Source: Agromyces bauzanensis (lineage in GTDB: Bacteria > Actinomycetota > Actinomycetes > Actinomycetales > Microbacteriaceae). From it: 64,000 bases of DNA. The notes under the pieces were generated by a model. It was given only the letters and a program-made list of their open reading frames with translations. It was not told the DNA's origin and ran no database searches. The stretch lies in NCBI RefSeq assembly GCF_014645655.1, contig NZ_BMMD01000011.1, positions 367 through 64,366 of the forward strand, in the 5' to 3' direction. Below, in pieces: positions 1-64,000 of the stretch (position 1 is the first letter of the stretch; every line of letters starts with the position of its first letter). The position numbers and the translations under genes are program-made.

Positions 1-32
1 AGGAAGGTCGTCTCGGGTGATTCTGCGCTCAT
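1..32 (-). CDS. 5' end of an unidentified leftward gene (partial)
   Basis: Read on the minus strand, an ATG at 32 opens a frame beginning MSAESPETTF that runs off the left edge. An AGGAG about seven bases upstream (minus strand, near 40-44) is a well-placed ribosome binding site, which is the main reason for calling it. Only ten codons are visible, so nothing can be said about function. Confidence 0.45.
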   Translation of the reverse strand, partial: MSAESPETTF

Positions 33-53
33 CACAACTCCTACGTCGTACGA

Positions 54-71
54 GCGCCCTGGCAAGGGCGC
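54..71. other. Short GC-rich hairpin
   Basis: GCGCCCT (54-60) and AGGGCGC (65-71) form a perfect 7-bp stem with a 4-base loop. It lies just upstream of the gene leaving the window on the left. No T-run follows on either strand, so a terminator is not supported. It may be a 5' leader structure or a protein site. Confidence 0.35.
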
Positions 72-382
72 CAATCAGCGCCACGCTACCAGACAGTCCG
101 CTCCATGATCGTGGGCCCGAGTTCTGACCGTACGTGACCGACACTTGACGATGGATGACCGGATCGAGATCGAGACTGCTCGCTGTCGGGTCCTGGCAGC
201 ACGAGCGCCACAGCGCCGCAGCGCGGCCTAGATGCTCCTGTTTGCTCTCAAGCGGCGTGGGGTGGGCTGAGCCGCTCGCCGCAGCCCGCAAGACGCATCC
301 GACCGCGTTCCGACGTCTTCCGGGGCGTGTCCTCATTAATGCCGAATGGCGCATGCCGTCCCGCGCGCGGATGATGTGAGAG
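72..382. other. Gene-poor stretch, nothing recognised
   Basis: About 310 bases between the left-edge gene and the first complete gene. Short frames exist but lack a convincing start or a recognisable product. Promoters for the two divergent genes must lie here, but I cannot pick out a clear -35/-10 pair. Confidence 0.4.
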
Positions 383-991
383 ATGTCAACGGCACCGATG
401 GATACGAGGAGCGGGGACGCAGGGGGCTCCTTTCCCGGGCCGACGGCAGCAAGGGGCGACGGCCTCAGGGTCACCACCCTGAGGCCGCGTCGCACGCTCG
501 GCTGGAGCATCGGATTGCCGGTGGTGGCGCTGGTGCTCCCGCTGCTTGCGGTCGAGCTGTGGCTGATCGATCCGCACGGCGGGTGGCCCATCGTCGCCGC
601 CACCGCAGTCGTGATGGCGGCGCTCATCGTCGCCGCGTGGATCTCGTACCAGCGCACCCAGGCCGAGGTGAGCGGCTACGGCATCGTGGAACGCGGGTTC
701 TTCGGCGGCACCTACACCGTCCCGGCGCGAGACATCGTGGGCGTACTGCGCATCCAGCTGTACCGCGGCAACAGTCTGGACACCAGCCAGGAGCTGTTCG
801 TGGTCAATCGCGACGGGCGGGGCGCGTTCCGCATGCGCGGCCGGTTCTGGGACACCGAGACGATGGACCGGGTCGCCCGCATCCTCGGTGTGGAGGAGAC
901 GGTGCGGCCTGAGCCGGTGACGCTCGCCGAGCTGCGGCGCACCGACCCGAAGCTCCTCTACTGGTTCGAGCGGCGTTCCCTCAGCCGCTGA
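383..991 (+). CDS. PH-domain-like membrane protein
   Basis: A 202-residue protein with a short polar N-terminus, two adjacent hydrophobic segments at about residues 40-57 and 66-88, then a soluble part. The soluble part (ISYQRTQAEVSGYGIVERGFFGGTYTV onward) has the beta-rich look of bacterial PH-like domains found after two membrane helices in actinobacterial small membrane proteins. The ATG at 383 follows GAGAG at a workable distance. The alternative frame from 346 is arginine-rich and is a shadow. It is convergent with the GNAT gene that follows. Role unknown; placement at the inner membrane is inferred from the two segments. Confidence 0.7.
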   Translation: MSTAPMDTRSGDAGGSFPGPTAARGDGLRVTTLRPRRTLGWSIGLPVVALVLPLLAVELWLIDPHGGWPIVAATAVVMAALIVAAWISYQRTQAEVSGYGIVERGFFGGTYTVPARDIVGVLRIQLYRGNSLDTSQELFVVNRDGRGAFRMRGRFWDTETMDRVARILGVEETVRPEPVTLAELRRTDPKLLYWFERRSLSR

Positions 992-1024
992 ATCGTGGGC
1001 GGCGGCAGCGGCGCTTCGGCCAGC

Positions 1025-1660
1025 TCAGCGCACCCAGCGCGTGGCAATACCGAGCAGCGGCGCATCCGGGCGGCTCGACGGCAGCTCGTGGAAGCCCAGC
1101 CGTGAGTAGAACGCCCGGGCGCCCGTGTTCGCCGCGTCCATACCGAGGTGCACGGTGGCGACGCCGCGATCGGCGAGCGCGGCCCGCAACGTGTTGATGA
1201 GCCGCCGCCCGAAGCCCTGGCCCTGCAGCTCGGGCAGCAGGTCGATGTGCAGGTGCGCGGGATACTCGTCGACCTCGGCGATGAGCATGCGGTCGGGATC
1301 GGAGCCCGCGGCGACCAGCTGCTGCTCGGTGAAGCCCGGGTTGCGCCCGGTCGGCGGTCCGGGCGCCGGATGCCGCTCGCGGAAGCCCGGGCCCCATTCG
1401 CGCTTCCACCACTCGACGAACGCGCGCGTGTCGGCCACGCCGAGCACGTAGCCGAGCACGCGCCCGCCGCTGCCGTCGTCGACGACGAACGCGAGGTCGG
1501 GTGCGTACTCGAGGTACGGCAGCGCGAACACCTCGGGCATGAGCGAGTCGTCGGAGTAGACGCCGGTCGCGTCGCCGCCGCCGGCGGCGGTGCGCAGGCA
1601 GATCTCGAGCACGTCGTCGCGGTCGGACGGGCGGTACGGCCGGATGCACGGTTCGCTCAT
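1025..1660 (-). CDS. GNAT family N-acetyltransferase
   Basis: A 211-residue protein of typical GNAT length. The acetyl-CoA binding signature is visible as LLPELQGQGFGRRLINTL (Q/R-x-x-G-x-G/A type) near residues 141-158, followed by the usual late motif NTGARAFYSRLGF near 180. The N-terminus IRPYRPSDRDDVLEICLRTA is also characteristic. The start ATG overlaps the stop of the upstream HerA-like gene by four bases (ATGA), so the two are very probably translated from one mRNA. The substrate cannot be told from sequence. Confidence 0.85.
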   Translation of the reverse strand: MSEPCIRPYRPSDRDDVLEICLRTAAGGGDATGVYSDDSLMPEVFALPYLEYAPDLAFVVDDGSGGRVLGYVLGVADTRAFVEWWKREWGPGFRERHPAPGPPTGRNPGFTEQQLVAAGSDPDRMLIAEVDEYPAHLHIDLLPELQGQGFGRRLINTLRAALADRGVATVHLGMDAANTGARAFYSRLGFHELPSSRPDAPLLGIATRWVR

Positions 1661-3552
1661 CGGCGACGCCGCGTGCCGAAGATGCCCTCCAGGACCCCGG
1701 TCAGCACCTTCTGCGTCGTGCGCGAGCCGAGCACCTCCTCGAGCGGTGACTTCTCGCGACGGCTCGACGAGCTGCGCGACCGCGGGCGCGACGAGCCCGA
1801 CGTGCGCTTCATGAGCCGGTCGTACTCGGCCTGCGCCGCCTTCCGCTCCTTCTCCCGCTGCTTCTCGATCGCGGCCTGCTGCTTCGCGAACTCGGCATCG
1901 GCCTTCGCCCTGGCCTCGGCCTCTTCCGCGGCGGCGGCCGCGGCCGCGGCGGCGTTCATCTTCGCCGTCAGCAGCTCGTGGGCCGACTCACGGTCGATCG
2001 GCGCGCCGTACGTCGCCTGGAGCGCGGATGCTGCGACGGCCGCGTCGATCGCGGCATCCGGGCTCGGCGACATCGACGCCTGCGGCGCCCGCAACCGGGT
2101 CCAGGCGACGGGGCTCGGAGCGCCCTTCTCGTTCATGACCGTGACGATCGCCTCGCCGGTGCCGAGGATCGTGAGCGTCTCCTCGAGGTCGTAGCCCGAG
2201 TGGGGGTACGTCGACACCGTGGCCCGCAGCGCCTTCGCGTCGTCGGGCGTGAACGCCCGCAGCTGGTGCTGCACGCGCGAGCCGAGCTGGGCGAGCACGT
2301 CGCCCGGCACGTCCTTCGGGGTCTGGGTCACGAAGAAGACGCCGACGCCCTTCGAGCGGATGAGCCGCACGGTCTGCACGACCTGCGCGAGGAAGTCCTT
2401 CGAGGCGTCCGTGAAGAGCAGGTGCGCCTCGTCGAAGAAGAACACGAGCTTGGGCTGGTCGAGGTCCCCGACCTCGGGCAGGTCGTTGAAGAGGTCGGCG
2501 AGCAACCACATGAGGAACGTCGAGTACAGGGCGGGGCGGTCGGCGACGCCCGGCACCTCGAGCAGACTCACGATGCCACGTCCGTCGGACGCCACGCGGA
2601 GGAACTCCGCGGTGTCGATCTCGGGTTCGCCGAAGAACACGTCGGCGCCGGCCTCGGCGAACGCGACGAGCTCGCGCAGGATGACGCCGACGGTCGCCTT
2701 CGAGAGCCCGCCGAGGTGCTCGAGCTCGGCCTTGCCCTCGTCGCTGACGAGGTACTGCAGCACGGCGCGGAGGTCCTCGAGGTCGAGAAGCGCCATGCCC
2801 GCGTCCTCGGCCCAGTGGAAGACGAGCGCGAGGCTCGACTCCTGCGTGTCGTTGAGGCCGAGCGCCTTCGAGAGCAGCAACGGACCGAAGCCCGCGATCG
2901 TCGCGCGGATCGGCACGCCGCGACCGATGCCGCCAAGGGAGAAGAACTCGACGGGGAAGGATGCCGCGCTCCACGCCTGTCCGATGCCCTCGGTGCGCTC
3001 GAGGAGCTTCTCGCTGGGCGCACCGGGTGTCGCGAGGCCCGAGAGGTCGCCCTTGATGTCGGCCGCGAACACCGCGACGCCGTGTGCGGCGAACTGCTCG
3101 GCGAGCACCTGGAGCGTTCGGGTCTTGCCCGTGCCGGTGGCGCCGGCGACGAGCCCGTGTCGGTTCGTCATCGCGAGCGGGATGCGCACCGGGACATCCG
3201 GCATGGCCTCGCCGTTCACGAGCGCGCCCATCTCGAGCGCGGCGGCCTCGAACGCGTAGCCGTCGCGAATGGCGGCGACCTGCGCGTCGTCGAGGGGGCC
3301 GGATGCCGCGGGTTGAGGAGGCGACGAAGGAGCCGTCTCGAAACCCGCCTGCGCCGCGCCGGGGTCTCGAGACGCGTCCGGCTCCGCCGGGCGCTCCTCG
3401 ACCCGCGATGCCGCCTTCGCAGCCCGCTGCGCGAGCGCCGCCGCCTCCTCCGCCTTGCGGATCGCCTCCTGCGCCTGTGCCTGCAGCGCCTCCGCCGCCG
3501 CGGCCGCTGCGGCGGCCGCCTCCTGAGCTTGCTTCACGGCGTTGTCGGACAT
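1657..3552 (-). CDS. HerA-like / DUF853 ATPase with helical tails
   Basis: A 631-residue protein. Residues about 1-48 are an Ala/Glu/Gln-rich coiled coil. An HerA/FtsK-type ATPase core follows, with Walker A GATGTGKT at 137-144 and Walker B LVFFFDEAHLLF in the middle. A second Ala-rich coiled coil and a basic Ser/Arg tail ending in RRRR close the protein. This matches the DUF853 (bacterial HerA-like NTPase) family, whose role is unresolved but probably DNA translocation. Unusual: the linker at residues 50-81 is encoded by two copies of a dispersed repeat (see repeat entry). Upstream by 47 bases is a membrane protein gene on the same strand; downstream is the overlapping GNAT. Confidence 0.85.
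   Translation of the reverse strand: MSDNAVKQAQEAAAAAAAAAEALQAQAQEAIRKAEEAAALAQRAAKAASRVEERPAEPDASRDPGAAQAGFETAPSSPPQPAASGPLDDAQVAAIRDGYAFEAAALEMGALVNGEAMPDVPVRIPLAMTNRHGLVAGATGTGKTRTLQVLAEQFAAHGVAVFAADIKGDLSGLATPGAPSEKLLERTEGIGQAWSAASFPVEFFSLGGIGRGVPIRATIAGFGPLLLSKALGLNDTQESSLALVFHWAEDAGMALLDLEDLRAVLQYLVSDEGKAELEHLGGLSKATVGVILRELVAFAEAGADVFFGEPEIDTAEFLRVASDGRGIVSLLEVPGVADRPALYSTFLMWLLADLFNDLPEVGDLDQPKLVFFFDEAHLLFTDASKDFLAQVVQTVRLIRSKGVGVFFVTQTPKDVPGDVLAQLGSRVQHQLRAFTPDDAKALRATVSTYPHSGYDLEETLTILGTGEAIVTVMNEKGAPSPVAWTRLRAPQASMSPSPDAAIDAAVAASALQATYGAPIDRESAHELLTAKMNAAAAAAAAAEEAEARAKADAEFAKQQAAIEKQREKERKAAQAEYDRLMKRTSGSSRPRSRSSSSRREKSPLEEVLGSRTTQKVLTGVLEGIFGTRRRR
3309..3405. repeat. Two dispersed repeat copies inside the HerA-like coding sequence
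   Basis: Two imperfect palindromic elements lie next to each other inside the gene. Copy 1 (3309-3347) runs from GGGTTGAGGAGG to CGTCTCGAAACCC; copy 2 (3362-3405) from GGGTCTCGAGACG to CTCCTCGACCC, in the opposite orientation. Both keep the HerA-like frame open and encode its linker (RVEERPAEPDASRDP and GFETAPSSPPQP). An intergenic copy sits at 34633-34670. The ends GGTYGAGGAG / TCTCGARACC are seen directly; calling them one family is my inference. Confidence 0.7.
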
Positions 3553-3599
3553 GAGCCGATCCTAGCGACGGGCGGCGCGGCATCCGCTCGGCCCTGCTG

Positions 3600-4088
3600 C
3601 TACGGCTTCAGGCGCACCTTCGGACGGAACTTCGGCTCCCTCGGCGGCACCGGCAGCCCCAGGCGGACGGCCGAGTTGAGATAGAGCCAGGCGATCGCGG
3701 CGTACTCGAGCAGCGCGACGATCACGACCGGCACATCGGCCGCCGGCGCGGCTGCCGATGGCGCGAACACGGCGATGAACATCGTCGCCACGCTCATCAC
3801 CGTCAGCACGAGGAAGAGGATGCCCAATCGTCGGCTCAGGGGCGGCCGTGCGGTCATCTGCCACCACGGCCGCGGAGGGTCGACCGGCTCGCCTCGGCCG
3901 CGGAAGATCCGAGCGCCGAGGAGGAGCCCCGCGACATCGGTGATCGCGCCGGCGATGATCTGGGCGAGGTATGGCGCGCCCATCGCGCCCACCACCCCTC
4001 CGACGATCCAGCCGGCGAGCAGCACCCCGAGGACGTAGAGCAGTTTCCATTGCCAGCGAGTGATGCGGAGATCCAGGATGCGCTGCAT
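3600..4088 (-). CDS. Small integral membrane protein, unknown function
   Basis: A 162-residue protein with about four hydrophobic segments (roughly residues 11-32, 36-56, 84-106 and 115-138) and a basic C-terminus ending RPKVRLKP. The start chosen is ATG at 4088, preceded by a GGAAGG/AGGGGG-rich Shine-Dalgarno region. A longer frame from 4217 would run through the hipBA operators and is unlikely. It diverges from hipB across a shared 198-bp region. A plausible -10 TATGGT lies beside operator 1, so HipB may also control this gene. I do not recognise the family. Confidence 0.65.
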   Translation of the reverse strand: MQRILDLRITRWQWKLLYVLGVLLAGWIVGGVVGAMGAPYLAQIIAGAITDVAGLLLGARIFRGRGEPVDPPRPWWQMTARPPLSRRLGILFLVLTVMSVATMFIAVFAPSAAAPAADVPVVIVALLEYAAIAWLYLNSAVRLGLPVPPREPKFRPKVRLKP

Positions 4089-4134
4089 CGGCCCCCTGCC
4101 TTCCGTCGTCGTGGGTCGCGCCACCATACTGTGT

Positions 4135-4150
4135 CGGCAGGATACTGCCG
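4135..4150. promoter_or_regulatory. Predicted HipB operator O1
   Basis: Perfect inverted repeat CGGCAG-GATA-CTGCCG, extended to 9 bp per side by flanking T and A. It lies in front of the leftward membrane-protein gene and overlaps where that gene's -35 would be. Same arms as O2. Confidence 0.75.
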
Positions 4151-4195
4151 AATCTGCGCGCGAACGAGCGACCGGCTCTTGCCGCCCAGCGAACT

Positions 4196-4211
4196 CGGCA
4201 GTATCCTGCCG
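4196..4211. promoter_or_regulatory. Predicted HipB operator O2
   Basis: CGGCAG-TATC-CTGCCG, the exact reverse complement of O1. Its centre is 61 bp from the O1 centre. It sits just upstream of the proposed hipB -35 (TGAACA, 4224-4229). Confidence 0.75.
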
Positions 4212-4223
4212 CAACATGCCGAG

Positions 4224-4252
4224 TGAACACCGGTCGGGTGCGGTCCTACGGT
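4224..4252 (+). promoter_or_regulatory. Candidate hipBA promoter
   Basis: TGAACA at 4224-4229 and TACGGT at 4247-4252, separated by 17 bp, resemble a sigma-70-type pair. The predicted start near 4259 falls inside operator O3, which would allow direct repression. Confidence 0.5.
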
Positions 4253-4256
4253 AATC

Positions 4257-4272
4257 CGGCAGGATCCCGCCG
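4257..4272. promoter_or_regulatory. Predicted HipB operator O3
   Basis: CGGCAG-GATC-CCGCCG, with one mismatch in the right arm. Its centre is again 61 bp from O2. It lies immediately before the AAGGAG ribosome binding site of hipB. Confidence 0.7.
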
Positions 4273-4286
4273 AAAGGAGCTGTCCG

Positions 4287-4490
4287 ATGGATGAGGCCTC
4301 ACGCACCATCGGCGCGCGCATCCGCGAGGCGCGGAAGTCGGCGGGTCTCACCCAGGAACAGCTCGCCGAACTCGGCGGCACGTCGACGCGCACGGTGCGC
4401 GACATCGAGAAGGGCACGGGCACGACGGGCCTCGGCATCGTCGCCGGCGTGGCGGAGGTCGTCGGCCTGCGGCTGACGGTCGAGGGATGA
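4287..4490 (+). CDS. hipB: HipB-type antitoxin / XRE regulator
   Basis: A 67-residue protein that is almost entirely one helix-turn-helix domain: IGARIREARKSAGLTQEQLAELGGTSTRTVRDIEKG. HipB proteins dimerise, neutralise HipA and repress their own promoter. The start is well supported by AAGGAG at 4275-4280. The stop overlaps the hipA start (ATGA), the usual arrangement for a toxin-antitoxin pair. Autoregulation through O1-O3 is inferred from their position and symmetry. Confidence 0.85.
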   Translation: MDEASRTIGARIREARKSAGLTQEQLAELGGTSTRTVRDIEKGTGTTGLGIVAGVAEVVGLRLTVEG

Positions 4491-5695
4491 CCGAGGACCT
4501 CGAACGGCTGCGCTTCACCGCTGCTGCCGACGTGTACAAGGCCGGCGTCCTCGCCGGTCGCATCGAGCGGCGTCCCGACGGTTCGAACGTGTTCCGGTAC
4601 CTCGTCGAGTACCTGAACCGCGCGCGCGACGACGAGCAGCCGCGATCGATCGCGACCTCGCTCCCCGTCGACGACCGCGAGGTCGTCACGCCCGGGGGTG
4701 CGCTGCCGCCGTTCTTCGCCGGGCTGCTGCCCGAGGGTCATCGCCTGTCGGTGCTGCAGCGCGCGGTGAAGACGAGTCCCAGCGACGAGCTCAGCCTGTT
4801 GCTCGCCGTGGGCCAGGACGTGCCCGGCGACGCGCAGGTCGTCGTCGCGGGCACGGCCCCGGCCGACCCGGCACCCCTGATCGGCGCCGTCGCGCCTGAC
4901 GCCATGGACTTCGTCGAGCTCGTCGAGGGCATCGACCGGCACGCGATCCCGGGCGTGCAGCGCAAGGCCAGCGCGTCGATGATCAGCACGCCGCTCGCCA
5001 CGCGCGAGGGCCGATTCATCCTCAAGGTGTCGCCACCGGAGTACCCGCTGCTGGTGCAGAACGAGGCCGCTCACCTCCGGGCGGCGAAGGCGCTGAAGGT
5101 GCCGGTCGAGCGTTCCACGCTGGTCCACGACCGGAACGAGGTCACGGGCCTGCTCGTCGAACGCTTCGACCGGGTTCCTCGGGCCGACGGCTCGTGGGAC
5201 CGGCTCGCCCTCGAGGACGCGACCCAGGTGCTCGCGGTGCCGCCGGCCTCGAAGTACGCGATCCCCGCCGAGGAGGTCGTGCGGTCACTGGCATCCGTCG
5301 CCCCGGCGCCGCTCGTGGCGACACGCAACCTCTACCTGCAGTTCCTGTTCGCCTGGCTCACCGGCAACGGCGACCTGCACGCGAAGAACCTCTCGGTGCT
5401 CGAGACCCGGCCGGGAACGTGGACGGTGGCGCCGATCTACGACGTGCTCTGCACCCTCGTGTACGACGACACGTCGATGGCCCTGCCGATCGACGGCCGC
5501 ACCCGCAACCTCCGCGCACGGCACTGGCACGCCTTCGCCGCAACCATCGGCCTGCCCGAACGCGCGGCCCGCTCGGCCGAGGCGGTGGCGCTGAAAGCGG
5601 CGGCATCCGTCGACCTCGCCGCGGTCGGCTTCGAGGGGTCGCCGCTGAACGGCGCCCTGCGCGAGCTCCGGCTGCGCCGCGGGGAACTCGCCTGA
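4487..5695 (+). CDS. hipA: HipA-family serine/threonine kinase toxin
   Basis: A 402-residue protein of normal HipA length. Seen in order: N-terminal HipA subdomain motif FFAGLLPEG (76-84), P-loop-like GVQRKAS (156-162), the ATP-binding lysine in FILK (180), catalytic loop TGNGDLHAKN (292-301, Asp296) and the metal-binding IYDV (Asp319). Characterised HipA kinases phosphorylate glutamyl-tRNA synthetase or other tRNA synthetases and slow translation. All key residues are present, so the toxin looks intact. Target specificity cannot be deduced. Confidence 0.88.
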   Translation: MTEDLERLRFTAAADVYKAGVLAGRIERRPDGSNVFRYLVEYLNRARDDEQPRSIATSLPVDDREVVTPGGALPPFFAGLLPEGHRLSVLQRAVKTSPSDELSLLLAVGQDVPGDAQVVVAGTAPADPAPLIGAVAPDAMDFVELVEGIDRHAIPGVQRKASASMISTPLATREGRFILKVSPPEYPLLVQNEAAHLRAAKALKVPVERSTLVHDRNEVTGLLVERFDRVPRADGSWDRLALEDATQVLAVPPASKYAIPAEEVVRSLASVAPAPLVATRNLYLQFLFAWLTGNGDLHAKNLSVLETRPGTWTVAPIYDVLCTLVYDDTSMALPIDGRTRNLRARHWHAFAATIGLPERAARSAEAVALKAAASVDLAAVGFEGSPLNGALRELRLRRGELA

Positions 5696-5696
5696 C

Positions 5697-6158
5697 CTAC
5701 GAGGGATCGATGGGCGGGATCGCCTCCCCCGTCTCGATCCACGACTTCAGGCTCGAGAGCACCATCGGCCAGCTCTCCACGGTGTCGGCGTGCGACGGAT
5801 GCCCCGGGCTCCACTCATCGTTCGTGAACGTGAGCTTGGTGAGCCCGATGGCGGCCTGCTCGAGACGCCAGGTCATGCGGCTCGTGAGCTCGGCGTGGTT
5901 CTCGCGGGAGAGCGGGCCGGGGTGCTCGATGAGCCGCAGGATGTCGCCGGGATCGGCCTGCACCACGTCGCCGTAGACGTGCACGGTCTCGTCGCCGCCG
6001 ACACCCGGCCCGACGTACTCGAAGTGGCCGCCGGGCACGAGGTCGCCGCGCAGCACCGATCCCCACATCACCGCGCGGTTGCCCTCGTCGCCCGTGATCG
6101 CGTTCCACACGACCAGCGGGTCGGCCTTGATGTAGATCGTCATCGCGAAGTCCTGCAT
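5697..6158 (-). CDS. SRPBCC / AHSA1-type domain protein
   Basis: A 153-residue protein beginning MQDFAMTIYIKADPLVVWNAITG, the standard N-terminus of the AHSA1 (activator of Hsp90 ATPase homologue) branch of the START/SRPBCC fold. Later motifs (PGGHFEYVGPG, GDILRLIEH, TWRLEQAAIGLTKLTF) fit. I use the ATG at 6158 because AAGGAG lies ahead of it; the upstream ATG at 6176 lies on the other side of that site. It ends two bases from the hipA stop, convergently. Ligand unknown. In relatives such genes are often paired with a small ArsR or AraC regulator. Confidence 0.78.
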   Translation of the reverse strand: MQDFAMTIYIKADPLVVWNAITGDEGNRAVMWGSVLRGDLVPGGHFEYVGPGVGGDETVHVYGDVVQADPGDILRLIEHPGPLSRENHAELTSRMTWRLEQAAIGLTKLTFTNDEWSPGHPSHADTVESWPMVLSSLKSWIETGEAIPPIDPS

Positions 6159-6248
6159 GTCCGTCTCCTTCTCCATGCGTCGAACCTACGGATGCCGCGT
6201 GCCGCGCGTCTTGGAGAAACGCGACATCGGTGGTGCCCACGATACTGA

Positions 6249-6371
6249 TCGCATGCCGACCAGGCGCACCTGACCCGCGAGTTCCGCGCCGTGATCGGCG
6301 AGACGCCGCGCCGGTACGCGCGCCGCGCGGCCGCAGGGGGTCCCGAATCCGCGTCCGCCGTCCTAGGGTGA
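6249..6371 (+). pseudogene. C-terminal remnant of an AraC-family regulator
   Basis: Frame 6249-6371 reads HADQAHLTREFRAVIGETP followed by RRYARR and a short tail, then stops. This is the second helix-turn-helix of an AraC/XylS regulator (typical form ADQSHFTRxFRxxxGxTPxxYR). A stop at 6246 closes the frame upstream and there is no start, so only the last ~40 codons remain. It overlaps the probable 5' end of the ligD-like gene. It may be all that is left of a regulator for the neighbouring SRPBCC gene. Confidence 0.65.
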
Positions 6372-6376
6372 ATGGC

Positions 6377-7648
6377 GTGAGCCCCACGACGAGCAAGGCC
6401 ACGACGCTGGAGATCGACGGCCGCGAGGTTCGGATCTCGAGCCCCGACAAGGTCGTCTTCCCCGAGCCGGGGATCACGAAGCTCGACCTCGTGCGGTACT
6501 ACCTCGCGGTCGCCGACGGTGCGGTGCGCGGCGTCGCCGGCCGGCCCATGGTGCTGAAGCGGTTCGTGAAGGGCATCGAGGCCGAGGCGTTCTTCCAGAA
6601 ACGGGTACCCGAGAACCGTCCCGAGTGGCTCGAGACCGCCACGTTGCACTACGCGTCGGGCACGTCGGCCGAGGAGGCAGTGGTTCGGGATGCCGCGGGG
6701 CTCGCCTGGGTCGTGAACCTCGGATGCCTCGACCTCAACCCGCATCCGGTGCGCGCCGACGACCTCGACCATCCCGACGAGCTCAGGGTCGATCTCGACC
6801 CCATGCCGGGCGTCGACTGGGCGCAGATCGTCGACGTCGCCATGGTCGTTCGCGACGTGCTCACCGACCACAGCCTCGTCGGCTGGCCGAAGACGTCCGG
6901 ATCGCGCGGCATGCACATCTACGCGCGCATCGAGCCGCGCTGGAGCTATCGCGACGTGCGAATCGCGGCCGAGACCCTCGCCCGCGAGGTCGAACTGCGG
7001 GCGCCCGGACTCGCGACGGCACGCTGGTGGAAGGAGGAGCGCGGCGAGAGCGTGTTCGTCGACTTCAACCAGAACGCCAAGGACCGCACCGTCGCCTCGG
7101 CCTATTCGGTGCGTCCGCTTCCCGACGCGCGGGTCTCCACCCCGCTGGAGTGGAGCGAGGTGCGCGACAGCCATCCCGAGCGCTTCACGGTGCCGACCGT
7201 GCTCCGGCGCTTCACCGAGAGCGGCGACGTGGCAGCCGGCATCGACGATGCCGTCGGCGGCCTCGAGGGGCTGCTCCGGCTCGCCGAGGAGCTCGGTCCG
7301 GCCGAGAAGCCGCCGAAGTCGTCCGATGGCAGCGGACGACGGCAGTCCACGATGCCGCTCATCGAGATCGCCCGCGCCAAGACCAGGCCCGAGGCGTTCG
7401 AGGGACTCGAGCGGTGGAAGGCGAGGCATCCCGACGTCGTGCCGCTCCTCCAGCCCGCCGACGTGCTCGTCGACGGCATGCGCGGCTCGAGCTCGCTGTG
7501 GTACCGGATCCGGGTGAACCTGCAGCACGTGCCCGAGGTGCAGCGACCGGCGCAGGGGCCGCTCGAGGTGGACTACGACCCGTGGGCGGCGTACCGCAAG
7601 CCCGAGCGATCCGAACGTCCGGAGCGACCCGAGCGCCCGCAGTCGTGA
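6377..7648 (+). CDS. ligD: LigD-type DNA polymerase/primase domain protein
   Basis: A 423-residue protein corresponding to the stand-alone polymerase domain of bacterial NHEJ LigD (archaeo-eukaryotic primase fold). Visible landmarks are EIDGREVRISSPDKVVFPE near the N-terminus, the metal-binding LRVDLDPMPG and the TSGSRGMHIY motif. Such enzymes add ribo- or deoxynucleotides at break ends, usually with Ku and a ligase. Neither Ku nor a ligase domain is present here. I chose GTG 6377 over the longer frame from 6230 because the extension is arginine-rich and covers the AraC remnant. GTG 6368 is also possible. It overlaps the following kinase gene by GTGA. Confidence 0.82.
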   Translation: MSPTTSKATTLEIDGREVRISSPDKVVFPEPGITKLDLVRYYLAVADGAVRGVAGRPMVLKRFVKGIEAEAFFQKRVPENRPEWLETATLHYASGTSAEEAVVRDAAGLAWVVNLGCLDLNPHPVRADDLDHPDELRVDLDPMPGVDWAQIVDVAMVVRDVLTDHSLVGWPKTSGSRGMHIYARIEPRWSYRDVRIAAETLAREVELRAPGLATARWWKEERGESVFVDFNQNAKDRTVASAYSVRPLPDARVSTPLEWSEVRDSHPERFTVPTVLRRFTESGDVAAGIDDAVGGLEGLLRLAEELGPAEKPPKSSDGSGRRQSTMPLIEIARAKTRPEAFEGLERWKARHPDVVPLLQPADVLVDGMRGSSSLWYRIRVNLQHVPEVQRPAQGPLEVDYDPWAAYRKPERSERPERPERPQS

Positions 7649-8496
7649 GCGACCTCGGACCCGTCGATCCCGGACACGCGGCCGACGCCGCATGGCTCCG
7701 CCGCTGGCGGCTGCGCCAGGTCGGGGACCCGCACACCACCGCGTCGAGCACGCTCATCGCGGTCGTCACCGACGACGGCGCACCCGCGGTGCTGAAGATC
7801 GCGCACACCGAGGAGGAGGAACGCGGCGCCGAACTCCTCGTCGCCCTCGACGGGCACGGTGCGGCGCGGGTGCTCAGACGAGACGGGGAGGCCTCGCTCA
7901 TCGAGCGTGCCACCGGGCCCGGCAACCTCGTCGAGCTGGTGCGGTCGGGCCACGACGACGAGGCCACGGTCATCCTCTGCGGCGCGGCGACGGCCGTGCA
8001 CGCGGCATCCGACTCCGTGCTCGACGGCGACGCGCCGCCCCGACTCATCGAGCTGCGGACGTGGTATCGGCACCTCTTCGCGTATGCCGACGAGCTCGGA
8101 CCGCTGCACCGGCGCGGTGCCGAGTTCGCGGCGGAGCTGCTCGACGGCCCGCGCGACGAGGTCGTGCTGCACGGCGACCTGCACCACGGCAACGTGCTCG
8201 ACTTCGCCGAGCGGGGGTGGCTCGCGATCGATCCCAAGGGGCTCCTCGGCGAGCGCGCGTTCGACTACTGCAACCTGCTCTGCAACCCGTCGCACGAGCG
8301 CGCCCTCGCGCCCGGCCGCCTGGAGCGCCAGCTCGGCATCGTGGTCGCCGAGACCGGCCTCGAGCGGGGGCGTCTCGCGCGGTGGCTCGTCTCGTGGTGC
8401 GCGCTCTCGTCGACGTGGTTCGTGCTCGACGGGGATCCGGTGCACGGCGAGTCCGCCGCGGAGATCGGCGAGCTCGCGACCACGCTCGTGGAGTGA
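7645..8496 (+). CDS. Aminoglycoside/hydroxyurea-type phosphotransferase
   Basis: A 283-residue kinase-fold protein starting at the GTG that overlaps the ligD-like stop. The active-site block VVLHGDLHHGNVL (Brenner motif) followed by WLAIDPKGLLGERAFDYCNLLCNP is typical of the APH(6)/hydroxyurea kinase family (StrB-like). Many chromosomal members have unknown substrates. Translational coupling to the repair polymerase suggests co-expression but not necessarily a shared function. Resistance to streptomycin or hydroxyurea should not be assumed. Confidence 0.82.
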   Translation: MSDLGPVDPGHAADAAWLRRWRLRQVGDPHTTASSTLIAVVTDDGAPAVLKIAHTEEEERGAELLVALDGHGAARVLRRDGEASLIERATGPGNLVELVRSGHDDEATVILCGAATAVHAASDSVLDGDAPPRLIELRTWYRHLFAYADELGPLHRRGAEFAAELLDGPRDEVVLHGDLHHGNVLDFAERGWLAIDPKGLLGERAFDYCNLLCNPSHERALAPGRLERQLGIVVAETGLERGRLARWLVSWCALSSTWFVLDGDPVHGESAAEIGELATTLVE

Positions 8497-8538
8497 CGAC
8501 ACCTCGCCCCGCCCACGTCGCCGATCCTGGCACGGAGA

Positions 8539-9831
8539 TCAACGCGTGATGACCACGGGTTCCGCGGTGGCCCACGCCCGCACGAGCTCCCTGCGCACGG
8601 TCACGCCGGTGCCCGGGGCATCCGGAACCCTGAGCTGCCCGCGGTGCTCGCCCTCGCCGAGCACGAACGGCTCGGTGAGGTCGTCGGCGAAGTACCGCGA
8701 CGAGGCCGACGTGTCGCCCGGAAGGGTGAAGCCCGGCAGCGCGGCGAGTGCGACGTTGGCGGCCCGCCCGACGCCCGTCTCGAGCATGCCGCCGCACCAC
8801 ACGGGCACGTCACGCGTGCGGCATGCGTCGTGCACGCGGAGCGCCTCGAGGTAGCCGCCCATGCGGCCGGGCTTGATGTTGACGATGTCGGTGGCACCGC
8901 GCTCGATGGCATCGACGGCCGTCGCGACGTCGAGGATGGACTCGTCGAGGCATACGGGCGTCTCGCAGGCCTCGGCGAGCCGCACGTGCGTGGCCAGGTC
9001 CTCCTCGGCGAACGGCTGCTCGATGAGCAGCAGCCCGAACGCGTCGAGGCTCGCGAGCAGCGGGATGTCGGCGGCGGTGTACGCCGTGTTCGCGTCGACC
9101 TGCAGCATCGCGTCGCGCCCGAGGAGCTCGCGCACGGCGCCTACTGGGATGAGGTCCCAGCCGGGCTTGATCTTCAGCTTGATGCGCCGGTAGCCCTGCT
9201 CGACGTAGCCCGAGACCTCGTCGAGCAGCTCGTCGAGGGTCGGCGCGATGCCCACCGAGACGCCGCAGTCGACCCACTCGCGCACGGCGCCGAAGCACTC
9301 CGCCATCGAGCGCCTCTGCGTGCGCAACTCGGCGTCGAGCACGGCCGCCTCGAGCGCGCCCTTCGCCATGCGGTGCCCGGCCACGAAGGCCAGTGTGCGG
9401 GCGACGGATGCCGCGAGCGGCACGCTCCCGATCGAGCCCGCCGCGCCGCCCGACGCCGGCCCCGAGGCATCCGGAACCTGCTGCTCGCGGTCGTCGACCC
9501 AGATGCCTGCCTCGTGGGACGGGTCGTCGATGAGCACGCCGCTCATGTGCCCGTCGTCCTCGACGCCCTGCACAGGCGACCGCAGCAATGCGGGTGCGAG
9601 GTACTGCTCGATGACGGATGCCGCACCGCCGACGTATTCCGAGGAGTAGAACGGATCGCGGCCCGCGACGCACTCGCCCCAGCCCTCGCCCGCGTCGGTC
9701 ACGGCGTGCACGAGGAGCACCTCGCGCACGGTCTCGCGTCCGAACGAGGTCTCGAAGGGTCGCACGAGCGGCACCTCGAGGCGGTGGAGCTCGATGCGTT
9801 CGAGGGTCGGGGTCGGGGTCGGGGTCATCAT
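8539..9831 (-). CDS. Enolase-superfamily N-succinylamino-acid racemase / o-succinylbenzoate synthase
   Basis: A 430-residue protein of the muconate-lactonizing group. The catalytic lysines fall in KLKIKPGWD (Lys220) and NIKPGRMGG (Lys320); metal ligands are Asp246 (VDANTAY), Glu271 (IEQPF) and Asp297 (LDES). The family does the last-but-one step of menaquinone synthesis or racemises N-succinyl amino acids. It is about 60 residues longer than usual because of a Gly/Asp/Ser-rich insertion at roughly 86-136, before GHRMAKGALE. The nearby COG3375-type GNAT favours the amino-acid racemase role over MenC; this is inference. Confidence 0.82.
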   Translation of the reverse strand: MMTPTPTPTLERIELHRLEVPLVRPFETSFGRETVREVLLVHAVTDAGEGWGECVAGRDPFYSSEYVGGAASVIEQYLAPALLRSPVQGVEDDGHMSGVLIDDPSHEAGIWVDDREQQVPDASGPASGGAAGSIGSVPLAASVARTLAFVAGHRMAKGALEAAVLDAELRTQRRSMAECFGAVREWVDCGVSVGIAPTLDELLDEVSGYVEQGYRRIKLKIKPGWDLIPVGAVRELLGRDAMLQVDANTAYTAADIPLLASLDAFGLLLIEQPFAEEDLATHVRLAEACETPVCLDESILDVATAVDAIERGATDIVNIKPGRMGGYLEALRVHDACRTRDVPVWCGGMLETGVGRAANVALAALPGFTLPGDTSASSRYFADDLTEPFVLGEGEHRGQLRVPDAPGTGVTVRRELVRAWATAEPVVITR

Positions 9832-9897
9832 GGCCTCCCGGTCTGGGTCGTCGACGCCTCCAGTCTGGCGCAGCCCGACCCTCCTCGCCGCCCCGCG

Positions 9898-10322
9898 TCA
9901 GGCGCGCACGAGCTCGTAGAAGCGCCAGAATCCGAAGCCGTCCTCGAGCACGTCGACGCCCGCGAACCCCGCTTCAGCCGCGTAGCGTCGCAGCGTCGAC
10001 GGGCGCATGACCGTGCCGGTGGCGGCGCTCGGCCGGTGGAAGAGCCCATCGGGACGGCAGCTGAACAGGCTGAAGCCGTACATCACGCGGTCCAGGCCCT
10101 CGGTGTCCGGCGTGAACTCGTCGCCGACGGCCTCGTCCATGATGACGACGATCCCGTCGTCGCCGGTCGCCTCGTTCATCGCCGTCAGCACTGCCTGCGG
10201 GTGCGGCAGGTCGTGCAGGCACTCGAAGCCGACCGCGGCGTCGAAGCGTCCGTGGGCTGCGAGGTTCGCGGCATCCTCGACGTGGGCGTGCAGGACGCCG
10301 TCGGGCCGATCACGCAGCAGCG
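9898..10322 (-). pseudogene. 5'-truncated class I methyltransferase remnant
   Basis: The minus-strand frame from about 10322 to 9898 reads through LHAHVEDAANLAAHGRFDAA, FECLHDLPHP, VVIMDEAV, MYGFSLFSC and PSAATGTVMRPSTLRRYAAEAGF. This is the C-terminal half of a SAM-dependent methyltransferase of the kind with an N-terminal winged helix. An in-frame TAG lies just upstream and the GxGxG SAM-binding motif is missing, so the N-terminal ~200 residues are gone. A GTG at 10191 could express 97 residues, but these could not bind SAM. It sits inside an otherwise coherent amino-acid gene set. Confidence 0.7.
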
Positions 10323-10491
10323 CCTACGCGCGTCGCAGCCAGGCCGTGCCAACGGTGACGTCGCCTCCGGTCAGTCGGAGGAGCGAGATGCGGAGCGCGG
10401 TCGCCGCCAGCCGAGCCCGTCGAGCTCCGTAGCCTCAGGCATGCCTGTATGGTAACGCGGTCGCCCCGGCCGGCGCGGGCGAAGGCATGGC

Positions 10492-11313
10492 TCAGGGTTC
10501 CCGGTCGGCGTCGTCGCGTGTGAGGACGTAGTCGCCGTCGGCGTCGAGCTCGACGCGCAGGCCGGGGTCGCGCGAGAGAGCGGCGAAGGCGTCCCGGGAG
10601 GCGTCCCGGAGGCGCGCGGCGACGCGCGGATCCTCCATGCGCACGCGCTCGTAGTCGGCCACGAGCGGCAGTCCGCCCTCGGCGCGCCACGCCGGCACGG
10701 GGCCGCGGGCGAGCGCTCGCGTCGAGCGCGGCGAATCGAGCCGCCACCGCACCTCGAACCGGTCGCTGCGATCGGCGCCCGTGATGGCGTCGCCGAGCTC
10801 GCCGTAGAAGTCGGGCAGGAACGCCGTGACCTCCGCGCCGAGGCGCACGAGGTTCATGCGGGCGTTCCGGCGGATGAGCGGGTCGTAGGTCCAGCGCATC
10901 TCGGTGACCCCATGCGCGAGGCACACGGCCCGCTGCCGCAGCTTCAGGGCGACACCGATGCCCCGGCCGCGCGCGGCGGGGTCGACGGCGTTCATGTGCG
11001 AGTGCAGGTGCAACCCGCCCGCCCAGCCGAGGAAGCCGAGGGTGGCGCCGAGGGGTGTCCCGGTCCCTGAGCCCGTCGAAGGGAGCGGCACCGCCACGAG
11101 CACGGTGTTGCCCGCGTGGTCGAGCGCCTGCACCATCGCCCGGTCCGGGCCGCGGCCCGCACCCCAGGTCGCGCCGAACCGGGCGAGCACGCCGTCGAGC
11201 TCGTCGGGATGCGCCGGGCGCGTGCGGATGCCGGCGCGCTCGTCCGCGGCATCCGCTGATTGCTCCGCGTCGGCGACGACCGACGCCGCCACCTCGCCCG
11301 CCGGCTCCGTCAC
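10492..11313 (-). CDS. GNAT acetyltransferase, COG3375 type
   Basis: A 273-residue protein starting at the GTG that overlaps the stop of the upstream dehydrogenase gene (GTGA). The acetyl-CoA motif is MNAVDPAARGRGIGVALKLRQR, and MRWTYDPLIRRNARMNLVRLGAEV is a recognisable block of this family. COG3375 members occur next to N-succinylamino-acid racemases, where they are proposed to N-succinylate D-amino acids. A dispersed 19-bp repeat (11065-11083) is embedded in frame and encodes LPSTGSGT, a loop just before the core. Substrate assignment is inference from context. Confidence 0.8.
   Translation of the reverse strand: MTEPAGEVAASVVADAEQSADAADERAGIRTRPAHPDELDGVLARFGATWGAGRGPDRAMVQALDHAGNTVLVAVPLPSTGSGTGTPLGATLGFLGWAGGLHLHSHMNAVDPAARGRGIGVALKLRQRAVCLAHGVTEMRWTYDPLIRRNARMNLVRLGAEVTAFLPDFYGELGDAITGADRSDRFEVRWRLDSPRSTRALARGPVPAWRAEGGLPLVADYERVRMEDPRVAARLRDASRDAFAALSRDPGLRVELDADGDYVLTRDDADREP
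11065..11083. repeat. Dispersed 19-bp element embedded in a gene
   Basis: CCCTGAGCCCGTCGAAGGG closely resembles a common bacterial intergenic repeat, CCCTGAGCCTGTCGAAGGG. Here it lies inside the GNAT coding sequence without breaking the frame. Confidence 0.6.
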
Positions 11314-12584
11314 GCCGACCGGTCTTCCACGTGCCAGGGCTGGCCGTATCCGCCGTCGGCGACGGGCCGCGCCATGAGCTCGAGGAACGGCGCCGCGTCG
11401 AACGCCTCGGGGCCGAGCACCCCGCGTCCCTCCCACTCGCCCGTCGCGAGCAACTCCAGCGCGATCACGGGGTTGAGCGCCGTCTGCCACACGACGCACT
11501 GCGACTCGTACTCGGCCATCGTCCACTCGTTGTCGGACACGTGGTAGAGGTACACCTCCCGTGGAATCCCGTCGGTGCCGGTGCCGGTGACCAAGAGGCC
11601 GGCGCACGTCCTGCCCGTCATGCGGGGGCCGATCGTCGCCGGGTCGGGCAGCGCCGCGGCCACGACGTCGCGCGGCGCGACGTGCACGGGCCCGTCCTCG
11701 CTGCGCACGCGGATCGGTGTCGTCGAGTCGAGGCCGAGCAGGTGCAGCGTGCGCAGCACGTTGATGAACTCCTCGCCGAGGCCGTACTTGAAGGTGACGC
11801 GCTTCGCGTCGACCCAGCGCGGCATGAGGAGCACCTCCTCGTGCTCGACGTTCACGCACTCGACCGGCCCGATGCCCTCGGGGAACTCGAAGACCTCGGG
11901 CTCCGAGAAGGGCGGCGTGGTGTACCAGCCGGCGTCCTCCTCCCAGATCACGGGCGGGTTCAGGCACTCCTCGATGGTGGTCCAGATCGAGAACGACGGG
12001 ACGAAGACCTCGTTGCCGGCCTCGTCGCGCACCACGAGGTTCGCGCCGTCGCGCACGCCGAGCTCGTCGATCTCGCTGAACAGGTGGTCGGCGGCATAGC
12101 GGGCGAACACGTCGCTGAGCCCGGGCTCGACCCCCATGCCGACGAGCGCGAGGCGCCCCGCGGCATCCCAGTCGGTGGTCTGCGCGAACTGGTCGTCGCC
12201 GAGCTTCACGCCGGTCTGCGTGTAGGGATCGGTCGGATGCGGCTCCGACAGGCTCATGGCCATGTCGAGGTAGTCGGCCCCGGCGGCGAGCGCACCGGCG
12301 AAGATGGACGGCACGAACTTCGGCTCGACGGCGTTCATCACGTGGGTCGCGGCGTGCTCGCGGGCGACGGATGCCACGACGTCGGGATCCGACGCGTCGA
12401 TCTGCGCCGTGGCGAAGCGGGCGGCAACGTCGTTACCGTGCCGGGCCCGGATCCAGTCGACCGTCCGCTGGGCGCGGGATACGTCGTAGTCGCTCACGAC
12501 GACGAGTTCGAAGAAATCACGACGCGCCGCGATCTTCGCGATGGCGTCTCCGACGCCACCGGCGCCGACGAGGAGGATCCGCAT
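11310..12584 (-). CDS. Saccharopine dehydrogenase-like NAD(P)-dependent enzyme
   Basis: A 424-residue protein with an N-terminal Rossmann motif MRILLVGAGGVGDAIAKIAARRDFF and the family features VMNAVEPKFVPSIFAGALAAGADYLDMAM and GMGVEPGLSDVFARYAAD. The Lys9/LYS1-like superfamily includes saccharopine dehydrogenase and L-lysine 6-dehydrogenase. Length and motifs suit the latter group, which makes a cyclic imine from lysine. It is the first gene of a minus-strand set with the GNAT and, after the methyltransferase remnant, the racemase. This is consistent with amino-acid salvage. Exact substrate unproven. Confidence 0.8.
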   Translation of the reverse strand: MRILLVGAGGVGDAIAKIAARRDFFELVVVSDYDVSRAQRTVDWIRARHGNDVAARFATAQIDASDPDVVASVAREHAATHVMNAVEPKFVPSIFAGALAAGADYLDMAMSLSEPHPTDPYTQTGVKLGDDQFAQTTDWDAAGRLALVGMGVEPGLSDVFARYAADHLFSEIDELGVRDGANLVVRDEAGNEVFVPSFSIWTTIEECLNPPVIWEEDAGWYTTPPFSEPEVFEFPEGIGPVECVNVEHEEVLLMPRWVDAKRVTFKYGLGEEFINVLRTLHLLGLDSTTPIRVRSEDGPVHVAPRDVVAAALPDPATIGPRMTGRTCAGLLVTGTGTDGIPREVYLYHVSDNEWTMAEYESQCVVWQTALNPVIALELLATGEWEGRGVLGPEAFDAAPFLELMARPVADGGYGQPWHVEDRSA

Positions 12585-12708
12585 CCCATGACGCTATCGC
12601 GGCCGGACTCGAAGAGTCGACGGACGGGTGTCGTGGCGTCGGGCGGATTCCGCACGAACTGTCGCCAGGCGCGGGCTACTGGCTGCGGGATGGTCGTCCG
12701 CCCCGCGA

Positions 12709-12760
12709 CATCCGCCGAGCGTGCACTCCCTGCCCTCGCATGGGCGACTACTGCACTCTC
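12709..12760 (-). repeat. 52-nt stem-loop repeat, copy U3
   Basis: Read on the minus strand from 12760, this unit aligns without gaps to U1 and U2. It begins GAGAGTGCAG, carries a GCCC/GGGC inner stem, then GGGAGTGCACGCTCGGCG. By my count it matches U2 at 38 of 52 positions. It lies 16 bp beyond the 3' end of the DUF559 gene and points away from it. Confidence 0.7.
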
Positions 12761-12775
12761 GCGAGACTCCGCCGG

Positions 12776-13681
12776 CTACGGGCGCGTCCAGCCACGCAGT
12801 TCGCGCGCATCCGAGAGTTGACGCACGATCACCTCGAAATCCGAATGCCTGTTGACCCGAATGACCAACCAGCCGTTGCCCGCGAGTTCGTTCAACCGGT
12901 CGACGTCCTTCGCCCACTGCCCGTCGTCTTCGCGATGATGGTCGCCGTCATATTCGAGCAGCACCTTCCAGTGCCGGAAGACGAGGTCTCCGCGGGTCGA
13001 GCGTCCCGACCGCAGCGTGATGACGCCGTTCGACTCGGGCTCGGGGAATCCCGCTTCGATCACCCGGAGTCGCAGTTCAGTCTCCTTCGGCGACTCGGAG
13101 CCGACATCGAGATGCTCGCGTGCGGCTCGCAGCCCGCGGCATCCGCGGCGCTTCCCGTACCGCTCGATCGCCTCGTCGATCTCGTCGACGGCGGCGAGGG
13201 GTGCTGGACGGCCGAGCAGCCGATCACCCGCTTGGATCAGTTCGAGCTCGCTCAGGACCGTCGACAGCTGGCACCAGGCGTCGCTCGCCGCGACGAGCGG
13301 GAGCGCGCGGGGTTGCCGCGTCGGCGGCGCCTCGACAGTCCGGTGCCCGACGACGTTCCACACGCGTGGCGGATACTTCCCACCCCAGACCGTGAGGTGG
13401 AGCGTCTTGGACGACTCCAGACGCCGTGGAAGCGGGAGACCCCAGAGTGCGGCCGCCGTGACGTGGCTGAATGCCCACTCCCCATGGGTCATGTGCAGCT
13501 GGAGGGCATGGCAGCGCGCCATGAGCGACGTCTCCTCCGCGCGCGGGAGCCGCACGCCGCGCACTGGGATCACGAGATCCGACCCGCGAAGGCGCTTGAC
13601 GGTGAGGCCCCGGGCGCGGGCGTCGTGCGTGGTGAACGGGGCGAGTGAGAAGTCGAGCGGGAGCGGGCGGCGCGGACTCAT
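12776..13681 (-). CDS. DUF559 / AbiEi-like protein with restriction-endonuclease-type fold
   Basis: A 301-residue protein. The N-terminal part (FTTHDARARGLTVKRLRGSDLVIPVRGV) resembles the winged-helix region of AbiEi-type antitoxins. The C-terminal part (TRGDLVFRHWKVLLEYDGDHHR, DVDRLNELAGNGWLVIRVNR) is the DUF559 domain, related to Vsr-like nucleases, with Asp/Glu/His residues in the expected EYDGDHHR core. Such genes are common in Microbacteriaceae and have no assigned function. It is flanked on both sides by 52-nt stem-loop units facing away from it, which makes a mobile or maintenance role worth considering. Confidence 0.72.
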   Translation of the reverse strand: MSPRRPLPLDFSLAPFTTHDARARGLTVKRLRGSDLVIPVRGVRLPRAEETSLMARCHALQLHMTHGEWAFSHVTAAALWGLPLPRRLESSKTLHLTVWGGKYPPRVWNVVGHRTVEAPPTRQPRALPLVAASDAWCQLSTVLSELELIQAGDRLLGRPAPLAAVDEIDEAIERYGKRRGCRGLRAAREHLDVGSESPKETELRLRVIEAGFPEPESNGVITLRSGRSTRGDLVFRHWKVLLEYDGDHHREDDGQWAKDVDRLNELAGNGWLVIRVNRHSDFEVIVRQLSDARELRGWTRP

Positions 13682-13886
13682 GTCCAGAGTCTCCCGTCCG
13701 CGAGATTCGGTGCGTCCTTCCCCGCGGAACCTGTCAAGGCTCCTCGTGGATCCCGGATGTTGAGGACGGGTGCGCGCTTGGGCCCGGGCGGCGGGCGCCG
13801 GGCTGCAAACAGTCGATCACACACAGGCGGGGCGGCGGGCGACGGGCTGCGGGCGCCGGGCGCCGGGCGGCGGCGCCCTCCGAGGT
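13682..13886. other. Low-complexity GC-rich intergenic region
   Basis: Between the DUF559 start and the repeat cluster. It contains short degenerate GGGCGCCGGGC and GGGCGGCGGGC tracts (13787-13875) but no plausible gene. It presumably includes the promoter of the DUF559 gene. Confidence 0.4.
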
Positions 13887-14057
13887 GGAGTGCACTCTCA
13901 GCGAGAGTGCACTCGGCGTCCGAAGAGGGGCGCGAAGTGCACACTCGGCGAAGGTGGGGTGGCGTTCGCGGGACGGGCGCGCGAGCGCCGGGCAGCGAAA
14001 TCGAGAGTGCACTCGCCGCCCGAAAGAGGGCGCGGAGTGCACTCTCGGCGAGGATGG
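13887..14057 (+). repeat. Cluster of 52-nt stem-loop units (half unit, U1, U2)
   Basis: U1 is 13903-13954 and U2 is 14003-14054, exactly 100 bp apart. They align ungapped with 43 of 52 identities by eye. Each begins GAGAGTGCAC and has the pairing GTGCACWCTC near position 36-45, giving a 9-10 bp outer stem, plus an inner CGYCC/GGGCG stem. A half unit (GGAGTGCACTCTCAGC) precedes U1 at 13887. The third full copy is at 12709-12760 on the other side of the DUF559 gene. Confidence 0.75.
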
Positions 14058-14086
14058 ACGGCGAGGATGGACGGCGAGGATGGACG
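14048..14086. repeat. 13-bp tandem repeat, three copies
   Basis: GCGAGGATGGACG is repeated three times without change, overlapping the end of U2 and running towards the urate oxidase stop. Confidence 0.85.
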
Positions 14087-14135
14087 GCAACGACGGGCCG
14101 ACGGGTCGCCAGAGGCGCGGGCTCGCGGCATCCGA

Positions 14136-15035
14136 TCAGCAGAACCCGGCGATGCCCTCCCACGCGGCCCCCGGGCTCGCGACCCCCTCGCGCCCCACGG
14201 CCGCCTCGATGAGCCCGTACGGGCGGTCGGCCGCGAAGAACACCTCGTTCGGATTCTCGAGCCCGAACGGCGCGAGGTCGACGACGAAGTGGTGCTTGTT
14301 CGGCATCGAGAAGCGGATCTCGGCGATCTCGGGGTGCGCCTCGAGCACCGCGCGGCCCATGTCGAACAGGGTCGCCTGCAGCGCGGCCGAGTACCTCGCC
14401 GCGAACGCCTCGAGGAGCAGCGACCGCACGTTCGCGTACACCGCGTCGTAGTCGACGTCGCCCCGACCGTACCGCCACCTGGCGGCGACATCGGTGGCGA
14501 GGATGCGGTCGGATGTCTCGGCGAGCGTCGTGTACCGATCCTTCGGGTAGCCCTCGAAGCCCGACTGCGTGGTCTTCAGCACGGTGAGCTCCCGGAGCCC
14601 GGCGATGACATGCCGGTCGTCGCCGTCGGCGACGACGACCGCGGTGCGCACCTCCTTCCCGCTGCGCACGAACGCGTGGTCGTGCTCGGCGCCGTCCACC
14701 GGGATGCGCTGCCACGCGAACTGCTCGGCCTCCCAGCGGCCGCCGGTCACCCAGTCGAACGAGCCGGTGAAGTGCTCGGCGAGCCGCAGCAGGAACGCCT
14801 CGGGCGAGCCCACCCCGTCGCGCGCGAAGGCGAAGATCGTGTTCTTCTGCGTGTCGGTCGGCACGACGTGCGAGTTGTCGCCCGCGAGATGGGCCGCCGC
14901 GAAGTCGCCGCGAAGCTGCGACGTGACGTTGAGGTCCTCGATCTCGTGGCGGGCGGTGTCGCGCGTGACCTTCACGACGCGCACCTCGGCCTTGCCGTAC
15001 TGGTTGGCTCCGAGGACGATGGCGGGCTCGGTCAT
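14136..15035 (-). CDS. pucL: Urate oxidase (uricase)
   Basis: A 299-residue cofactor-independent uricase, of normal length. Recognisable blocks are LGANQYGKAEVRVVKV at the N-terminus, the catalytic-threonine region NSHVVPTDTQKNTIFAFA (Thr in VVPTDTQKN), LKTTQSGFEGYPKDRYTTL with the signature Arg and Gln neighbours, and the urate-binding MPNKHHFVVDLAPFGL. It oxidises urate to 5-hydroxyisourate with release of H2O2. The start ATG is preceded by AAGGAG, which lies just past the uraH stop, so the pair is tightly coupled. It is the last gene of a five-gene minus-strand purine operon. Confidence 0.93.
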   Translation of the reverse strand: MTEPAIVLGANQYGKAEVRVVKVTRDTARHEIEDLNVTSQLRGDFAAAHLAGDNSHVVPTDTQKNTIFAFARDGVGSPEAFLLRLAEHFTGSFDWVTGGRWEAEQFAWQRIPVDGAEHDHAFVRSGKEVRTAVVVADGDDRHVIAGLRELTVLKTTQSGFEGYPKDRYTTLAETSDRILATDVAARWRYGRGDVDYDAVYANVRSLLLEAFAARYSAALQATLFDMGRAVLEAHPEIAEIRFSMPNKHHFVVDLAPFGLENPNEVFFAADRPYGLIEAAVGREGVASPGAAWEGIAGFC

Positions 15036-15045
15036 CTCAGCTCCT

Positions 15046-15378
15046 TCATGGGGTGGAATACGAGAGCGGGCTCAAGAGGAGCGGCACGTGCACGTGCCGT
15101 CCGTCGTCGGTGACGAGGAACGTGACGACGGCCTCGGGGTAGGTCGTCGCGACGTTCCGGGCGCGGTACCACGCGCCCGTGTCGAAGCGGATGCGGTACT
15201 CCCCCGCGGGCAGGTCGTCGCCGCCGAGCCGCAGGACCCGGCCGTCGACGTCGGTCGTGGCCTCGGCGAGCACCCGCCACGCGGCCCCGTCGCGGCCGGA
15301 GAGCTCGACGTGCATGCCCACGGCGGGCACGCCGGTGGCGGCCTCGAGCACCTGCGTCGTGATCCTGGAACTCGTCAT
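15046..15378 (-). CDS. uraH: 5-hydroxyisourate hydrolase-like (transthyretin family), catalytic residues altered
   Basis: A 110-residue transthyretin-like protein; ITTQVLEAATGVPA, DVDGRV and HVHVPLLLSPLSYST are family landmarks. The family normally uses an N-terminal His in TTHVLD, an Arg, a His in HYHVP and a C-terminal YRGS tetrapeptide. Here the first His is Gln9 (CAG) and the protein stops at YSTP, so YRGS is absent. The bases where YRGS would be encoded hold the uricase ribosome binding site. Arg and the HVH histidines remain. Location between uricase and ureidoglycine aminohydrolase supports the assignment, but activity is uncertain. Confidence 0.85.
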   Translation of the reverse strand: MTSSRITTQVLEAATGVPAVGMHVELSGRDGAAWRVLAEATTDVDGRVLRLGGDDLPAGEYRIRFDTGAWYRARNVATTYPEAVVTFLVTDDGRHVHVPLLLSPLSYSTP

Positions 15379-15418
15379 GTCGTAGCGTCTCCGCCCGTCG
15401 GCCGGAACGGGGCATCCG

Positions 15419-16249
15419 TCATCGCACCGCGTCCCGGCCGGTGAGCCGCACCTGGCGGTTCACGTCCTTGGAGAGCAGGTACCGGAACGGCCCGGGCCCG
15501 CCCGCGTAGCACGCCTGCGGACAGAAGGCGCGGAGCCAGGCGAAGTCGCCCGCCTCGACCTCGACCCAGTCGCCGTTCAGCCGGTAGACGCCCTGGCCCT
15601 CGAGCACGAAGATCCCGTGCTCCATGACGTGCGTCTCGGCGAACGGGATCTTCCCGCCCGGCTGGAACGTCACGATGTTCACGTGCATGTCGTGCGCGAG
15701 GTCGTCGGGGTCGACGAACTGCGTCGTGGCCCAGGCGCCGCCGGTGTCGGGCATCGGCCGCTGTGCCACGTCGGCGTCGCTCGTCACGAACGAGCCGGGC
15801 AGCCTGATGCCCTCGACGGGTTCGTACGCCTTGCGGATCCAGTGGAAGCTCGCGAACTCTGCGCCCTCGTTGGCGATCGACCAGGGCGTGCCCGGCGCGA
15901 GGTAGGCGTAGCCGCCCGGTCCGAGGACGTGCGTCTCCCCCTCGATCGTGAGGGTGAGCTCGCCCGCCGTCGCGAACACGACGCCCTCGACGCCGAGCTC
16001 CAGCTCGGGCCGTTCGGCGCCGCCGCCCGGTCCGATCTCGACGATGAGCTGCGAGAACTGCGCCGCGAACCCCGCGACCGGCCGGGCGAGGATCCACGAC
16101 CGGGTGTTCGTGAAGCCCGGCAGCCGGCTCGTGACGATGTCGCGCAGCGCCCCCTTCGGGATGACCGTGTACGCCTCGGTCACGATGGCCCGGCTGATGA
16201 TGAGCTCCGTCTGGTCGGGCAGGCCGCCCTGCGGCGTGAAGTAGCTCAT
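15419..16249 (-). CDS. allE: (S)-ureidoglycine aminohydrolase, bicupin
   Basis: A 276-residue double-cupin protein matching YlbA/AllE. It releases ammonia from (S)-ureidoglycine to give (S)-ureidoglycolate, late in allantoin breakdown. The second cupin has the Mn-binding set in FAETHVMEHGIFVLEG and a Gly-rich turn FQPGGKIPF; WVEVEAGDFAWLRAFCPQ follows. The start ATG overlaps the upstream DUF6986 stop (ATGA) and has a good GAAGGAG site. Its presence means the pathway reaches ureidoglycolate, though allantoinase and allantoate amidohydrolase are not in the window. Confidence 0.88.
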   Translation of the reverse strand: MSYFTPQGGLPDQTELIISRAIVTEAYTVIPKGALRDIVTSRLPGFTNTRSWILARPVAGFAAQFSQLIVEIGPGGGAERPELELGVEGVVFATAGELTLTIEGETHVLGPGGYAYLAPGTPWSIANEGAEFASFHWIRKAYEPVEGIRLPGSFVTSDADVAQRPMPDTGGAWATTQFVDPDDLAHDMHVNIVTFQPGGKIPFAETHVMEHGIFVLEGQGVYRLNGDWVEVEAGDFAWLRAFCPQACYAGGPGPFRYLLSKDVNRQVRLTGRDAVR

Positions 16250-17592
16250 GGCGTCTCCTTCGCAAGTCGGGGGTGGGCGGGTCGGGGGTGGGCGGGTCGG
16301 GGGTGGTCGAGCCGGGGGTGGGCCAGTGCGGTGATCGCGGACTCGTCGAGCCCGGTGTCCGCCGCGACCTCATCGCTGGAGATGGCGCCGCACCGGACGC
16401 CGCGCAGCACGAATCCGGCGAGTGCGCGCACGGTGGCCGGCTCGTCGAGCACCGCGGGGTCGGATGCCCCGGCGGGTCCGGCGACCCCGGCCCCGACGCC
16501 CCCGGCGACGACGTACTCGCGAAGGCGACCGGCCGCCTCGGGGTACCCCTCCCGGTAGAACGCGTAGGTCGCGAGGAACCGCGTGGGCAGCTGATGGGCG
16601 TGCAGGTCCCAGCCCTGGCTGAAGCCGCGTTCGAGCGACCGGCGCACGAGACGCGCGTGCAGCCGCCACGCCTCGGCGGCGCGGTCGCCGATCGGCAGGA
16701 CGTTCGTCGACCCGTCGGAGAGGCGGATGCCGGTGCCCGCGACCGCAACCTGCATGATTCCCTTCGCGAGGTCGGCGGCCGGATGCTCCATCGACTGGTA
16801 GGGCCCCGCGATCTGCAGTGCCGCGCTGTAGTCGTAGGTGCCGTAGTGCAGCCCGCTGATGCGCCCGGGGGCCGCGAGCGGCAGCCGGGCGATCGGCGAG
16901 CTGCCGTCGGCCCCGAGGATGAGCTGCGGGGTCTCCATCTGGACCTCGAACCTGAGCCGGCCGTCGGGCAGGCCGTGCGCGCGCTCGAGCGCCGCGGTGA
17001 CGTCCGCCATCGCCTCGACCTGCGCGACCGTCGAGACCTTCGGCAGCGTGAGCGCGAGGCCGTCGGGCAGGTAACCCTGCTCGAGCAGCGCGGTGACGAA
17101 CAGGTCGAGGGTGCGGATGCCGCGTGCCCGCGTTCCCGCCTCGAACGACTTGAACCGGATTCCGATGAACGGCGGCGCGAATCCCGCGCCCTCGGCGGCG
17201 GCGACGCGCTTCGCGGCGCGGACCGCGTCGGCGTCTTCCGCGTCGTCGCCGCGGCCGTGGTAGCCGTCCTCGAAGTCGATGCGCAGGTCCTCGATGGGCT
17301 CGCGCACGAGCTTCTCGCGCACGCGCGGCGCGACGGCGGCCGCGAGGGCGTCGTCGAGCCCCGCCGTGACGGCGACCGCCTCGACGCCGCCGGCCGCGGC
17401 GACCGCGGCGAGCGCGGCACGGCCCCACACCGCGGGGAGCTCGGGCGCATACCGGTCGGCGGGCACGTACACGGTGTGCACGGGCTGACGTGATCCGTCG
17501 TCGCCGGGGTAGGCGCGGGCGAACAGCTCGTCGGTCTCGGCGAGGCGTGCGTCGACGGCGGCGAGGTCTCGGGGCGTGAGCGCGGTGCGCAT
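16246..17592 (-). CDS. DUF6986 protein, HpcH/HpaI (CitE-like) aldolase fold
   Basis: A 448-residue protein recognisable as DUF6986, a TIM-barrel group related to CitE/HpcH lyases. Signals are IDFEDGYHGRGDDAEDADA, LALTLPKVSTVAQVEA, FEVQMETPQLILG (metal-binding Glu) and GLHYGTYDYSAAL. CitE-like and malate synthase barrels are homologous, and this gene directly follows a truncated malate synthase. A role in glyoxylate or ureidoglycolate handling is therefore plausible but inferred. I prefer ATG 17592, which has GGAG upstream, to the overlapping GTG 17598. The C-terminus carries four near-identical HPRPA units encoded by a 15-bp tandem repeat. Confidence 0.75.
   Translation of the reverse strand: MRTALTPRDLAAVDARLAETDELFARAYPGDDGSRQPVHTVYVPADRYAPELPAVWGRAALAAVAAAGGVEAVAVTAGLDDALAAAVAPRVREKLVREPIEDLRIDFEDGYHGRGDDAEDADAVRAAKRVAAAEGAGFAPPFIGIRFKSFEAGTRARGIRTLDLFVTALLEQGYLPDGLALTLPKVSTVAQVEAMADVTAALERAHGLPDGRLRFEVQMETPQLILGADGSSPIARLPLAAPGRISGLHYGTYDYSAALQIAGPYQSMEHPAADLAKGIMQVAVAGTGIRLSDGSTNVLPIGDRAAEAWRLHARLVRRSLERGFSQGWDLHAHQLPTRFLATYAFYREGYPEAAGRLREYVVAGGVGAGVAGPAGASDPAVLDEPATVRALAGFVLRGVRCGAISSDEVAADTGLDESAITALAHPRLDHPRPAHPRPAHPRLAKETP
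16266..16325. repeat. 15-bp tandem repeat, four copies, coding
   Basis: Units of GTCGGGGGTGGGCGG (two exact, two diverged) at 16266-16325 encode the repetitive HPRLDHPRPAHPRPAHPRLA tail of the DUF6986 protein. A 15-bp unit keeps the frame, so copy number could vary without breaking the gene. Confidence 0.85.
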
Positions 17593-17594
17593 GC

Positions 17595-18707
17595 TCACTC
17601 CAGCAGCTCGTAGGCCGGGAGGGTGAGGAAGTCGACGAGGGCGTCGGCGAGGCAGATCTCGGCGATGAGTCGCGCGGCCGGCTCGAAATGGGTGGTGAAT
17701 CGGTCGGGCGGCACCTCCTCGCGCAGCCGCTCGGCCTCCTCCACGAGGTCGGGATGCGCGACCCACGACCCGTCGAAGCCGTCGTGCGCCTCGCGCTGCT
17801 CGTCGGCGCGCACCTTCTCGATCGCGGCCGCGGTGACCTCGGGATCGGCTCGATCCGGCACGAACGCGGCCATGCCGCCCATCGCCGCGGCGCCGCGGCG
17901 GTGGCAGGTCTTCACGAGGAGCTCGGCGTACGCGCGCATGAACGGCGCCGACATCGAGACCGATGCGCGATCGGGCACGACGAACTCGGGTCCCGCGTCG
18001 CGGAACACCTTGATGAGGCTGAACAGGTGGTCCCAGCCGCCGGCGTTGAGCCCCGAGGCATGGTCGCGCAGCTCGTGCAGGATCTCGTCCATCTCGAACG
18101 CCGCGGGGATGGTCTCGATGAGCACGGTGGCACGGATGCTCCCCGCCGGGAGCCCGAGGTGGTCCTCGGTGAACGTGAACACGTCGTTCCAGAGCCGTGC
18201 CTCGAGGTGGCTCTCGAGCTTGGGCAGGTAGTGGTACGGCCCGTGGCCGTTCGCGAGGAGCTGCCGGGCGGTGTGGAGCACGTGCAAGCCGAAGTCGACG
18301 AGCGAGCCCGACGCCCTGACCCCGTCGACGAGCACGTGCTTCTCGGGCAGGTGCCAGCCGCGGGGCCTGGTCACCACGATGGGTCGTCGGATGTCGCCGC
18401 GGTGCGCGTACGCCCTGCCCTCGGGCGACGTGTCGGCGAGCGTTCCACGTGCGGCGTCGCGGAGGTTGCGGATGCTCCACACGATGTTCTCCCACGTGGG
18501 GCTCGATGCGTCCTCGAGGTCGGCGAGCCACCCCCGGGCGCCGGAGTTCAGGGCGTCGATCGCCATCTTCGCCGGGTTCGCGGGACCGGTGATCTCAACG
18601 CGGCGGTCGGTGAGCGCCTCGGGCGCCGCCGGCACGTACCAGTCGTCGGGAGCGAGGATCTCCTCGCCGCCCGCGACGTCGGCGGCACGGGCGATCTCGA
18701 TGGTCAT
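17595..18707 (-). CDS. Malate synthase A-like protein with internal deletion
   Basis: A 370-residue protein, versus about 530 for malate synthase A. Residues 33-322 follow the enzyme closely: [36 protein letters not shown] (catalytic Arg), [15 protein letters not shown] (Mg-binding Glu198), WDHLFSLIK (Asp226), [27 protein letters not shown] and VAHPDL. It then jumps to [11 protein letters not shown]...[10 protein letters not shown], which matches the extreme C-terminus of Streptomyces-type enzymes. The region between, including the helical segment with the catalytic base Asp (NLMEDAATAEISR), is missing, as is ~60 N-terminal residues. First gene of the purine operon. Activity as a malate synthase is doubtful. 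Confidence 0.8.
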
Positions 18708-18730
18708 GCGGTTGCCGCTCCCTTCCGGGG

Positions 18731-18744
18731 GTGTGGGTCCACAC
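18731..18744. promoter_or_regulatory. Candidate operator in the malate synthase-xdh divergent region
   Basis: GTGTGG-GT-CCACAC, 6-bp arms with a 2-base spacer, between the two divergent purine operons. Binding protein unknown. Confidence 0.45.
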
Positions 18745-18760
18745 GCTCAGCCTCATCTTC

Positions 18761-18772
18761 GCGCACATGCGC
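18761..18772. promoter_or_regulatory. Second small palindrome in the divergent region
   Basis: GCGCA-CA-TGCGC, 5-bp arms, about 30 bp from the previous one. Short enough to occur by chance in GC-rich DNA. Confidence 0.3.
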
Positions 18773-18785
18773 ACGCGGCGTAACC

Positions 18786-18814
18786 GGAACATGCCATGGA
18801 GCCCGGCGTAGACT
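18786..18814 (+). promoter_or_regulatory. Candidate xdh promoter
   Basis: GGAACA (18786-18791) and TAGACT (18809-18814) with 17 bp between. Transcription would begin near 18821, leaving a short leader with AAGGGGAG before the ATG. Confidence 0.5.
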
Positions 18815-18837
18815 CGCGAGACAAGGGGAGTTCGACC

Positions 18838-20337
18838 ATGGATCACATCGCCGTGACGGTCAACGGGCAGCTACGCCCGTTGCGCGGGGTCTCCGCGCAC
18901 ACGGCGGCACTCGACTGGCTGCGCGAGATCGGCCTGACGGGGTCGAAGGAGGGCTGCGCCGAGGGCGAGTGCGGCGCCTGCTCCATACTGCTCGCGACGC
19001 CCGACGAACACGGCGGCACCAGGTGGACGGCCGTCAACGCGTGCCTCGTGCCGGCCGCGGCGCTCGACGGCCAGGAGGTCGTGACCGCGGAAGGCCTCGG
19101 CACTCCCGAGCACCTCCATCCCGTGCAGGCGCGGCTCGCCGAGGCCGGCGGGTCACAGTGCGGCTACTGCACGCCGGGCTTCGCGTGCAGCATGGCTGCC
19201 GAGTTCTACCGCGCGGACCGGGTGCCCTCGGGCGCGCCGGACATCGCATCGGGGGGGGATGCCGCGGCCACGACGATCTCGGCGGATGCCGCGGCCGACG
19301 CCGCGCACGGACCCAACGGGTTCGACCTGCACGCCCTCAGCGGCAACCTGTGCCGGTGCACGGGCTACCGCCCGATCCGGGACGCCGCCTACGCGCTGGG
19401 TGACCCCGAGCCGGACGACCCGCTCGCCGAACGGCGAACGCGGCCCGCGCCTGAGCCCCGCACGACGCTCCTCGAGGTCGACGGCGAGCGGTTCATCCGT
19501 CCGTCCTCGCTCGACGAGGCGCTCCGGGTGATCACCGAGGAGCCCGACGCCGTGGTGGTCGCGGGCTCGACCGATTGGGGGGTCGAGGTGAACCTCCGCG
19601 GCCGACGCACGCCGCTGGTGCTCGCGATCGATCACCTTCCCGAGCTGCGTGCCGTCACGTTCGGTGACGGCGTGCTGGAGATCGGCGCGGCCCTGCCGCT
19701 CACCGACGTGGAGCGCCGCCTGGACGGCCGCGTACCGCTGCTCGACGAGCTCTTCCCGCAGTTCGCGTCGCCCCTCATCCGCAACCGCGCCACGATCGGC
19801 GGAAACCTCGGCACCGCCTCGCCCATCGGCGACACCGCGCCCGCCCTGCTCTCGCTCGAAGCCCGCGTCGTGCTCGTCTCGGGCGAGGGCGAGCGGGAGG
19901 TCGACCTCGCGGAGTTCTTCACGGACTACCGGCAGACGCTCCGGCGTTCCGACGAGCTCATCCGCGCGGTGCGCATCCCGCTGCCGCTCGCGCGGTTCAC
20001 CGCGTTCCACAAGGTCGCGAAGCGGCGCTTCGACGACATCTCGAGCGTGGCGGTGGGCTTCGCCCTCGAGCTCAACGGCGACATCGTCTCATCGGCGCGC
20101 ATCGGGCTGGGCGGCGTGGCCGCCACGCCGCTGCGCGCCCGGGCGACCGAGGCGGCCCTGGCGGGACGCCCGTGGGATCTCGACACCGTGCGGGACGCGG
20201 CATCCGTGCTGGGCTCGGAGGGCAGCCCCATGTCGGACCACCGGGCGAGCGCGGAGTACCGCTCGCGCATGCTCGCCACGGCGCTCCTGAAGCTGTATCG
20301 CACCCGGCGGGGAACGCGCGCGGAGGAGCCGGCATGA
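18838..20337 (+). CDS. xdhA: Xanthine dehydrogenase small subunit (2Fe-2S plus FAD)
   Basis: A 499-residue protein combining two modules. The N-terminal ferredoxin-like part has cysteines 40, 45 and 48 (GCAEGECGACS) and 69. A second cluster domain follows, with SQCGYCTPGF and LCRCTGYRPI. The C-terminal FAD-binding part has PLIRNRATIGGNLGTASPIGD. A loop of Ala/Asp-rich sequence (about 140-165) expands the spacing between the two halves of the second cluster motif. The ATG at 18838 has a strong AAGGGGAG site. It overlaps xdhB by ATGA. Together they oxidise hypoxanthine and xanthine to urate. Confidence 0.92.
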   Translation: MDHIAVTVNGQLRPLRGVSAHTAALDWLREIGLTGSKEGCAEGECGACSILLATPDEHGGTRWTAVNACLVPAAALDGQEVVTAEGLGTPEHLHPVQARLAEAGGSQCGYCTPGFACSMAAEFYRADRVPSGAPDIASGGDAAATTISADAAADAAHGPNGFDLHALSGNLCRCTGYRPIRDAAYALGDPEPDDPLAERRTRPAPEPRTTLLEVDGERFIRPSSLDEALRVITEEPDAVVVAGSTDWGVEVNLRGRRTPLVLAIDHLPELRAVTFGDGVLEIGAALPLTDVERRLDGRVPLLDELFPQFASPLIRNRATIGGNLGTASPIGDTAPALLSLEARVVLVSGEGEREVDLAEFFTDYRQTLRRSDELIRAVRIPLPLARFTAFHKVAKRRFDDISSVAVGFALELNGDIVSSARIGLGGVAATPLRARATEAALAGRPWDLDTVRDAASVLGSEGSPMSDHRASAEYRSRMLATALLKLYRTRRGTRAEEPA

Positions 20338-22763
20338 CCGAGCTCGCCGAACGCCCGGCGCACCCCGCCGTGGGTCAGCCGCTTCCCCATGAGAGCGCGG
20401 CGCTGCACGCCACGGGCGCCGCCGCGTACACCGACGACCTCGCCGCCCGGCGGCACGACGCGCTCACGGCGTGGCCCGTGCAGTCCGAGCAGGCGCACGC
20501 CCTCGTGTCCCTCGACGTGCGCGACGCCCTCGCCGTGCCCGGCGTCGTGCGGGTGCTCACCGCCGCCGAGGTGCCAGGCGTCAACGACGCGGGCGCCAAG
20601 GGCGACGAGCCGCTCTTCCCGAGCGAGGCGATGTTCCACGGGCACGCCCTCGCGTGGGTGCTGGCCGAGACCACCGAGTCCGCGCGGCTCGGCGCCGCCG
20701 CCGTGCGGGTCGCCTCCGAGCCGCTGCCGTCGATCATGACCGCGGCCGAGGCGATCGAGGCGGGATCGTTCCAGGGCATCCCCCGCACGATCCGGCGCGG
20801 CGACCCCGAGGGGGCACTCGCTGCCGCGCCGCACGTCTTCGAGGGCACCACGCTCATCGGCGGACAGGAGCACTTCTACCTCGAGACGCACGCGTCGCTC
20901 GCGCACGTCGACTCGGAGGGGCAGGTGTTCGTCGAGTGCAGCACGCAGCATCCCACCGAGGCGCAGCACGTCGTCGCGCACGTGCTCGGCGTGCCGAGCA
21001 ACCGCGTCACCGTGCAGTCGCTCCGCATGGGCGGCGGGTTCGGCGGCAAGGAGGTGCAGCCGCACGGCTTCGCCGCGGTCGCCGCCCTCGGCGCGACGCT
21101 CACGGGCAGGCCCGTCCGGGTGCGGCTCACCCGCACGCAGGACCTCACGATGACCGGCAAGCGGCATCCGTTCCACGTCGAATGGAGGGCGGGGTTCGAC
21201 GACGACGGGCGCATCCTGGCCCTCGCCGCGACGCTCACCTCCGACGGCGGCTGGTGCCTCGACCTCTCGGAGCCCGTGACGGCCCGCGCGCTCATGCACG
21301 TCGACAACGCGTATTGGATCCCCGACGTCGTCGTCCAGGGCCGCATCGCGAAGACGAACAAGACGTCGCAGACCGCGTTCCGCGGTTTCGGCGGTCCGCA
21401 GGGCATGTTCGTGATCGAGGACATCCTGGGGCGGGTGGCGCCGATCCTCGGGGTCGACGCGGCAGCGCTGCGGGAACACAACTTCTACGTGGCCGGCCAG
21501 ACGACGCCGTACGGACAGCCCGTCCGCCACGCCGAACGATTGCACGAGGTGTGGAGGCGTGTGCGTCACGAGAGCGCGTTCGACGAGCGGCGCGCCCGGA
21601 TCGTCGCGTTCAACGCCGAGCATGCCGACACGAAGCGCTCCCTCGCCATCACTCCCGTGAAGTTCGGCATCTCGTTCACGCTCACCGCCTACAACCAGGC
21701 CGGCGCGCTCGTGCACGTCTACCAGGACGGTTCAGTGCTCATCAACCACGGCGGCACCGAGATGGGGCAGGGTCTGCACACGAAGATGCTGCAGGTCGCG
21801 GCGACGGCACTCGGCGTCCCGCTCGAGTCGGTGCGCTTCGCGCCGACACGCACCGACAAGGTGCCGAACACGTCGGCGACGGCCGCGTCATCCGGTGCCG
21901 ACCTCAACGGCGGCGCAGTCAAGCACGCGTGCGAGCAGATCCGCGACCGGATGGCCACGGTCGCCGGCCGGATGCTCGGCATCGACGCGCGCGACGTGCG
22001 CTTCTCCCGCGGCCGGGTGTCGGGGCTCGGCACCACCGGCCCGTCGGTGACCTTCGCCGAAGTCGTCAGCGCCGCCCACGAGCAACGCGTGCAGCTCTTC
22101 GCCGCAGGGTTCTACCGCACCGAGGGGCTGCACTGGGACACCGAGGCCATGCAGGGCTCGCCGTTCAAGTACTTCGCCTACGGCGCCGCCGCCTGCGAGG
22201 TCGAGGTCGACGGGTTCACGGGCACGTACCGCATCCGCCGGGTCGACATCGTGCACGACGTGGGCGACTCGCTCTCGCCGATCGTCGACCTCGGCCAGGT
22301 CGAGGGCGGCTTCGTGCAGGGGGCCGGATGGCTCACGCTCGAGGACCTGCGCTGGGACGAGACCGAGGGACCCGGGCGGGGACGACTGCTCACCCGGTCG
22401 GCCAGCACGTACAAGCTGCCGAGCTTCTCGGAGATGCCCGAGGTGTTCAACGTGCACTTCTTCGAGCGCGCCACCGAGGATGGCGTCGTCTACGGCTCGA
22501 AGGCCGTCGGCGAGCCCCCGCTCATGCTCGCGTTCAGCGTGCGCGAGGCCATTCGCGAGGCCGTCGCAGCGTTCGGCCCGGCCGGGCACAGCGTCGAGCT
22601 CGCCTCGCCCGCGACCCCCGAGGCCGTGTTCTGGGCGATCGAGGCCGCACGCGGCACCGCAGCGACGGCCGGCACGGTCGATGCTGCTGCCGGGCGATCG
22701 GACGCCCCGGGGCGTGCCGGTGCGGCCGACGCCGAGCGCCGTCTGGTGCCCTTCGACCGCTGA
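20334..22763 (+). CDS. xdhB: Xanthine dehydrogenase molybdopterin subunit
   Basis: An 809-residue Moco-binding subunit. It has the N-terminal domain beginning HESAALHATGAAAYTDD, the molybdopterin loops MGGGFGGKE and FRGFGGPQG, EMGQGLHTK, and the catalytic-glutamate region GSKAVGEPPLMLA near the C-terminus. The last ~40 residues are an Ala/Gly-rich tail without motifs. It is translationally coupled to xdhA and followed 14 bp later by xdhC. This supplies urate to the divergent uricase operon. Confidence 0.93.
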   Translation: MTELAERPAHPAVGQPLPHESAALHATGAAAYTDDLAARRHDALTAWPVQSEQAHALVSLDVRDALAVPGVVRVLTAAEVPGVNDAGAKGDEPLFPSEAMFHGHALAWVLAETTESARLGAAAVRVASEPLPSIMTAAEAIEAGSFQGIPRTIRRGDPEGALAAAPHVFEGTTLIGGQEHFYLETHASLAHVDSEGQVFVECSTQHPTEAQHVVAHVLGVPSNRVTVQSLRMGGGFGGKEVQPHGFAAVAALGATLTGRPVRVRLTRTQDLTMTGKRHPFHVEWRAGFDDDGRILALAATLTSDGGWCLDLSEPVTARALMHVDNAYWIPDVVVQGRIAKTNKTSQTAFRGFGGPQGMFVIEDILGRVAPILGVDAAALREHNFYVAGQTTPYGQPVRHAERLHEVWRRVRHESAFDERRARIVAFNAEHADTKRSLAITPVKFGISFTLTAYNQAGALVHVYQDGSVLINHGGTEMGQGLHTKMLQVAATALGVPLESVRFAPTRTDKVPNTSATAASSGADLNGGAVKHACEQIRDRMATVAGRMLGIDARDVRFSRGRVSGLGTTGPSVTFAEVVSAAHEQRVQLFAAGFYRTEGLHWDTEAMQGSPFKYFAYGAAACEVEVDGFTGTYRIRRVDIVHDVGDSLSPIVDLGQVEGGFVQGAGWLTLEDLRWDETEGPGRGRLLTRSASTYKLPSFSEMPEVFNVHFFERATEDGVVYGSKAVGEPPLMLAFSVREAIREAVAAFGPAGHSVELASPATPEAVFWAIEAARGTAATAGTVDAAAGRSDAPGRAGAADAERRLVPFDR

Positions 22764-22777
22764 CCGGGAGGCGAGCC

Positions 22778-23617
22778 GTGGATTGGGTGGACGCCCTGCA
22801 GCGCCTCCGGGCGCAGCGCACGCCGTCGGTGCTCGTCACGCTCGCGATGGTGCGCGGGCACGCGCCGCGCAACGGCGGGGCCAAGATGGTCGTCACGACC
22901 GACGGGCTGTTCGGCACCGTCGGTGGCGGCAACCTCGAGGCCACCGCGATCGCGCGCGCTCGCGAGCTGCTCGCCGACGGGGCATCCGAGCCCGAACTGC
23001 TGACGCTGACCCTCAGCGACAAGGCCACGACCGAGTACGGCGTGCAGTGCTGCGGAGGAGAGGTCACCATGCTGCTGGAACCTGTGCGCGTCGTGCCGAC
23101 GGTCGCGATCTTCGGCCTCGGACACGTCGGGCTGGAACTCGCGCGCATCCTCGCGCGGCAGGCGCTCAGGCTCGAGTTGATCGACTCACGGCCGGCGATG
23201 CTGGCGCCCGATCGCCTCGGCGTGCCGGGCGAGCGCGGCATCCTCGGCGACGCGGTCGCCGACGTGCACGTGCATCACCTGCCGGTGCCGGAGTCGGCGC
23301 TCGCCGACCTGCCGCCGGGCGCGCACGTGCTCATCATGACCCACGACCATGTCGAGGACCTCGCCATCTGCGACACCGCGCTGCGCACCGACGGGTTGGG
23401 CTCGATCGGGCTCATCGGCTCGCGATCGAAGTGGGCGCGATTCCAGGCGCAGCTTCGGGATGCCGGACACGACGACGAGGCGCTGGGGCGCGTGACGACT
23501 CCGATCGGGATTCCGGGCATCCGCTCGAAGGATCCCGCCGCGATCGCCGTGAGCGTGGCCGCCCGGGTGCTGCAACTCGTCGAGGAGACGGTCGCGGTCA
23601 GAGGCCCAGCCGGGTGA
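22778..23617 (+). CDS. xdhC: XdhC, molybdenum cofactor maturation factor
   Basis: A 279-residue protein starting at GTG 22778 after GGGAGG. It has the XdhC N-terminal block (VLVTLAMVRGHAPRNGGAKMVV, GTVGGGNLEA, VQCCGGEVTMLLEP) and a C-terminal Rossmann domain (VAIFGLGHVGLELARILAR; SIGLIGSRSKWARF). XdhC binds and inserts sulfurated Moco into xanthine dehydrogenase. The final 20 bases overlap, on the other strand, a decayed ABC permease fragment. Confidence 0.92.
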   Translation: MDWVDALQRLRAQRTPSVLVTLAMVRGHAPRNGGAKMVVTTDGLFGTVGGGNLEATAIARARELLADGASEPELLTLTLSDKATTEYGVQCCGGEVTMLLEPVRVVPTVAIFGLGHVGLELARILARQALRLELIDSRPAMLAPDRLGVPGERGILGDAVADVHVHHLPVPESALADLPPGAHVLIMTHDHVEDLAICDTALRTDGLGSIGLIGSRSKWARFQAQLRDAGHDDEALGRVTTPIGIPGIRSKDPAAIAVSVAARVLQLVEETVAVRGPAG

Positions 23618-23760
23618 CCACGGGGATCGCGTACGGCGCGACGTTCAACAGGCGCGAGGCCTTCGCGAGCCGCGTCCCGAGCGTGTCGAGCGCGAGCGCC
23701 GCCGCGAGTGCCACGATGAGCTGGGCGGGGATCACGACGACCGCGTAGGCGGCGACCCGG
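23598..23760 (-). pseudogene. Fragment of a sugar ABC transporter permease
   Basis: The minus-strand frame reads AAYAVVVIPAQLIVALAAAL, ALDTLG, then RLAKASRLLNVAPYAIPVV and stops. This resembles an internal piece of MalF-type (CUT1) permeases, where FAVVxIPxQLxLALxxALALD and SRxLxFxPYAIPxV are typical. Both ends are lost: the fragment overlaps the 3' ends of xdhC and of the PAP2 gene. Confidence 0.6.
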
Positions 23761-24574
23761 GCCGCGCCGGTGGCGTGATGTGCGCCTGCGCGCGAGCCGC
23801 GTTGCGCGCCGAGACCTCCGCCAGCCGCGCCAGGCGCTCGCGCTCGAGCGGGGCAGCGAACGCGGCCCACATGAGCAACGCGGCGCCCACTCCGACGAGG
23901 ATGCCGCCGATGGTGTCGGAGATCCAATGCGCGCCCAGGTACGTGCGGCTCGCGGCCATGAGGAGCGTGTACGCCGCCCCGACCACCCACACCCACGCGT
24001 GCGGCACGATGATGCCGAGCGCGACGGCGATGGTCGCCGCATTCGCCACATGCCCCGACGGGAATGACCCGAAGTCGCTCATCACGATGATGTCCTCGGG
24101 CCGCGCCCGTCCGAACAGGTTCTTCAGGAGCTGCACGACGCCGGCGCTCACCACCGACGCGACGATGAAGTAGAGGGCGGCCCACGGACGCCTCACGATG
24201 AGCAGGGCCACGGCCACCGCGATCGGCACGACGAACACGCCGACGATCCCGCCGCCCAGGCCGTCCATGAAGTACGAGATCACGTCGCCGATCGGCCCGC
24301 GGAGCTCGAGGACGTCCTCGGCCCACTCCTCATCGAACTCGAACGGCAGGTCACCGGACCGCACCGAGACGACGAGGCCGAGCAGGGCCGCCGCGATCAC
24401 CGCCGAAACGCCGCTCACGACCGGGATGCGCCGGCCGAGGCGCTGCGCCTTGGCCTCGCGCTGCTCGGGTCGCAGGTCGTCGGCGACCGTCGGCGTCGCA
24501 TCGTGGCCCGTGGCCTCCTGCGCGGTGTCGGGCGCCTGAGCGGGCGGCGTCGTGGGTTCGTCGCGTTCCGTCAT
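23732..24574 (-). CDS. PAP2-family membrane phosphatase
   Basis: A 280-residue protein with about 50 polar N-terminal residues, then roughly six membrane helices. The three phosphatase motifs are complete: KNLFGRARP, PSGH (in GSFPSGHVANA) and SRTYLGAHWISD. The family removes phosphate from lipid phosphates such as undecaprenyl pyrophosphate or phosphatidate at the outer face of the membrane. The C-terminal 40 residues look disordered and may have been altered where the gene abuts the permease fragment. Confidence 0.85.
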   Translation of the reverse strand: MTERDEPTTPPAQAPDTAQEATGHDATPTVADDLRPEQREAKAQRLGRRIPVVSGVSAVIAAALLGLVVSVRSGDLPFEFDEEWAEDVLELRGPIGDVISYFMDGLGGGIVGVFVVPIAVAVALLIVRRPWAALYFIVASVVSAGVVQLLKNLFGRARPEDIIVMSDFGSFPSGHVANAATIAVALGIIVPHAWVWVVGAAYTLLMAASRTYLGAHWISDTIGGILVGVGAALLMWAAFAAPLERERLARLAEVSARNAARAQAHITPPARPGSPPTRSS

Positions 24575-24613
24575 CTCACCACGTTAACGAATGGCCGCGA
24601 GCGGATGCCGCGG

Positions 24614-24667
24614 CACGCGGCTCGCGGCATCCACGCGGCTCGCGGCATCCACTCGGCACGCGGCATC
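24614..24667. repeat. 18-bp tandem repeat, three copies
   Basis: Two exact and one diverged copy of an 18-bp unit containing CGCGGCATC, between the PAP2 and MFS genes. Each unit holds the GGCATCC word that is over-represented in this genome. Confidence 0.8.
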
Positions 24668-24676
24668 CGCTCGCCG

Positions 24677-25951
24677 TCAGTCGCTGAGCGGCGGCACGGT
24701 CTTCGGTCGCACGAGCGCCCACAGCGCGGCGATGGCGGTGACCGCCGCGAGCAGCATGACGAATGCCATGGGCACGGCGCTGCCGACGCCGAGCAGCCCG
24801 ATGAGCGGCGAGATGAGGCCCGCGAGACCGAAGTTCAGCGCCCCGAGGAGTGAGGCGGCCGTGCCTGCCTCCGCACCGTGGTGCGCGAGCGCGAGCACCT
24901 GGACCGCCGGGAACGAGAACCCGCACGCGAGGATGTAGATCCAGAGCGGGATGGCGGTGCCCCAGAAGCCGGCGCCGTTCGAGTCGAGCACCATGATGGC
25001 GATCGCCATCGCGAGATGTACGAACGTGGTGGCCGCGAGGATCCACTGCGGCGGCACCGGGCCGCGCATCAGCCGTGAGCTCGTCTGCACGCCCGCGATG
25101 ACGCCGATCGAGTTCACCGCGAAGAGCAGGCCGTACTCCTGCGCCGTGAAGGCGTACACCTCCTGGAACAGGAACGACGAGGTCGAAAGGTACCCGAACA
25201 GGCCCGTGAACGTCATGCCGCCGATGATCGCCGCGCCGAGATAGACGCGGTCGCGGAAGAGCGCGCCGTACCGGTCGCGCAACGTCGAGTGCCCCGCGAC
25301 GTGCCGGCGCGACTCGGGCAGCGTCTCGACGATGAGGAACGCGACCGCGGCAACCACGACGAGTCCGTAGGCGCCGAGCACCCAGAACACGCCGCGCCAG
25401 TCCATGACCGCGAGCAGCTGCGAGCCGATGACGGGCGCGAGCACCGGCGCGAGTCCGTTCACGAGCGCGAGTCGCGAGAGCATGCGCACGAGCGGCCTAC
25501 CGCCGAACAGGTCGCGCACCATGGCCATCGCGACCACGCCACCAGCGGCCGCGCCGAAGCCCTGCAGCAGGCGGAACGCGCTCAGCCAGACGATGTCGGG
25601 CGCGAGCGCCGCGCCGACGGATGCCGCGATGTGCAGCGCCGTTGCGAGGATCAGCGGGAGCCGGCGCCCCACCTTGTCGCTCCACGGACCGACGATGAGC
25701 TGGCCGAAGCCGAAGCCGACCATGGTGCCCGTGAGCGTCAGCTGCACAGCGGCCGCGGAGACACCGAGCTCGTCCTGGAGCACAGGGAACGCGGGCAGGT
25801 AGAGATCGACCGTGAACGGCCCGAGGGCCGTGAGCGCGCCGAGCACGAGCACGTAGACGAGGCGCTGGCGACGCGTGAGCAGGTCGCCTGGGTGCGCCGG
25901 CGCCGTGTAGTCGTCGGGCCGGATGATGGGGATGGAGGCGGTGGAGGACAT
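24677..25951 (-). CDS. Bcr/CflA-type multidrug efflux MFS transporter
   Basis: A 424-residue protein with 12 predicted membrane segments. Motif A-like WSDKVGRR follows the second segment. The N-terminal signature LGALTALGPFTVDLYLPAFPVLQDEL is diagnostic of the DHA1 Bcr/CflA group, which exports drugs such as bicyclomycin and also cysteine or sulfonamides by proton antiport. It follows the ROK regulator gene on the same strand, separated by a hairpin. Confidence 0.87.
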   Translation of the reverse strand: MSSTASIPIIRPDDYTAPAHPGDLLTRRQRLVYVLVLGALTALGPFTVDLYLPAFPVLQDELGVSAAAVQLTLTGTMVGFGFGQLIVGPWSDKVGRRLPLILATALHIAASVGAALAPDIVWLSAFRLLQGFGAAAGGVVAMAMVRDLFGGRPLVRMLSRLALVNGLAPVLAPVIGSQLLAVMDWRGVFWVLGAYGLVVVAAVAFLIVETLPESRRHVAGHSTLRDRYGALFRDRVYLGAAIIGGMTFTGLFGYLSTSSFLFQEVYAFTAQEYGLLFAVNSIGVIAGVQTSSRLMRGPVPPQWILAATTFVHLAMAIAIMVLDSNGAGFWGTAIPLWIYILACGFSFPAVQVLALAHHGAEAGTAASLLGALNFGLAGLISPLIGLLGVGSAVPMAFVMLLAAVTAIAALWALVRPKTVPPLSD

Positions 25952-26011
25952 GCGTGGTTCCCGGGCGTGCTGGAGTGCGGCGGCGCGCGCCGTCGGGCGC
26001 CGGGAGACGGA

Positions 26012-26043
26012 AACGACGGCGTCCGAGCGGGAGCGCCGTCGTT
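26012..26043 (-). terminator. Probable terminator after the ROK gene
   Basis: AACGACGGCG (26012-26021) and CGCCGTCGTT (26034-26043) form a perfect 10-bp stem with a 12-base loop. On the minus strand a short TTTCC follows. It sits 44 bp past the ROK stop and ahead of the MFS gene. Confidence 0.6.
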
Positions 26044-26086
26044 GGGCGATCTCGGCCAGGTGGCCTCGAATCGATTCGACTGCGGT

Positions 26087-27283
26087 TCAGTCTAGCGGCA
26101 GCGCCCGGTATGAGATCAAGTCCACCCCGGGGTCGGCGATCAGCGCCGCGAGCGCCGCTTCCGCAGCGCCGATCATGAGCCGATCCTCGCCGAGGGCTGC
26201 GACCCGGATCGAGACCTCCTCGAACGCCGCGGCGACGGTCTGCGCGCCGACGGCCTGCTCCAGGTCGGCGAGATCGCTCTCGGCGACGGTCGCGAGGAAG
26301 CCGCCGAGCACGACCAGCGACGGGTTCAGCACGTTGACGGCGTTCGCGAGCGCGGTCGCGAGGATGCGTCGCTGCCTGGCGAGCTCCGCCGCCACCTCGG
26401 GCGCGGCGGATGCCGCGAGCGCGGCGGCGAGCGTCGGCTCGTCGGCGCCGGTGAGCCCGACGACTTCGAGCAGGCGCGTCCGTCTGACCTCGTCCTCGAG
26501 TACGCCACCCTCGGCGCGACGGTCGTCGGGGTCTGCGATGCCCGGCCGGTTCTGGCCGAACTCCCCCGCGTAGCCGCCCGTACCGCCCACGGGCCGGCCG
26601 TGCACGACGAGTCCGCCGCCGATGCCGCTCGCGCCGCCGTTGAGGTAGACGAGGTCGTCGACGCCGCGCCCGGCGCCGAAGAGGTGCTCGGCGTGCGCGC
26701 CGAAGCTCGCGTCGTTGCCGACGGCGGCCGGCAACCCGGTCGCCTGCTCGACCAGCGCGCGGAGCGGGGCATCCGTCCACAGGAGGTGGGGCGCCCAGCG
26801 CACGAGGCCATCGGAGGCTCGGACCAGCCCGGGCACCGCGAGCCCGACGCCCACCAGCCTGGCCCGGCGCAGCTCACCGGCGACCCAGCGGTCGCGCGTG
26901 GCGGCGACGAGGTCGGCCGTCTCCTCGGGGCTCGGCGGGTGATCGACCTCGATGCGCTCACGAACCGAGATGCGGCCGTCGAGGCCGACCGCGGCCATGG
27001 TGACGGCATCGACCTCGGGGTTCACGGCGAGCGCCTGCACGTTCGGGTCGGCGGCCACCACCGGCGACGGGCGCCCGACGCGGTTGGTGGGATCCGGCGG
27101 CTGCTCCACCGCGAGTCCCAGGTCGACGAGCTCGGCCACGAGCGTTGCCACGGTGGAGCGATTGAGTCCGGTGAGCGCGGTGATGCGAGCACGCGACATG
27201 GCTCCCTCGAGGTGCACGAGACGCAGCACTTTCGAGAGGTTTCGACGATGCACCCCATCGAAGGTCCCGCCCCGGTCGTTCAC
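26087..27283 (-). CDS. ROK-family transcriptional regulator (XylR-like)
   Basis: A 398-residue protein. A winged helix-turn-helix occupies residues 12-65 (NLSKVLRLVHLEGAMSRARITALTGLNRSTVATLVAELVDLGL). It is followed by a ROK sugar-kinase-like domain with LVGVGLAVPGLV, GNDASFGAHAEH, and the ROK signature around YLNGGASGIGGGLVVHGRP. The Cys-rich zinc motif of true ROK kinases is absent, as usual for repressors. It lies next to xylA/xylB with only gene debris between, so control of xylose genes is likely. Operators are proposed at 28157-28180 and 43464-43484. Confidence 0.85.
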   Translation of the reverse strand: MNDRGGTFDGVHRRNLSKVLRLVHLEGAMSRARITALTGLNRSTVATLVAELVDLGLAVEQPPDPTNRVGRPSPVVAADPNVQALAVNPEVDAVTMAAVGLDGRISVRERIEVDHPPSPEETADLVAATRDRWVAGELRRARLVGVGLAVPGLVRASDGLVRWAPHLLWTDAPLRALVEQATGLPAAVGNDASFGAHAEHLFGAGRGVDDLVYLNGGASGIGGGLVVHGRPVGGTGGYAGEFGQNRPGIADPDDRRAEGGVLEDEVRRTRLLEVVGLTGADEPTLAAALAASAAPEVAAELARQRRILATALANAVNVLNPSLVVLGGFLATVAESDLADLEQAVGAQTVAAAFEEVSIRVAALGEDRLMIGAAEAALAALIADPGVDLISYRALPLD

Positions 27284-27319
27284 GCGTCCACTCTAGGGGC
27301 GCCGCCGCAGCGGCGATTC

Positions 27320-27455
27320 CCGCAGTCCTACCTGCACGACCCGATGGCGTCGGTCGTGCCGCCGGTGCAGCGGCTCGTCGGCTACGGACGAGTCTCGCTC
27401 GAGCCCGGCGAGGAGGCCGAGGTGCGGTTCACCGTGCCGGCCGTCGATCGAGCCC
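27320..27455 (+). pseudogene. C-terminal remnant of a GH3 beta-glycosidase
   Basis: The plus-strand frame reads QSYLHDPMASVVPPVQRLVG then YGRVSLEPGEEAEVRFTVP. This is the fibronectin-III-like C-terminal domain of family 3 glycoside hydrolases (typical QLYLxDPVASVxRPVxxLxGFxRVxLxPGE). No catalytic domain remains and there is no start. It probably came from a xylosidase or glucosidase once encoded here. Confidence 0.72.
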
Positions 27456-28135
27456 GTGGTCTCGGCCGGCGGCCCGGCCTCGACGAGCATCGGCAGCGAT
27501 CGTTCGATCATGTCCATCGTCGCCGAGCGAGATGCGGAAATGCCCGGGCTGGTCGAACGGCGTGCCCATCGAGGACGTGCTCAGCCTGAGGTGACGAGCA
27601 CCACGGCGACGGCTCGCCCGGCGCACGGTCGTGAGTCGCGGAGTCATCCACTGTGCGAGCGGGATGTCGTCGTAGCCGACGATCGACACGTCCTCGGGCA
27701 CCCGGAGGCCGAGCTCCCGTGCCGCCTCGATGGCGCCGAGCGCCTGCAGGTCGCTGCCCGCGAAGATCGCCGTGGGCCGGTCGGGCGACGACCGCGGCTC
27801 GCGCGCCCGGTCGCGCCCTCCGCTCATGTGGAAGTCGCCGAAGCGATCCAGCCGGGCCGGATCTCGAGGCCCGCGGAGTTCGTCGCCGAGCGGAGCCCGT
27901 CGAGTCGGGCCAGCGAGCACATCATGTCCTCGGGGCCCGTGATCGCGGCAATGCCGCGGTGCCCGAGTTCGATGAGGTGCCGTGTGGCCATGAGCCCGCC
28001 CGACCAGTTGGCCGAGCCGACCGAGGGGCGCATCGGGCGACGGGTCGCCCGCGGGGTCGACGATGGCGAACGGGATGGCGCGCGAACGCAGTCGTTCGCG
28101 GTACTCGGGCGCGAGGTCGGAGCGGCGACTTGCGC
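27456..28135 (-). pseudogene. Frameshifted LacI-family regulator remnant
   Basis: Three minus-strand frames must be joined: [20 protein letters not shown] (about 28121-28031), [20 protein letters not shown] and AAITGPEDMMCSLARLDGLR (about 28030-27845), then RPTAIFAGSDLQALGAIEAA and RELGLRVPEDVSIVGYDDIP plus PRLTTVRR (about 27845-27610). These are the effector-binding domain of a LacI regulator in correct order. The N-terminal DNA-binding domain is missing and the end is also shifted. Confidence 0.8.
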
Positions 28136-28149
28136 GCGGGTGTGCCGGC

Positions 28150-28185
28150 AGGTTATGTTTTCTATGCCAACAAATCATCGACGAC
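28150..28185. promoter_or_regulatory. AT-rich xylA promoter/operator region
   Basis: A clearly AT-rich island (GGTTATGTTTTCTATGCC, then AACAAATCATC) in GC-rich DNA just ahead of xylA. TATGTT or TATGCC could be the -10. Read on the minus strand it contains ATTTGTTGG, close to the ATTTGTTCGG found upstream of xylF, which suggests a shared regulator such as the ROK protein. Confidence 0.5.
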
Positions 28186-28200
28186 GCTGAGAGGCGGATC

Positions 28201-29391
28201 ATGGCCAGCGCCCCGACCCGTGACGACAAGTTCTCCTTCGGCCTCTGGACGGTCGGCTACAACGGCACCGACCCGTTCGGCGGCCCCACGCGGCATCCGC
28301 TCGACGTCGTGCACGTCGTCGAGAAGCTCGACGAGCTCGGCGCCTACGGCCTCACCTTCCACGACGACGACCTGTTCGCGTTCGGCTCCTCCGACGCCGA
28401 GCGGCAGAAGCAGATCGATCGCCTCACGGGCGCACTCGAGGCCACCGGCATCATCGTGCCGATGATCACCACCAACCTCTTCAGCGCCCCGGTCTTCAAG
28501 GACGGCGGCTTCACCTCGAACGACCGCCAGGTGCGTCGCTTCGCACTCCGCAAGGTGCTGCGCAACCTCGACCTCGCCGCCGAGCTCGGCGCGAAGACGT
28601 TCGTGATGTGGGGCGGACGCGAGGGCGCCGAGTACGACGCCGCCAAGGACATCCGCTCGGCCCTCGAGCGTTACCGCGAGGCCGTCAACCTGCTCGGCGA
28701 ATACGTCACCGACAAGGGTTACGACCTGCGCTTCGCCATCGAGCCGAAGCCGAACGAGCCGCGTGGCGACATCCTGCTGCCGACGGTCGGCCACGCACTC
28801 GCCTTCATCGACTCGCTCGAGCGCCCCGACCTGGTGGGCCTCAACCCCGAGGTCGGCCACGAGCAGATGGCCGGCCTCAACTTCGCCGCCGGCATCGCGC
28901 AGGCGCTGTACCACGGCAAGCTCTTCCACATCGACCTCAACGGCCAGCGCGGCATCAAGTACGACCAGGACCTCGTGTTCGGCCACGGCGACCTGCACAA
29001 CGCGTTCGCGCTCGTCGACCTGCTCGAGAACGGCGGTCCCGGCGGCGGCCAGGCCTACACGGGTCCTCGCCACTTCGACTACAAGCCTTCGCGCACCGAG
29101 GACGAGACCGGCGTCTGGGACTCCGCCGCCGCCAACATGCGCACCTACCTGCTGCTCAAGGAGCGAGCCGCGGCCTTCCACGCCGACCCCGAGGTGCAGG
29201 CGGCGCTCGAGGCCGCGAAGGTGTTCGAGCTCGCGCAGACCACCCTCGGCGAGGGCGAGTCCTACGACGACCTGCTCGCCGACCGCTCGGCCTACGAGGA
29301 CTTCGACCCGAGCGTGTACCTCGGCGGCAAGGGCTTCGGCTTCGTGCGCCTGCAGCAGCTCGCCACCGAGCACCTGCTCGGCGCCCGCTGA
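28201..29391 (+). CDS. xylA: Xylose isomerase
   Basis: A 396-residue enzyme of the short actinobacterial (class I) type, which interconverts xylose and xylulose. Visible are [18 protein letters not shown], the active-site His region [23 protein letters not shown], and the metal-binding blocks [26 protein letters not shown] and [24 protein letters not shown]. The start at 28201 follows GAGAGG; a longer frame from 28063 runs into the LacI debris. xylB follows 158 bp downstream, separated by an unusual palindromic segment. Confidence 0.95.
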
Positions 29392-29396
29392 CCCGT

Positions 29397-29447
29397 CTCG
29401 TCCCCTCCCCCTCCCCTCCTCCCTTCCACCCTTCCACCCTTCCACCC
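29397..29447 (+). repeat. Polypyrimidine tract with 8-bp tandem repeat
   Basis: Directly after the xylA stop, about 50 bases are almost pure C/T and end in three copies of CCTTCCAC. No function is evident. Confidence 0.7.
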
Positions 29448-29524
29448 GCCGAGTGTTAACGTTGGCCGCGCGCGCCCCGGAAAAATCGGTAACACTCGGC
29501 GGGCAACGTTAACCCTCGGCGAGA
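29445..29524. repeat. Nested inverted repeats between xylA and xylB
   Basis: A 16-bp word GTTAACACTCGGCGGG occurs three times: inverted and exact at 29445-29460, with one change at 29488-29503, and with changes at 29509-29524. The first two give a perfect 14-bp stem (29445-29458 with 29490-29503). A competing 9-bp stem joins TTAACGTTG (29456-29464) and CAACGTTAA (29504-29512). The CTCGGCG end resembles the 52-nt units at 12.7 and 14 kb. Confidence 0.75.
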
Positions 29525-29549
29525 AATTCACGATCGGAGTCGACCACCA

Positions 29550-30965
29550 ATGACCCTCGTCGCAGGCGTCGACTCGTCGACGCAGTCCTGCAAGGTCGTG
29601 ATCCGGGATGCCGCGACCGGGGCGCTCGTGCGCTCGGGTCGCGCCGCGCATCCCGACGGCACCGAGGTCGACCCCGCCGCGTGGTGGGGGGCACTCCTCA
29701 CCGCGTTCGCCGACGCGGGCGGGTTCGAGGGCGTCGAGGCCGTGTCGATCGGCGGGCAGCAGCACGGCATGGTCGTGCTCGACGCCGAGGGCCGCGTCAT
29801 TCGCGACGCCCTGATCTGGAATGACACCCGGTCGGCGCAGGCCGCGCGCGAACTCATCGACGAGGTGGGCGCCGACGAGTACGCGCGCCGCACGGGCGTG
29901 GTGCCCGTCGCGTCGTTCACCGCGACGAAGCTGCGCTGGCTGCGCGACGCCGAGCCCGAGCACGCCGCGCGGGTCGCGGCCGTCGCCCTCCCCCACGACT
30001 GGCTGACGTGGCGCCTGCGCGGGTACGGGCCGCGAGGCGAGTCGCCGCTCGGGCCCGCGCTCGACGAGCTCACGACCGACCGCTCCGACGCGAGCGGCAC
30101 GGCGTACTGGGGCTCGGCCGGCTACGACCGCGACCTCCTCGTGCGGGCGCTCGGGCACGACGCGATCCTCCCCCGCGTGCTCGGCCCCGGCGAGGCCGCC
30201 GGCCGCACGCCCGACGGCATGCTCGTCGGCCCGGGTGCGGGCGACAACGCGGCCGCGGCGCTCGGTCTCGACGCGGCATCCGGCGACGTCGTCGTCTCGA
30301 TCGGCACGAGCGGCACGGTGTTCGCGGTGACGGATGCCCCCGTCGCCGACGTCTCGGGCACGGTGGCGGGCTTCGCCGACGCCACCGGCCGGTACCTCCC
30401 GCTCATCGCGACGTTGAACGCCGCTCGCGTGCTCGACGCCACCGCGGGCCTGCTCGGGGTCGACCACGCCGAGCTCGGACGCCTCGCGCTCGAGGCGGAG
30501 CCCGGGGCATCCGGAACCGTGCTCGTGCCGTACTTCGAGGGCGAGCGCACGCCGAACCTGCCCGACGCGACCGCCTCGTTCACAGGCCTCACGCTCGCGA
30601 ACACGACGCGCCCGGCGATCGCCCGCGCCGCGATCGAGGGCATGCTGTGCGGGCTCGCCGACGGGCTCGACGCCGTGCGTCGCCAGGGCGTCGAGGCCGA
30701 GCGCGTGCTGCTCATCGGCGGCGCCGCGCAGAACCCGGCGGTCCGGCGCATCGCCGCGCAGGTGTTCGACGTGCCCGTGGTGGTGCCGGCACCCGGCGAG
30801 TACGTCGCCGACGGCGCCGCGCGGCAGGCGGCATGGGTGCTCACGGGCGATCGACCGGGCTGGCCCGTCGAGGTCGCCGAGGAGGTCGCCCCCGAAACGC
30901 GGCCCGAGATCCGCCGGCAGTACGCGGAGCGCGCCCGGGCTGCCGGGGCCGCGGCGGGCGCCTGA
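29550..30965 (+). CDS. xylB: Xylulokinase
   Basis: A 471-residue FGGY-family sugar kinase that phosphorylates xylulose to xylulose 5-phosphate. Motifs: [17 protein letters not shown] (phosphate 1), [23 protein letters not shown] with the substrate-binding Asp, [15 protein letters not shown] containing the catalytic Asp (GAGDN), and [20 protein letters not shown] (adenosine motif). The order xylA-xylB is standard. A frameshifted remnant follows 17 bp downstream. Confidence 0.92.
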
Positions 30966-30982
30966 CCGAAGAGGATCGACCC

Positions 30983-31205
30983 ATGCTCCGGCGCGCCGCC
31001 GGGGCGGCCGGTCGACGACGGGCTCGCCTTCGCGGGGCTCATCGACACGTGGGACGCGATCGACGAGGTCGTCATCATGCCCGTGTCCGACAAGGAGGAG
31101 AACGCGCTGACCCGGCTCGCGCGGGAGCGCGGCCGCATCCCGACGATCCGGCTCGCGTTCGAGGCGGCCCTCGCCGCGAACCCGAAGGCGACGGCGCGTC
31201 GAGTC
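30983..31205 (+). pseudogene. Frameshifted remnant of an unrecognised protein
   Basis: An ATG at 30983 with GAAGAGG upstream begins MLRRAAGAAG. One base out of frame, the sequence continues sensibly as RPVDDGLAFAGLIDTWDAID, EVVIMPVSDKEENALTRLAR and IPTIRLAFEAALAANPKA. It then drifts into the antisense of the glycerate kinase gene. The composition is protein-like, but I do not recognise the family. A single frameshift near 31005-31012 and loss of the 3' end explain it. Confidence 0.45.
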
Positions 31206-31220
31206 CCCGCCGCCGCCCGG

Positions 31221-32333
31221 TCACACGACCGTGCGCGCGAGCTCCGCGCCGGCTCGCTCGAGCCAGCGCAGGGGCTCCGCCATCGCCGCCGCACCGTCAC
31301 CCGCGAGCTCGGCGAGGGCCACGGATGTCGCGAACCCCCGCGGCTCGGCCGTGATCGCGCCCGCCACCAGGGCGGTCGGCACGCCCGCGCCGCGCGCGAG
31401 CGACGCGACCACCGTGGGCGCCTTGCCCGCCTCGGACTGCCCGTCGAATCGCCCCTCCCCCGTGATCACGAGGTCGGCCCCGGCGATCGCGGCAGGGAGC
31501 CCCACGGCCCGAGCCACGAGTTCGGCGCCGCCGCCCATCTCGGCTCCCCAGGCGAGCAACCCGAACCCCGTTCCTCCCGCGGCGCCGGCGCCGGACGCCG
31601 TGGCGAGCGGCCGCGCCTCGTCGGGCATGAGCCGGGCGAGGCGCGCGAGGTGCCGCTCGAGCACCTCGACGGTCGTGGCATCCGCGCCCTTCTGCGGCGC
31701 GAACACGGCCGCCGCGCCGTGCTCGCCGAGCAGCGGGTTCGTGACGTCGCCGAGCACGAGCGCGCCGCCCGGCGGCAGCGGCCGGAGCCCCGAGAGGTCC
31801 ACGTGCCGGAGGGCGCCGAGTCCGCGATTGCCGAGCGCGATCGGTTCGCCGGCGGCATCCACGAACCGTGCGCCGAGCACGGCGAGCGCGCCCGTGCCGC
31901 CGTCGGTCGAGGCGCTGCCACCGACGGCGAGCACCAGTCGGGAGACGCCGGCGTCGAGCGCCGCGGCGATGGCCTCGCCGAACCCGGCGGTGTGCGCGTC
32001 GAGCGGGGCGAGCGGGTCGAGCAGCGTGATGCCCGACGTGGCCGCGAGCTCCACGACGCCCGTGCCGTCGGGCAGCCGCAGCCAATGCGTCGCGACGGAC
32101 TCTGCGGCGGGCACCGGCCCGCGCACGGCGACGGGCGTGCGCGTCGCGCCCGGCACGGCCGACTCGAATGCGTCGAGGGTGCCCTCGCCGCCGTCTGCCA
32201 TGGGGCGCAGCGTCAGCTCGTCGGCCGGTCGCACCGTGCGCCATCCCGCGGCGATGGCGGCAGCGGCATCCGCAGCGCTCGCCGTGCCCTTGAACGAGTC
32301 GGGAGCGACGACGACGCGAGCGACGTGCGTCAC
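31221..32333 (-). CDS. Glycerate kinase
   Basis: A 370-residue GarK/GlxK-type glycerate kinase. Motifs include VVVAPDSFKGTASA at the N-terminus, MADGGEGTLDAF, LAVGGSASTDGGTGAL, FAPQKGAD and VITGEGRFDGQSEAGKAP. It phosphorylates D-glycerate and so links glyoxylate/tartronate pathways to glycolysis, which fits a genome degrading ureides. The start is the GTG that overlaps the ThuA-like stop (GTGA); the longer frame to 32651 is an extension into that gene. Confidence 0.9.
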   Translation of the reverse strand: MTHVARVVVAPDSFKGTASAADAAAAIAAGWRTVRPADELTLRPMADGGEGTLDAFESAVPGATRTPVAVRGPVPAAESVATHWLRLPDGTGVVELAATSGITLLDPLAPLDAHTAGFGEAIAAALDAGVSRLVLAVGGSASTDGGTGALAVLGARFVDAAGEPIALGNRGLGALRHVDLSGLRPLPPGGALVLGDVTNPLLGEHGAAAVFAPQKGADATTVEVLERHLARLARLMPDEARPLATASGAGAAGGTGFGLLAWGAEMGGGAELVARAVGLPAAIAGADLVITGEGRFDGQSEAGKAPTVVASLARGAGVPTALVAGAITAEPRGFATSVALAELAGDGAAAMAEPLRWLERAGAELARTVV

Positions 32334-33034
32334 GACTCGTCGTAGGTCGGCGCGGGCACCCGCGACAGCCAGTCGAGCGCGCGACCGAGGAGCTCGCGAT
32401 GCGCCGCCGACTCGTAGGAGCGCACGTCGTGGCCGAGCGCGTCGTAGACGAGCCGGGAGTGGCCGAGCTCGCGAGCCCAGATGAGCGGATGCCGCATGCC
32501 GTCGTCCTCGTGTTCGGCGATCGGCTCTATCACGTCGTCGAGGCGCAGGCCCGAGTAGCGCTCGTCGAACACCGTGAAGTCGGCGAGGCCGTCGGCGATG
32601 GGGTGCGAGCCGACGACGTGCACGAGGGACTCGCCGATCGGCGGATGCCACGACACGCCCTCGATCCAGCGTGCGCCGAGCGCGTGGACGAAGGCGGGCA
32701 GCTCGGGCAGCGTCGCCGCCGCGGCGTGCACGGCGAGGATGCCGATGCCGCGCTCGAGGGCGGCGTCGAGGCCCGCGGATGCCGCGGCGATCTCGTCGTC
32801 GCGCGCGGGCCCGGGATCGGCCGCGCCCTCGGGCAGCGGCGTGTTCGGGTTGCCGGCGTTCACGACGACCAGGTCGGCGTCGCCGAGGTTCGCCAGCGTG
32901 CCGAGCAGGTCGTCGCTCACGTCCACGCGGTAGCCGGCGCCGGCGACGATGCCCGCGAGCGCGGCGCTGGTCTCGGCGTAGGGATGCCAGGGATCGGCGT
33001 AACGACCGGAGCCGCTGAGGACGACTGCGCGCAT
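32330..33034 (-). CDS. ThuA-like domain protein
   Basis: A 234-residue protein of the ThuA family (glutamine amidotransferase-like flavodoxin fold, linked to trehalose and other sugar utilisation). Landmarks are VVLSGSGRYADPWHPYAETSAAL, GIGILAVHAAAATLPE, the HPIADGLADFTVFDERY block and PLIWARELGHSRLVYDALGHD. The start ATG 33034 has GGAGGAGG upstream. It is coupled to the glycerate kinase. Function in vivo is unclear. Confidence 0.85.
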   Translation of the reverse strand: MRAVVLSGSGRYADPWHPYAETSAALAGIVAGAGYRVDVSDDLLGTLANLGDADLVVVNAGNPNTPLPEGAADPGPARDDEIAAASAGLDAALERGIGILAVHAAAATLPELPAFVHALGARWIEGVSWHPPIGESLVHVVGSHPIADGLADFTVFDERYSGLRLDDVIEPIAEHEDDGMRHPLIWARELGHSRLVYDALGHDVRSYESAAHRELLGRALDWLSRVPAPTYDES

Positions 33035-33084
33035 CTCGCCTCCTCCGCTCCTGCGTCGATCGTAACCTGCCATGGTGGTCGCCG

Positions 33085-33440
33085 TCATCGCTCGATCACC
33101 AGCGCCCAGTCGAACGCGCCCGCGTCGTCGGGCACGGTCGCGAGGTACCGGGCGCCTGATCTCCTCCGCGAGGAGCGTGCCGGTCTGCTCGGGCACGGAC
33201 TCGCCCGCGAACCGCGCCTCGCACTCGCCCGGTGCGTCGGGTGCGGCATCCGGGGCGACGAGCACGCCGAAGTCCTCGAGGCGGATGCCGCAGAGCTCGT
33301 CGAGCTGGGCGAGGAACCCAGCGCCCGCCATCGACCGGCGCCACCACAAGGAGAGGATGCCGTCGGCGCCACGCCCGATCGCCTGGGCGCTGAGCGCGGC
33401 CAACGGTCGGTTCGGTGCAATTCGTACCAGCACCATGGGC
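33085..33440 (-). pseudogene. GH42-like glycoside hydrolase remnant
   Basis: The minus strand reads APNRPLAALSAQAIGRGADG then ILSLWWRRSMAGAG, and after an apparent deletion LDELCGIRLEDFGVL. A frameshift gives GARYLATVPDDAGAFDWALVIER and a stop. This order resembles C-terminal parts of family 42 beta-galactosidases (SLxAVARGADGxxFFQWRxSRAGAEKFH; LGVRVEEFxPL). The catalytic region is absent. Family assignment is tentative; decay is clear from the frame change. Confidence 0.5.
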
Positions 33441-33523
33441 CGGTGGCCATTCCTCACAGGTCGCCCGGCGACGCGCGCGGTAGAGTCGAGGCGACCGAGG
33501 GGTGGCGGAATGCGGGAGGACGG

Positions 33524-34573
33524 ATGACCGACGACGGCGTCGGCACCGGCCGGAGCGCGCCCGCGACACTGCACGACGTCGCGCGCGAGGCCAATGTCTC
33601 GCTCGCCACCGCCTCGCGTTCGCTCAACGGCAGTACGCGACGCGTCAACGAGGAGTATCGCAAGCGCGTGCTCGAGGCCGCGGCACGGCTCGACTACTCT
33701 CCCAACCTCTCGGCGCAGGCCGTGGCTCGGGGCACGACCACCACGGTCGCGCTGCTCGTCGCCGACATCGCCGACCCGTACTTCTCCTCGATCGCGGCCG
33801 GCGTCGTCGCCGAGGCCGACACCGATCGCCTCATCGTGACGATGGCGGCGACCGAACGCGACCCCGAGCGCGAGCTCGAGCTGGTGCGCACCCTGCGCGG
33901 ACAGCGTCCGCGGGTCATGATCCTCGCGGGCTCGCGCCCCGCGACCGACCCCACCGAAGGTGCACTCGCCGAAGAGCTCAGGGCCTACGAACGTTCGGGC
34001 GGGCGTGTCGTGCTCATCAGTCGCAATGAGCTCGGGCTGCGCACGCTGCTCGTCGACGACCGGGGCGGCGCCGAGGCGCTCGCCAGGGAGCTCGTCGCCA
34101 TCGGCTACCGCCGGTTCGCCGTCATCACGGGCGCCGAGGGACTGCGCACCGCGGCCGACCGCGTCGACGGATTCCGCGACGGACTCGCCGCGACGGGCGG
34201 CACCCTCGACGACGACGTGATCCGCGATGCGTTCACACGCGACGGGGGCTACAGCGGCATGCGGGCCCTCCTCGAGCGGGGACTCCACGGCGTCGAACTG
34301 GTCTTCGCCGCCAACGACGTCATGGCGGTCGGCGCGCTCTCGGCGATCCGCGAGGCGGGTCTCGTGCCCGGCACGGATGTCGCGGTCGCGGGCTTCGACG
34401 ACATCCCCACGGTGCGCGACGTCACGCCCGCGCTCACCACGGTGCACGTGCCGCTCGAGGAACTCGGCCGCCGTGCCCTGCGCCTCGCGCTCGGCGACGG
34501 GGAAGCCGCCGACGAGGGCGCCGTGCAGACCGAGGTGGTGCTGCGCGAGTCCACGCCGCGAATAACCCGCTGA
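33524..34573 (+). CDS. LacI-family transcriptional regulator
   Basis: A 349-residue intact LacI repressor. The helix-turn-helix is ATLHDVAREANVSLATASRSLNGSTRRVNEEYRKRVLEAAARLDYSPN, followed by a periplasmic-binding-protein-like sensor with ELVFAANDVMAVGALSAIREAGL and VAVAGFDDIPTVRDVTPALTTV. The ATG has GGGAGGA upstream. Its natural target genes may be gone: it is bordered by the glycoside hydrolase remnant on one side and a sugar-isomerase remnant on the other. Confidence 0.9.
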   Translation: MTDDGVGTGRSAPATLHDVAREANVSLATASRSLNGSTRRVNEEYRKRVLEAAARLDYSPNLSAQAVARGTTTTVALLVADIADPYFSSIAAGVVAEADTDRLIVTMAATERDPERELELVRTLRGQRPRVMILAGSRPATDPTEGALAEELRAYERSGGRVVLISRNELGLRTLLVDDRGGAEALARELVAIGYRRFAVITGAEGLRTAADRVDGFRDGLAATGGTLDDDVIRDAFTRDGGYSGMRALLERGLHGVELVFAANDVMAVGALSAIREAGLVPGTDVAVAGFDDIPTVRDVTPALTTVHVPLEELGRRALRLALGDGEAADEGAVQTEVVLRESTPRITR

Positions 34574-34847
34574 GCCGCACGCCCGCGCGCTGAGCAGGAC
34601 GCCCACGGCCGGTCCCGAAGTCCGCTCACCCGCGGGTCGAGGAGGCCGCCCGCGGCCGTTTCGAAACCCGCTGAGCCGCGGCATCCGTTCGGGGCATCCG
34701 CTCGCCCGCGGCATCGCGGTGCACAACCGGCGGTCATACGATCCGCCGCGCTGCGCAGTGCCCGCACAGGCCGGCGCGCACGATCGGATATCCGCCGGAA
34801 TGGACGACCCAACCGGGCGGCGAGTGGATGCCTCGGGACCTGTGTTG
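34574..34847. other. Intergenic region with a dispersed repeat
   Basis: No gene is seen. It contains an intergenic copy of the GGGTCGAGGAGG...TTTCGAAACCC element at 34633-34670 and several GGCATCCG words near 34681-34712. Confidence 0.5.
34633..34670. repeat. Intergenic copy of the GGTCGAGGAG/TTTCGAAACC element
   Basis: CGGGTCGAGGAGGC at one end and GTTTCGAAACCCG at the other, with a GCCGCCCGCGGC core that can pair internally. Same ends as the two copies inside the HerA-like gene. Confidence 0.65.
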
Positions 34848-35028
34848 CGCCATCGACTTCGCGGCGCTCACCCGCGCCGTCGAGGCGGGCGGGTACACGG
34901 GCGACATCGAGGTGGAGATCTTCAACCAGGAGATCTGGGATGCCCCGTGGCCCGAGGTGGTGGCCCGCACCGCCGAGGCGTTCGACACCGCGGTCGGCCC
35001 GCACCTCGCGGCATCCGTCACCGCCTGA
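34848..35028 (+). pseudogene. C-terminal remnant of a sugar phosphate isomerase/epimerase
   Basis: The plus-strand frame reads IDFAALTRAVEAGGYTGDIE and VEIFNQEIWDAPWPEVVART to a stop at 35028. This is the C-terminus of AP-endonuclease-2-like TIM-barrel isomerases (IolE type; GYTGDIEVEIFN is typical). Everything upstream of roughly 34848 is missing. Such genes often accompany ThuA-like and LacI genes, as here. Confidence 0.7.
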
Positions 35029-35050
35029 GTGCTGCCGGCCGGCACGCCCC

Positions 35051-35110
35051 TGCGCCAGAATCATCACCTCTGCGCCACTTCGGCTGGCGCGGAGGCCGCG
35101 CAAGTGGCGC
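35051..35110. repeat. Intergenic GCGCCA-type palindromic element
   Basis: GCGCCACTT (35072-35080) pairs with AAGTGGCGC (35102-35110); further TGCGCCA and TGGCGCG words flank it. The string CACCTCTGCGCC is shared with the hairpin element at 58251-58262. Confidence 0.5.
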
Positions 35111-35182
35111 GGGCTGGCGCGGGAGCAGACAGACGGTGGCGCATGCGCGGGCGCCCACCGGCACGGCACGCTCAGCCGCGGC

Positions 35183-36511
35183 TCAGCCGATGCGCGTGAT
35201 CGCCGGCATCACGTAGGATCCGTCGAACATCGCGGCGCGGGGCTGGTAGACGCGCAGCATCGGCCGGAAGTCGCCCTCGGGCGTCGGCAGCCAGTTCGCT
35301 GCGGCGATCTCGTCGTCGGGGCGCTCGTGCTGCATGCGAATGGCGAGCGAGCCGTCGTCGCCCATGACGATGCCGGGCGTGCGGTCGCCGATCGAGTACC
35401 GCCGGATCGGATTCGCGACGAGATAGAAGTCGGGCATCGAGTACATCGTGATCGACCAGAACGCGTCGGCGGGCGGCAGCTCGGCGAGCCGCAGCTCATA
35501 GGCGTGCGCACCGTTCAGCTGCTCGCCGGCGGCGTCGGCGTAGACGCCCGCGTAGTAGGCCTCGTACCCGTGGTTGCCCCAGAGCCCGCCGCGGGCGGAG
35601 CTCGCGCGCACCTCATACGACTTCTCGCGGTCGGCGATCTTCCACTCGGGCGCGTCGATCGTGCCGAGCCCGAGGTGGTCGACGTTGTAGTCGAAGACGT
35701 GCGGCATGCCCTGCCACCCGTTCACGGGGGCGTCCCCGCCCTCGCGCGCGAGTTCCTCGACCCGGTTGCGGCCCGCCGCGAAGGCGTGCTCCAGGTGCTC
35801 GTCGAGGTCGCGTGCCACGACGCCGTACGGGTTGCCGGGGTCGGTGAGGCCGTAGTCCGCGAACCGGGCGAGGTAGGCGCGATCCGCCTCGGACGGCGGG
35901 AACGCCTGGCTCCATCGCCGCAACAACTCCCAGAAGCGCAGGTGCTCGGTGATGCCGGACGCCTCGTGCGGGATGCCGCGCAGCGGCCCGTTGCCGTCCA
36001 TCGGGGTGAGCGTGAGCTGCGCCTGCAGTGCGCGCACCCGCGGCACGTCGTCGTCGCCCTCGACCGCGAGGCGACCCACGATCGTCGTGATGTCCGTGGG
36101 CGACGCGATCACCGGCACACCGTCGGGCACCTCGCCCGACCAACCGGGCGGCGTGATGAGGAAGGTGCCCTCGGCCGTTCCGGTGGCGCGCCGACCGACG
36201 TAGGCGAAGTTGTTCGTCCACGCATCGACGAACTGCAGCACGTAGTAGGCGCCCCCGGTGTCGGGCACGTGCAGCACGAGCGGTCCGCCCGACAGGTCGA
36301 GCTGCGCGATCGAGTAGATGGTGTCGTTGTTGACGCTGACGAACGGTTCGTCGGGCGTGGCAAGCGACGTGCCGTGGGCGAAGGCGTTGAACCCGGCAGC
36401 GGGCAGCGCACCCATGCCGTGCTCGGCGATCGCGTGCAACGATGACACGTTGTAGACGAGCGGATAGCCGAACACGTACACGTCCACAAGGTGGCGCTCG
36501 GTCCAGTCCAT
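35183..36511 (-). CDS. DUF1254/DUF1214 domain protein
   Basis: A 442-residue protein starting MDWTERHLVDVYVFGYPLVYN after a GGGGGAGG site. The DUF1254 half has YVFGYPLV and VSVNNDTIYSIAQLDLSGGPLVLHVPDTGGAYYVLQFVDAWTNNF. The DUF1214 half has FWSITMYSMPDFYLVANPIRRYSIGDRTPG and NWLPTPEGDFRPMLRVYQP. The family is widespread and biochemically poorly understood. No signal peptide is seen. It is third in a minus-strand unit behind a membrane protein and a STAND ATPase, with gaps of 43 and 44 bp. Confidence 0.85.
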   Translation of the reverse strand: MDWTERHLVDVYVFGYPLVYNVSSLHAIAEHGMGALPAAGFNAFAHGTSLATPDEPFVSVNNDTIYSIAQLDLSGGPLVLHVPDTGGAYYVLQFVDAWTNNFAYVGRRATGTAEGTFLITPPGWSGEVPDGVPVIASPTDITTIVGRLAVEGDDDVPRVRALQAQLTLTPMDGNGPLRGIPHEASGITEHLRFWELLRRWSQAFPPSEADRAYLARFADYGLTDPGNPYGVVARDLDEHLEHAFAAGRNRVEELAREGGDAPVNGWQGMPHVFDYNVDHLGLGTIDAPEWKIADREKSYEVRASSARGGLWGNHGYEAYYAGVYADAAGEQLNGAHAYELRLAELPPADAFWSITMYSMPDFYLVANPIRRYSIGDRTPGIVMGDDGSLAIRMQHERPDDEIAAANWLPTPEGDFRPMLRVYQPRAAMFDGSYVMPAITRIG

Positions 36512-36554
36512 GGAACCTCCCCCGTTCCGGCGCCCACCGGAACCGGGCACTCCC

Positions 36555-37433
36555 TCACAGGCTAGCGGCGCGCCGTCGTTCCAGCGAGACGTAGAACGCC
36601 GCGTACACGGCGGCCGAGACGACCATGCCCACCGCGAACATCGCGGCGCTCGGCCGCTCCCACGCGAGGTCGCCGAATCGCACCGCGATCACGATCAGGA
36701 TGCACGCGAGACTCACGAGCTGCGCCTGGAAGACCCGCCGGAATGCCGACCACCTGGGGTCCCACAGCATCCACACGTTCACGAGGCCCGGGAGCGCCAG
36801 CACGGCGCCGACGATCCGCGCCGAGAGCGGGGCGACGTCCCACGCCCACGTGTCGACGAGGATCGACGGCACGGCGAAGAGCACCAGCCCGGTGAGTGTC
36901 GCGGCGGCGCCCACCAGCGCGAGCACGTACCGCCACGGCGGCGGGATCGAAACGTCCGGGGCCTCGGGCTCGCCGTCGTCCTCGCCCCGCTGCAGGATGA
37001 TCGCGGCGAGCACGAGCACCGGCGTCGTGACGTAGAGCACGACCCATGTGATGAACGACAGGTGCCCGAAGTGGAAGCGGTCCCAGTGCAGGAACGTCGC
37101 CGCGCTCGCGAGGCTCGCGAACACGAGCACCGCCGGGAACCCGTGCCGCACCCGGTGCCACTTGCGCTGCACGGCGACCTGGGAGAAGAACCAGATGCCG
37201 CCCGCGTACGCCGACCCGAGCAGCATGGCCGTGATCGGCGGCTCGATCGTCCACGCGAAGTGCTGCTCGGTGCCGCCCGGCAGCACGAGCAGCAGGAACG
37301 CCGCAACGACGAGGAACGGGATGATGACGTAGGCGAGCACGCGCGTGTACGCCCGAATGCGGTCGAGGGCGCCCGCACGGTGCCGCTCGGCGGCGCCCGG
37401 GCCTCCACCTGGGTCGGGTGCGATGCTGCTCAT
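36555..37433 (-). CDS. Multi-pass membrane protein, unknown
   Basis: A 292-residue protein with about eight hydrophobic stretches, beginning after a 28-residue polar segment. Hallmarks include an aromatic loop WDRFHFGHLSFITWVVLYVTTPVLVLA and a C-terminal ERRRAASL. A GAGGAGG site precedes the ATG. Close spacing to the upstream STAND gene (44 bp) and the downstream DUF1254 gene (43 bp) suggests one transcript. I do not recognise a named family. Confidence 0.7.
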   Translation of the reverse strand: MSSIAPDPGGGPGAAERHRAGALDRIRAYTRVLAYVIIPFLVVAAFLLLVLPGGTEQHFAWTIEPPITAMLLGSAYAGGIWFFSQVAVQRKWHRVRHGFPAVLVFASLASAATFLHWDRFHFGHLSFITWVVLYVTTPVLVLAAIILQRGEDDGEPEAPDVSIPPPWRYVLALVGAAATLTGLVLFAVPSILVDTWAWDVAPLSARIVGAVLALPGLVNVWMLWDPRWSAFRRVFQAQLVSLACILIVIAVRFGDLAWERPSAAMFAVGMVVSAAVYAAFYVSLERRRAASL

Positions 37434-37477
37434 CGGGTGCCTCCTCGGGTCGGGGCGGATGCCGCGGGGCGGCGATG

Positions 37478-40087
37478 TCAGGTCACGGGTGCCGTGGCGT
37501 CCGCGGTGCTTCGCTGCATCGCGTACGCGACGGCGTCGTCGACATGCAGCCGCCGCCCGCGCACGCGAGCTGCCTCGAGCGCGTCGCCGTCCGGGCCGGC
37601 GAGGATGCCGTCGACGAATTGCTGGTGGAAACTGAAGGACGGTGCGTTGTAGGTACCCGTGCGCTCACGCACGACTTGCGCCGCTCCGAGGAGCATTCCG
37701 GCGCGCTCCACGTCGCCCACGCCGGCGGCGACCGCGGTGAGGCCTTCGAGCCCGTAGGCGACGCCCTCGTCGTGATGCAGTTTCGCAGAGAGCGCGAGGC
37801 TCTGTTCGAAGCAGTCGCGCGCGACCGCGAGATCGCCGAGCAGGACCTCGGCCCACCCACGGTGGTGCAGGGCGATCGCCTCGCCCAGGTCGTCGCGCTG
37901 GCGCCGTGCCACGGCGAGGCTCTCGTCGAAGCGTGCGAGTGCCGCCTGCACGTCGTGCGTGAGGAGGGCGACGCGGCCGAGTGTGACGAGGGCCATCGCC
38001 TCGCCCCACGTGTCGCCGGCCTCCCGGAACAGGGCGACGCTTCCCTCGAGCGCGTCGTCGGCCCGGGCGGTGTCGGGTTCGCGTGCACCGAGGAGAGCGA
38101 GGGCGAGGGAGATGAGCGCGAGCGCCTCACCGGATCGCTCGCCCTCGCGCCGGAACAGTGCCGCACTCTCACTGAGCCCCGGCACGAGCCAATCGTCGGG
38201 GTCTTGCCAGAACGCGTTCGCTCGGTCGAAGTAGAGCGCCGTGGCACGGGTGAGATCATCGAGCTCGTCACCCGAGTCGAGCACCTCGCGCATCCAGCCC
38301 AGCACTTCCCCGAGGTGTCCGTCGACCCACCAGTAGACGTAGAGCGTCCACGCGAAGTGCGCGGCCGTGGCCCACTGACGCGTGTCGAGCAGGTGCCGCA
38401 TCGCGGCACGGATATCGTCGCCCTCCTCGTGGAGACGCTCGATCCACCCGAGCTGGCCGGGGCCCTCGAGCTCGAACCGCGATTGCGCTCCCAGTCGCAC
38501 GAAGTACTGGGCGTGACTGTCGCGGAGCGCGGCGGCATCCGGCCGTGTCCCCAACCGCTCGAGCGCGTACTCGCGCACGGTCGAGAGCATGGCGAACACC
38601 GCCCGGTCGCCGCGGTCCTCCTGTCGCACGAGGCTGCCGTCGACGAGCGCGCCGAGGTCGTCGAGGATGTCTGCATCGGGGATGCCCTCTGCCATCCACT
38701 CGGCGGCCTCGAGCGTGAAGCCGCCCGCGAACAGCCCCAGCCTGGTGAGCAGGTCCTGCTCCGACGCGCTGAGGAGCTGGGTGCTCCATTCGATCGTCGA
38801 ACGGATCGTGCGCTGGCGCTCGGGCAGGTCGCGCACTCCACCGCCGAGCTCGAGCAGGCGCTCGTCGAGCCGCTCGAGCAGCTGCGCCGGCGTGAGAACC
38901 CGCCCGCGCGCGGCGGCGAGCTCGATCGCGAGCGGTACACCGTCGAGCGCGATGCAGATGCGCTCCACGTCCTCGACGTTCTCATCGGTGAGCTCGAAGT
39001 CGGGCTTCACGGCGCGAGTCCGCTCGACGAACAGGTCCACCGACGGTGCGGCGAGTGCGCGCGCCACGTCGGGTCCGCGCCGCAGGTCGGGCATCCCGAG
39101 CGGGCCGAGCTCGACGCCGTGCTCGCCCGTCAGCCGCAGGAGGATGCGACTCGTGGCGAGCACCGTGAGGTCCGGAGCATCCGTGAGCAGCGACCGGATC
39201 GCGGGGGCCGCGTCGAGGACCTGCTCGAGGTTGTCGAGCAGGAGGAGCATCCGGCGGTCGCGCACCGCCATGCGGAGCTTCTCGTCGAGCGTGCCGTCGC
39301 CGATGTCGCGGATGCCGAGGGCGTTCGCGATGGCCGCGGGCACGAGTTGCGGGTCCGTCACGGGTGCGAGGTCGACGAATGCGATGCCGCCGTGGAACCG
39401 GTCGCGCACCCGGCCTGCGGCCTCGATCGACAGTCGGCTCTTGCCGATGCCGCCGGCGCCGGTGATGGTGACGAGGCGCACGTCGTCGTCGGTGAGGAGG
39501 CTCACGACCGTCTCGAGTTCCCGCTCCCGGCCGACGAGGGCCGTGAGCGCCGCCGGCAGCTCGACCGTGCCGCCCATCCCGGCGTCGGGTTCGCCCGGCG
39601 CTCCGGTCGCCCGGGTGAACCGCTCGGCGAGCAGCGTCGCGAGGTCGCCGCGCACGAGCTCGGCGAGATGGTCGGCGTCGTTGAAGTACGCGTACGAGGC
39701 GCGATCGTCGCCCTTGATGCGAGCGAGCAGTTCCACGAGGCGCGGTTCGCGCTCGCCGTCCTCCTTCACGTAGACGAGCTTCGGCAGCTCCGGCGGTGCC
39801 AGACGATACTCGTCCTCCAGCCCGGAGACGTCGTCGCCGGGCGCCACCCACCCGTACCTCGCGCCGTAGAGTCCGAGGAAGATGTCGCTCTGCGCGAGGT
39901 AGGCGCGGTAGAGCTCGCGCGGTGGGTGCGGACGGGCGCCGAGTTCGAACATGACGGGCGCGAGGTGGAGCTGCTCGATCGCCGCACGGACGGCTCGGCG
40001 TTCCGGCGCGAGCTCCCGCAGCGTCGAGCTCACGAAGACGCGCAGACGCTGATCGGGAGTGCGGATGGCCGGGTCCGCCGGACTCAT
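37478..40087 (-). CDS. DUF4062-STAND ATPase-TPR protein
   Basis: An 869-residue three-part protein. Residues 14-140 form a DUF4062 domain (RLRVFVSSTLRELAPERRAV, SDIFLGLYGARYGWVAPG). Residues ~175-420 form a STAND/NB-ARC ATPase with Walker A GAGGIGKS (210-217), Walker B MLLLLDN, the TSR sensor and GVPLAIELAAARGR. A winged-helix segment and then TPR-like repeats (~560-840) follow. In actinobacteria this ATPase-TPR chassis usually carries a regulatory N-terminus. DUF4062 has been proposed as a signalling/effector domain in conflict-type NTPases. Start ATG 40087 is chosen because the longer frame overlaps the divergent gene's promoter. Confidence 0.85.
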   Translation of the reverse strand: MSPADPAIRTPDQRLRVFVSSTLRELAPERRAVRAAIEQLHLAPVMFELGARPHPPRELYRAYLAQSDIFLGLYGARYGWVAPGDDVSGLEDEYRLAPPELPKLVYVKEDGEREPRLVELLARIKGDDRASYAYFNDADHLAELVRGDLATLLAERFTRATGAPGEPDAGMGGTVELPAALTALVGRERELETVVSLLTDDDVRLVTITGAGGIGKSRLSIEAAGRVRDRFHGGIAFVDLAPVTDPQLVPAAIANALGIRDIGDGTLDEKLRMAVRDRRMLLLLDNLEQVLDAAPAIRSLLTDAPDLTVLATSRILLRLTGEHGVELGPLGMPDLRRGPDVARALAAPSVDLFVERTRAVKPDFELTDENVEDVERICIALDGVPLAIELAAARGRVLTPAQLLERLDERLLELGGGVRDLPERQRTIRSTIEWSTQLLSASEQDLLTRLGLFAGGFTLEAAEWMAEGIPDADILDDLGALVDGSLVRQEDRGDRAVFAMLSTVREYALERLGTRPDAAALRDSHAQYFVRLGAQSRFELEGPGQLGWIERLHEEGDDIRAAMRHLLDTRQWATAAHFAWTLYVYWWVDGHLGEVLGWMREVLDSGDELDDLTRATALYFDRANAFWQDPDDWLVPGLSESAALFRREGERSGEALALISLALALLGAREPDTARADDALEGSVALFREAGDTWGEAMALVTLGRVALLTHDVQAALARFDESLAVARRQRDDLGEAIALHHRGWAEVLLGDLAVARDCFEQSLALSAKLHHDEGVAYGLEGLTAVAAGVGDVERAGMLLGAAQVVRERTGTYNAPSFSFHQQFVDGILAGPDGDALEAARVRGRRLHVDDAVAYAMQRSTADATAPVT

Positions 40088-40172
40088 GCCTGAAGTCTGG
40101 TCCACGCGGCGCGCCGGTGTAAACCCCAGTCCGGGCGGGATCGCCGCGCTGGTGTCGCCCGGAGCGCGGCGG

Positions 40173-40178
40173 TACACT
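40173..40178 (+). promoter_or_regulatory. Candidate -10 for the flavoprotein gene
   Basis: TACACT at 40173-40178 in the 144-bp divergent region, predicting a start near 40185 and a leader of about 47 bases. The -35 is not clear. Confidence 0.4.
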
Positions 40179-40231
40179 CGCCGCGTGGCGGCCCCGGCCG
40201 CCGCATCGTGCCGCTCCGAGAGGACGAACGC

Positions 40232-41938
40232 GTGGACGCCCGTGACCATCGGCAGCCGGCGATCCTCGTGGTCGCCGCCGACCCGGGCGCACGCGCCGCG
40301 GTGCTGGAGCCCCTCGGCCGACGGTACTCGGCCGACTACCGGATCCTCGACGCGGATGTCCCCGCGCGCGCCGTCGAGGTCATCGACGAGCTGCACGCGG
40401 CCGGCGGCGACCTTGCGCTCGTGCTCGCGGACGACGCGTCGCCCGTCGCGGGCCACGAGACCGCGTTCGCCGCGGCCCGTCGGCACTTCCCGGACGTGCG
40501 GCGCGGCCTCGTGATCGAGTGGGGCGCCTGGGCGGACCGCACGACCGCGCAGACGGTGCTCGAGCTGATGTCGCACGTGCAGATCGACTACTACGTCCTG
40601 CGCCCGGTGCACTCCCCCGACGAATCGTTCCACCGGGCGGTGACCGACTTCCTGCGCGAGTGGGAGGCGGCCGTGGGCAAGCGGCACCGTGGCTTCACGG
40701 TGATCGGCGACGACGTGCAGCCGCGCACGCACGTGCTGCGGAGCCTCCTCGCCCGGGGCGGCGTGCCGACCGAGCACCTCGAGCCCGACGCGGCCGACGC
40801 GATGGCGCTCCTCGCGGAGGCGGGCGTCGACTACGGCGGTGCGCCGCTCGTCCGCACCGCCGACGGGCGGGTGCTCGTGGATCCCGACGACGCGGCGCTC
40901 GCCCGCGCGTACGGCCTCGACACGTCACTGCCCGACGGGACGGTGGACCTCGCCGTCGTGGGCGCCGGACCCGCGGGTCTCGCCGCGGCGGTGTACGCGG
41001 CATCCGAGGGGCTCGACACCCTCGTACTCGAGGGCGAGTCGATCGGCGGTCAGGCCGGGTCGAGCTCGCTCATCCGCAACTACCTCGGGTTCTCACGGGG
41101 CGTCTCGGGCTCGGAGCTCGCGCAGCGCGCCTACCAGCAGGCGTGGGTGTTCGGCGCCCGATTCGCGCACACCCGCCGCGTGGCCGGGCTGCGCATCGTC
41201 GACGGCGGCTTCGAGCTCGACGTGGCGCCCGACGGCGACGTGGTGCGCGCACGCGCGGTCGTGCTCGCCACGGGCGTCAGCTACCGCCGGCTCTCGGCGC
41301 CCGGCCTTCAGCCCTTCGTCGGGGCATCCGTCTTCTACGGCGCCTCCTCCGTGGAGGCGCGTGCCCAGTCGGGTCGCGACGTGCTCGTGGTGGGGGGCGG
41401 CAACTCGGCCGGCCAGGCGGCGCTGCACCTCGCCCGCTACGCCCGCACGGTGTCGCTGGTGGTGCGCGGCGACTCGCTGGCCGCCAGCATGTCGCGGTAC
41501 CTCATCGACCAGTTGGATGCCGCGGGCGTGGGGCTGATCACGGGTTCCCGGGTCGTCGATGCGGGTGCGGCCGAGGCCGACCGGCTCGACCACGTCGTGC
41601 TCGAGCGCGTGGACTCCGGCGAGCGCCTCGAGGTTCCCGCGGCGGCGGTGTTCATCACGATCGGCGCACGACCGCACACGGAGTGGCTGCCGCCCGAAGT
41701 GCTGCGCGACCGCTGGGGCTCGGTCATCACGGGACCCGACGTGCTCGCCGAGGGCGGGCGGCGGGCGTGGCTCGGCGACGAGGGCGGCCCGTCGCCGCTC
41801 GAGACGTCGGTGCCGGGCTGCTTCGCGGTCGGCGACGCGCGCCGCGGGTCGGTGAAGCGCGTCGCGTCGGCGGTCGGCGAGGGCTCGGTCGTCGTGTCGT
41901 CGGTGCACGCGCACCTCGGGCCGCACGCGGGCGGCTGA
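40232..41938 (+). CDS. Receiver-like domain fused to thioredoxin-reductase-like flavoprotein
   Basis: A 568-residue protein. Residues ~8-130 look like a response-regulator receiver (AILVVAADPGARAAVLEPLGRRY), then a thioredoxin/glutaredoxin-like stretch (~145-225). A two-dinucleotide-domain reductase follows: FAD motif LAVVGAGPAGLAAAVYAASEG, NYLGFSRGVSG, ATGVSYRRL, NAD(P)H motif DVLVVGGGNSAGQAAL, and FAVGDARRGSVKRVASAVGEG. The CxxC redox pair of thioredoxin reductase is absent (VFYGASSVEARA in its place), as in other fused receiver-TrxR proteins. GTG 40232 has GAGAGG upstream. Substrate unknown. Confidence 0.83.
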   Translation: MDARDHRQPAILVVAADPGARAAVLEPLGRRYSADYRILDADVPARAVEVIDELHAAGGDLALVLADDASPVAGHETAFAAARRHFPDVRRGLVIEWGAWADRTTAQTVLELMSHVQIDYYVLRPVHSPDESFHRAVTDFLREWEAAVGKRHRGFTVIGDDVQPRTHVLRSLLARGGVPTEHLEPDAADAMALLAEAGVDYGGAPLVRTADGRVLVDPDDAALARAYGLDTSLPDGTVDLAVVGAGPAGLAAAVYAASEGLDTLVLEGESIGGQAGSSSLIRNYLGFSRGVSGSELAQRAYQQAWVFGARFAHTRRVAGLRIVDGGFELDVAPDGDVVRARAVVLATGVSYRRLSAPGLQPFVGASVFYGASSVEARAQSGRDVLVVGGGNSAGQAALHLARYARTVSLVVRGDSLAASMSRYLIDQLDAAGVGLITGSRVVDAGAAEADRLDHVVLERVDSGERLEVPAAAVFITIGARPHTEWLPPEVLRDRWGSVITGPDVLAEGGRRAWLGDEGGPSPLETSVPGCFAVGDARRGSVKRVASAVGEGSVVVSSVHAHLGPHAGG

Positions 41939-42022
41939 GCGGGCCGGGCCGCGAGTTCGCCGGGTCGGCGTCCCAGGCCGCCGGCGGGCTCCCCACTCAG
42001 GCTCGCTCGCTACGCTGGGTCG

Positions 42023-43342
42023 ATGTCGTTCGATCCGCGAAGCATCCCGGTCGATCCCGCCGCCTCGTCGGCACTTGCCCGCCACGGACTCGAGTACCGA
42101 CTGCTCGACCCCGACGACCACGACGCGATGCATGCCTGGATCGAGGCCGAGCATCGCGGCTTCCACCATGCGCGGCCGCGCGACGTGGAACGCGACCACG
42201 GTCTCACCGTGGCGGCAGAGCGCCGCGTGCACGGCGTCTACGATCCGCAGGCCGCCGAACCGGCCGTACCCGTCGCCACGGTCGCCGGCTGGCCGACGGG
42301 CCTCAGCGTTCCCGGCGGGCGGAGTGTCGACGCCTGGGCGGTGAGCGCCGTCACGGTCGCCGCGACCCATCGACGACGGGGCATCGCCCGGGCGCTCATG
42401 GAGGGCGAGCTCGCCAATGCGCACAATGCCGGCGCCGCCGTCGCCATGCTCACCGTCACCGAGGCCACGATCTACGGCCGCTACGGCTACGCGCCCGCCG
42501 CGAGGGCCGCGACCGTCACGGTGAATCGGCAGCGCGCGCACTGGGTCGGGCCGGATGCCCCGGGCCGCGTGCACTTCGTCGAGCCCGCCGACCTGCGCGA
42601 GACCGCGGCGGCGATCACTCGGCGCGCCGTCGCCCGCACGCCCGGAGAGATCGACCGGTGGCCCGGCATCCTCGACCGGGCGCTCGGCCTCGTCGACCCC
42701 CAGGGCGACGCCGCTCGTCGCGTGCGCACCGTGCGCTACGACGACGAGCACGGCCAGGCACAGGGGTTCGTCGCCTACCGCATCACACGCGAACCCAACG
42801 AGCCCGGCGTCGTCGAGTTCGACTTCCTCGTCGCCGCGACCGACGACGCCGAACGGGCCCTCTGGCAGTTCCTCGTGGAACAGGACTTCGTCACGGGAGT
42901 GCGTGGCCGGCTGCGTTCGGTCGACGAGCCGTTGCCCTGGCTCCTCGAAGATCCGAGGGCGGTCACGCTGACCGATGTCGTCGACCACCTGTGGGTGCGC
43001 ATCCTCGATCCCGTCGAGGCGCTCGGCGCCCGACGGTACGGCATCGCGGGCACGCTCGACCTCGAGATCGCCGACCCGCTGCAGCACGCGAGCGGCCGAT
43101 TCCGGCTCGTCGTCGGCGAGCGCGGCCGTGCCGAGGTGGAGCGCCTCGACGACACCGCGGCTCCGGCGCGCCAGGCGCTGAAGCTCGGCGTGCAGGAGCT
43201 CGGCGCGGTCTACCTCGGCGGCGTGCGGCCGTCGGTGCTCGCCCGCGCCGCGCGCATCACCGCGCCCGCCGCAGGCTCGCTCGCGCTCGCCGACCGCATG
43301 TTCGCGGCCGATCGCACGCCGCACCTCAGCATCTGGTTCTGA
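42023..43342 (+). CDS. Eis-like N-acetyltransferase
   Basis: A 439-residue protein with the three-part Eis architecture. An N-terminal GNAT domain contains VSAVTVAATHRRRGIARALMEGEL and SEATIYGRYGYA-like TEATIYGRYGYAPA, with the family tyrosine. A second GNAT-like domain follows, then an SCP2-like domain ending at ...LSIWF, where the terminal carboxylate acts in catalysis in Eis. Family members acetylate amines, including aminoglycosides in mycobacteria. No resistance role is implied by sequence alone. Confidence 0.9.
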   Translation: MSFDPRSIPVDPAASSALARHGLEYRLLDPDDHDAMHAWIEAEHRGFHHARPRDVERDHGLTVAAERRVHGVYDPQAAEPAVPVATVAGWPTGLSVPGGRSVDAWAVSAVTVAATHRRRGIARALMEGELANAHNAGAAVAMLTVTEATIYGRYGYAPAARAATVTVNRQRAHWVGPDAPGRVHFVEPADLRETAAAITRRAVARTPGEIDRWPGILDRALGLVDPQGDAARRVRTVRYDDEHGQAQGFVAYRITREPNEPGVVEFDFLVAATDDAERALWQFLVEQDFVTGVRGRLRSVDEPLPWLLEDPRAVTLTDVVDHLWVRILDPVEALGARRYGIAGTLDLEIADPLQHASGRFRLVVGERGRAEVERLDDTAAPARQALKLGVQELGAVYLGGVRPSVLARAARITAPAAGSLALADRMFAADRTPHLSIWF

Positions 43343-43441
43343 CGCCGACCGACGGCCGGGCGGCGCGTGGCGTCACCCCATTTCGGGGGTCATCGTGAGA
43401 GCGCTCCCCCGAACACCCCGCATGAGCGCGGCATCCGCCGG

Positions 43442-43455
43442 ACCGACCGGTCGGT
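43442..43455. promoter_or_regulatory. Perfect 14-bp palindrome upstream of xylF
   Basis: ACCGACCGGTCGGT, a form often bound by TetR-type repressors. No tetR gene is visible nearby. Confidence 0.5.
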
Positions 43456-43463
43456 GAGTTACC

Positions 43464-43498
43464 CAAATGTGATGAACCCATTTGTTCGGACCACTCAC
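43464..43498. promoter_or_regulatory. Candidate sugar-regulator operator upstream of xylF
   Basis: CAAATG (43464-43469) and CATTTG (43479-43484) form an inverted repeat with a 9-bp spacer, nested in GTGAGT (43454-43459)/ACTCAC (43493-43498). ATTTGTTCGG here resembles ATTTGTTGG beside xylA. Confidence 0.5.
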
Positions 43499-43582
43499 AA
43501 TTGCGCGAGTATGGCTGTGCCGCCGCCAACGATGACGACGGCACCACGAGGGGTCGACCTCACCTCACAGAAGGGGAGCGCC

Positions 43583-44638
43583 ATGAAGTCATCTTCACTG
43601 GTCTCTGCCGTCGCACTCGCGGGGCTGTCCGCGCTGGTGCTGGCAGGCTGTTCGGGCGGCGCGGGAGACGGCGGGGGCGACGCGGCAGCGACACGCGCCT
43701 GCGTCATCCTTCCCGACGCTGCGTCATCGCCGCGTTGGGAGAACAACGACCGTCCGTACCTCGAAGACGGCCTCGAGGCCGCAGGGTTCGAGACGGATAT
43801 CCAGAACGCCCAGGGCGACGTCAACAAGTACGCCACCATCGCCGACCAGCAGCTCAGCCAGGGCTGCGGCGTGATGCTGCTCGTCGACTACAACGGCGCT
43901 GGCGCCGCGGTCGCCGAGAAGGCCACGGCCGAGGGCATCCCGGTCATCGCCTACGACCGGCCGATCGAGGGCGCCGACTACTACGTCTCATTCGACAACC
44001 TCGAGGTCGGCCGCCTCGAGGGCCAGTCGATCGTCGACGGCCTCGCCGCCGCGGGCAAGGACCCTGCCACCGCGATCGTCGTCTACATGGGCGGAGACCC
44101 GGCCGACGGCAACGCGAAGATGTTCCACGACGGTGCCGTGGAGGTCATGGAGGCCGCCGGCATCACGCCTGCCGCAGAGCCCCCGGGCGTGTGGGACGGC
44201 GAGAAGTCGGCGACGAACTTCGAACAGGCGCTCACGTCGCTCGGCGGCCAGGTCGACGCAGTCTGGGTGGCCAACGACACCAACGCGGCGGGCGTCATCA
44301 CGATCCTCGACAAGAACGGCCTGACCGTGCCGGTGTCGGGCCAGGACGCGTCGATCGCGGGTCTGCAGAACGTGCTGCTCGGCAAGCAGACCGCCACGGT
44401 GTACAAGCCGATCAAGCTCGAAGCAGACGCCGCGGTCGAGCTGGCCATCGCGCTCCTCGAGGGCGAGACGCCGACCGCCGACCAGGAGCTCGACGACGGC
44501 ACGCCGTACATCGCGGTCACGCCGGAGCTGGTCGGGCCCGACCGCGTCGTCGAGGTCGTCGACGCCGGCGACGCCGACCCCGCCGAGCTCTGCCAGGGCG
44601 AGGTCGAGGCCAAGTGCGCTGAGTACGGCATCGAGTAG
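43583..44638 (+). CDS. xylF: Sugar ABC transporter substrate-binding lipoprotein
   Basis: A 351-residue lipoprotein. The signal peptide ends in the lipobox LAGC (about residues 21-24). The mature part is a periplasmic-binding-protein type 1 sugar binder (VILPDAASSPRWENNDRPYL, NAQGDVNKYATIADQQLSQGCGVMLL, VIAYDRPIEGADYYVSFDN, DAVWVANDTNAAGVITIL, GQDASIAGLQNVLLGKQTATVYKP). The SFDN/YDRP pattern matches XylF, the xylose binder. AAGGGGAG precedes the ATG. A strong hairpin follows the stop, typical of binding-protein genes made in excess. Confidence 0.88.
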   Translation: MKSSSLVSAVALAGLSALVLAGCSGGAGDGGGDAAATRACVILPDAASSPRWENNDRPYLEDGLEAAGFETDIQNAQGDVNKYATIADQQLSQGCGVMLLVDYNGAGAAVAEKATAEGIPVIAYDRPIEGADYYVSFDNLEVGRLEGQSIVDGLAAAGKDPATAIVVYMGGDPADGNAKMFHDGAVEVMEAAGITPAAEPPGVWDGEKSATNFEQALTSLGGQVDAVWVANDTNAAGVITILDKNGLTVPVSGQDASIAGLQNVLLGKQTATVYKPIKLEADAAVELAIALLEGETPTADQELDDGTPYIAVTPELVGPDRVVEVVDAGDADPAELCQGEVEAKCAEYGIE

Positions 44639-44651
44639 CTCGCTCATCCAC

Positions 44652-44696
44652 CGGGGCTCCGGGCCGAGGCGCACCAGCGTCCGGTCCGGAGCCCCG
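44652..44696 (+). terminator. Intercistronic hairpin after xylF
   Basis: CGGGGCTCCGG (44652-44662) and CCGGAGCCCCG (44686-44696) form a perfect 11-bp stem with a 23-base loop. There is no T-run, so partial termination or mRNA protection is more likely than full termination. Confidence 0.55.
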
Positions 44697-44766
44697 ATAC
44701 CCCTCCCGGTGCGGGCCGACGAGTGCCACACTGAGAACCGAGACAGCGTCGTCGAAAGGAACCGGC

Positions 44767-45537
44767 ATGAATGCGAGCGTGAACGCGGTCGCGCCGATCA
44801 TCGAACTGCAGGGGGTCGTCAAGAGCTTCGGTCCCGTGAGCGTGCTCAAGGGAGTCGACCTCAAGGCCTATCCCGGAAAGGTCACCGCACTCGTCGGAGA
44901 CAACGGCGCCGGCAAGTCGACCCTCATCAAGGGCCTCGCGGGCGTGCAGCCCTACGATTCGGGCTCCGTGCGCTTCGACGGGCAGGAGGTCGCCCTGCAC
45001 ACGCCGCGCGACGCTGCGCACCTCGGCATCGAGGTCGTGTACCAGGATCTCGCGCTCTGCGAGAACCTCGACATCGTGCAGAACATGTTCCTCGGCCGCG
45101 AGGAGACGGAGTTCGGCACGTTCGACGAGGGGCGCATGGAGCGCCAGGCATCCGACACCCTCCGCTCGCTCTCGGTGCGCACTGTGAAGTCGGTACGGCA
45201 GAAGGTCGCGTCGCTGTCGGGCGGGCAACGGCAGACGGTCGCGATCGCCCGCGCCGTGCTCAAGAAGGCTCGCGTCGTCATCCTCGATGAACCGACGGCG
45301 GCACTCGGCGTGGCGCAGACCGAGCAGGTGCTGAACCTCGTGAAGCGGCTCTCCGAACAGGGCGTCGCGGTCATCATCATCAGCCACAACCTCGCCGACG
45401 TCTTCGCGGTGGCCGACCACATCGACGTGCTCTACCTCGGGCAGATGGTCGCGTCACTCGAGGCCGCCGAGACCACCCGCGACGACGTCGTCGGCTACAT
45501 CACGGGCACCAAGGTGCAGCAGGGAGCGAACGCATGA
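44767..45537 (+). CDS. xylG: Sugar ABC transporter ATP-binding protein
   Basis: A 256-residue single ABC domain: Walker A GDNGAGKST, signature LSGGQRQTVAIARAV, Walker B VVILDEPTAALG, H-loop ISHNLADVF. Many XylG/RbsA proteins have two fused ABC domains; this one is a single-domain version, as in other actinobacterial xylose-type systems. Its stop overlaps the permease start (ATGA). Confidence 0.9.
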   Translation: MNASVNAVAPIIELQGVVKSFGPVSVLKGVDLKAYPGKVTALVGDNGAGKSTLIKGLAGVQPYDSGSVRFDGQEVALHTPRDAAHLGIEVVYQDLALCENLDIVQNMFLGREETEFGTFDEGRMERQASDTLRSLSVRTVKSVRQKVASLSGGQRQTVAIARAVLKKARVVILDEPTAALGVAQTEQVLNLVKRLSEQGVAVIIISHNLADVFAVADHIDVLYLGQMVASLEAAETTRDDVVGYITGTKVQQGANA

Positions 45538-46811
45538 GATCGCAGACGCCCTCCCCTGGCGTGGTCGCTCCCGACACCTCGGTCACCGATGTCGCATCGG
45601 ACCTCATCGGCAGCGGGCAGGAGGGCTCGATCGGCGACCAGGTGCGCGGGTACTTCCAGCGCGTGCGCAGCGGCGAGATGGGCGCGCTGCCCGCCATCGG
45701 CGGATTCGTGGTGCTGACGATCCTGTTCAGCTTCCTCAGCCCGTTCTTCCTCACCGAACGCAACTTCGCGAACCTCCTGACCCAGGCGGCCACGCTGGTC
45801 ATGCTCGGCATGGCGCTCGTGTTCGTGCTGCTGCTCGGCGAGATCGATCTTTCGGCCGGCGTCACGAGTGGCATGACGATGGCCCTGTTCATCGTGCTCG
45901 TCAACGTGTACGCCGTGCCCTGGATCCTCGCCCTCGCCGTCGCGTTCGCGGCCGGCATCCTCACCGGCACGTTCATCGGGTTCTTCGTCGCGAGGGTGGG
46001 CATTCCATCCTTCGTCGTGACACTGGGCCTGTTCCTCGGGTATCAGGGCATCACGCTCATGGTCATCGGCGCTGGCGGCCTCTACCGCGTGCAGATCCCC
46101 GAGATCAGGGCCATCCAGAACGCGAACCTGCCCGTCTGGGCCGGCTGGGCGATGCTCTGCGTCATCCTTGCCGTCTCGGCGGCGACCTCGTTCTGGGACC
46201 GGGCCCGTCGCACGAGAGCCGGCGTGCCGAATCGCACGATCACGCTCGTCTGGATCAAGCTCGGCGTGATCGCGGTCATCGGCGGCGCCGTGGTCGCCAT
46301 CCTGAGCCGAAATCGCGGGCAGTCGGTCGGCGTCGTCGAGGGAGTGCCGATCGTGGTGCCGATCGTGCTCGTCATCCTCTGGATCGGCACGTTCGTGCTC
46401 GACCGCACGAAGTTCGGCCGGTACCTCTACGCGATCGGCGGCAACGCGGAGGCGGCGCGACGATCGGGCGTCAAGGTGATGCTGGTGCGGTGGAGCGCGT
46501 TCATCGTCTGTTCGACGCTCGCCGTCGTCTCGGGCCTGTTCTCGATCAGCAAGGTCGGTGCGGTCGATGCGGCGGCGGGTCGCGAGATCGTACTCTCGGG
46601 TGTCGCCGCGGCGGTCGTCGGCGGGGTGAGCCTCTTCGGCGGCCGCGGTCGCCTGCTGCACGCCGCGGTGGGCGCGCTCGTGATCGCGGTGATCACGAAC
46701 GGCCTCGGCCTGCTCAACCTCCCCGCGGGCGTGAACCTCGTGGTCACGGGCGGCGTCCTCATCCTCGCTGCGACGGTGGATGCGGTCTCCCGCGTGCGCG
46801 CGGCGGCTTGA
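45534..46811 (+). CDS. xylH: Sugar ABC transporter permease
   Basis: A 425-residue membrane protein with a polar N-terminal ~50 residues and about ten helices. The XylH/RbsC signature is seen as LGMALVFVLLLGEIDLSAGVTSGM, GIPSFVVTLGLFLGYQGITLM, and KFGRYLYAIGGNAEAARRSGVKVMLVRWSAFIVCS. It forms the channel with XylF and XylG. XylA/XylB, 13-16 kb upstream, would use the imported sugar. Confidence 0.9.
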   Translation: MRSQTPSPGVVAPDTSVTDVASDLIGSGQEGSIGDQVRGYFQRVRSGEMGALPAIGGFVVLTILFSFLSPFFLTERNFANLLTQAATLVMLGMALVFVLLLGEIDLSAGVTSGMTMALFIVLVNVYAVPWILALAVAFAAGILTGTFIGFFVARVGIPSFVVTLGLFLGYQGITLMVIGAGGLYRVQIPEIRAIQNANLPVWAGWAMLCVILAVSAATSFWDRARRTRAGVPNRTITLVWIKLGVIAVIGGAVVAILSRNRGQSVGVVEGVPIVVPIVLVILWIGTFVLDRTKFGRYLYAIGGNAEAARRSGVKVMLVRWSAFIVCSTLAVVSGLFSISKVGAVDAAAGREIVLSGVAAAVVGGVSLFGGRGRLLHAAVGALVIAVITNGLGLLNLPAGVNLVVTGGVLILAATVDAVSRVRAAA

Positions 46812-47074
46812 TCCTGCGAACCTGACCGCGCGCGGTCGGGCGGATCCCGCGGCGAGCGCGTCGCGGCATCGCGCCTCGTGATGCGGTGCGTGGTACGGCA
46901 GGGACGCGTCGTGCGCGCCGGACGGCGTCGCGGTTCGCGCATGAAGGCAGTGTCTCCTCCGACAAGCGGGTGCCGAGGTGCCGACGTGCCGGGGTTCCGC
47001 GACGTGCGAAGGAACTGTCGTCCGCGTGATGCCGGAGATCCGCCGCGGACCTCAGCTCACAGCACGTCCTCAGC
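46812..47074. other. Intergenic region after xylH
   Basis: No gene is seen. A perfect 14-bp palindrome GACCGCGCGCGGTC at 46824-46837 could fold after the xylH stop, but no T-run follows. The end carries one unit of an 18-bp duplication. Confidence 0.4.
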
Positions 47075-47085
47075 TCACAGCACGT
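47050..47085. repeat. 18-bp tandem duplication across a stop codon
   Basis: CCTCAGCTCACAGCACGT occurs twice in tandem. The inner copy holds the end and stop of the AI-2E-type gene (DVL*), so the outer copy duplicates that 3' end just beyond it. Confidence 0.9.
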
Positions 47086-48202
47086 CCTGGCGGGGGAACA
47101 CCACCTTCTCCACGATGATGATGAGCGACGCCGCGACCGGGATCGCGACGAGCGCGCCGAGCACGCCGCCGAGCGTGCCGCCGGCGATCGCCGCGATCAC
47201 CACGAGCGCGCCGGGCACGGCGACGGCGCGGCTCATGATGCGCGGGCTCAGCACGTAGGCCTCGACCTGCATGTAGACGAGGTAGTAGATCGCCGCGGCG
47301 AGCGCGGTCGCGGGCGACGCGGCGAAGCACACGAGGGTGATGATGATCGCGCCCGTGAGCGTGCCGATGAGCGGCACGAGCGAGCCGAGGAACGCGATGA
47401 AGGCGAGCAGGATCGGCGCCGGGGCGCCGATGATCGACAGGTAGATGAGGCTCAGCACGCCGTTCAGCCCGCCCAGGCTCAGCTGGCCGATGACGTAGCG
47501 TCCGACGGAACCCGTGATCTCCTCGGACACCGAGCGGAAGCCGGGCCGTGAGCTGGCCGGTACGAAACGCGCCGCGTAGCGCTTCATGGAGGCGAGCGAC
47601 GCCAGGAAGTAGAGCATGAGGATGAGCACGATCGTCGCGCCCGTGAAGCCGCCGAGGATGCCGGCGCCCACGGCGAGCAGTCCGCCAGTGAGGCTGCCCA
47701 GGTTGTCGGGATCGGCCAGCCAGTCGCCCCCGGCCGTGATGGCCTGCTGGATGGCGTCGCCGCCCACGAGCGAGTTCAGCCAGCCGACGAAGTCGCTGTC
47801 CCTGACGCCTTCGACGATGGCGTCCCAGTCCTCGATGAGGATCTTCGTCTGCTCGATCACGATCGGCACGAGGGTGGCGATGAGCCCGACGAACAGCCCG
47901 ACGACGGCCACGACGACGAGCAGGATGGCGAGCCAGCGCGGCAGGTCGCGGCGCTGCAGCCAGCTCACCACGGGGTCGAGTCCGAGCGCGAGGAAGAGCG
48001 CGAGCGCCACGTAGAGGATGACGGTGCCGAGCTGCCCGACGATGCCGCCGAGCAGCAGCGCGACGAGCACGCCGAGGGCGCCGACGAAGCCGATCCTGAA
48101 CGCGCGGATCCGGATCTCCGGACCGCGGGACTCGGCGTTGCCCGTGACCTGGGCCGCCGGAGGCTCCTCGCTGGCGGCGAGGCGTCGCTTTCGTGTCCAC
48201 AT
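47075..48202 (-). CDS. AI-2E (PerM/TqsA) family transporter
   Basis: A 375-residue protein with 7-8 membrane segments; LFLALGLDPVVSWLQRRDLPRWLAILLVV, GFTGATIVLILMLYFLASL, and the C-terminal block VYMQVEAYVLSPRIMSRAVAVPGALVVIAAIAGGTLGGVLGALVAIP identify the family. Members are proposed to export AI-2 or act as Na+/H+ antiporters. ATG 48202 is preferred over the longer frame to 48268. A second paralogue lies at 60380-61588. Confidence 0.85.
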   Translation of the reverse strand: MWTRKRRLAASEEPPAAQVTGNAESRGPEIRIRAFRIGFVGALGVLVALLLGGIVGQLGTVILYVALALFLALGLDPVVSWLQRRDLPRWLAILLVVVAVVGLFVGLIATLVPIVIEQTKILIEDWDAIVEGVRDSDFVGWLNSLVGGDAIQQAITAGGDWLADPDNLGSLTGGLLAVGAGILGGFTGATIVLILMLYFLASLASMKRYAARFVPASSRPGFRSVSEEITGSVGRYVIGQLSLGGLNGVLSLIYLSIIGAPAPILLAFIAFLGSLVPLIGTLTGAIIITLVCFAASPATALAAAIYYLVYMQVEAYVLSPRIMSRAVAVPGALVVIAAIAGGTLGGVLGALVAIPVAASLIIIVEKVVFPRQDVL

Positions 48203-48212
48203 GCGACTGACG

Positions 48213-48750
48213 CTACGCGTTCGCGACGGCCGACGTGCGCGCCGCGCCGAGCCCGATTCGGGCCTCACCGTGGCGACTCAGAGCCCGCCGCCGGCCGGTG
48301 CCGCGACGACCGCGACGACGACCGCGCTTGCCGCGCCCATCGAGGATCATCGAGCGGATGACGTCGCGCAGCCCTCCGAGCAGCACCAGGCCGAGGAAGT
48401 AGACGTCGGTCGGCGGTCCGACCTCCTCGCCACGGGCCTGCTCGGGCGAGATGTACGCCGCGGTGCCCATGATGGCCCACGACGACGTAGCGACGCTCGT
48501 GACCTTCGTGCAGCAGGACGCCCGCATCGTGCACGCCCACCAGGCCGGGGTGGCTCATGACGCTCAGCAGCCGGATCTCCCGCTCGCGCCGCGTGAGATC
48601 GGCGACCGTGCCCGAGTCGTCGCGGAACACCTTGATGGCGACGTCGCGGCCGAATTCGGTGTCGCGCGCACGGTGGACATCGGCCATGCCGCCCGAACCG
48701 AGGTGCTCGCGGAACTCGTCGCGGAGCCGCGGCGGCGGGTCTCGCGACGA
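48213..48750 (-). pseudogene. Degenerate Ser/Thr protein kinase
   Basis: The minus strand encodes the N-lobe of a PknB-type kinase: HLGSGGMADVHRARDTEFGR, then DVAIKVFRDDSG with the ATP lysine, ERELRLL-like EREIRLLSVMSHPGLVGVHD. After a frame change it jumps to IMGTAAYISPEQARGEEVGP and TDVYFLGLVLLGGL, which is the P+1 region. The catalytic HRD and DFG motifs between them are missing, and the rest is scrambled. The remnant directly abuts the large phosphoesterase gene. Confidence 0.75.
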
Positions 48751-51700
48751 TCACCGGGTGCCGGCCGCGTCCTGCCCGATGAACGGCAGGAGCGGGGAGC
48801 CCGCGCCCGGCGTGCCGGGCCGGCCCGCGGCATCCGTCGTGACGAACACCGACGGGTCCGACGTGCTCGTGCCTCCGCCGGCCGAACGCGCCGTGACGAT
48901 CCAGGCATACGCGGTGCTCGGCTTCAGGCTCGCCCAGTCGACTGAGGCGACCTCGCCCGAGGCCACAATCTCCTCGCCGAGGACCGCGGTCGGCACGTAG
49001 AGCGCCACGGCGTCGGTGCTGAAGCTGGTCACCCGGCTCGTCAGGTCGATCGGCAGCACCATGTCGTCTTCGCTGCCGTCGTAGCGGTGACGGTCGTCGT
49101 ACTCGGTCGCCCCGAACTCGTCGAGGAGCGGCGAGTACGTGTCGACGTTCATGATCGCCCGGTCCACGTCGATCTGCAGCATCCGGAAGAAGCTCGCGCC
49201 GAACCGGAGCTGGGTGTCGGGTGCGTAACCGCCGATCTCGGTCAGGCCGAGGCGGCCGGCCGACACGGTGTAGAACTGGTAGTCCGCGAGCAGCTCGACC
49301 ACGCCGTGGTCGATCTCGCCGACGTTCGCCTTCACGTTGGTTCCCACCCCGTGCTCATGGCCCGCGAGGATCAGGAACACGTTGGGGTTGTCGGCGACGA
49401 CCCGGTTGTAGAGCATCGAACCGTCGGGCGCCGTGAACGGGGCGTTCCGGCCGTCGGGCTGCGTGCTCGGCGCGAGGTAGTCGTGCGAGAGCAGGATGCC
49501 GTTGCGGTCGGGGAACTGCTTGAACACGCCGTCGGCCCACTCGGCCTCCTCGCGCGTCACGCCGTACGAGAGGCCGACCACGACGAAGTCCAGGCCGCCG
49601 GCCGAGAACAGGTCGTAGTGGTTCTGGTTGTCGCCGTCGCGCCACGGGCCGCCGTATTCCGCCTGCTGCCACGCGTCCGCGGCCGCCCGGTACCGGTCGG
49701 GCCCGAAGTAGCGATTGTAGATCGCCCCCGGGCCATTCTCGGTGCCCGACTGGTTGTCGTGGTTGCCCGCGATCACGCCGTTCGGCACGCCGGCGTCGTC
49801 GAGCGTCGCCTGCGCGTCCGACGACACCTCGAACTCGCCGGCGACCTGCTGCTCCATCTCCTCGCTCGCAGGCTGGCGGATGTTGTTCTCGATGAGGTCG
49901 CCGGTGTGCGCGACGTAGGCGATCTTGCGGGATTCGGCGTTCGCGGCGATCCAGTCGGTGACGCCGGCATACGCCGACTCCCAGATGGCACGCTCCTCGG
50001 GCGTCTCCTGCTCGACGGCGCCCTCGGAGAGGTACTGGGTATCGGTGAAGTGCGCGATGGAGAGGTCGTATTCCGCGGGGTCGGCGAAGCCGTTCGGGGC
50101 ACCGGCTTCGAGGTCGTCGGCGAAGGGGTCCTCGCCGGTCACCATGACGTGCACCTGCTGCTCGTCGAGGTAGCGGTCGTCCACCTCGGCCGTGAGCTCG
50201 ATCTCCCCCGCGGCGGCACCGCGGGCGCTCGCGAGCGCGTCCCACGCGGAGGTCTCCAGGTTCCACGCGCGCAGGGTCGCGATGCGGTCGGGGTCGATGG
50301 TGCCCGCCCAGCGGAGCGCCGGCGTGTCAACGTGACCCTTGACCATCACGTCGAAGCGCTGGAACGCGACATCACGCGACGCATCGGTGTCGAGCGTGAT
50401 ACCGTCACCCGGCAGGAGCGCCGGCGCGCCGGCCACGACCTGCTCGCCCTCCACGCGCAGGGTCGTCGGGATGCCCTGGAACGTGCCCTGCCAGACCTGA
50501 TTGGGCGTGAGGATCTCGGCCTGCGAGAACGTCGCGGTCACATCGCCGCCGTCGGGCTCGGCGACCCGAGCCGAGAGCGTGGCCGAGTCGCCGACGTCCG
50601 CCGCGCCATATGCCGGCGCGAGCTCGGTCGGCACGTCGGGGATGCCCGCCGACGTGAACACGATCTCGCGCGTCGCGCCGTTGCCGAGGCCGTCGACCGC
50701 GGTCACGGCGATCGTGTGCTCACCGGCGCCGAGACCCGGGCCGACGAGGTCACCGGGTGCGACGGGCTGCCCGTCGAGGGTCATCTCCGGTCCCGAGAGG
50801 ATGCCCGACACTTCCTCGAGCAGCACGTCGAGCGACACGGCCTTCGTGATCGTGGAGCCCGCGACGGGCACGCTCGACGCGACGGCCGGGCCTGAGTTGT
50901 CGGTGACGAGCAGGCGGGTGGCGACCTCGCCGGTCGTCGAGGCCGCGGCGATCTCGTGCTCGCCGTCGGCGAGGGTCGTCGTGTCGACGTCGGCGCGCAG
51001 GCCCTGTGCGGATGCGTCGACGGAGAACTCCAGCGCGGCCTCGCGCAGCAGGGTGGTGTTGCTGCCGCAACTGCCGTCGCCCATGCGGTACGTGCCGGCG
51101 AGGCCGACCCCCGCGGCGGTGCCTGCGGCCGGCGTCAGCGCGAACGCCGAGACGACGTAGTCGTCGCGGTTGGCGCCGCACGAGGTCTGGTAGGTGCCGG
51201 TGACGAAGTCGATGGTGTTCGATCCGGGTCGAAGCCACTCGTTCGGGAACACCACGTCGACCCGCTGGCTCACGTAGTCGCCGCCGAGGTCGAGCTTCAT
51301 GCCGTTCACGACCACGTAGTTGTGGTAGCGCGCCTCGATCGAGTTCGATGCGACGCTGAAGCTCAGCACCGCGTCGCCCGCGCCGAGCACCGGAACGGTC
51401 CCCGCGTCAGCGCCGTCGATCGTGAGCGACGCGACGCCGCCGTCACCGGTCGCCCGTTGGGTGGCGAAGACCTGCTGCACGCCCCTGGCGATCGTGCCGT
51501 CGGCCGGGGTCACGTACGGCGCGCCGACCGGCGCGTTGTTCACGGTCACGGAGCGCGTCGCGGTCGCACCCGCCGTGGTCGTCGCGACGATGGTGTGCGC
51601 GCCGTTGGCGACCGTCGCCGTGTCGAGGTCGACCGAGAGGCCGGTCGTGCCCTGCGGGTCGCCGAGGATGAAGAACGACAGCTCGGCGTCGAGCAGCTTC

Positions 51701-52353
51701 GACGGGCTCGAGCCGCAGTTGCCGTCGCCGAAGTCGTAGCTGTACTCGTTCTCCTCGCCGTCGGCGACCTCACCGAGCAGTTCGAGGCCGATGTTCGAGA
51801 GCACGAAGTCGTCGTGATTGACGCCGCACGACGTGGTGATCGTGCCGGTCACGAACGTGATGGTGTTCTCGCCCTGCACGAGGAACTGATTGGGCACCTC
51901 GAGGTCGACGCGCTCGTTCACGAGGTCGCCGAGGTCGATGCGGTGCTCGCCGTTGACGAGCACGTGGTTGCCGTAGCGCTTCTCGATGGAGTTCGTGCCC
52001 ACGTCGAAGCGCAGGTGCGAGACGCCCACGGTCGGGGTCGCGTCGAGCGCGGCGCCGTCGACCGTGAGCGACGCGACGTCGTCGTCGGCCACCACGGGCG
52101 TCGCCGCGATGGTCGCCGTGCCTTCGAGCCAGCTGCCGTCGGCGGGTTCCAGGAGCGGTGGCATGAGTTCGGCCGGCGCCGGCTTCTCCACGGCCGGCGG
52201 GCCGCCGACGGATGCGACCGATGCGACGGATGCCGCGGACGCCGCCTGCTCGGGCGCGATCGCCAATCCCAGCCCGAGCGTCGCGGTGACCGCGACCGCG
52301 AGCATCCCCGCGACCGGCCCGCCGCCGTCGCCTCGTTCGCTCCTCCAGCGCAT
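48751..52353 (-). CDS. Secreted multidomain metallophosphoesterase
   Basis: A 1200-residue exported protein. A signal peptide occupies ~1-40. Two homologous ~170-residue modules follow (about 93-265 and 308-480). Each has a NSIExRYxNxVxVNG motif, FVTGTxxTSCGxNxDD and GDGxCGS; the paired cysteines (176/213, 392/429) probably form disulfides. Ig-like segments come next, then a calcineurin-type phosphoesterase with DTQY (~771), HTGDLIE (~816), GNHDN (~863), LSHDY (~955) and GHEHG (~998). A fibronectin-like end closes it. No sortase motif is seen. Start ATG 52353 has GGAGG. Substrate unknown, possibly extracellular nucleotides or polymers. Confidence 0.85.
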   Translation of the reverse strand: MRWRSERGDGGGPVAGMLAVAVTATLGLGLAIAPEQAASAASVASVASVGGPPAVEKPAPAELMPPLLEPADGSWLEGTATIAATPVVADDDVASLTVDGAALDATPTVGVSHLRFDVGTNSIEKRYGNHVLVNGEHRIDLGDLVNERVDLEVPNQFLVQGENTITFVTGTITTSCGVNHDDFVLSNIGLELLGEVADGEENEYSYDFGDGNCGSSPSKLLDAELSFFILGDPQGTTGLSVDLDTATVANGAHTIVATTTAGATATRSVTVNNAPVGAPYVTPADGTIARGVQQVFATQRATGDGGVASLTIDGADAGTVPVLGAGDAVLSFSVASNSIEARYHNYVVVNGMKLDLGGDYVSQRVDVVFPNEWLRPGSNTIDFVTGTYQTSCGANRDDYVVSAFALTPAAGTAAGVGLAGTYRMGDGSCGSNTTLLREAALEFSVDASAQGLRADVDTTTLADGEHEIAAASTTGEVATRLLVTDNSGPAVASSVPVAGSTITKAVSLDVLLEEVSGILSGPEMTLDGQPVAPGDLVGPGLGAGEHTIAVTAVDGLGNGATREIVFTSAGIPDVPTELAPAYGAADVGDSATLSARVAEPDGGDVTATFSQAEILTPNQVWQGTFQGIPTTLRVEGEQVVAGAPALLPGDGITLDTDASRDVAFQRFDVMVKGHVDTPALRWAGTIDPDRIATLRAWNLETSAWDALASARGAAAGEIELTAEVDDRYLDEQQVHVMVTGEDPFADDLEAGAPNGFADPAEYDLSIAHFTDTQYLSEGAVEQETPEERAIWESAYAGVTDWIAANAESRKIAYVAHTGDLIENNIRQPASEEMEQQVAGEFEVSSDAQATLDDAGVPNGVIAGNHDNQSGTENGPGAIYNRYFGPDRYRAAADAWQQAEYGGPWRDGDNQNHYDLFSAGGLDFVVVGLSYGVTREEAEWADGVFKQFPDRNGILLSHDYLAPSTQPDGRNAPFTAPDGSMLYNRVVADNPNVFLILAGHEHGVGTNVKANVGEIDHGVVELLADYQFYTVSAGRLGLTEIGGYAPDTQLRFGASFFRMLQIDVDRAIMNVDTYSPLLDEFGATEYDDRHRYDGSEDDMVLPIDLTSRVTSFSTDAVALYVPTAVLGEEIVASGEVASVDWASLKPSTAYAWIVTARSAGGGTSTSDPSVFVTTDAAGRPGTPGAGSPLLPFIGQDAAGTR

Positions 52354-52496
52354 GCCGGTGACCCTCCTGGTGTCGTCCGCGCCCCGCCTCCGCGACGGGG
52401 CGTTCCGGATGACAGGCTGGCCAGCGCGGGTGAACACCCGGGGTGCGATCGTCGACGCGCTGGGGACGGAAGGGAGAACGGTTCAGCGGCTGCGGC

Positions 52497-53936
52497 TCAA
52501 CGCAGGCCCGCAGGCCCGATGACCTCGCGCTCGAACGTGCGCACCCATCGGTCCCCCGTGGCGCGGAACTCCGCTCGCGTCGAGAACCGGTAGTGGTAGG
52601 CGCGCGCACGAACCCACCGCGGGGTCGCCCCGTCGAACGGGTCGATCGCGAGCAGGCGCAGGGTCGGGGCATCCGCTTCGAGCAGGCGAGCGAGGAACAC
52701 CTCGAACCATGGTTCCCACATCCGCCCGAGCGGCAGGAACCACATGAGCCAGTCGAGCCGCAGGTGGTACGGCGCCCACTGCCGCGGGATCGCGCGCACG
52801 TCGCCGGGCTTGCCCTTGAAGTGGTACTCGCGCCACTCCGAGTCCAGCTCCGGCACGTCGGCGAGGGTACCCTCGACGATGATCTCGATGCGCCGCTTCG
52901 TCACGGTGCCGAACGCGCCGTACGCGTTCACGAGCATCCACCTGTTGAAGCTCGCGTTCATGAGCTGGCGTCGCGAGAACAGGTTCTGCACGGGTCGCAC
53001 GCTGAGTACGAGGATGAGCACGGCGACCGCCGCGACGATCACGAACCACCAGAGCGGCGTGGCCGCGGCATCCGTGCCGAGATCGGCCGGGATCGCCGGG
53101 ATCAGCCAGTGCCACACCGAGTCGGAGATGGCGGATGCCCCCAGCACCACCGTGATCCAGTTCAGCCAGGCGAAGTTGCCGGTCACGATGAGCCAGAGCT
53201 GGGTGAGCACGATGACCGCGGCGGCGGCCGAGCCGACGGGCCCCGGCACGAAGAGGAGGAACGGCACGATGAGCTGTGCGAAGTGGTTGCCGAGCACCTC
53301 GCCCCGGTGGAACCACGTCGGCAGCAGGTGCGCCTGACGGCTGAGCGGACCGGGCATGGGCTGGGTCTCGTGGTGGTACATGAGCGCCGTGAGGTCGCGC
53401 CATTCGATGCCGCCGCGGATCTTGATCATGCCGGCGCCGAACTCGAGCCGGAACACGAGCCACCACACGGCGACGAGGATCAGGATCGACGGCGGCTGGT
53501 CGTTCGAACCGAGGAACGCCATGATGAACAGCGCCTCGCAGAGCAGCATCTCCCAGCCGAAGCCGTAGAACGTCTGGCCGACGTTCACGATCGAGAGGTA
53601 CAGGATCCAGAGCGCGCCGAACACGAGCATCGGCACCCAGGGCGGCCCCAGCTGCGGGAGTCCGGCGACGACGGATGCCGCGAGCACGAGTCCGGCGACG
53701 GCGACCGCGACGAGGCGCCGGTCGGTGTAGCCCCAGCGGAACAGCGTCGGCCCGCGAAGCCTCGGCGCAATGCGGAGGAGCTCGGGCACGGGCAGCAGGC
53801 CGTGTTCGCCGAGGAGCGGACGGAACTGGTTCAGTGTCGACAGGAACGCGACGAACGCGAGCGCCGCGACCCCTCGCTGCAGCACTTGGCGGGCGAACTC
53901 GTAGTCGTGCGCGTCGAACCAGTTGAGCCAGTCCAC
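52497..53936 (-). CDS. Lipase maturation factor (LMF1) family protein
   Basis: A 479-residue multi-pass membrane protein. The family signature is clear: LLPVPELLRIAPRL, VGQTFYGFGWEMLLCEALFIMAFLG, WLVFRLEFGAGMIKIRGG.EWRDLTALMYHHETQPMPGPLS, and the C-terminal EYHFKGKPGDVRAIPRQWAPYHLRLDWLMWF. In animals LMF1 helps lipases fold in the ER; bacterial members have no proven role. It follows the secreted phosphoesterase gene in orientation but with a promoter-sized gap. TM number about eight. Confidence 0.88.
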   Translation of the reverse strand: MDWLNWFDAHDYEFARQVLQRGVAALAFVAFLSTLNQFRPLLGEHGLLPVPELLRIAPRLRGPTLFRWGYTDRRLVAVAVAGLVLAASVVAGLPQLGPPWVPMLVFGALWILYLSIVNVGQTFYGFGWEMLLCEALFIMAFLGSNDQPPSILILVAVWWLVFRLEFGAGMIKIRGGIEWRDLTALMYHHETQPMPGPLSRQAHLLPTWFHRGEVLGNHFAQLIVPFLLFVPGPVGSAAAAVIVLTQLWLIVTGNFAWLNWITVVLGASAISDSVWHWLIPAIPADLGTDAAATPLWWFVIVAAVAVLILVLSVRPVQNLFSRRQLMNASFNRWMLVNAYGAFGTVTKRRIEIIVEGTLADVPELDSEWREYHFKGKPGDVRAIPRQWAPYHLRLDWLMWFLPLGRMWEPWFEVFLARLLEADAPTLRLLAIDPFDGATPRWVRARAYHYRFSTRAEFRATGDRWVRTFEREVIGPAGLR

Positions 53937-53954
53937 GCCCTCACGCTACCGCGC

Positions 53955-55397
53955 TCACCCCCCGGTGCCGATGCCGAAGCGCTCGCGGAGCGCGAGCCGC
54001 GCCGCCCACCAGCCGTTCATGCCGTGCACGGCGGGCCCCGGCGGCGTCGCGCTCGAGCAGAGGTACACGCCGGGAACCGGCGTGCGCCACGGCGCCGTGG
54101 ACACCACGGGCCGCTTCACGAGCTGCGCCATCGTCAGCTCGCCGGCGTAGATGTCGCCGCCGAGGTAGTTCGGGTTGTGCGCGGCGATCTCGGTCGCGCT
54201 GCTCGAGACCGACGCCAGCACGACGTCGCGGAACCCGGGCGCGAACCGCTCGATCTCCGCCGTGATGAGCTCGGTCGCGTCGAGCGTCGATCCCGCCGGC
54301 ACGTGCGTGTACGCCCACAGCACGTGCTTGCCCGCCGGCGCCCGGGTCGGGTCCGCGACGCTCGGCTGCGTCACCAGCACGTACGGATGCCGCGCCGGCG
54401 CGCCGGCCGCACCCGGCTGGAAGCCGCGGCGCACGGCGTTCTCGGCCGTCGACATCTCCGCCCGCGACCCGCCGACGTGCACGGTCGGCGCGAGTCGCAC
54501 GTCGGGGTCGGACCATGGCACGGGCCCGTCGAGCGCGAAGTCGACCTTCGCGACGCCCGACCCATAGCGGTAGCGGCGCAGGGCGCGGGCGTAGCGCGTC
54601 GGCAGGTCGGCCGTGAACAGGAGCTCGGGCGCGGTGTCGAGCAGGACGGCGCGGGAATCGGCGACCTCCGACAGGCTCGACACCGGGGCATCCGTCACGA
54701 TCTCACCGCCGAGCGTCCGCAGCTCGTCGGCGAGCGCGTCGGCGATGGCCTGCGATCCGCCGGCCGGGAATCCCCAGCCCGCGCCGTGCGCGTGCATCGC
54801 GAGGAGGAGCCCGGCACCAGCCGACGGCAGCGACGGCATGCCGCCGGCGGCATGAGCGACGACCCCGGTGAACAGGGCGGGCGCGACGTCGCCATCGAAG
54901 CGCAGGTTCCACAGCGGGGTGCCCTGCTCGAGCGATCGCAGGCCGAAGCGGAACGCGGCGATCGGGTCGCGCGGCACGCGCAGCAGCTGCGACCCCGTGA
55001 ACGACCCGACGCCCCGCTGCCGCGCGAGGAGCGGCGCGATGAGGCGGCGCCACGCGGGGCCATCGGCGCCGAGGGCGTCGACCGTGCGATCGAGGTCGCG
55101 CCAGGCGACCCCCGCGCGGCCGCCGTCGAGCGGATGCGCGTACGAGACCTCGGGCACGATCCAGTCGATCCGGTCGAGGAGACCGAGCTTGCGGAACACG
55201 GGTGACGCGAGCGCGGCCGGATGCACCGCCGAGCACACGTCGTGCCGAAAGCCCGGCAGGGTGAGTTCGGCCGTGCGCACGCCGCCGCCGATCGTCGGGG
55301 CGGCCTCGAGCACGCGCACCGAGAGGCCCGCCCGCGCGGCCACGACCGCGGCGACGAGCCCGTTGGGCCCACTTCCCACGACCGTGACGTCGATCAC
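53955..55397 (-). CDS. CrtI/PDRP-like FAD-dependent oxidoreductase
   Basis: A 480-residue flavoprotein. The N-terminal dinucleotide motif VTVVGSGPNGLVAAVVAARAGLSVRVLEAAPTIGG and the C-terminal block PGVYLCSSATPPGPAVHGMNGWWAA mark the phytoene-desaturase-like group (carotenoid and related desaturases, PYROXD2-type). No carotenoid genes are nearby, so the PYROXD2-like branch of unknown substrate is more likely. It starts 16 bp from the NUDIX stop on the same strand. Confidence 0.83.
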   Translation of the reverse strand: MIDVTVVGSGPNGLVAAVVAARAGLSVRVLEAAPTIGGGVRTAELTLPGFRHDVCSAVHPAALASPVFRKLGLLDRIDWIVPEVSYAHPLDGGRAGVAWRDLDRTVDALGADGPAWRRLIAPLLARQRGVGSFTGSQLLRVPRDPIAAFRFGLRSLEQGTPLWNLRFDGDVAPALFTGVVAHAAGGMPSLPSAGAGLLLAMHAHGAGWGFPAGGSQAIADALADELRTLGGEIVTDAPVSSLSEVADSRAVLLDTAPELLFTADLPTRYARALRRYRYGSGVAKVDFALDGPVPWSDPDVRLAPTVHVGGSRAEMSTAENAVRRGFQPGAAGAPARHPYVLVTQPSVADPTRAPAGKHVLWAYTHVPAGSTLDATELITAEIERFAPGFRDVVLASVSSSATEIAAHNPNYLGGDIYAGELTMAQLVKRPVVSTAPWRTPVPGVYLCSSATPPGPAVHGMNGWWAARLALRERFGIGTGG

Positions 55398-55413
55398 GTG
55401 ATCAGGAGCCGGC

Positions 55414-56145
55414 TCAGAAGGATTTCAGGTAGACCCACGGCAGGCGGTCCATCATGAGCCGGTGGCGGTTGCCCTCGGCGTCGGGCGCGTCGTCGGGCAC
55501 GTCGGGATCGCGTTCATTCCGTTCCTGATCGGCCCCGTACTCGTCGTCCTCCTGCCAGAGGATCATGGTGCGGTCGTCGCTGAACTGGGAGACGTACGGC
55601 CGGATGTCGCCCGTGCGCAGCTCGGCGAGGGCCTCATCGACGGATGCCGCATCCTTCAGCCCGTGCAGCGTCACCCACGTCGGCGGCCACAGGCTCATGG
55701 CGCCGGCGGTGTGGCGATCGATCGCGTCCATCGGCCGGATCCACTCGACCGCCATCACCTCGTTCGGGTCGGGGCGGATCTCGCCGTCGGGCACGCGCAC
55801 CGCGAAGAACGTGGTGCTCAGGCGCTTCTGGGAGCTGGTCGCCGGGGGCGTCCAACGCGAGAACGCCACGAGCTCGCCGGCCTCGAGCTCGAGCCCGATC
55901 TCCTCGCGCGTCTCGCGCACGGCGGCGCGTCGCGCGGCCTCCTCGGTGTCGGTCGATCCACCCGCGGCGTCCTCCTCGTCGACGGCGCCTCCCGGGAAGA
56001 CCCAGGCCCCCGCGAACGAGCCGCGGTCGCGCGGTCGCTCGGCGAGGAGCACTTCGAGGCCTCGTTCGCCGTCGCGCAGCAGCACGACGGTCGCGGCCGA
56101 GCCAGGAACCTTATCGTTCGTGAGTGATTCGAGGTCGCTGTCCAT
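55414..56145 (-). CDS. NUDIX hydrolase
   Basis: A 243-residue NUDIX protein. The fold begins SAATVVLLRDGERGLEVLLAERP. The Nudix box is FPGGAVDEED, expanded by an insertion, then ARRAAVRETREEIGLELE. The insertion between GG and REXXEE (AAGGSTDTEE) lengthens the loop, as seen in the NUDT19/CoA-type subgroup with a preceding ERPRDRGSFAGAWVFPGG. The substrate may be an acyl-CoA or nucleoside diphosphate derivative. A promoter region separates it from the divergent MBL gene. Confidence 0.85.
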   Translation of the reverse strand: MDSDLESLTNDKVPGSAATVVLLRDGERGLEVLLAERPRDRGSFAGAWVFPGGAVDEEDAAGGSTDTEEAARRAAVRETREEIGLELEAGELVAFSRWTPPATSSQKRLSTTFFAVRVPDGEIRPDPNEVMAVEWIRPMDAIDRHTAGAMSLWPPTWVTLHGLKDAASVDEALAELRTGDIRPYVSQFSDDRTMILWQEDDEYGADQERNERDPDVPDDAPDAEGNRHRLMMDRLPWVYLKSF

Positions 56146-56224
56146 GGACTCAGACTAGGCGTGTCACGCCCCTCGCGCACCGGAATGGCGTGCCCATGGC
56201 CCGGCGCGCGGCTACACTGCGGAC

Positions 56225-57028
56225 ATGGCTGTGGCATCCGCAGGCGGTGACGCCGTTTCCCGATTCGCGACGCTCGTGCGGGCGCCGAACCCGGGACCGA
56301 TGACGCTCGACGGCACGAACTCGTACGTGCTGCGGGCGCCGGGGTCGCCCGGCGTGGTCGTCGTCGACCCCGGACCATCGGATGCCGCGCACCTGCGCCG
56401 CCTCGCCGACGCGGGCCGCGTCGAGCTCGTGCTGCTCACGCACCACCACGTCGACCACAGCGAGGCGCTCGCGGAGTTCGCGGCCATGGCGGATGCCCCG
56501 GCGCGCGCGATAGACCCGGCGTTCTGCATCGGCGCCGACCCGCTCCACGACAGCGAGCGCATCGAGGCGGCGGGACTCGCGCTGCACGTGATCGCCACGC
56601 CCGGCCACACCGCCGACTCGGCGTGCTTCGTGCTCCCAGACGACGGCGAGCACGGCGCGGTGCTCACGGGAGACACGGTGCTCGGCCGCGGAACGACGAT
56701 CATCGCCGACCCCGACGGCGCGCTCGGGCCGTACCTGCACTCGCTCGGACGGCTCCGCGCCCTCAGCGCGGTCGGTGCAGGTGACGGAGTGACCGTGCTG
56801 CCGGGCCACGGGCCGGTGCTCCCCGACCTCGCCGAGATCTGCGACGCGTACCTGGCGCATCGCACCGAACGGCTCCAGCAGATCCGCGCCGCCCTCGACC
56901 GGCTCGGTGCGGACGCGTCGACCGGGGCGGTGACCGATCTCGTGTACACCGACACGGATGCCTCGGTGCGCAGTGCAGCCGAGGCATCCGTTCGAGCGCA
57001 GTTGCGGTACCTCAGGGGCACCGCGTAG
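56225..57028 (+). CDS. MBL-fold metallo-hydrolase, LACTB2-like
   Basis: A 267-residue metallo-beta-lactamase-fold protein. Metal ligands are in THHHVDHSEAL (HxHxDH type), GHTADSACF, TGDTVLG and GHGPVLPD. The N-terminus NPGPMTLDGTNSYVL and the C-terminal helical extension (RTERLQQIRAAL onward) match the LACTB2/glyoxalase-II-like group, some of which are RNases. It is divergent from the NUDIX gene. Confidence 0.88.
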   Translation: MAVASAGGDAVSRFATLVRAPNPGPMTLDGTNSYVLRAPGSPGVVVVDPGPSDAAHLRRLADAGRVELVLLTHHHVDHSEALAEFAAMADAPARAIDPAFCIGADPLHDSERIEAAGLALHVIATPGHTADSACFVLPDDGEHGAVLTGDTVLGRGTTIIADPDGALGPYLHSLGRLRALSAVGAGDGVTVLPGHGPVLPDLAEICDAYLAHRTERLQQIRAALDRLGADASTGAVTDLVYTDTDASVRSAAEASVRAQLRYLRGTA

Positions 57029-57031
57029 CGG

Positions 57032-57601
57032 TCACGCCGCGACGGCGAAGCCGCCCGTCCAGCCGACCTTCTCCTGCACGGCGAGCGTGAGCTGCAGGAA
57101 GCCGACGGCCTCGAGCTCGCGAGCGCGCTTGAGGCTGCCGGCGTCGACGGCCGCGACGCCGCCGGCGCGCACGACCTCGGCGAGCGCGTGCTTCGCATCG
57201 ACGTCGTCGCCCGCGATGAGCACGGTGGTCGGCTCGCCGCCGATGGTCTTCGACGCCAGCGTCGCGGCGAAGTTCGTGTTGAAGGCCTTCAGCAGGGTCG
57301 ACTCGGGCAGGGACTTCGCGAGCTCGCTCGCGCGCGAGCCGTCGGCGGGCGCGACGAGCGAGTCGAAGGTCTCGACGTCCAGCGGGTTCGTGATGTCGAC
57401 CACGATCCTGCCGGCGAGCTGGGCGCCGCGCTGGGCGACGATCTCGTCGAGCGCGGTGTGCGGCACGGCGAGCACCACGAGGTCGCCCGTGATGGCGTCG
57501 GTGTCGCGCGTGACGTACTCGACGGTGTTGCCGCCCGCTGCGACGATGCCGCCGATGGCGCTGCCCATGTTGCCGTTCCCGATGATGCTGACGGTGGTCA
57601 T
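57032..57601 (-). CDS. NADP-binding F420-reductase-like oxidoreductase
   Basis: A 189-residue Rossmann protein, essentially one domain: MTTVSIIGNGNMGSAIGGIVAAGG, VLAVPHTALDEIV, RIVVDITNPLD, and LLKAFNTNFAATLASKTIGGE (typical of NpdG/F420-dependent NADP reductase-like proteins). The ATG 57601 has GGAGAGG upstream. It is transcribed divergently from a MarR regulator across a region with two operators, one covering its predicted start. Redox or electrophile response is a reasonable inference. Confidence 0.85.
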   Translation of the reverse strand: MTTVSIIGNGNMGSAIGGIVAAGGNTVEYVTRDTDAITGDLVVLAVPHTALDEIVAQRGAQLAGRIVVDITNPLDVETFDSLVAPADGSRASELAKSLPESTLLKAFNTNFAATLASKTIGGEPTTVLIAGDDVDAKHALAEVVRAGGVAAVDAGSLKRARELEAVGFLQLTLAVQEKVGWTGGFAVAA

Positions 57602-57629
57602 GTCGTCCTCTCCGCGCCGTTCGACGCGA

Positions 57630-57649
57630 TTGGTTGTGGGTACAACCAA
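57630..57649. promoter_or_regulatory. MarR operator A1
   Basis: TTGGTTGT-GGGT-ACAACCAA, perfect 8-bp arms. It covers the predicted transcription start of the leftward oxidoreductase gene. Confidence 0.75.
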
Positions 57650-57650
57650 C

Positions 57651-57679
57651 ACCCTAGCGTGATTCGGTTGTCGCGTCAA
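57651..57679 (-). promoter_or_regulatory. Promoter of the NADP-binding oxidoreductase gene
   Basis: On the minus strand, TTGACG (57679-57674), a 17-bp spacer and TAGGGT (57656-57651). The -35 lies within operator A2. Confidence 0.65.
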
Positions 57680-57681
57680 CC
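57666..57681. promoter_or_regulatory. MarR operator A2
   Basis: GGTTG-TCGCGT-CAACC, the same arms as A1. The centre is 34 bp from A1. It overlaps the -35 regions of both divergent genes. Confidence 0.7.
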
Positions 57682-57700
57682 AATGCGGTAGACTGGCGAC

Positions 57701-58222
57701 ATGAGCGCCGACACGAGATGGCTGAGCACCGAGGAATCCGCCGCCTGGGTGCGCCTCGTCGCGCTCGCCGAACTGCTCCCCGGCGCGCTCGACGCGCAAC
57801 TGCAGCGCGACGCAGGCCTCACGCACTTCGAGTACGTGGCGCTCATGTCGCTCGCGGAGGCCCCCGAACGCACCATGCGCATGACCGAGCTCGCCTCCCG
57901 CACCAACGCGACCCTCCCCCGCCTCTCGCACGTCGCGCGCCGCCTCGAGGAGCGCGGTCTCATCCGCCGGTTCCCGTGCCCGACCGACCGGCGCGCCACG
58001 AACGCGACGATCACCGAGGCCGGCCTGCAGCTCATCGCCGACGCCGCCCCCGGCCATGTCGAGACGGTGCGCGCCAGCGTGCTCGACGCGCTCACGCCCG
58101 AGCAGCTCGAGCAGCTGTACGCGATCGCGGGAGCCGTGCTCGCTCGGCTCGACCCCGACGAGCGACTCGCGGCCACCTCGTGCCAGTTCAGCGAGGGCCC
58201 GACCCTCGCGCGCGCCGGCTGA
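57701..58222 (+). CDS. MarR-family regulator
   Basis: A 173-residue winged-helix protein with LTHFEYVALMSLAEAPERTMRMTELASRTNATLPRLSHVARRLEERGLIRRFPCPTDRRATNATITEAG, a full MarR domain. TAGACT at 57689-57694 ends about seven bases before the ATG, so its mRNA is probably leaderless. Two GGTTG/CAACC operators in the divergent region imply autoregulation and control of the oxidoreductase gene. Confidence 0.88.
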   Translation: MSADTRWLSTEESAAWVRLVALAELLPGALDAQLQRDAGLTHFEYVALMSLAEAPERTMRMTELASRTNATLPRLSHVARRLEERGLIRRFPCPTDRRATNATITEAGLQLIADAAPGHVETVRASVLDALTPEQLEQLYAIAGAVLARLDPDERLAATSCQFSEGPTLARAG

Positions 58223-58244
58223 ACCGGCGAGCGTCCCGCGGTCG

Positions 58245-58399
58245 AGGTCGCACCTCTGCGCCTTCCAAGCCTGTCGAAAGCTGCACGACTGCGACCTCTG
58301 ACGAGTCCGCCGACGTGCGGCCACGCTGCCTGGGGTGGGCTGGGATCGAAGTCGCAGTCGTGCGCATTCCGAGGCTCCGAAGCCTGCACGACTGCGACT
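58245..58399. repeat. Tandem pair of hairpin elements
   Basis: Unit A (58245-58298) has a 9-bp stem GAGGTCGCA/TGCGACCTC. Unit B (58350-58399) has a perfect 14-bp stem AGTCGCAGTCGTGC/GCACGACTGCGACT with a nested AGGCT/AGCCT stem (58372-58385). Both end with GCACGACTGCGAC. It could be a REP-like element or a structured RNA; no promoter is evident. Confidence 0.65.
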
Positions 58400-58428
58400 C
58401 CTGATGCGTCCCGTTGACCGCGGTCCCC

Positions 58429-58587
58429 CTACGCGGGTGCGTTGTCGGGATCGACCGTCTCGATCGTCTCCTCCTCGACGGCGTTGTCGGCCTCCATATC
58501 GTTGACGCCGGGGCCCTCGCGCGGTGTCTTCTCGACCTCGGCGTCGTGCCCGAGGCCCGCTTCGTCGCCCTCGTTGGGATCGCTCAT
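58429..58587 (-). CDS. Small acidic hypothetical protein
   Basis: A 52-residue frame with GAGGAG seven bases before the ATG. The protein is very acidic (VEEETIETVDPD near the end) with no hydrophobic segment or cysteine, probably unstructured. I do not recognise a family. Support is the ribosome binding site and normal codon use. Confidence 0.6.
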   Translation of the reverse strand: MSDPNEGDEAGLGHDAEVEKTPREGPGVNDMEADNAVEEETIETVDPDNAPA

Positions 58588-58760
58588 CGGATACTCCTCG
58601 CTCGTGGCTGCTCACCCGAGACTCTGCCGGGGTCGCGGCATCCGTCAACGGCTTGACTCGGTCACGAGTTCGATGCCCACGTGCGCCGCCGCGCCGATCG
58701 GCACTGGAGGGCGGGCCGTCGCGCATACCAGAATGGGCCCGAGACACCTGGAGGTGCGCG

Positions 58761-58865
58761 ATGCCAATCGAATCCGTCATCTGGTCGATCCTCGGCGTGA
58801 TCGCCGTCGTCGTCGGCGTGTTGGGACTCGCCGCGCTCTGGTCGCTGGTCAAGGCGCCGCGCTGA
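58761..58865 (+). CDS. 34-residue single-helix membrane protein
   Basis: Starts at ATG 58761 after GGAGGTG. Sequence MPIESVIWSILGVIAVVVGV and on to LVKAPR: one membrane helix with a short basic end. It resembles other actinobacterial micro-membrane proteins. Its stop overlaps the 3' end of the convergent MarR gene. Confidence 0.6.
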   Translation: MPIESVIWSILGVIAVVVGVLGLAALWSLVKAPR

Positions 58866-59325
58866 GCAGGGGTCGCGCCTCGCGCGACCCCTCCAGTTCC
58901 CCGCGGAGCATGCGCAGTTCGGCCGTGATGCGCCGGAGCACGTCGCCGTGCCGGGCAGCCAGGTCGTGCGCGAGCGGCTCGCGCGACCGACGTGCGGCGG
59001 CGGCCTTCGCCGCACCCTCGGCGGTGAGCGTGAGGAGCGAGGCGCGGCCGTCGTGCGGCGAGCCCTCCCGACGAACGAGCCCCATGGCCTCCAATCGCGA
59101 GACCAGCCGGCTCGGATGTCCCGACTCCGCCACCAAGTGCTGCGCGAGACCGCTCAGCGTCGCGGGCTGGCGTTCCTCGAGCGCCATGAGCGCGTCCGCC
59201 TGGACGCACGACAGCCCGATCGGGTGGAACACCTCCGCCAGCGCGGCGTTGAGTGCGGGCACGAGCGCCTTCACCTCATAGGCGAACTCGATCGCGTCGG
59301 CCGAGGGGCTTGCGTTCTGTGACAT
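58849..59325 (-). CDS. MarR-family regulator
   Basis: A 158-residue protein with LSCVQADALMALEERQPATLSGLAQHLVAESGHPSRLVSRLEAMGLVRREGSPHDGRASLLTLTAEG, a standard MarR winged helix. The ATG at 59325 has no Shine-Dalgarno. A TAAGAT -10 at 59338-59333 (minus strand) puts the transcript start at or next to the ATG, so it is likely leaderless. It is divergent from a quinone-oxidoreductase-like gene with two TGACATGTCA operators between. Confidence 0.87.
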   Translation of the reverse strand: MSQNASPSADAIEFAYEVKALVPALNAALAEVFHPIGLSCVQADALMALEERQPATLSGLAQHLVAESGHPSRLVSRLEAMGLVRREGSPHDGRASLLTLTAEGAAKAAAARRSREPLAHDLAARHGDVLRRITAELRMLRGELEGSREARPLLSAAP

Positions 59326-59330
59326 GTCAT
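59319..59330. promoter_or_regulatory. MarR operator B1
   Basis: GTGACATGTCAT; its core TGACATGTCA is a perfect 10-bp palindrome. It covers the leaderless start codon of the marR-type gene. Confidence 0.7.
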
Positions 59331-59352
59331 GTATCTTAGTCGAATCAGTTAC

Positions 59353-59364
59353 GTGACATGTCAC
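59353..59364. promoter_or_regulatory. MarR operator B2
   Basis: GTGACATGTCAC, a perfect 12-bp palindrome, upstream of the reductase gene. Its centre is 34 bp from B1, the same spacing as A1-A2. Confidence 0.75.
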
Positions 59365-59379
59365 AGAATGGTGGAGACC

Positions 59380-60366
59380 ATGGAACGCACCCTCGTGGGC
59401 CGTTTCGGCGGGCCTGAGGTCGTCGAGCACGTGTCCCACCCTGATCCGGCTCCGAGCCGCGGTCGCGTGAGCGTCCGTGTGACGCACGCCTCGATCGGAT
59501 CGACCGACGTGCTCGCCCGTCGCGGCGGCTATCTCCTGCAGCCGAGGCCCGGCTTCGCACCCGGCTACGACTTCGTCGGGGTGCTCGAGACGACGACACC
59601 GGATGCCGCGGCCCGCGGCCTCGCCGTGGGCACCCGTGTCGCGGCGTGCCTGCCGCGCATGGGCTCGCACGCCACGTCGATCCTCGTGCCGCCGCGACTG
59701 CTCGTGCGGGTGCCCGCCGCCCTGCCGTCCGAGATCGCGGCCGCACTCCCGCTCGACGCCATCACCGCGGGCCTCGCCCTCCGGCTCGCGCGCCTCCGCC
59801 CCGGTGATCCCCTCCTCGTGCAGGGGGCCAGCGGACCGGTCGGTTCCCTCATCACGCAGCGCGCCGTCGCCGCGGGGCATCCGGTCATCGGCACGGCGTC
59901 GGCGGCCAATCGCGGCACCGTCGCGGCGCTCGGCGCGACCTGGCTGGACTACCGCGACCCCGAGCTCGTGACGCGAGTACATGACGCCACGGCGGGTGGC
60001 GCCGCCGCCGCCATCGACCACACCGGCTCGAACGGGGTGCGTGCGGCCGTGGCATCCGGCGGCACCGTGGTGCGCCTGTCGTTCGTCGGCCGGCCCGGCC
60101 GCGAACGTCGGGACACGTTCACGGGCGGTCTCGCGACGCTCTCGCGTGTCGTCGCCCGACCCCGCGAGCGGCTCGTGTCGGTGCCCGCGTTCGTCGCGGC
60201 GCGACCCGCCCGCGCGCGGGAGTTGCTCGCCGGCGAGCTCGATCGCGTCGTGAGCGGCGAGCTCCGTGCCCCGGCCGTCGAGGTCGTGCCGTTCGCCGAT
60301 GCGCGCGCGGCGCACGACCGGCTCGACCGCGGGCTCGCGGGCACCAAGCTCGTGCTCGCGATGTGA
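59380..60366 (+). CDS. Zinc-free medium-chain quinone oxidoreductase-like protein
   Basis: A 328-residue MDR protein: VRVTHASIGSTDVLARRGGYLLQPRPGFAPGYDFVGVLE (QOR-type GroES domain without zinc Cys) and the nucleotide-binding PLLVQGASGPVGSLITQRAVAAG. It probably reduces quinones or electrophilic alkenals with NADPH. ATG 59380 has GGAG five bases away; ATG 59368 is an alternative. Regulation by the divergent MarR protein is likely. Confidence 0.88.
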   Translation: MERTLVGRFGGPEVVEHVSHPDPAPSRGRVSVRVTHASIGSTDVLARRGGYLLQPRPGFAPGYDFVGVLETTTPDAAARGLAVGTRVAACLPRMGSHATSILVPPRLLVRVPAALPSEIAAALPLDAITAGLALRLARLRPGDPLLVQGASGPVGSLITQRAVAAGHPVIGTASAANRGTVAALGATWLDYRDPELVTRVHDATAGGAAAAIDHTGSNGVRAAVASGGTVVRLSFVGRPGRERRDTFTGGLATLSRVVARPRERLVSVPAFVAARPARARELLAGELDRVVSGELRAPAVEVVPFADARAAHDRLDRGLAGTKLVLAM

Positions 60367-60379
60367 AGCCCGACGCGCA

Positions 60380-61588
60380 TCAGCCGGACGCGGGCGGCAC
60401 GCCGACCTCGTCGTGCCGGCGGCGCCTGAGGTGGTACGTCTTGCGCTGGTCGAGCGAGGGGTCGGGCGCGTCCCAGACCTTGATGATCGCCCAGACGACC
60501 GCGGTGAGCGGCACCGCGAGCACCGCCCCCGCGATGCCGCCGAGGATGGTACCTGCGGTGAGGGCGATGAGGATGACGAGCGGATGCAGCTTCAGCGATT
60601 GCGCCATCACCACCGGTTGCAGCAGGTCTCCCTCGAGCTGGTTCACGAGGATGACGATCGCGACGACGATGAGCGCGACGATCGGCCCGTTGGCCACGAG
60701 GGCGACGAGCGCGGCGAGGGTGCCCGCGAGCGTGGCGCCGACGAGCGGGATGAACGAGGTGAGGAACACGATCACCGCGAGCGGCAGGGCGAGCGGCACC
60801 TGCAGGATGACGAGCCCGAGGCCGATGAAGAACGCGTCGACGAAGGCCACGATCGCGGTGCCGCGCACGTATCCGCCGAGCACCTTGACACTCGTGACGC
60901 CCACACGGCGTCCGCGCTCGAGGTGTGCGCCGCGGTACGGGCGCATGAAGAAGGCCCAGATCTTGTCGCCGTCCTTCAGGAAGAAGAAGAGCACCACGAT
61001 CATGAGCAGGAGCCCCGTGACGAACTCGGTCGCCCGCGAGACGCCAAGGAGGGCGCTCTGGCCGAACTCGGCGCTCGTCACGAAATCGACGATCGCATTG
61101 CGAGCGTCGTCGATCTGCTGCTGGTCGAACGGGATCGGAAGCGTCTGCACCCACGCGAGCAGGTCGTCGAAGCCCTGGGTCGCCGACTCGACCAGGTCCG
61201 CCCACTGGCTGCGCACGGCGAAGACGACCCCGGTGATGATGCCGCCGAGCACGAGGATGCTGCCGAGCAACGTGATCCACGCGGCGAGTATTGGCGAGAC
61301 GCGATGCCGGCGCAGCCATCCGACGAGCGGCGCCGCCGCCGCCGCGAGGATGAGCGCGACGAGCACGGCGATGACGAGCACCGTGACCTGGACGAGCGCC
61401 CAGATGGCGAGCGCGGCGAGGGCCACGACGATGAGGATCTGGAGGCTCCGGGTGGCCCAGCGGCCGAGGCGGTCGTTCCAGATCGACCCGAGGTTGCTGC
61501 GAGGCACCCCGTGCGCATCGGGTGCGTCAGTGGTGGAAGCGACCGACTCCGGGGCGGGCCCCTGGTCGGTGCTGCGTCGGAAGACCAT
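60380..61588 (-). CDS. AI-2E (PerM/TqsA) family transporter, second copy
   Basis: A 402-residue protein with a ~45-residue polar N-terminus and 7-8 membrane segments. LVGWLRRHRVSPILAAWITLLGSILVLGGIITG, LLLMIVVLFFFLKDGDKIWAFFM, VALIVVAIVILVNQLEGDLLQPVVMAQSLKLHPLVILIALTAGTILGGIAGAVLAVPLTAV identify the family. Only moderately similar to the copy at 47 kb, so an old duplication or separate origin. Convergent with the reductase gene. Confidence 0.87.
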   Translation of the reverse strand: MVFRRSTDQGPAPESVASTTDAPDAHGVPRSNLGSIWNDRLGRWATRSLQILIVVALAALAIWALVQVTVLVIAVLVALILAAAAAPLVGWLRRHRVSPILAAWITLLGSILVLGGIITGVVFAVRSQWADLVESATQGFDDLLAWVQTLPIPFDQQQIDDARNAIVDFVTSAEFGQSALLGVSRATEFVTGLLLMIVVLFFFLKDGDKIWAFFMRPYRGAHLERGRRVGVTSVKVLGGYVRGTAIVAFVDAFFIGLGLVILQVPLALPLAVIVFLTSFIPLVGATLAGTLAALVALVANGPIVALIVVAIVILVNQLEGDLLQPVVMAQSLKLHPLVILIALTAGTILGGIAGAVLAVPLTAVVWAIIKVWDAPDPSLDQRKTYHLRRRRHDEVGVPPASG

Positions 61589-61763
61589 GCCACGACCCTA
61601 GGGGCGCGGCCCGGCTTCGCACAGGCCTTGACGCGGCGCGCCCCCGCTCCGGGGGTCGCGACACGGACGGGCCGGACACGGTCCCACGCCGCCCAGGGCG
61701 CGAGCCGCCGCTTCCGCCGGGTGAACGGGAGTCTCGTTCGCAGACTGATCCCCCGCCTCGCGA

Positions 61764-62459
61764 TCAGGCGCGTCCCGCCAGCACCTCGTCGACCCACGCC
61801 GGCACCACGAGGCTCGCCGGGCCGTGCCGCACCTCCTCGAACAGCGGCGTGATCTCGCTCGCGGCGAGATTCAGCTCGATCGTGCGGGCGCCGAATTCCG
61901 CCGCCGTCATGACGAAGCCGGCGGCCGGGTAGACGGCACCCGAGGTGCCGATCGCGGCGAACGCGTCGCACGCGAGGAGCGCCTCGTCGATCTCGTCGAG
62001 GTGGTACGGCAGCTCGCCGAACCACACCACGTCGGGACGGAGCATCCGCTCGCCGCATTCCGGGCACCGGGGACGCTCGATGAGATCGGCCGCGATCGGC
62101 GACCGCGCCTCGCACGCCGTGCAGCGCGCCGTGAGCAGGTCGCCGTGCATGTGCAGCAGCCGGCGCGACCCGGCGCGCTCGTGCAGGTCGTCGACGTTCT
62201 GGGTGATCACGAGCAGGTCGTCTCCGAGGGCGCCTTCGAGCCGGGCGAGCGCGTCGTGCGCGGGGTTCGGCTCGACCTGCGCGACGGCGTGGCGGCGGGA
62301 GTCGTAGAAGCGGTGCACCGTGTCGGGATCGCGGCCGAACGCCTCGGGCGTCGCCACGTCCTCGACGCGGTGCCCCTCCCACAGGCCGCCCGCGTCGCGG
62401 AACGTGGGCACGCCGCTCTCGGCGGATATCCCGGCACCGGTGAGCACGACAAGTCGCAT
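61764..62459 (-). CDS. cobB: NAD-dependent deacylase (sirtuin)
   Basis: A 231-residue class III/U-type sirtuin. Motifs: LTGAGISAESGVPTFRDAGGLW, ITQNVDDLHERAG, the catalytic His in LHMHGDL, a zinc-binding set CTAC...CPEC, and RPDVVWFGE. The YxxxR pocket pair (Tyr in FYDSRR, with Arg) suggests desuccinylase as well as deacetylase activity, as in E. coli CobB. It stands alone between the AI-2E gene and a small membrane protein. Confidence 0.92.
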   Translation of the reverse strand: MRLVVLTGAGISAESGVPTFRDAGGLWEGHRVEDVATPEAFGRDPDTVHRFYDSRRHAVAQVEPNPAHDALARLEGALGDDLLVITQNVDDLHERAGSRRLLHMHGDLLTARCTACEARSPIAADLIERPRCPECGERMLRPDVVWFGELPYHLDEIDEALLACDAFAAIGTSGAVYPAAGFVMTAAEFGARTIELNLAASEITPLFEEVRHGPASLVVPAWVDEVLAGRA

Positions 62460-62628
62460 GCCTCCATTGAACCGTGCGCGGGCGTACGTGAGGTGATGCG
62501 GGCGAGCGGATGCCCCCGCCGCACGCCGTCGGCATCGTGGAGGTCGTGAGCGGCATCGCGACGACCACCACGACCACGCGCCCTCACACAGCGGCAGGGC
62601 CCCGCGTCATCCGGCTGCGCCTGTTCGA

Positions 62629-62805
62629 TCAATCGTCGGACGGACGCACGAGCGCCCGCAGCACGAAGAACACCACCACCGCGACCACGGCGACGATCGC
62701 GAGCTTCACGATGAACCACAGCACGCTGAACACCACGTCGACGATGAACCAGGCGAGAAGCACGGCGACGATGACGCCGATGACGGTCCAGACGGTGCGG
62801 CTCAT
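62629..62805 (-). CDS. 58-residue membrane protein
   Basis: Starts MSRTVWTVIGVIVAVLLAWF and continues with a second hydrophobic stretch (LAIVAVVAVVVFFVLRALV), ending RPSDD. Two membrane helices and no other feature. No ribosome binding site is strong, but the hydrophobic pattern and compact frame support it. Similar small proteins are common in Microbacteriaceae. Confidence 0.6.
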   Translation of the reverse strand: MSRTVWTVIGVIVAVLLAWFIVDVVFSVLWFIVKLAIVAVVAVVVFFVLRALVRPSDD

Positions 62806-62979
62806 GCTTCGAGGCTAACCGACGAGGTCATCCGCCTTCCCACCGCCGAGCCGCGCCGTCGGCGCCGCACGGCGACGACGTGACGACGGGCTGAGCGGAC
62901 GACAGCGGGGATACGCTGGCGAATGCGAGCGGCCGCGGCCGCGACATCCACTCGCCCACGATGCCACGGAGGTACGAAC

Positions 62980-64000
62980 GTGCACGACGCGAACACGACC
63001 GAGCCGGCGCTGCACCCCGACACGATCGCGATCACCGCGGGCCGCCCGCCGCACGGCCCGGATGCGCCCATGAACGTGCCCGTGCACCTCACCTCCACCT
63101 ACGGTGCGGGCGGCGCGCTCGAGTACGGGCGGTACGGCAACCCGTCGTGGACCGCCTTCGAGGACACTCTCGGCGCACTCGAGGGCGGCCGCTGCGTGGC
63201 GTTCGCCTCGGGCATCGCCGCGATCGCCGCGGTGCTCGACCTCGTCGAACCGGGCGGCACGGTCGTAGCGCCCCGCCATTCGTACACGGGCACCTTCGGC
63301 CAGCTCGAGGAGCTCGAGTCGAAGGGGCGCATCCGCGCGGTCTTCGTCGACATCACCGACACCGCGGCGGTGACGGATGCCTGCGCGGATGGCGCGATGC
63401 TGTGGTTCGAGTCGCCCACGAACCCGGCGCTCGAGATCGCCGACATCCCCGCGATCACGCGCGGCGCGCACGAGCACGGCGCGCTCGTGGCGGTCGACAA
63501 CACGTTCGCCACGCCGCTGCTGCAGCGCCCGCTCGAGCACGGCGCCGACCTCGTCGTGCACTCGGCCACGAAGTACATCTCGGGCCACAGCGACGTGGTC
63601 ATGGGCGCGGCGATCGCGGCATCCGACGACCTCGCCGCAGCGCTCGTGCACCACCGCTCGCTGTTCGGGGCGATCCCCGGTCCGCTCGAGGTGTTCCTCG
63701 CGCTGCGCGGCCTGCGGACCCTGCCCGTGCGCCTCGAGCGTGCGCAGGCGAACGCGCAGGAGCTCGTGCGCCGGCTCACCGGTCACCCGGCGCTCGACGA
63801 GGTGCGCTACCCGGGATTCGGCGCCATCGTGTCGATCGTCGTGCGCGGCGGTGCCGAGCCGGCCGACGCGCTCATCGAGCGCACGTCGCTCTGGGTGCAC
63901 GCAACGAGCCTCGGCGGCGTCGAGTCGACGTTCGAGCGCCGCCGACGGTGGCCCGCGGAGGCCCCGACGATCCCCGAGGGCCTCGTGCGCCTCTCGGTCG
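62980..64000 (+). CDS. metB: Cystathionine gamma-synthase-like PLP enzyme (3' end beyond window)
   Basis: A frame starting at GTG 62980 after GGAGG stays open to the window edge (340 codons). The Cys/Met-metabolism PLP fold is clear: TSTYGAGGALEYGRYGNPSWTAFEDTLGALEGGRCVAFASGIAA, SPTNPALEIADI, VAVDNTFATPLLQRPLEHGADLVVHSATKYISGHSD (PLP lysine in SATKY). Family members make cystathionine from an O-acylhomoserine and cysteine or cleave it. The choice between MetB and a gamma-lyase is not decided by sequence alone. TACGCT at 62912-62917 may be the -10. Confidence 0.85.
   Translation, partial: MHDANTTEPALHPDTIAITAGRPPHGPDAPMNVPVHLTSTYGAGGALEYGRYGNPSWTAFEDTLGALEGGRCVAFASGIAAIAAVLDLVEPGGTVVAPRHSYTGTFGQLEELESKGRIRAVFVDITDTAAVTDACADGAMLWFESPTNPALEIADIPAITRGAHEHGALVAVDNTFATPLLQRPLEHGADLVVHSATKYISGHSDVVMGAAIAASDDLAAALVHHRSLFGAIPGPLEVFLALRGLRTLPVRLERAQANAQELVRRLTGHPALDEVRYPGFGAIVSIVVRGGAEPADALIERTSLWVHATSLGGVESTFERRRRWPAEAPTIPEGLVRLSV

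Follow-up and report, generated by a model that had tools for sequence, protein, structure and literature searches.

The window analyzed here, a stretch of 64,000 nucleotides from Agromyces bauzanensis, carries a nuclease gene of the DUF559/REase_MTES_1575 type (12776..13681, minus strand, 301 aa) with short palindromes on both sides, which raises the question as to whether the gene and the palindromes belong together in the way that REP elements belong to RAYT genes. An earlier note on this DNA had proposed a REP-like system of this kind around the DUF559 gene.

Three units, which are palindromes 46–49 nt in length, flank the gene. Unit A (12716..12761, minus strand) lies 15 nt beyond the 3' end of the gene, reads away from it and has a short 3' tail. 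Units B (13902..13950, plus strand; palindrome core 13902–13947 plus the tail GCG) and C (14002..14050, plus strand; core 14002–14047 plus GCG) are located upstream, 221 and 321 nt from the gene, respectively, and a half unit consisting of the 3' arm only (13887..13899, plus strand) stands head to head with unit B. The arrangement of one unit past the 3' end and two upstream is that described in the earlier note, as is the folding of all three units into stem-loops: the folding z-scores on the two strands were -5.1/-6.1 for unit C, -4.3/-2.9 for the region of unit B, and -1.9/-2.3 for unit A. The ungapped identity over 52 nt amounts to 44 positions between C and B, 39 between C and A, and 36 between B and A, the counts of 43 and 38 made previously by hand being right to within one; elsewhere in the window, the best 52-nt match to unit C on either strand is 31. 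The core of the unit is a 46-nt palindrome with the ends CGAG.GTGCA and TGCAC.CTCG, an interior CGCCC/GGGCG stem and a variable six-base loop, followed by a tail which is mostly GCG (in the aligned units, the tails mostly read CTCGGCG). No GTAG or CGTC tag was found at either end of the aligned units. The pair GTGCA..TGCAC with a spacing of 24–36 nt occurs seven times in the window vs. 0.83 times expected, and this number was attained in none of 100 shuffles; units A, B, and C account for three of the seven occurrences. A 13-nt tandem repeat (CGGCGAGGATGGA) in about three copies begins at the tail of unit C (14046–14083).

Among named organisms, the nearest relatives of the gene are those in Agromyces sp. 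H66 (90%) and A. cavernae (72%). The window protein gave hits to only two Pfam families, both below the cut-off, DUF559 (18.7 bits vs. a cut-off of 20.6) and MTES_1575 (18.4 vs. 38.2), and showed no match to the RAYT families (HUH, Y1). At E <= 0.01, MTES_1575 matched 33 of its 52 homologues and DUF559 matched 25. The residues E200, R204, D232, L242, E243, Y244, D245, G246, H248, H249, and R250 are invariant in the alignment of the 52 sequences, and E200, D232, E243, D245, H248, and H249 among them probably have a catalytic role. The AlphaFold2 model built from this alignment has a pLDDT of 93.8 and a pTM of 0.89. All Foldseek matches have E values above 0.001: a mitoribosomal chain ranks first (E 0.0023, TM 0.26), followed by weak matches to AbaSI (E 0.005) and PvuRTs1I (E 0.007) and, lower down, by the catalytic domain of I-Bth0305I (E 0.10, TM 0.72 when normalized to the target) and Vsr (E 0.15). 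Sequence matches to the C-terminal part were 3hrl (0.06) and 3r3p (1.7). The restriction-endonuclease-like fold suggested in the earlier note agrees with the weak fold matches and the invariant acidic and histidine residues, and the C-terminal domain is, going by the model, a Vsr-like PD-(D/E)XK nuclease domain. One PADLOC AbiEi model matched 32 of the 52 homologues, the matched part not being displayed, while the window protein gave no PADLOC match; judging from these homologues, the N-terminal half is probably AbiEi-like.

In the genome of A. bauzanensis, the covariance-model search that the earlier note had suggested gave 22 rows, i.e., 11 palindromes each read on both strands; the scores fall off cleanly after the 11th unit (E 8e-4, then 0.65). 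Three of these 11 units are no more than 400 nt away from the gene (0.005 expected, P about 2e-8). At six of the seven other loci in this genome, the units overlap no ORF retained by the filter; at L092, the longest ORF reading overlaps the unit by 41 nt. The dispersed units are single palindromes or, in one case, a tandem pair. We searched 60 genomes of the genus: a relative of the protein was found at 1e-6 in 52, and the corrected model R3 matched in 14 (with 100 candidates per genome scored and rows counting both strands). The base pairs of the previous model, R1, were two columns out of register; since R3, with the register corrected, gives similar counts (14 vs. 10 of 60 genomes), R1 worked mainly on sequence. 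The five genomes with an orthologue of at least 66% all carry dispersed units as well as units at the gene, and the outcome that would have spoken against the earlier note, units with no association to DUF559 genes, was not found. The numbers of R3 rows were 22 (G000), 95 (G012), 44 (G047), 36 (G049), and 20 (G055) vs. 1–18 in the other nine genomes; the well-known REPs have higher copy numbers than these Agromyces palindromes. The gene has units on either side in G047, G012, and G049, and G055 has five tandem units upstream only, adjoining the end of the contig. Two genomes without a close orthologue, G015 and G019, gave 18 and 11 rows (about nine and six palindromes), and G019 has no match to the window protein at 1e-6; the palindromes in these genomes could be relics or could belong to another gene.

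The direct neighbors of the DUF559 gene look metabolic, as far as we can name them: the one on the left (11310..12584, minus strand) is presumably a dehydrogenase-like gene ("sdh") and the one on the right (14136..15035, minus strand) is what we take to be a uricase-like gene. They bound a site which is empty in relatives. In 26 stretches taken from other genomes upstream of their dehydrogenase-like gene, the two genes are adjacent in six (48–83 nt apart) and separated by 162 and 276 nt in two and by 1.4–2.0 kb of other sequence in six, and no uricase gene is seen there in the remaining 12. Five genomes carry the block containing the DUF559 gene, and others lack it at that gap; in G049, another gene takes the place of the dehydrogenase-like gene at the block. 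A 55% relative, L149, is located elsewhere in a similar neighborhood. The placement is not that of a homing endonuclease, as the gene sits between two ORFs which are adjacent in 6 of the 26 relatives. No target-site duplication was readable by eye at the uricase gap, and no cut site was found. In G019, a different nuclease-like gene (L165:343-1305, minus strand), MTES_1575-like by eye, occupies the gap between the uricase and dehydrogenase genes, with a flank score of only 35; this gap may be a hot spot. In G031, the 276-nt gap (L177) contains a different palindrome-like pair, recognized by eye (GTTCAGGACGA...TCGTCCTGAAC).

Solo palindromes were observed in a second gap, preceded by a conserved gene which is presumably part of a hut operon. 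Of the 30 loci returned by the search, 24 have a gap of 23–81 nt (the length is mostly 23–37 nt) and no unit, whereas one unit of the window's family is present in G000 and G009 and two in G047, two copies of an unrelated palindrome are present in G038 and G014, and, in G004 (L212), a different insert that is palindromic and includes a long run of G/C (CCGAGACGTGGGG...CCCCACGTCTCG). Empty sites, another point on which the earlier note had proposed a check, exist both for the gene block and for the unit. If dispersed palindromes belong to a DUF559 gene of the same genome, the unrelated ones in the hut-like gap should match the flanks of such a gene, and this was found to be the case: the palindromes in G038 and G014, which share one family that was thus seen twice, score 52–60 against the flanks of the DUF559 genes L265 (G038) and L267 (G014), the next best scores among 40 loci being 25 and 31. 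A solo palindrome beside the sdh gene in G037 also had its best match at a DUF559 locus of G037, if weakly (38 vs. 37 for a foreign one). No target-site duplication was seen by eye at the hut-like gap. At a further site, no clean empty allele was obtained, and the corresponding place in G047 is occupied by a unit.

The association between gene and palindromes extends beyond the window's family. To include DUF559 relatives whose distance from the window's gene is too great for a common palindrome sequence, we compared the 400 nt before with the 400 nt after each gene, using a threshold score of at least 40, at 112 distinct loci with sufficiently long flanks (L068 and L151 were dropped as too short). 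An inverted flank match reached the threshold at 59 of the 112 loci (36/57 in Agromyces and 23/55 elsewhere), and a match in either orientation at 67. The remaining 45 loci show no flank match at 40 in either orientation (18/57 in Agromyces, 9/27 in Curtobacterium, and 18/28 in the others); the G055 orthologue, with its units upstream only, is one of these. Three more distant DUF559 genes of the window's own genome, which do not belong to the set of 112, have flank scores of 35, 25, and 26. Among control ORFs of 200–500 aa from the surveyed loci, none of 310 reached 40 and five reached 36; none of 29 DUF222/HNH nuclease genes from the same genus reached 40 (one of the 30 was too short), and random placements reached it in 2 of 2280 cases. 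A homologue could be placed in 37 of 40 fetched stretches, and 29 of these 37 exceeded all 60 local controls. Clustering of copies at DUF559 loci was a check put forward in the earlier note, and its second adverse outcome, orthologues consistently lacking units, failed to appear. At one locus in Bifidobacterium moukalabense (L082, about 9728–10690), the DUF559 gene is flanked by very long, near-identical inverted repeats (score 248), which resemble transposon ends more than short palindromes.

Many of the matched flanks are long palindromes which have a common plan and differ in their letters. At 22 chosen loci, they mostly begin between 30 nt before and 60 nt after the stop codon, and some are located 60–150 nt before the start. 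Palindromes of the GAGATCGCACTTCGTGTCGG type occur at Curtobacterium loci and those of the GGTCACGA type at others; a Mycobacterium MAG has a GAGTTTGCGCCCAGATCGCG-type palindrome, and two genes of a single Agromyces strain have GTCTCGGCGTCACGTTTGTGCTG-type and CGAGTTGCCACGATTGCCCC-type palindromes. Dispersal was analyzed in a handful of families, twice in samples of 400 kb. The Curtobacterium model R2 (150 candidates scored per genome, rows counting both strands) gave 57, 42, 102, 128, and 75 rows in the five genomes in which this palindrome stands at the gene vs. 0–10 rows in 11 of the 13 other Curtobacterium genomes, the exceptions being G073 (69) and G074 (39). Within 400 kb sampled from G006, palindromes of its own two genes were found at five and four places away from the genes, and none of those of G038; a 400-kb sample of G038 contains one of its own two families once and the other nowhere, and lacks the G006 families. 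Reversed queries gave no match. The families are private, though not absolutely so, since a score of 40 is reached by 171 of the 3306 flank pairs crossed between loci. The correlation between protein identity and flank similarity (Spearman 0.35) was not used as evidence of co-evolution, as the Curtobacterium loci probably share neighbors.

The reading we favor, at about two chances in three, is that the gene and the palindromes form one selfish or domesticated unit, consisting of a DUF559 nuclease and its private palindrome family. This is in line with the system proposed in the earlier note, neither of the two adverse outcomes having occurred. A cognate pairing between nuclease and palindrome is quite probable, while it is a tentative proposal, at slightly less than even odds in our view, that the nuclease itself spreads the copies. 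Mechanistically, the AbiEi-like N-terminal part would recognize the palindrome, either as a duplex dyad or as an extruded hairpin; the Vsr-like active site would nick or cut at the palindrome or at a target; and repair or strand transfer would then copy the palindrome into new intergenic places. By analogy, the nuclease might play the role that RAYTs play for REPs, although the enzyme is unrelated. Several findings argue against a private unit: the loci without any flank match (45/112) and the low scores at the distant genes of the window's own genome, the breaks in the pairing of gene and palindrome in G015 and G019 (window's family) and in G073 and G074 (R2), the G038 family with no dispersed copy in 400 kb, the lack of covariation beyond shuffles within the window's family, and the failure to find a target-site duplication or a cut site.

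The same data can be read in other ways. Binding to inverted repeats at the promoter of their own gene is known from AbiEi-type antitoxins, and the palindromes might be operators through which the gene is repressed by the AbiEi-like part of its product, the dispersed copies being a regulon or decoys which do not move. The PADLOC match in the 32 homologues (not in the window protein) and the upstream copies, mostly some 60–150 nt before the start, are consistent with this, but copies are also located at the stop codon, and tandem arrays of up to five units (G055), dozens of copies per genome and presence or absence in a gap mostly 23–37 nt long would not be expected of operators. Moreover, a change of palindrome from one gene to the next would require the whole regulon to be rewired, and we regard this explanation as unlikely. 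It is about equally doubtful that the gene and palindromes move as a whole, like a transposon, with the palindromes as its ends and the solo copies as MITE-like remnants. Such movement would account for a block found in five genomes where others have the gap without it, for the 55% relative in a similar neighborhood elsewhere and for the very long inverted repeats in Bifidobacterium; yet the palindromes at the gene often form tandem arrays instead of single ends, the units dispersed in the window's own genome stand singly or as a tandem pair, no junction duplication was seen, and 14 of the 15 matched Curtobacterium genomes have a single match (with a query of 60 residues only). Lastly, hairpins downstream of genes are common in high-GC genomes, and the best 70-nt folding energies at the DUF559 genes differ only modestly from those at the DUF222 genes (-40.5/-39.7 vs. 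-37.6/-36.9 kcal/mol, P 0.003), as would be the case if the palindromes were ordinary terminators or genome-wide structural repeats lying near genes by chance. The likeness of the flanks, however, separates the genes far better (36/57 vs. 0/29 and 0/310), and the palindrome families track the gene lineage; in view of the two control sets, this explanation is already disfavored and is highly improbable.

For the private unit of nuclease and palindromes, the nearest analogue is the RAYT/REP system (PMC3733652, PMC3116915, PMC8266576, PMC6006769). As in the REP/REPIN-RAYT systems (REPtrons), a single gene is bracketed by short palindromes (59 of the 112 loci) which are likewise scattered elsewhere in that genome, the palindromes change from one gene lineage to the next, repeats also occur in genomes without a close gene, and there is a short tail at one end (GCG in the window's family vs. 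GTAG in REPs). The enzyme here, in contrast, would be a Vsr-like PD-(D/E)XK nuclease and not an HUH Y1 transposase, and the GTAG tag is lacking. Since both the enzyme and the tag differ, this is not a member of the REP/RAYT family; our conclusion is that it resembles REP/RAYT as a system but is based on a nuclease unrelated to RAYTs. TIRtrons, in which RAYT-like genes are flanked by TIRs, resemble it in having a gene bracketed by inverted repeats, with some repeated families, and still encode tyrosine transposases; CGTC REPs, which have no dedicated transposase and are described as flanking no RAYT-type gene, are likewise palindromes with no known mobilizing enzyme (PMC3733652). The Caulobacter protein VsrA also has a Vsr-like DUF559 domain, and a role in mismatch repair tied to a cytosine methyltransferase has been proposed for it (PMC12907096); the terms "hairpin" and "palindrom" do not appear in the main text of that article. 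Among the matches listed by a search in open-access PMC, which does not include bioRxiv, no title or beginning of an abstract linked DUF559 with palindromic repeats. In terms of fold, the weak matches place the nuclease near Vsr, the EDxHD homing endonuclease I-Bth0305I and the 5hmC enzymes AbaSI and PvuRTs1I. To our knowledge, none of these four is linked to a private family of dispersed palindromes. In the comparison with AbiE, the AbiEi models match homologues and not the window protein itself.

REP-like palindromes have so far been tied to one class of enzymes, the RAYTs, with the CGTC REPs lacking a known enzyme. What we describe has the appearance of a novel type of selfish repeat system, present in some actinobacteria of soil and plants, and whether Vsr-like DUF559 nucleases that copy their own fast-changing families constitute a second, independently evolved enzymatic basis of REP-like palindromes is, in our estimation, evenly balanced. 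If they do, a nuclease of unrelated fold would have its private palindromes and the layout would have evolved twice, a function would be assigned to part of a large family for which none is known, and dozens of natural pairs of protein and DNA specificities would be available. Cognate and non-cognate pairs from one genus lend themselves to a direct in vitro test of whether nuclease and palindrome match.

As regards the form in which the palindrome would be recognized, 83.5% of the alignment cells pair in the correct register vs. 34–54% when the register is slid, and in the correct register no measure of covariation within the window's family exceeded that of shuffles. Covariation was therefore dropped as proof of a hairpin, and recognition of the duplex is as likely as that of a hairpin. 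The orientation of a unit is a weak feature, since the unit is a nearly perfect palindrome. Going by the model score, units A, B, and C all read outward, and the outward layout claimed in the earlier note held for all seven units in the window and its closest relative; it did not hold as a universal rule, since among 21 units at five loci (two weaker units in G012 being left out), 12 were outward, six inward and three tied in R1 bits. At the 67 loci with a flank match, the inverted match was better in 37 cases, the direct one in 19 and the two were about equal in 11, although the flank score barely distinguishes inverted from direct copies of palindromic units. Outward orientation is a minor and variable feature of these loci.
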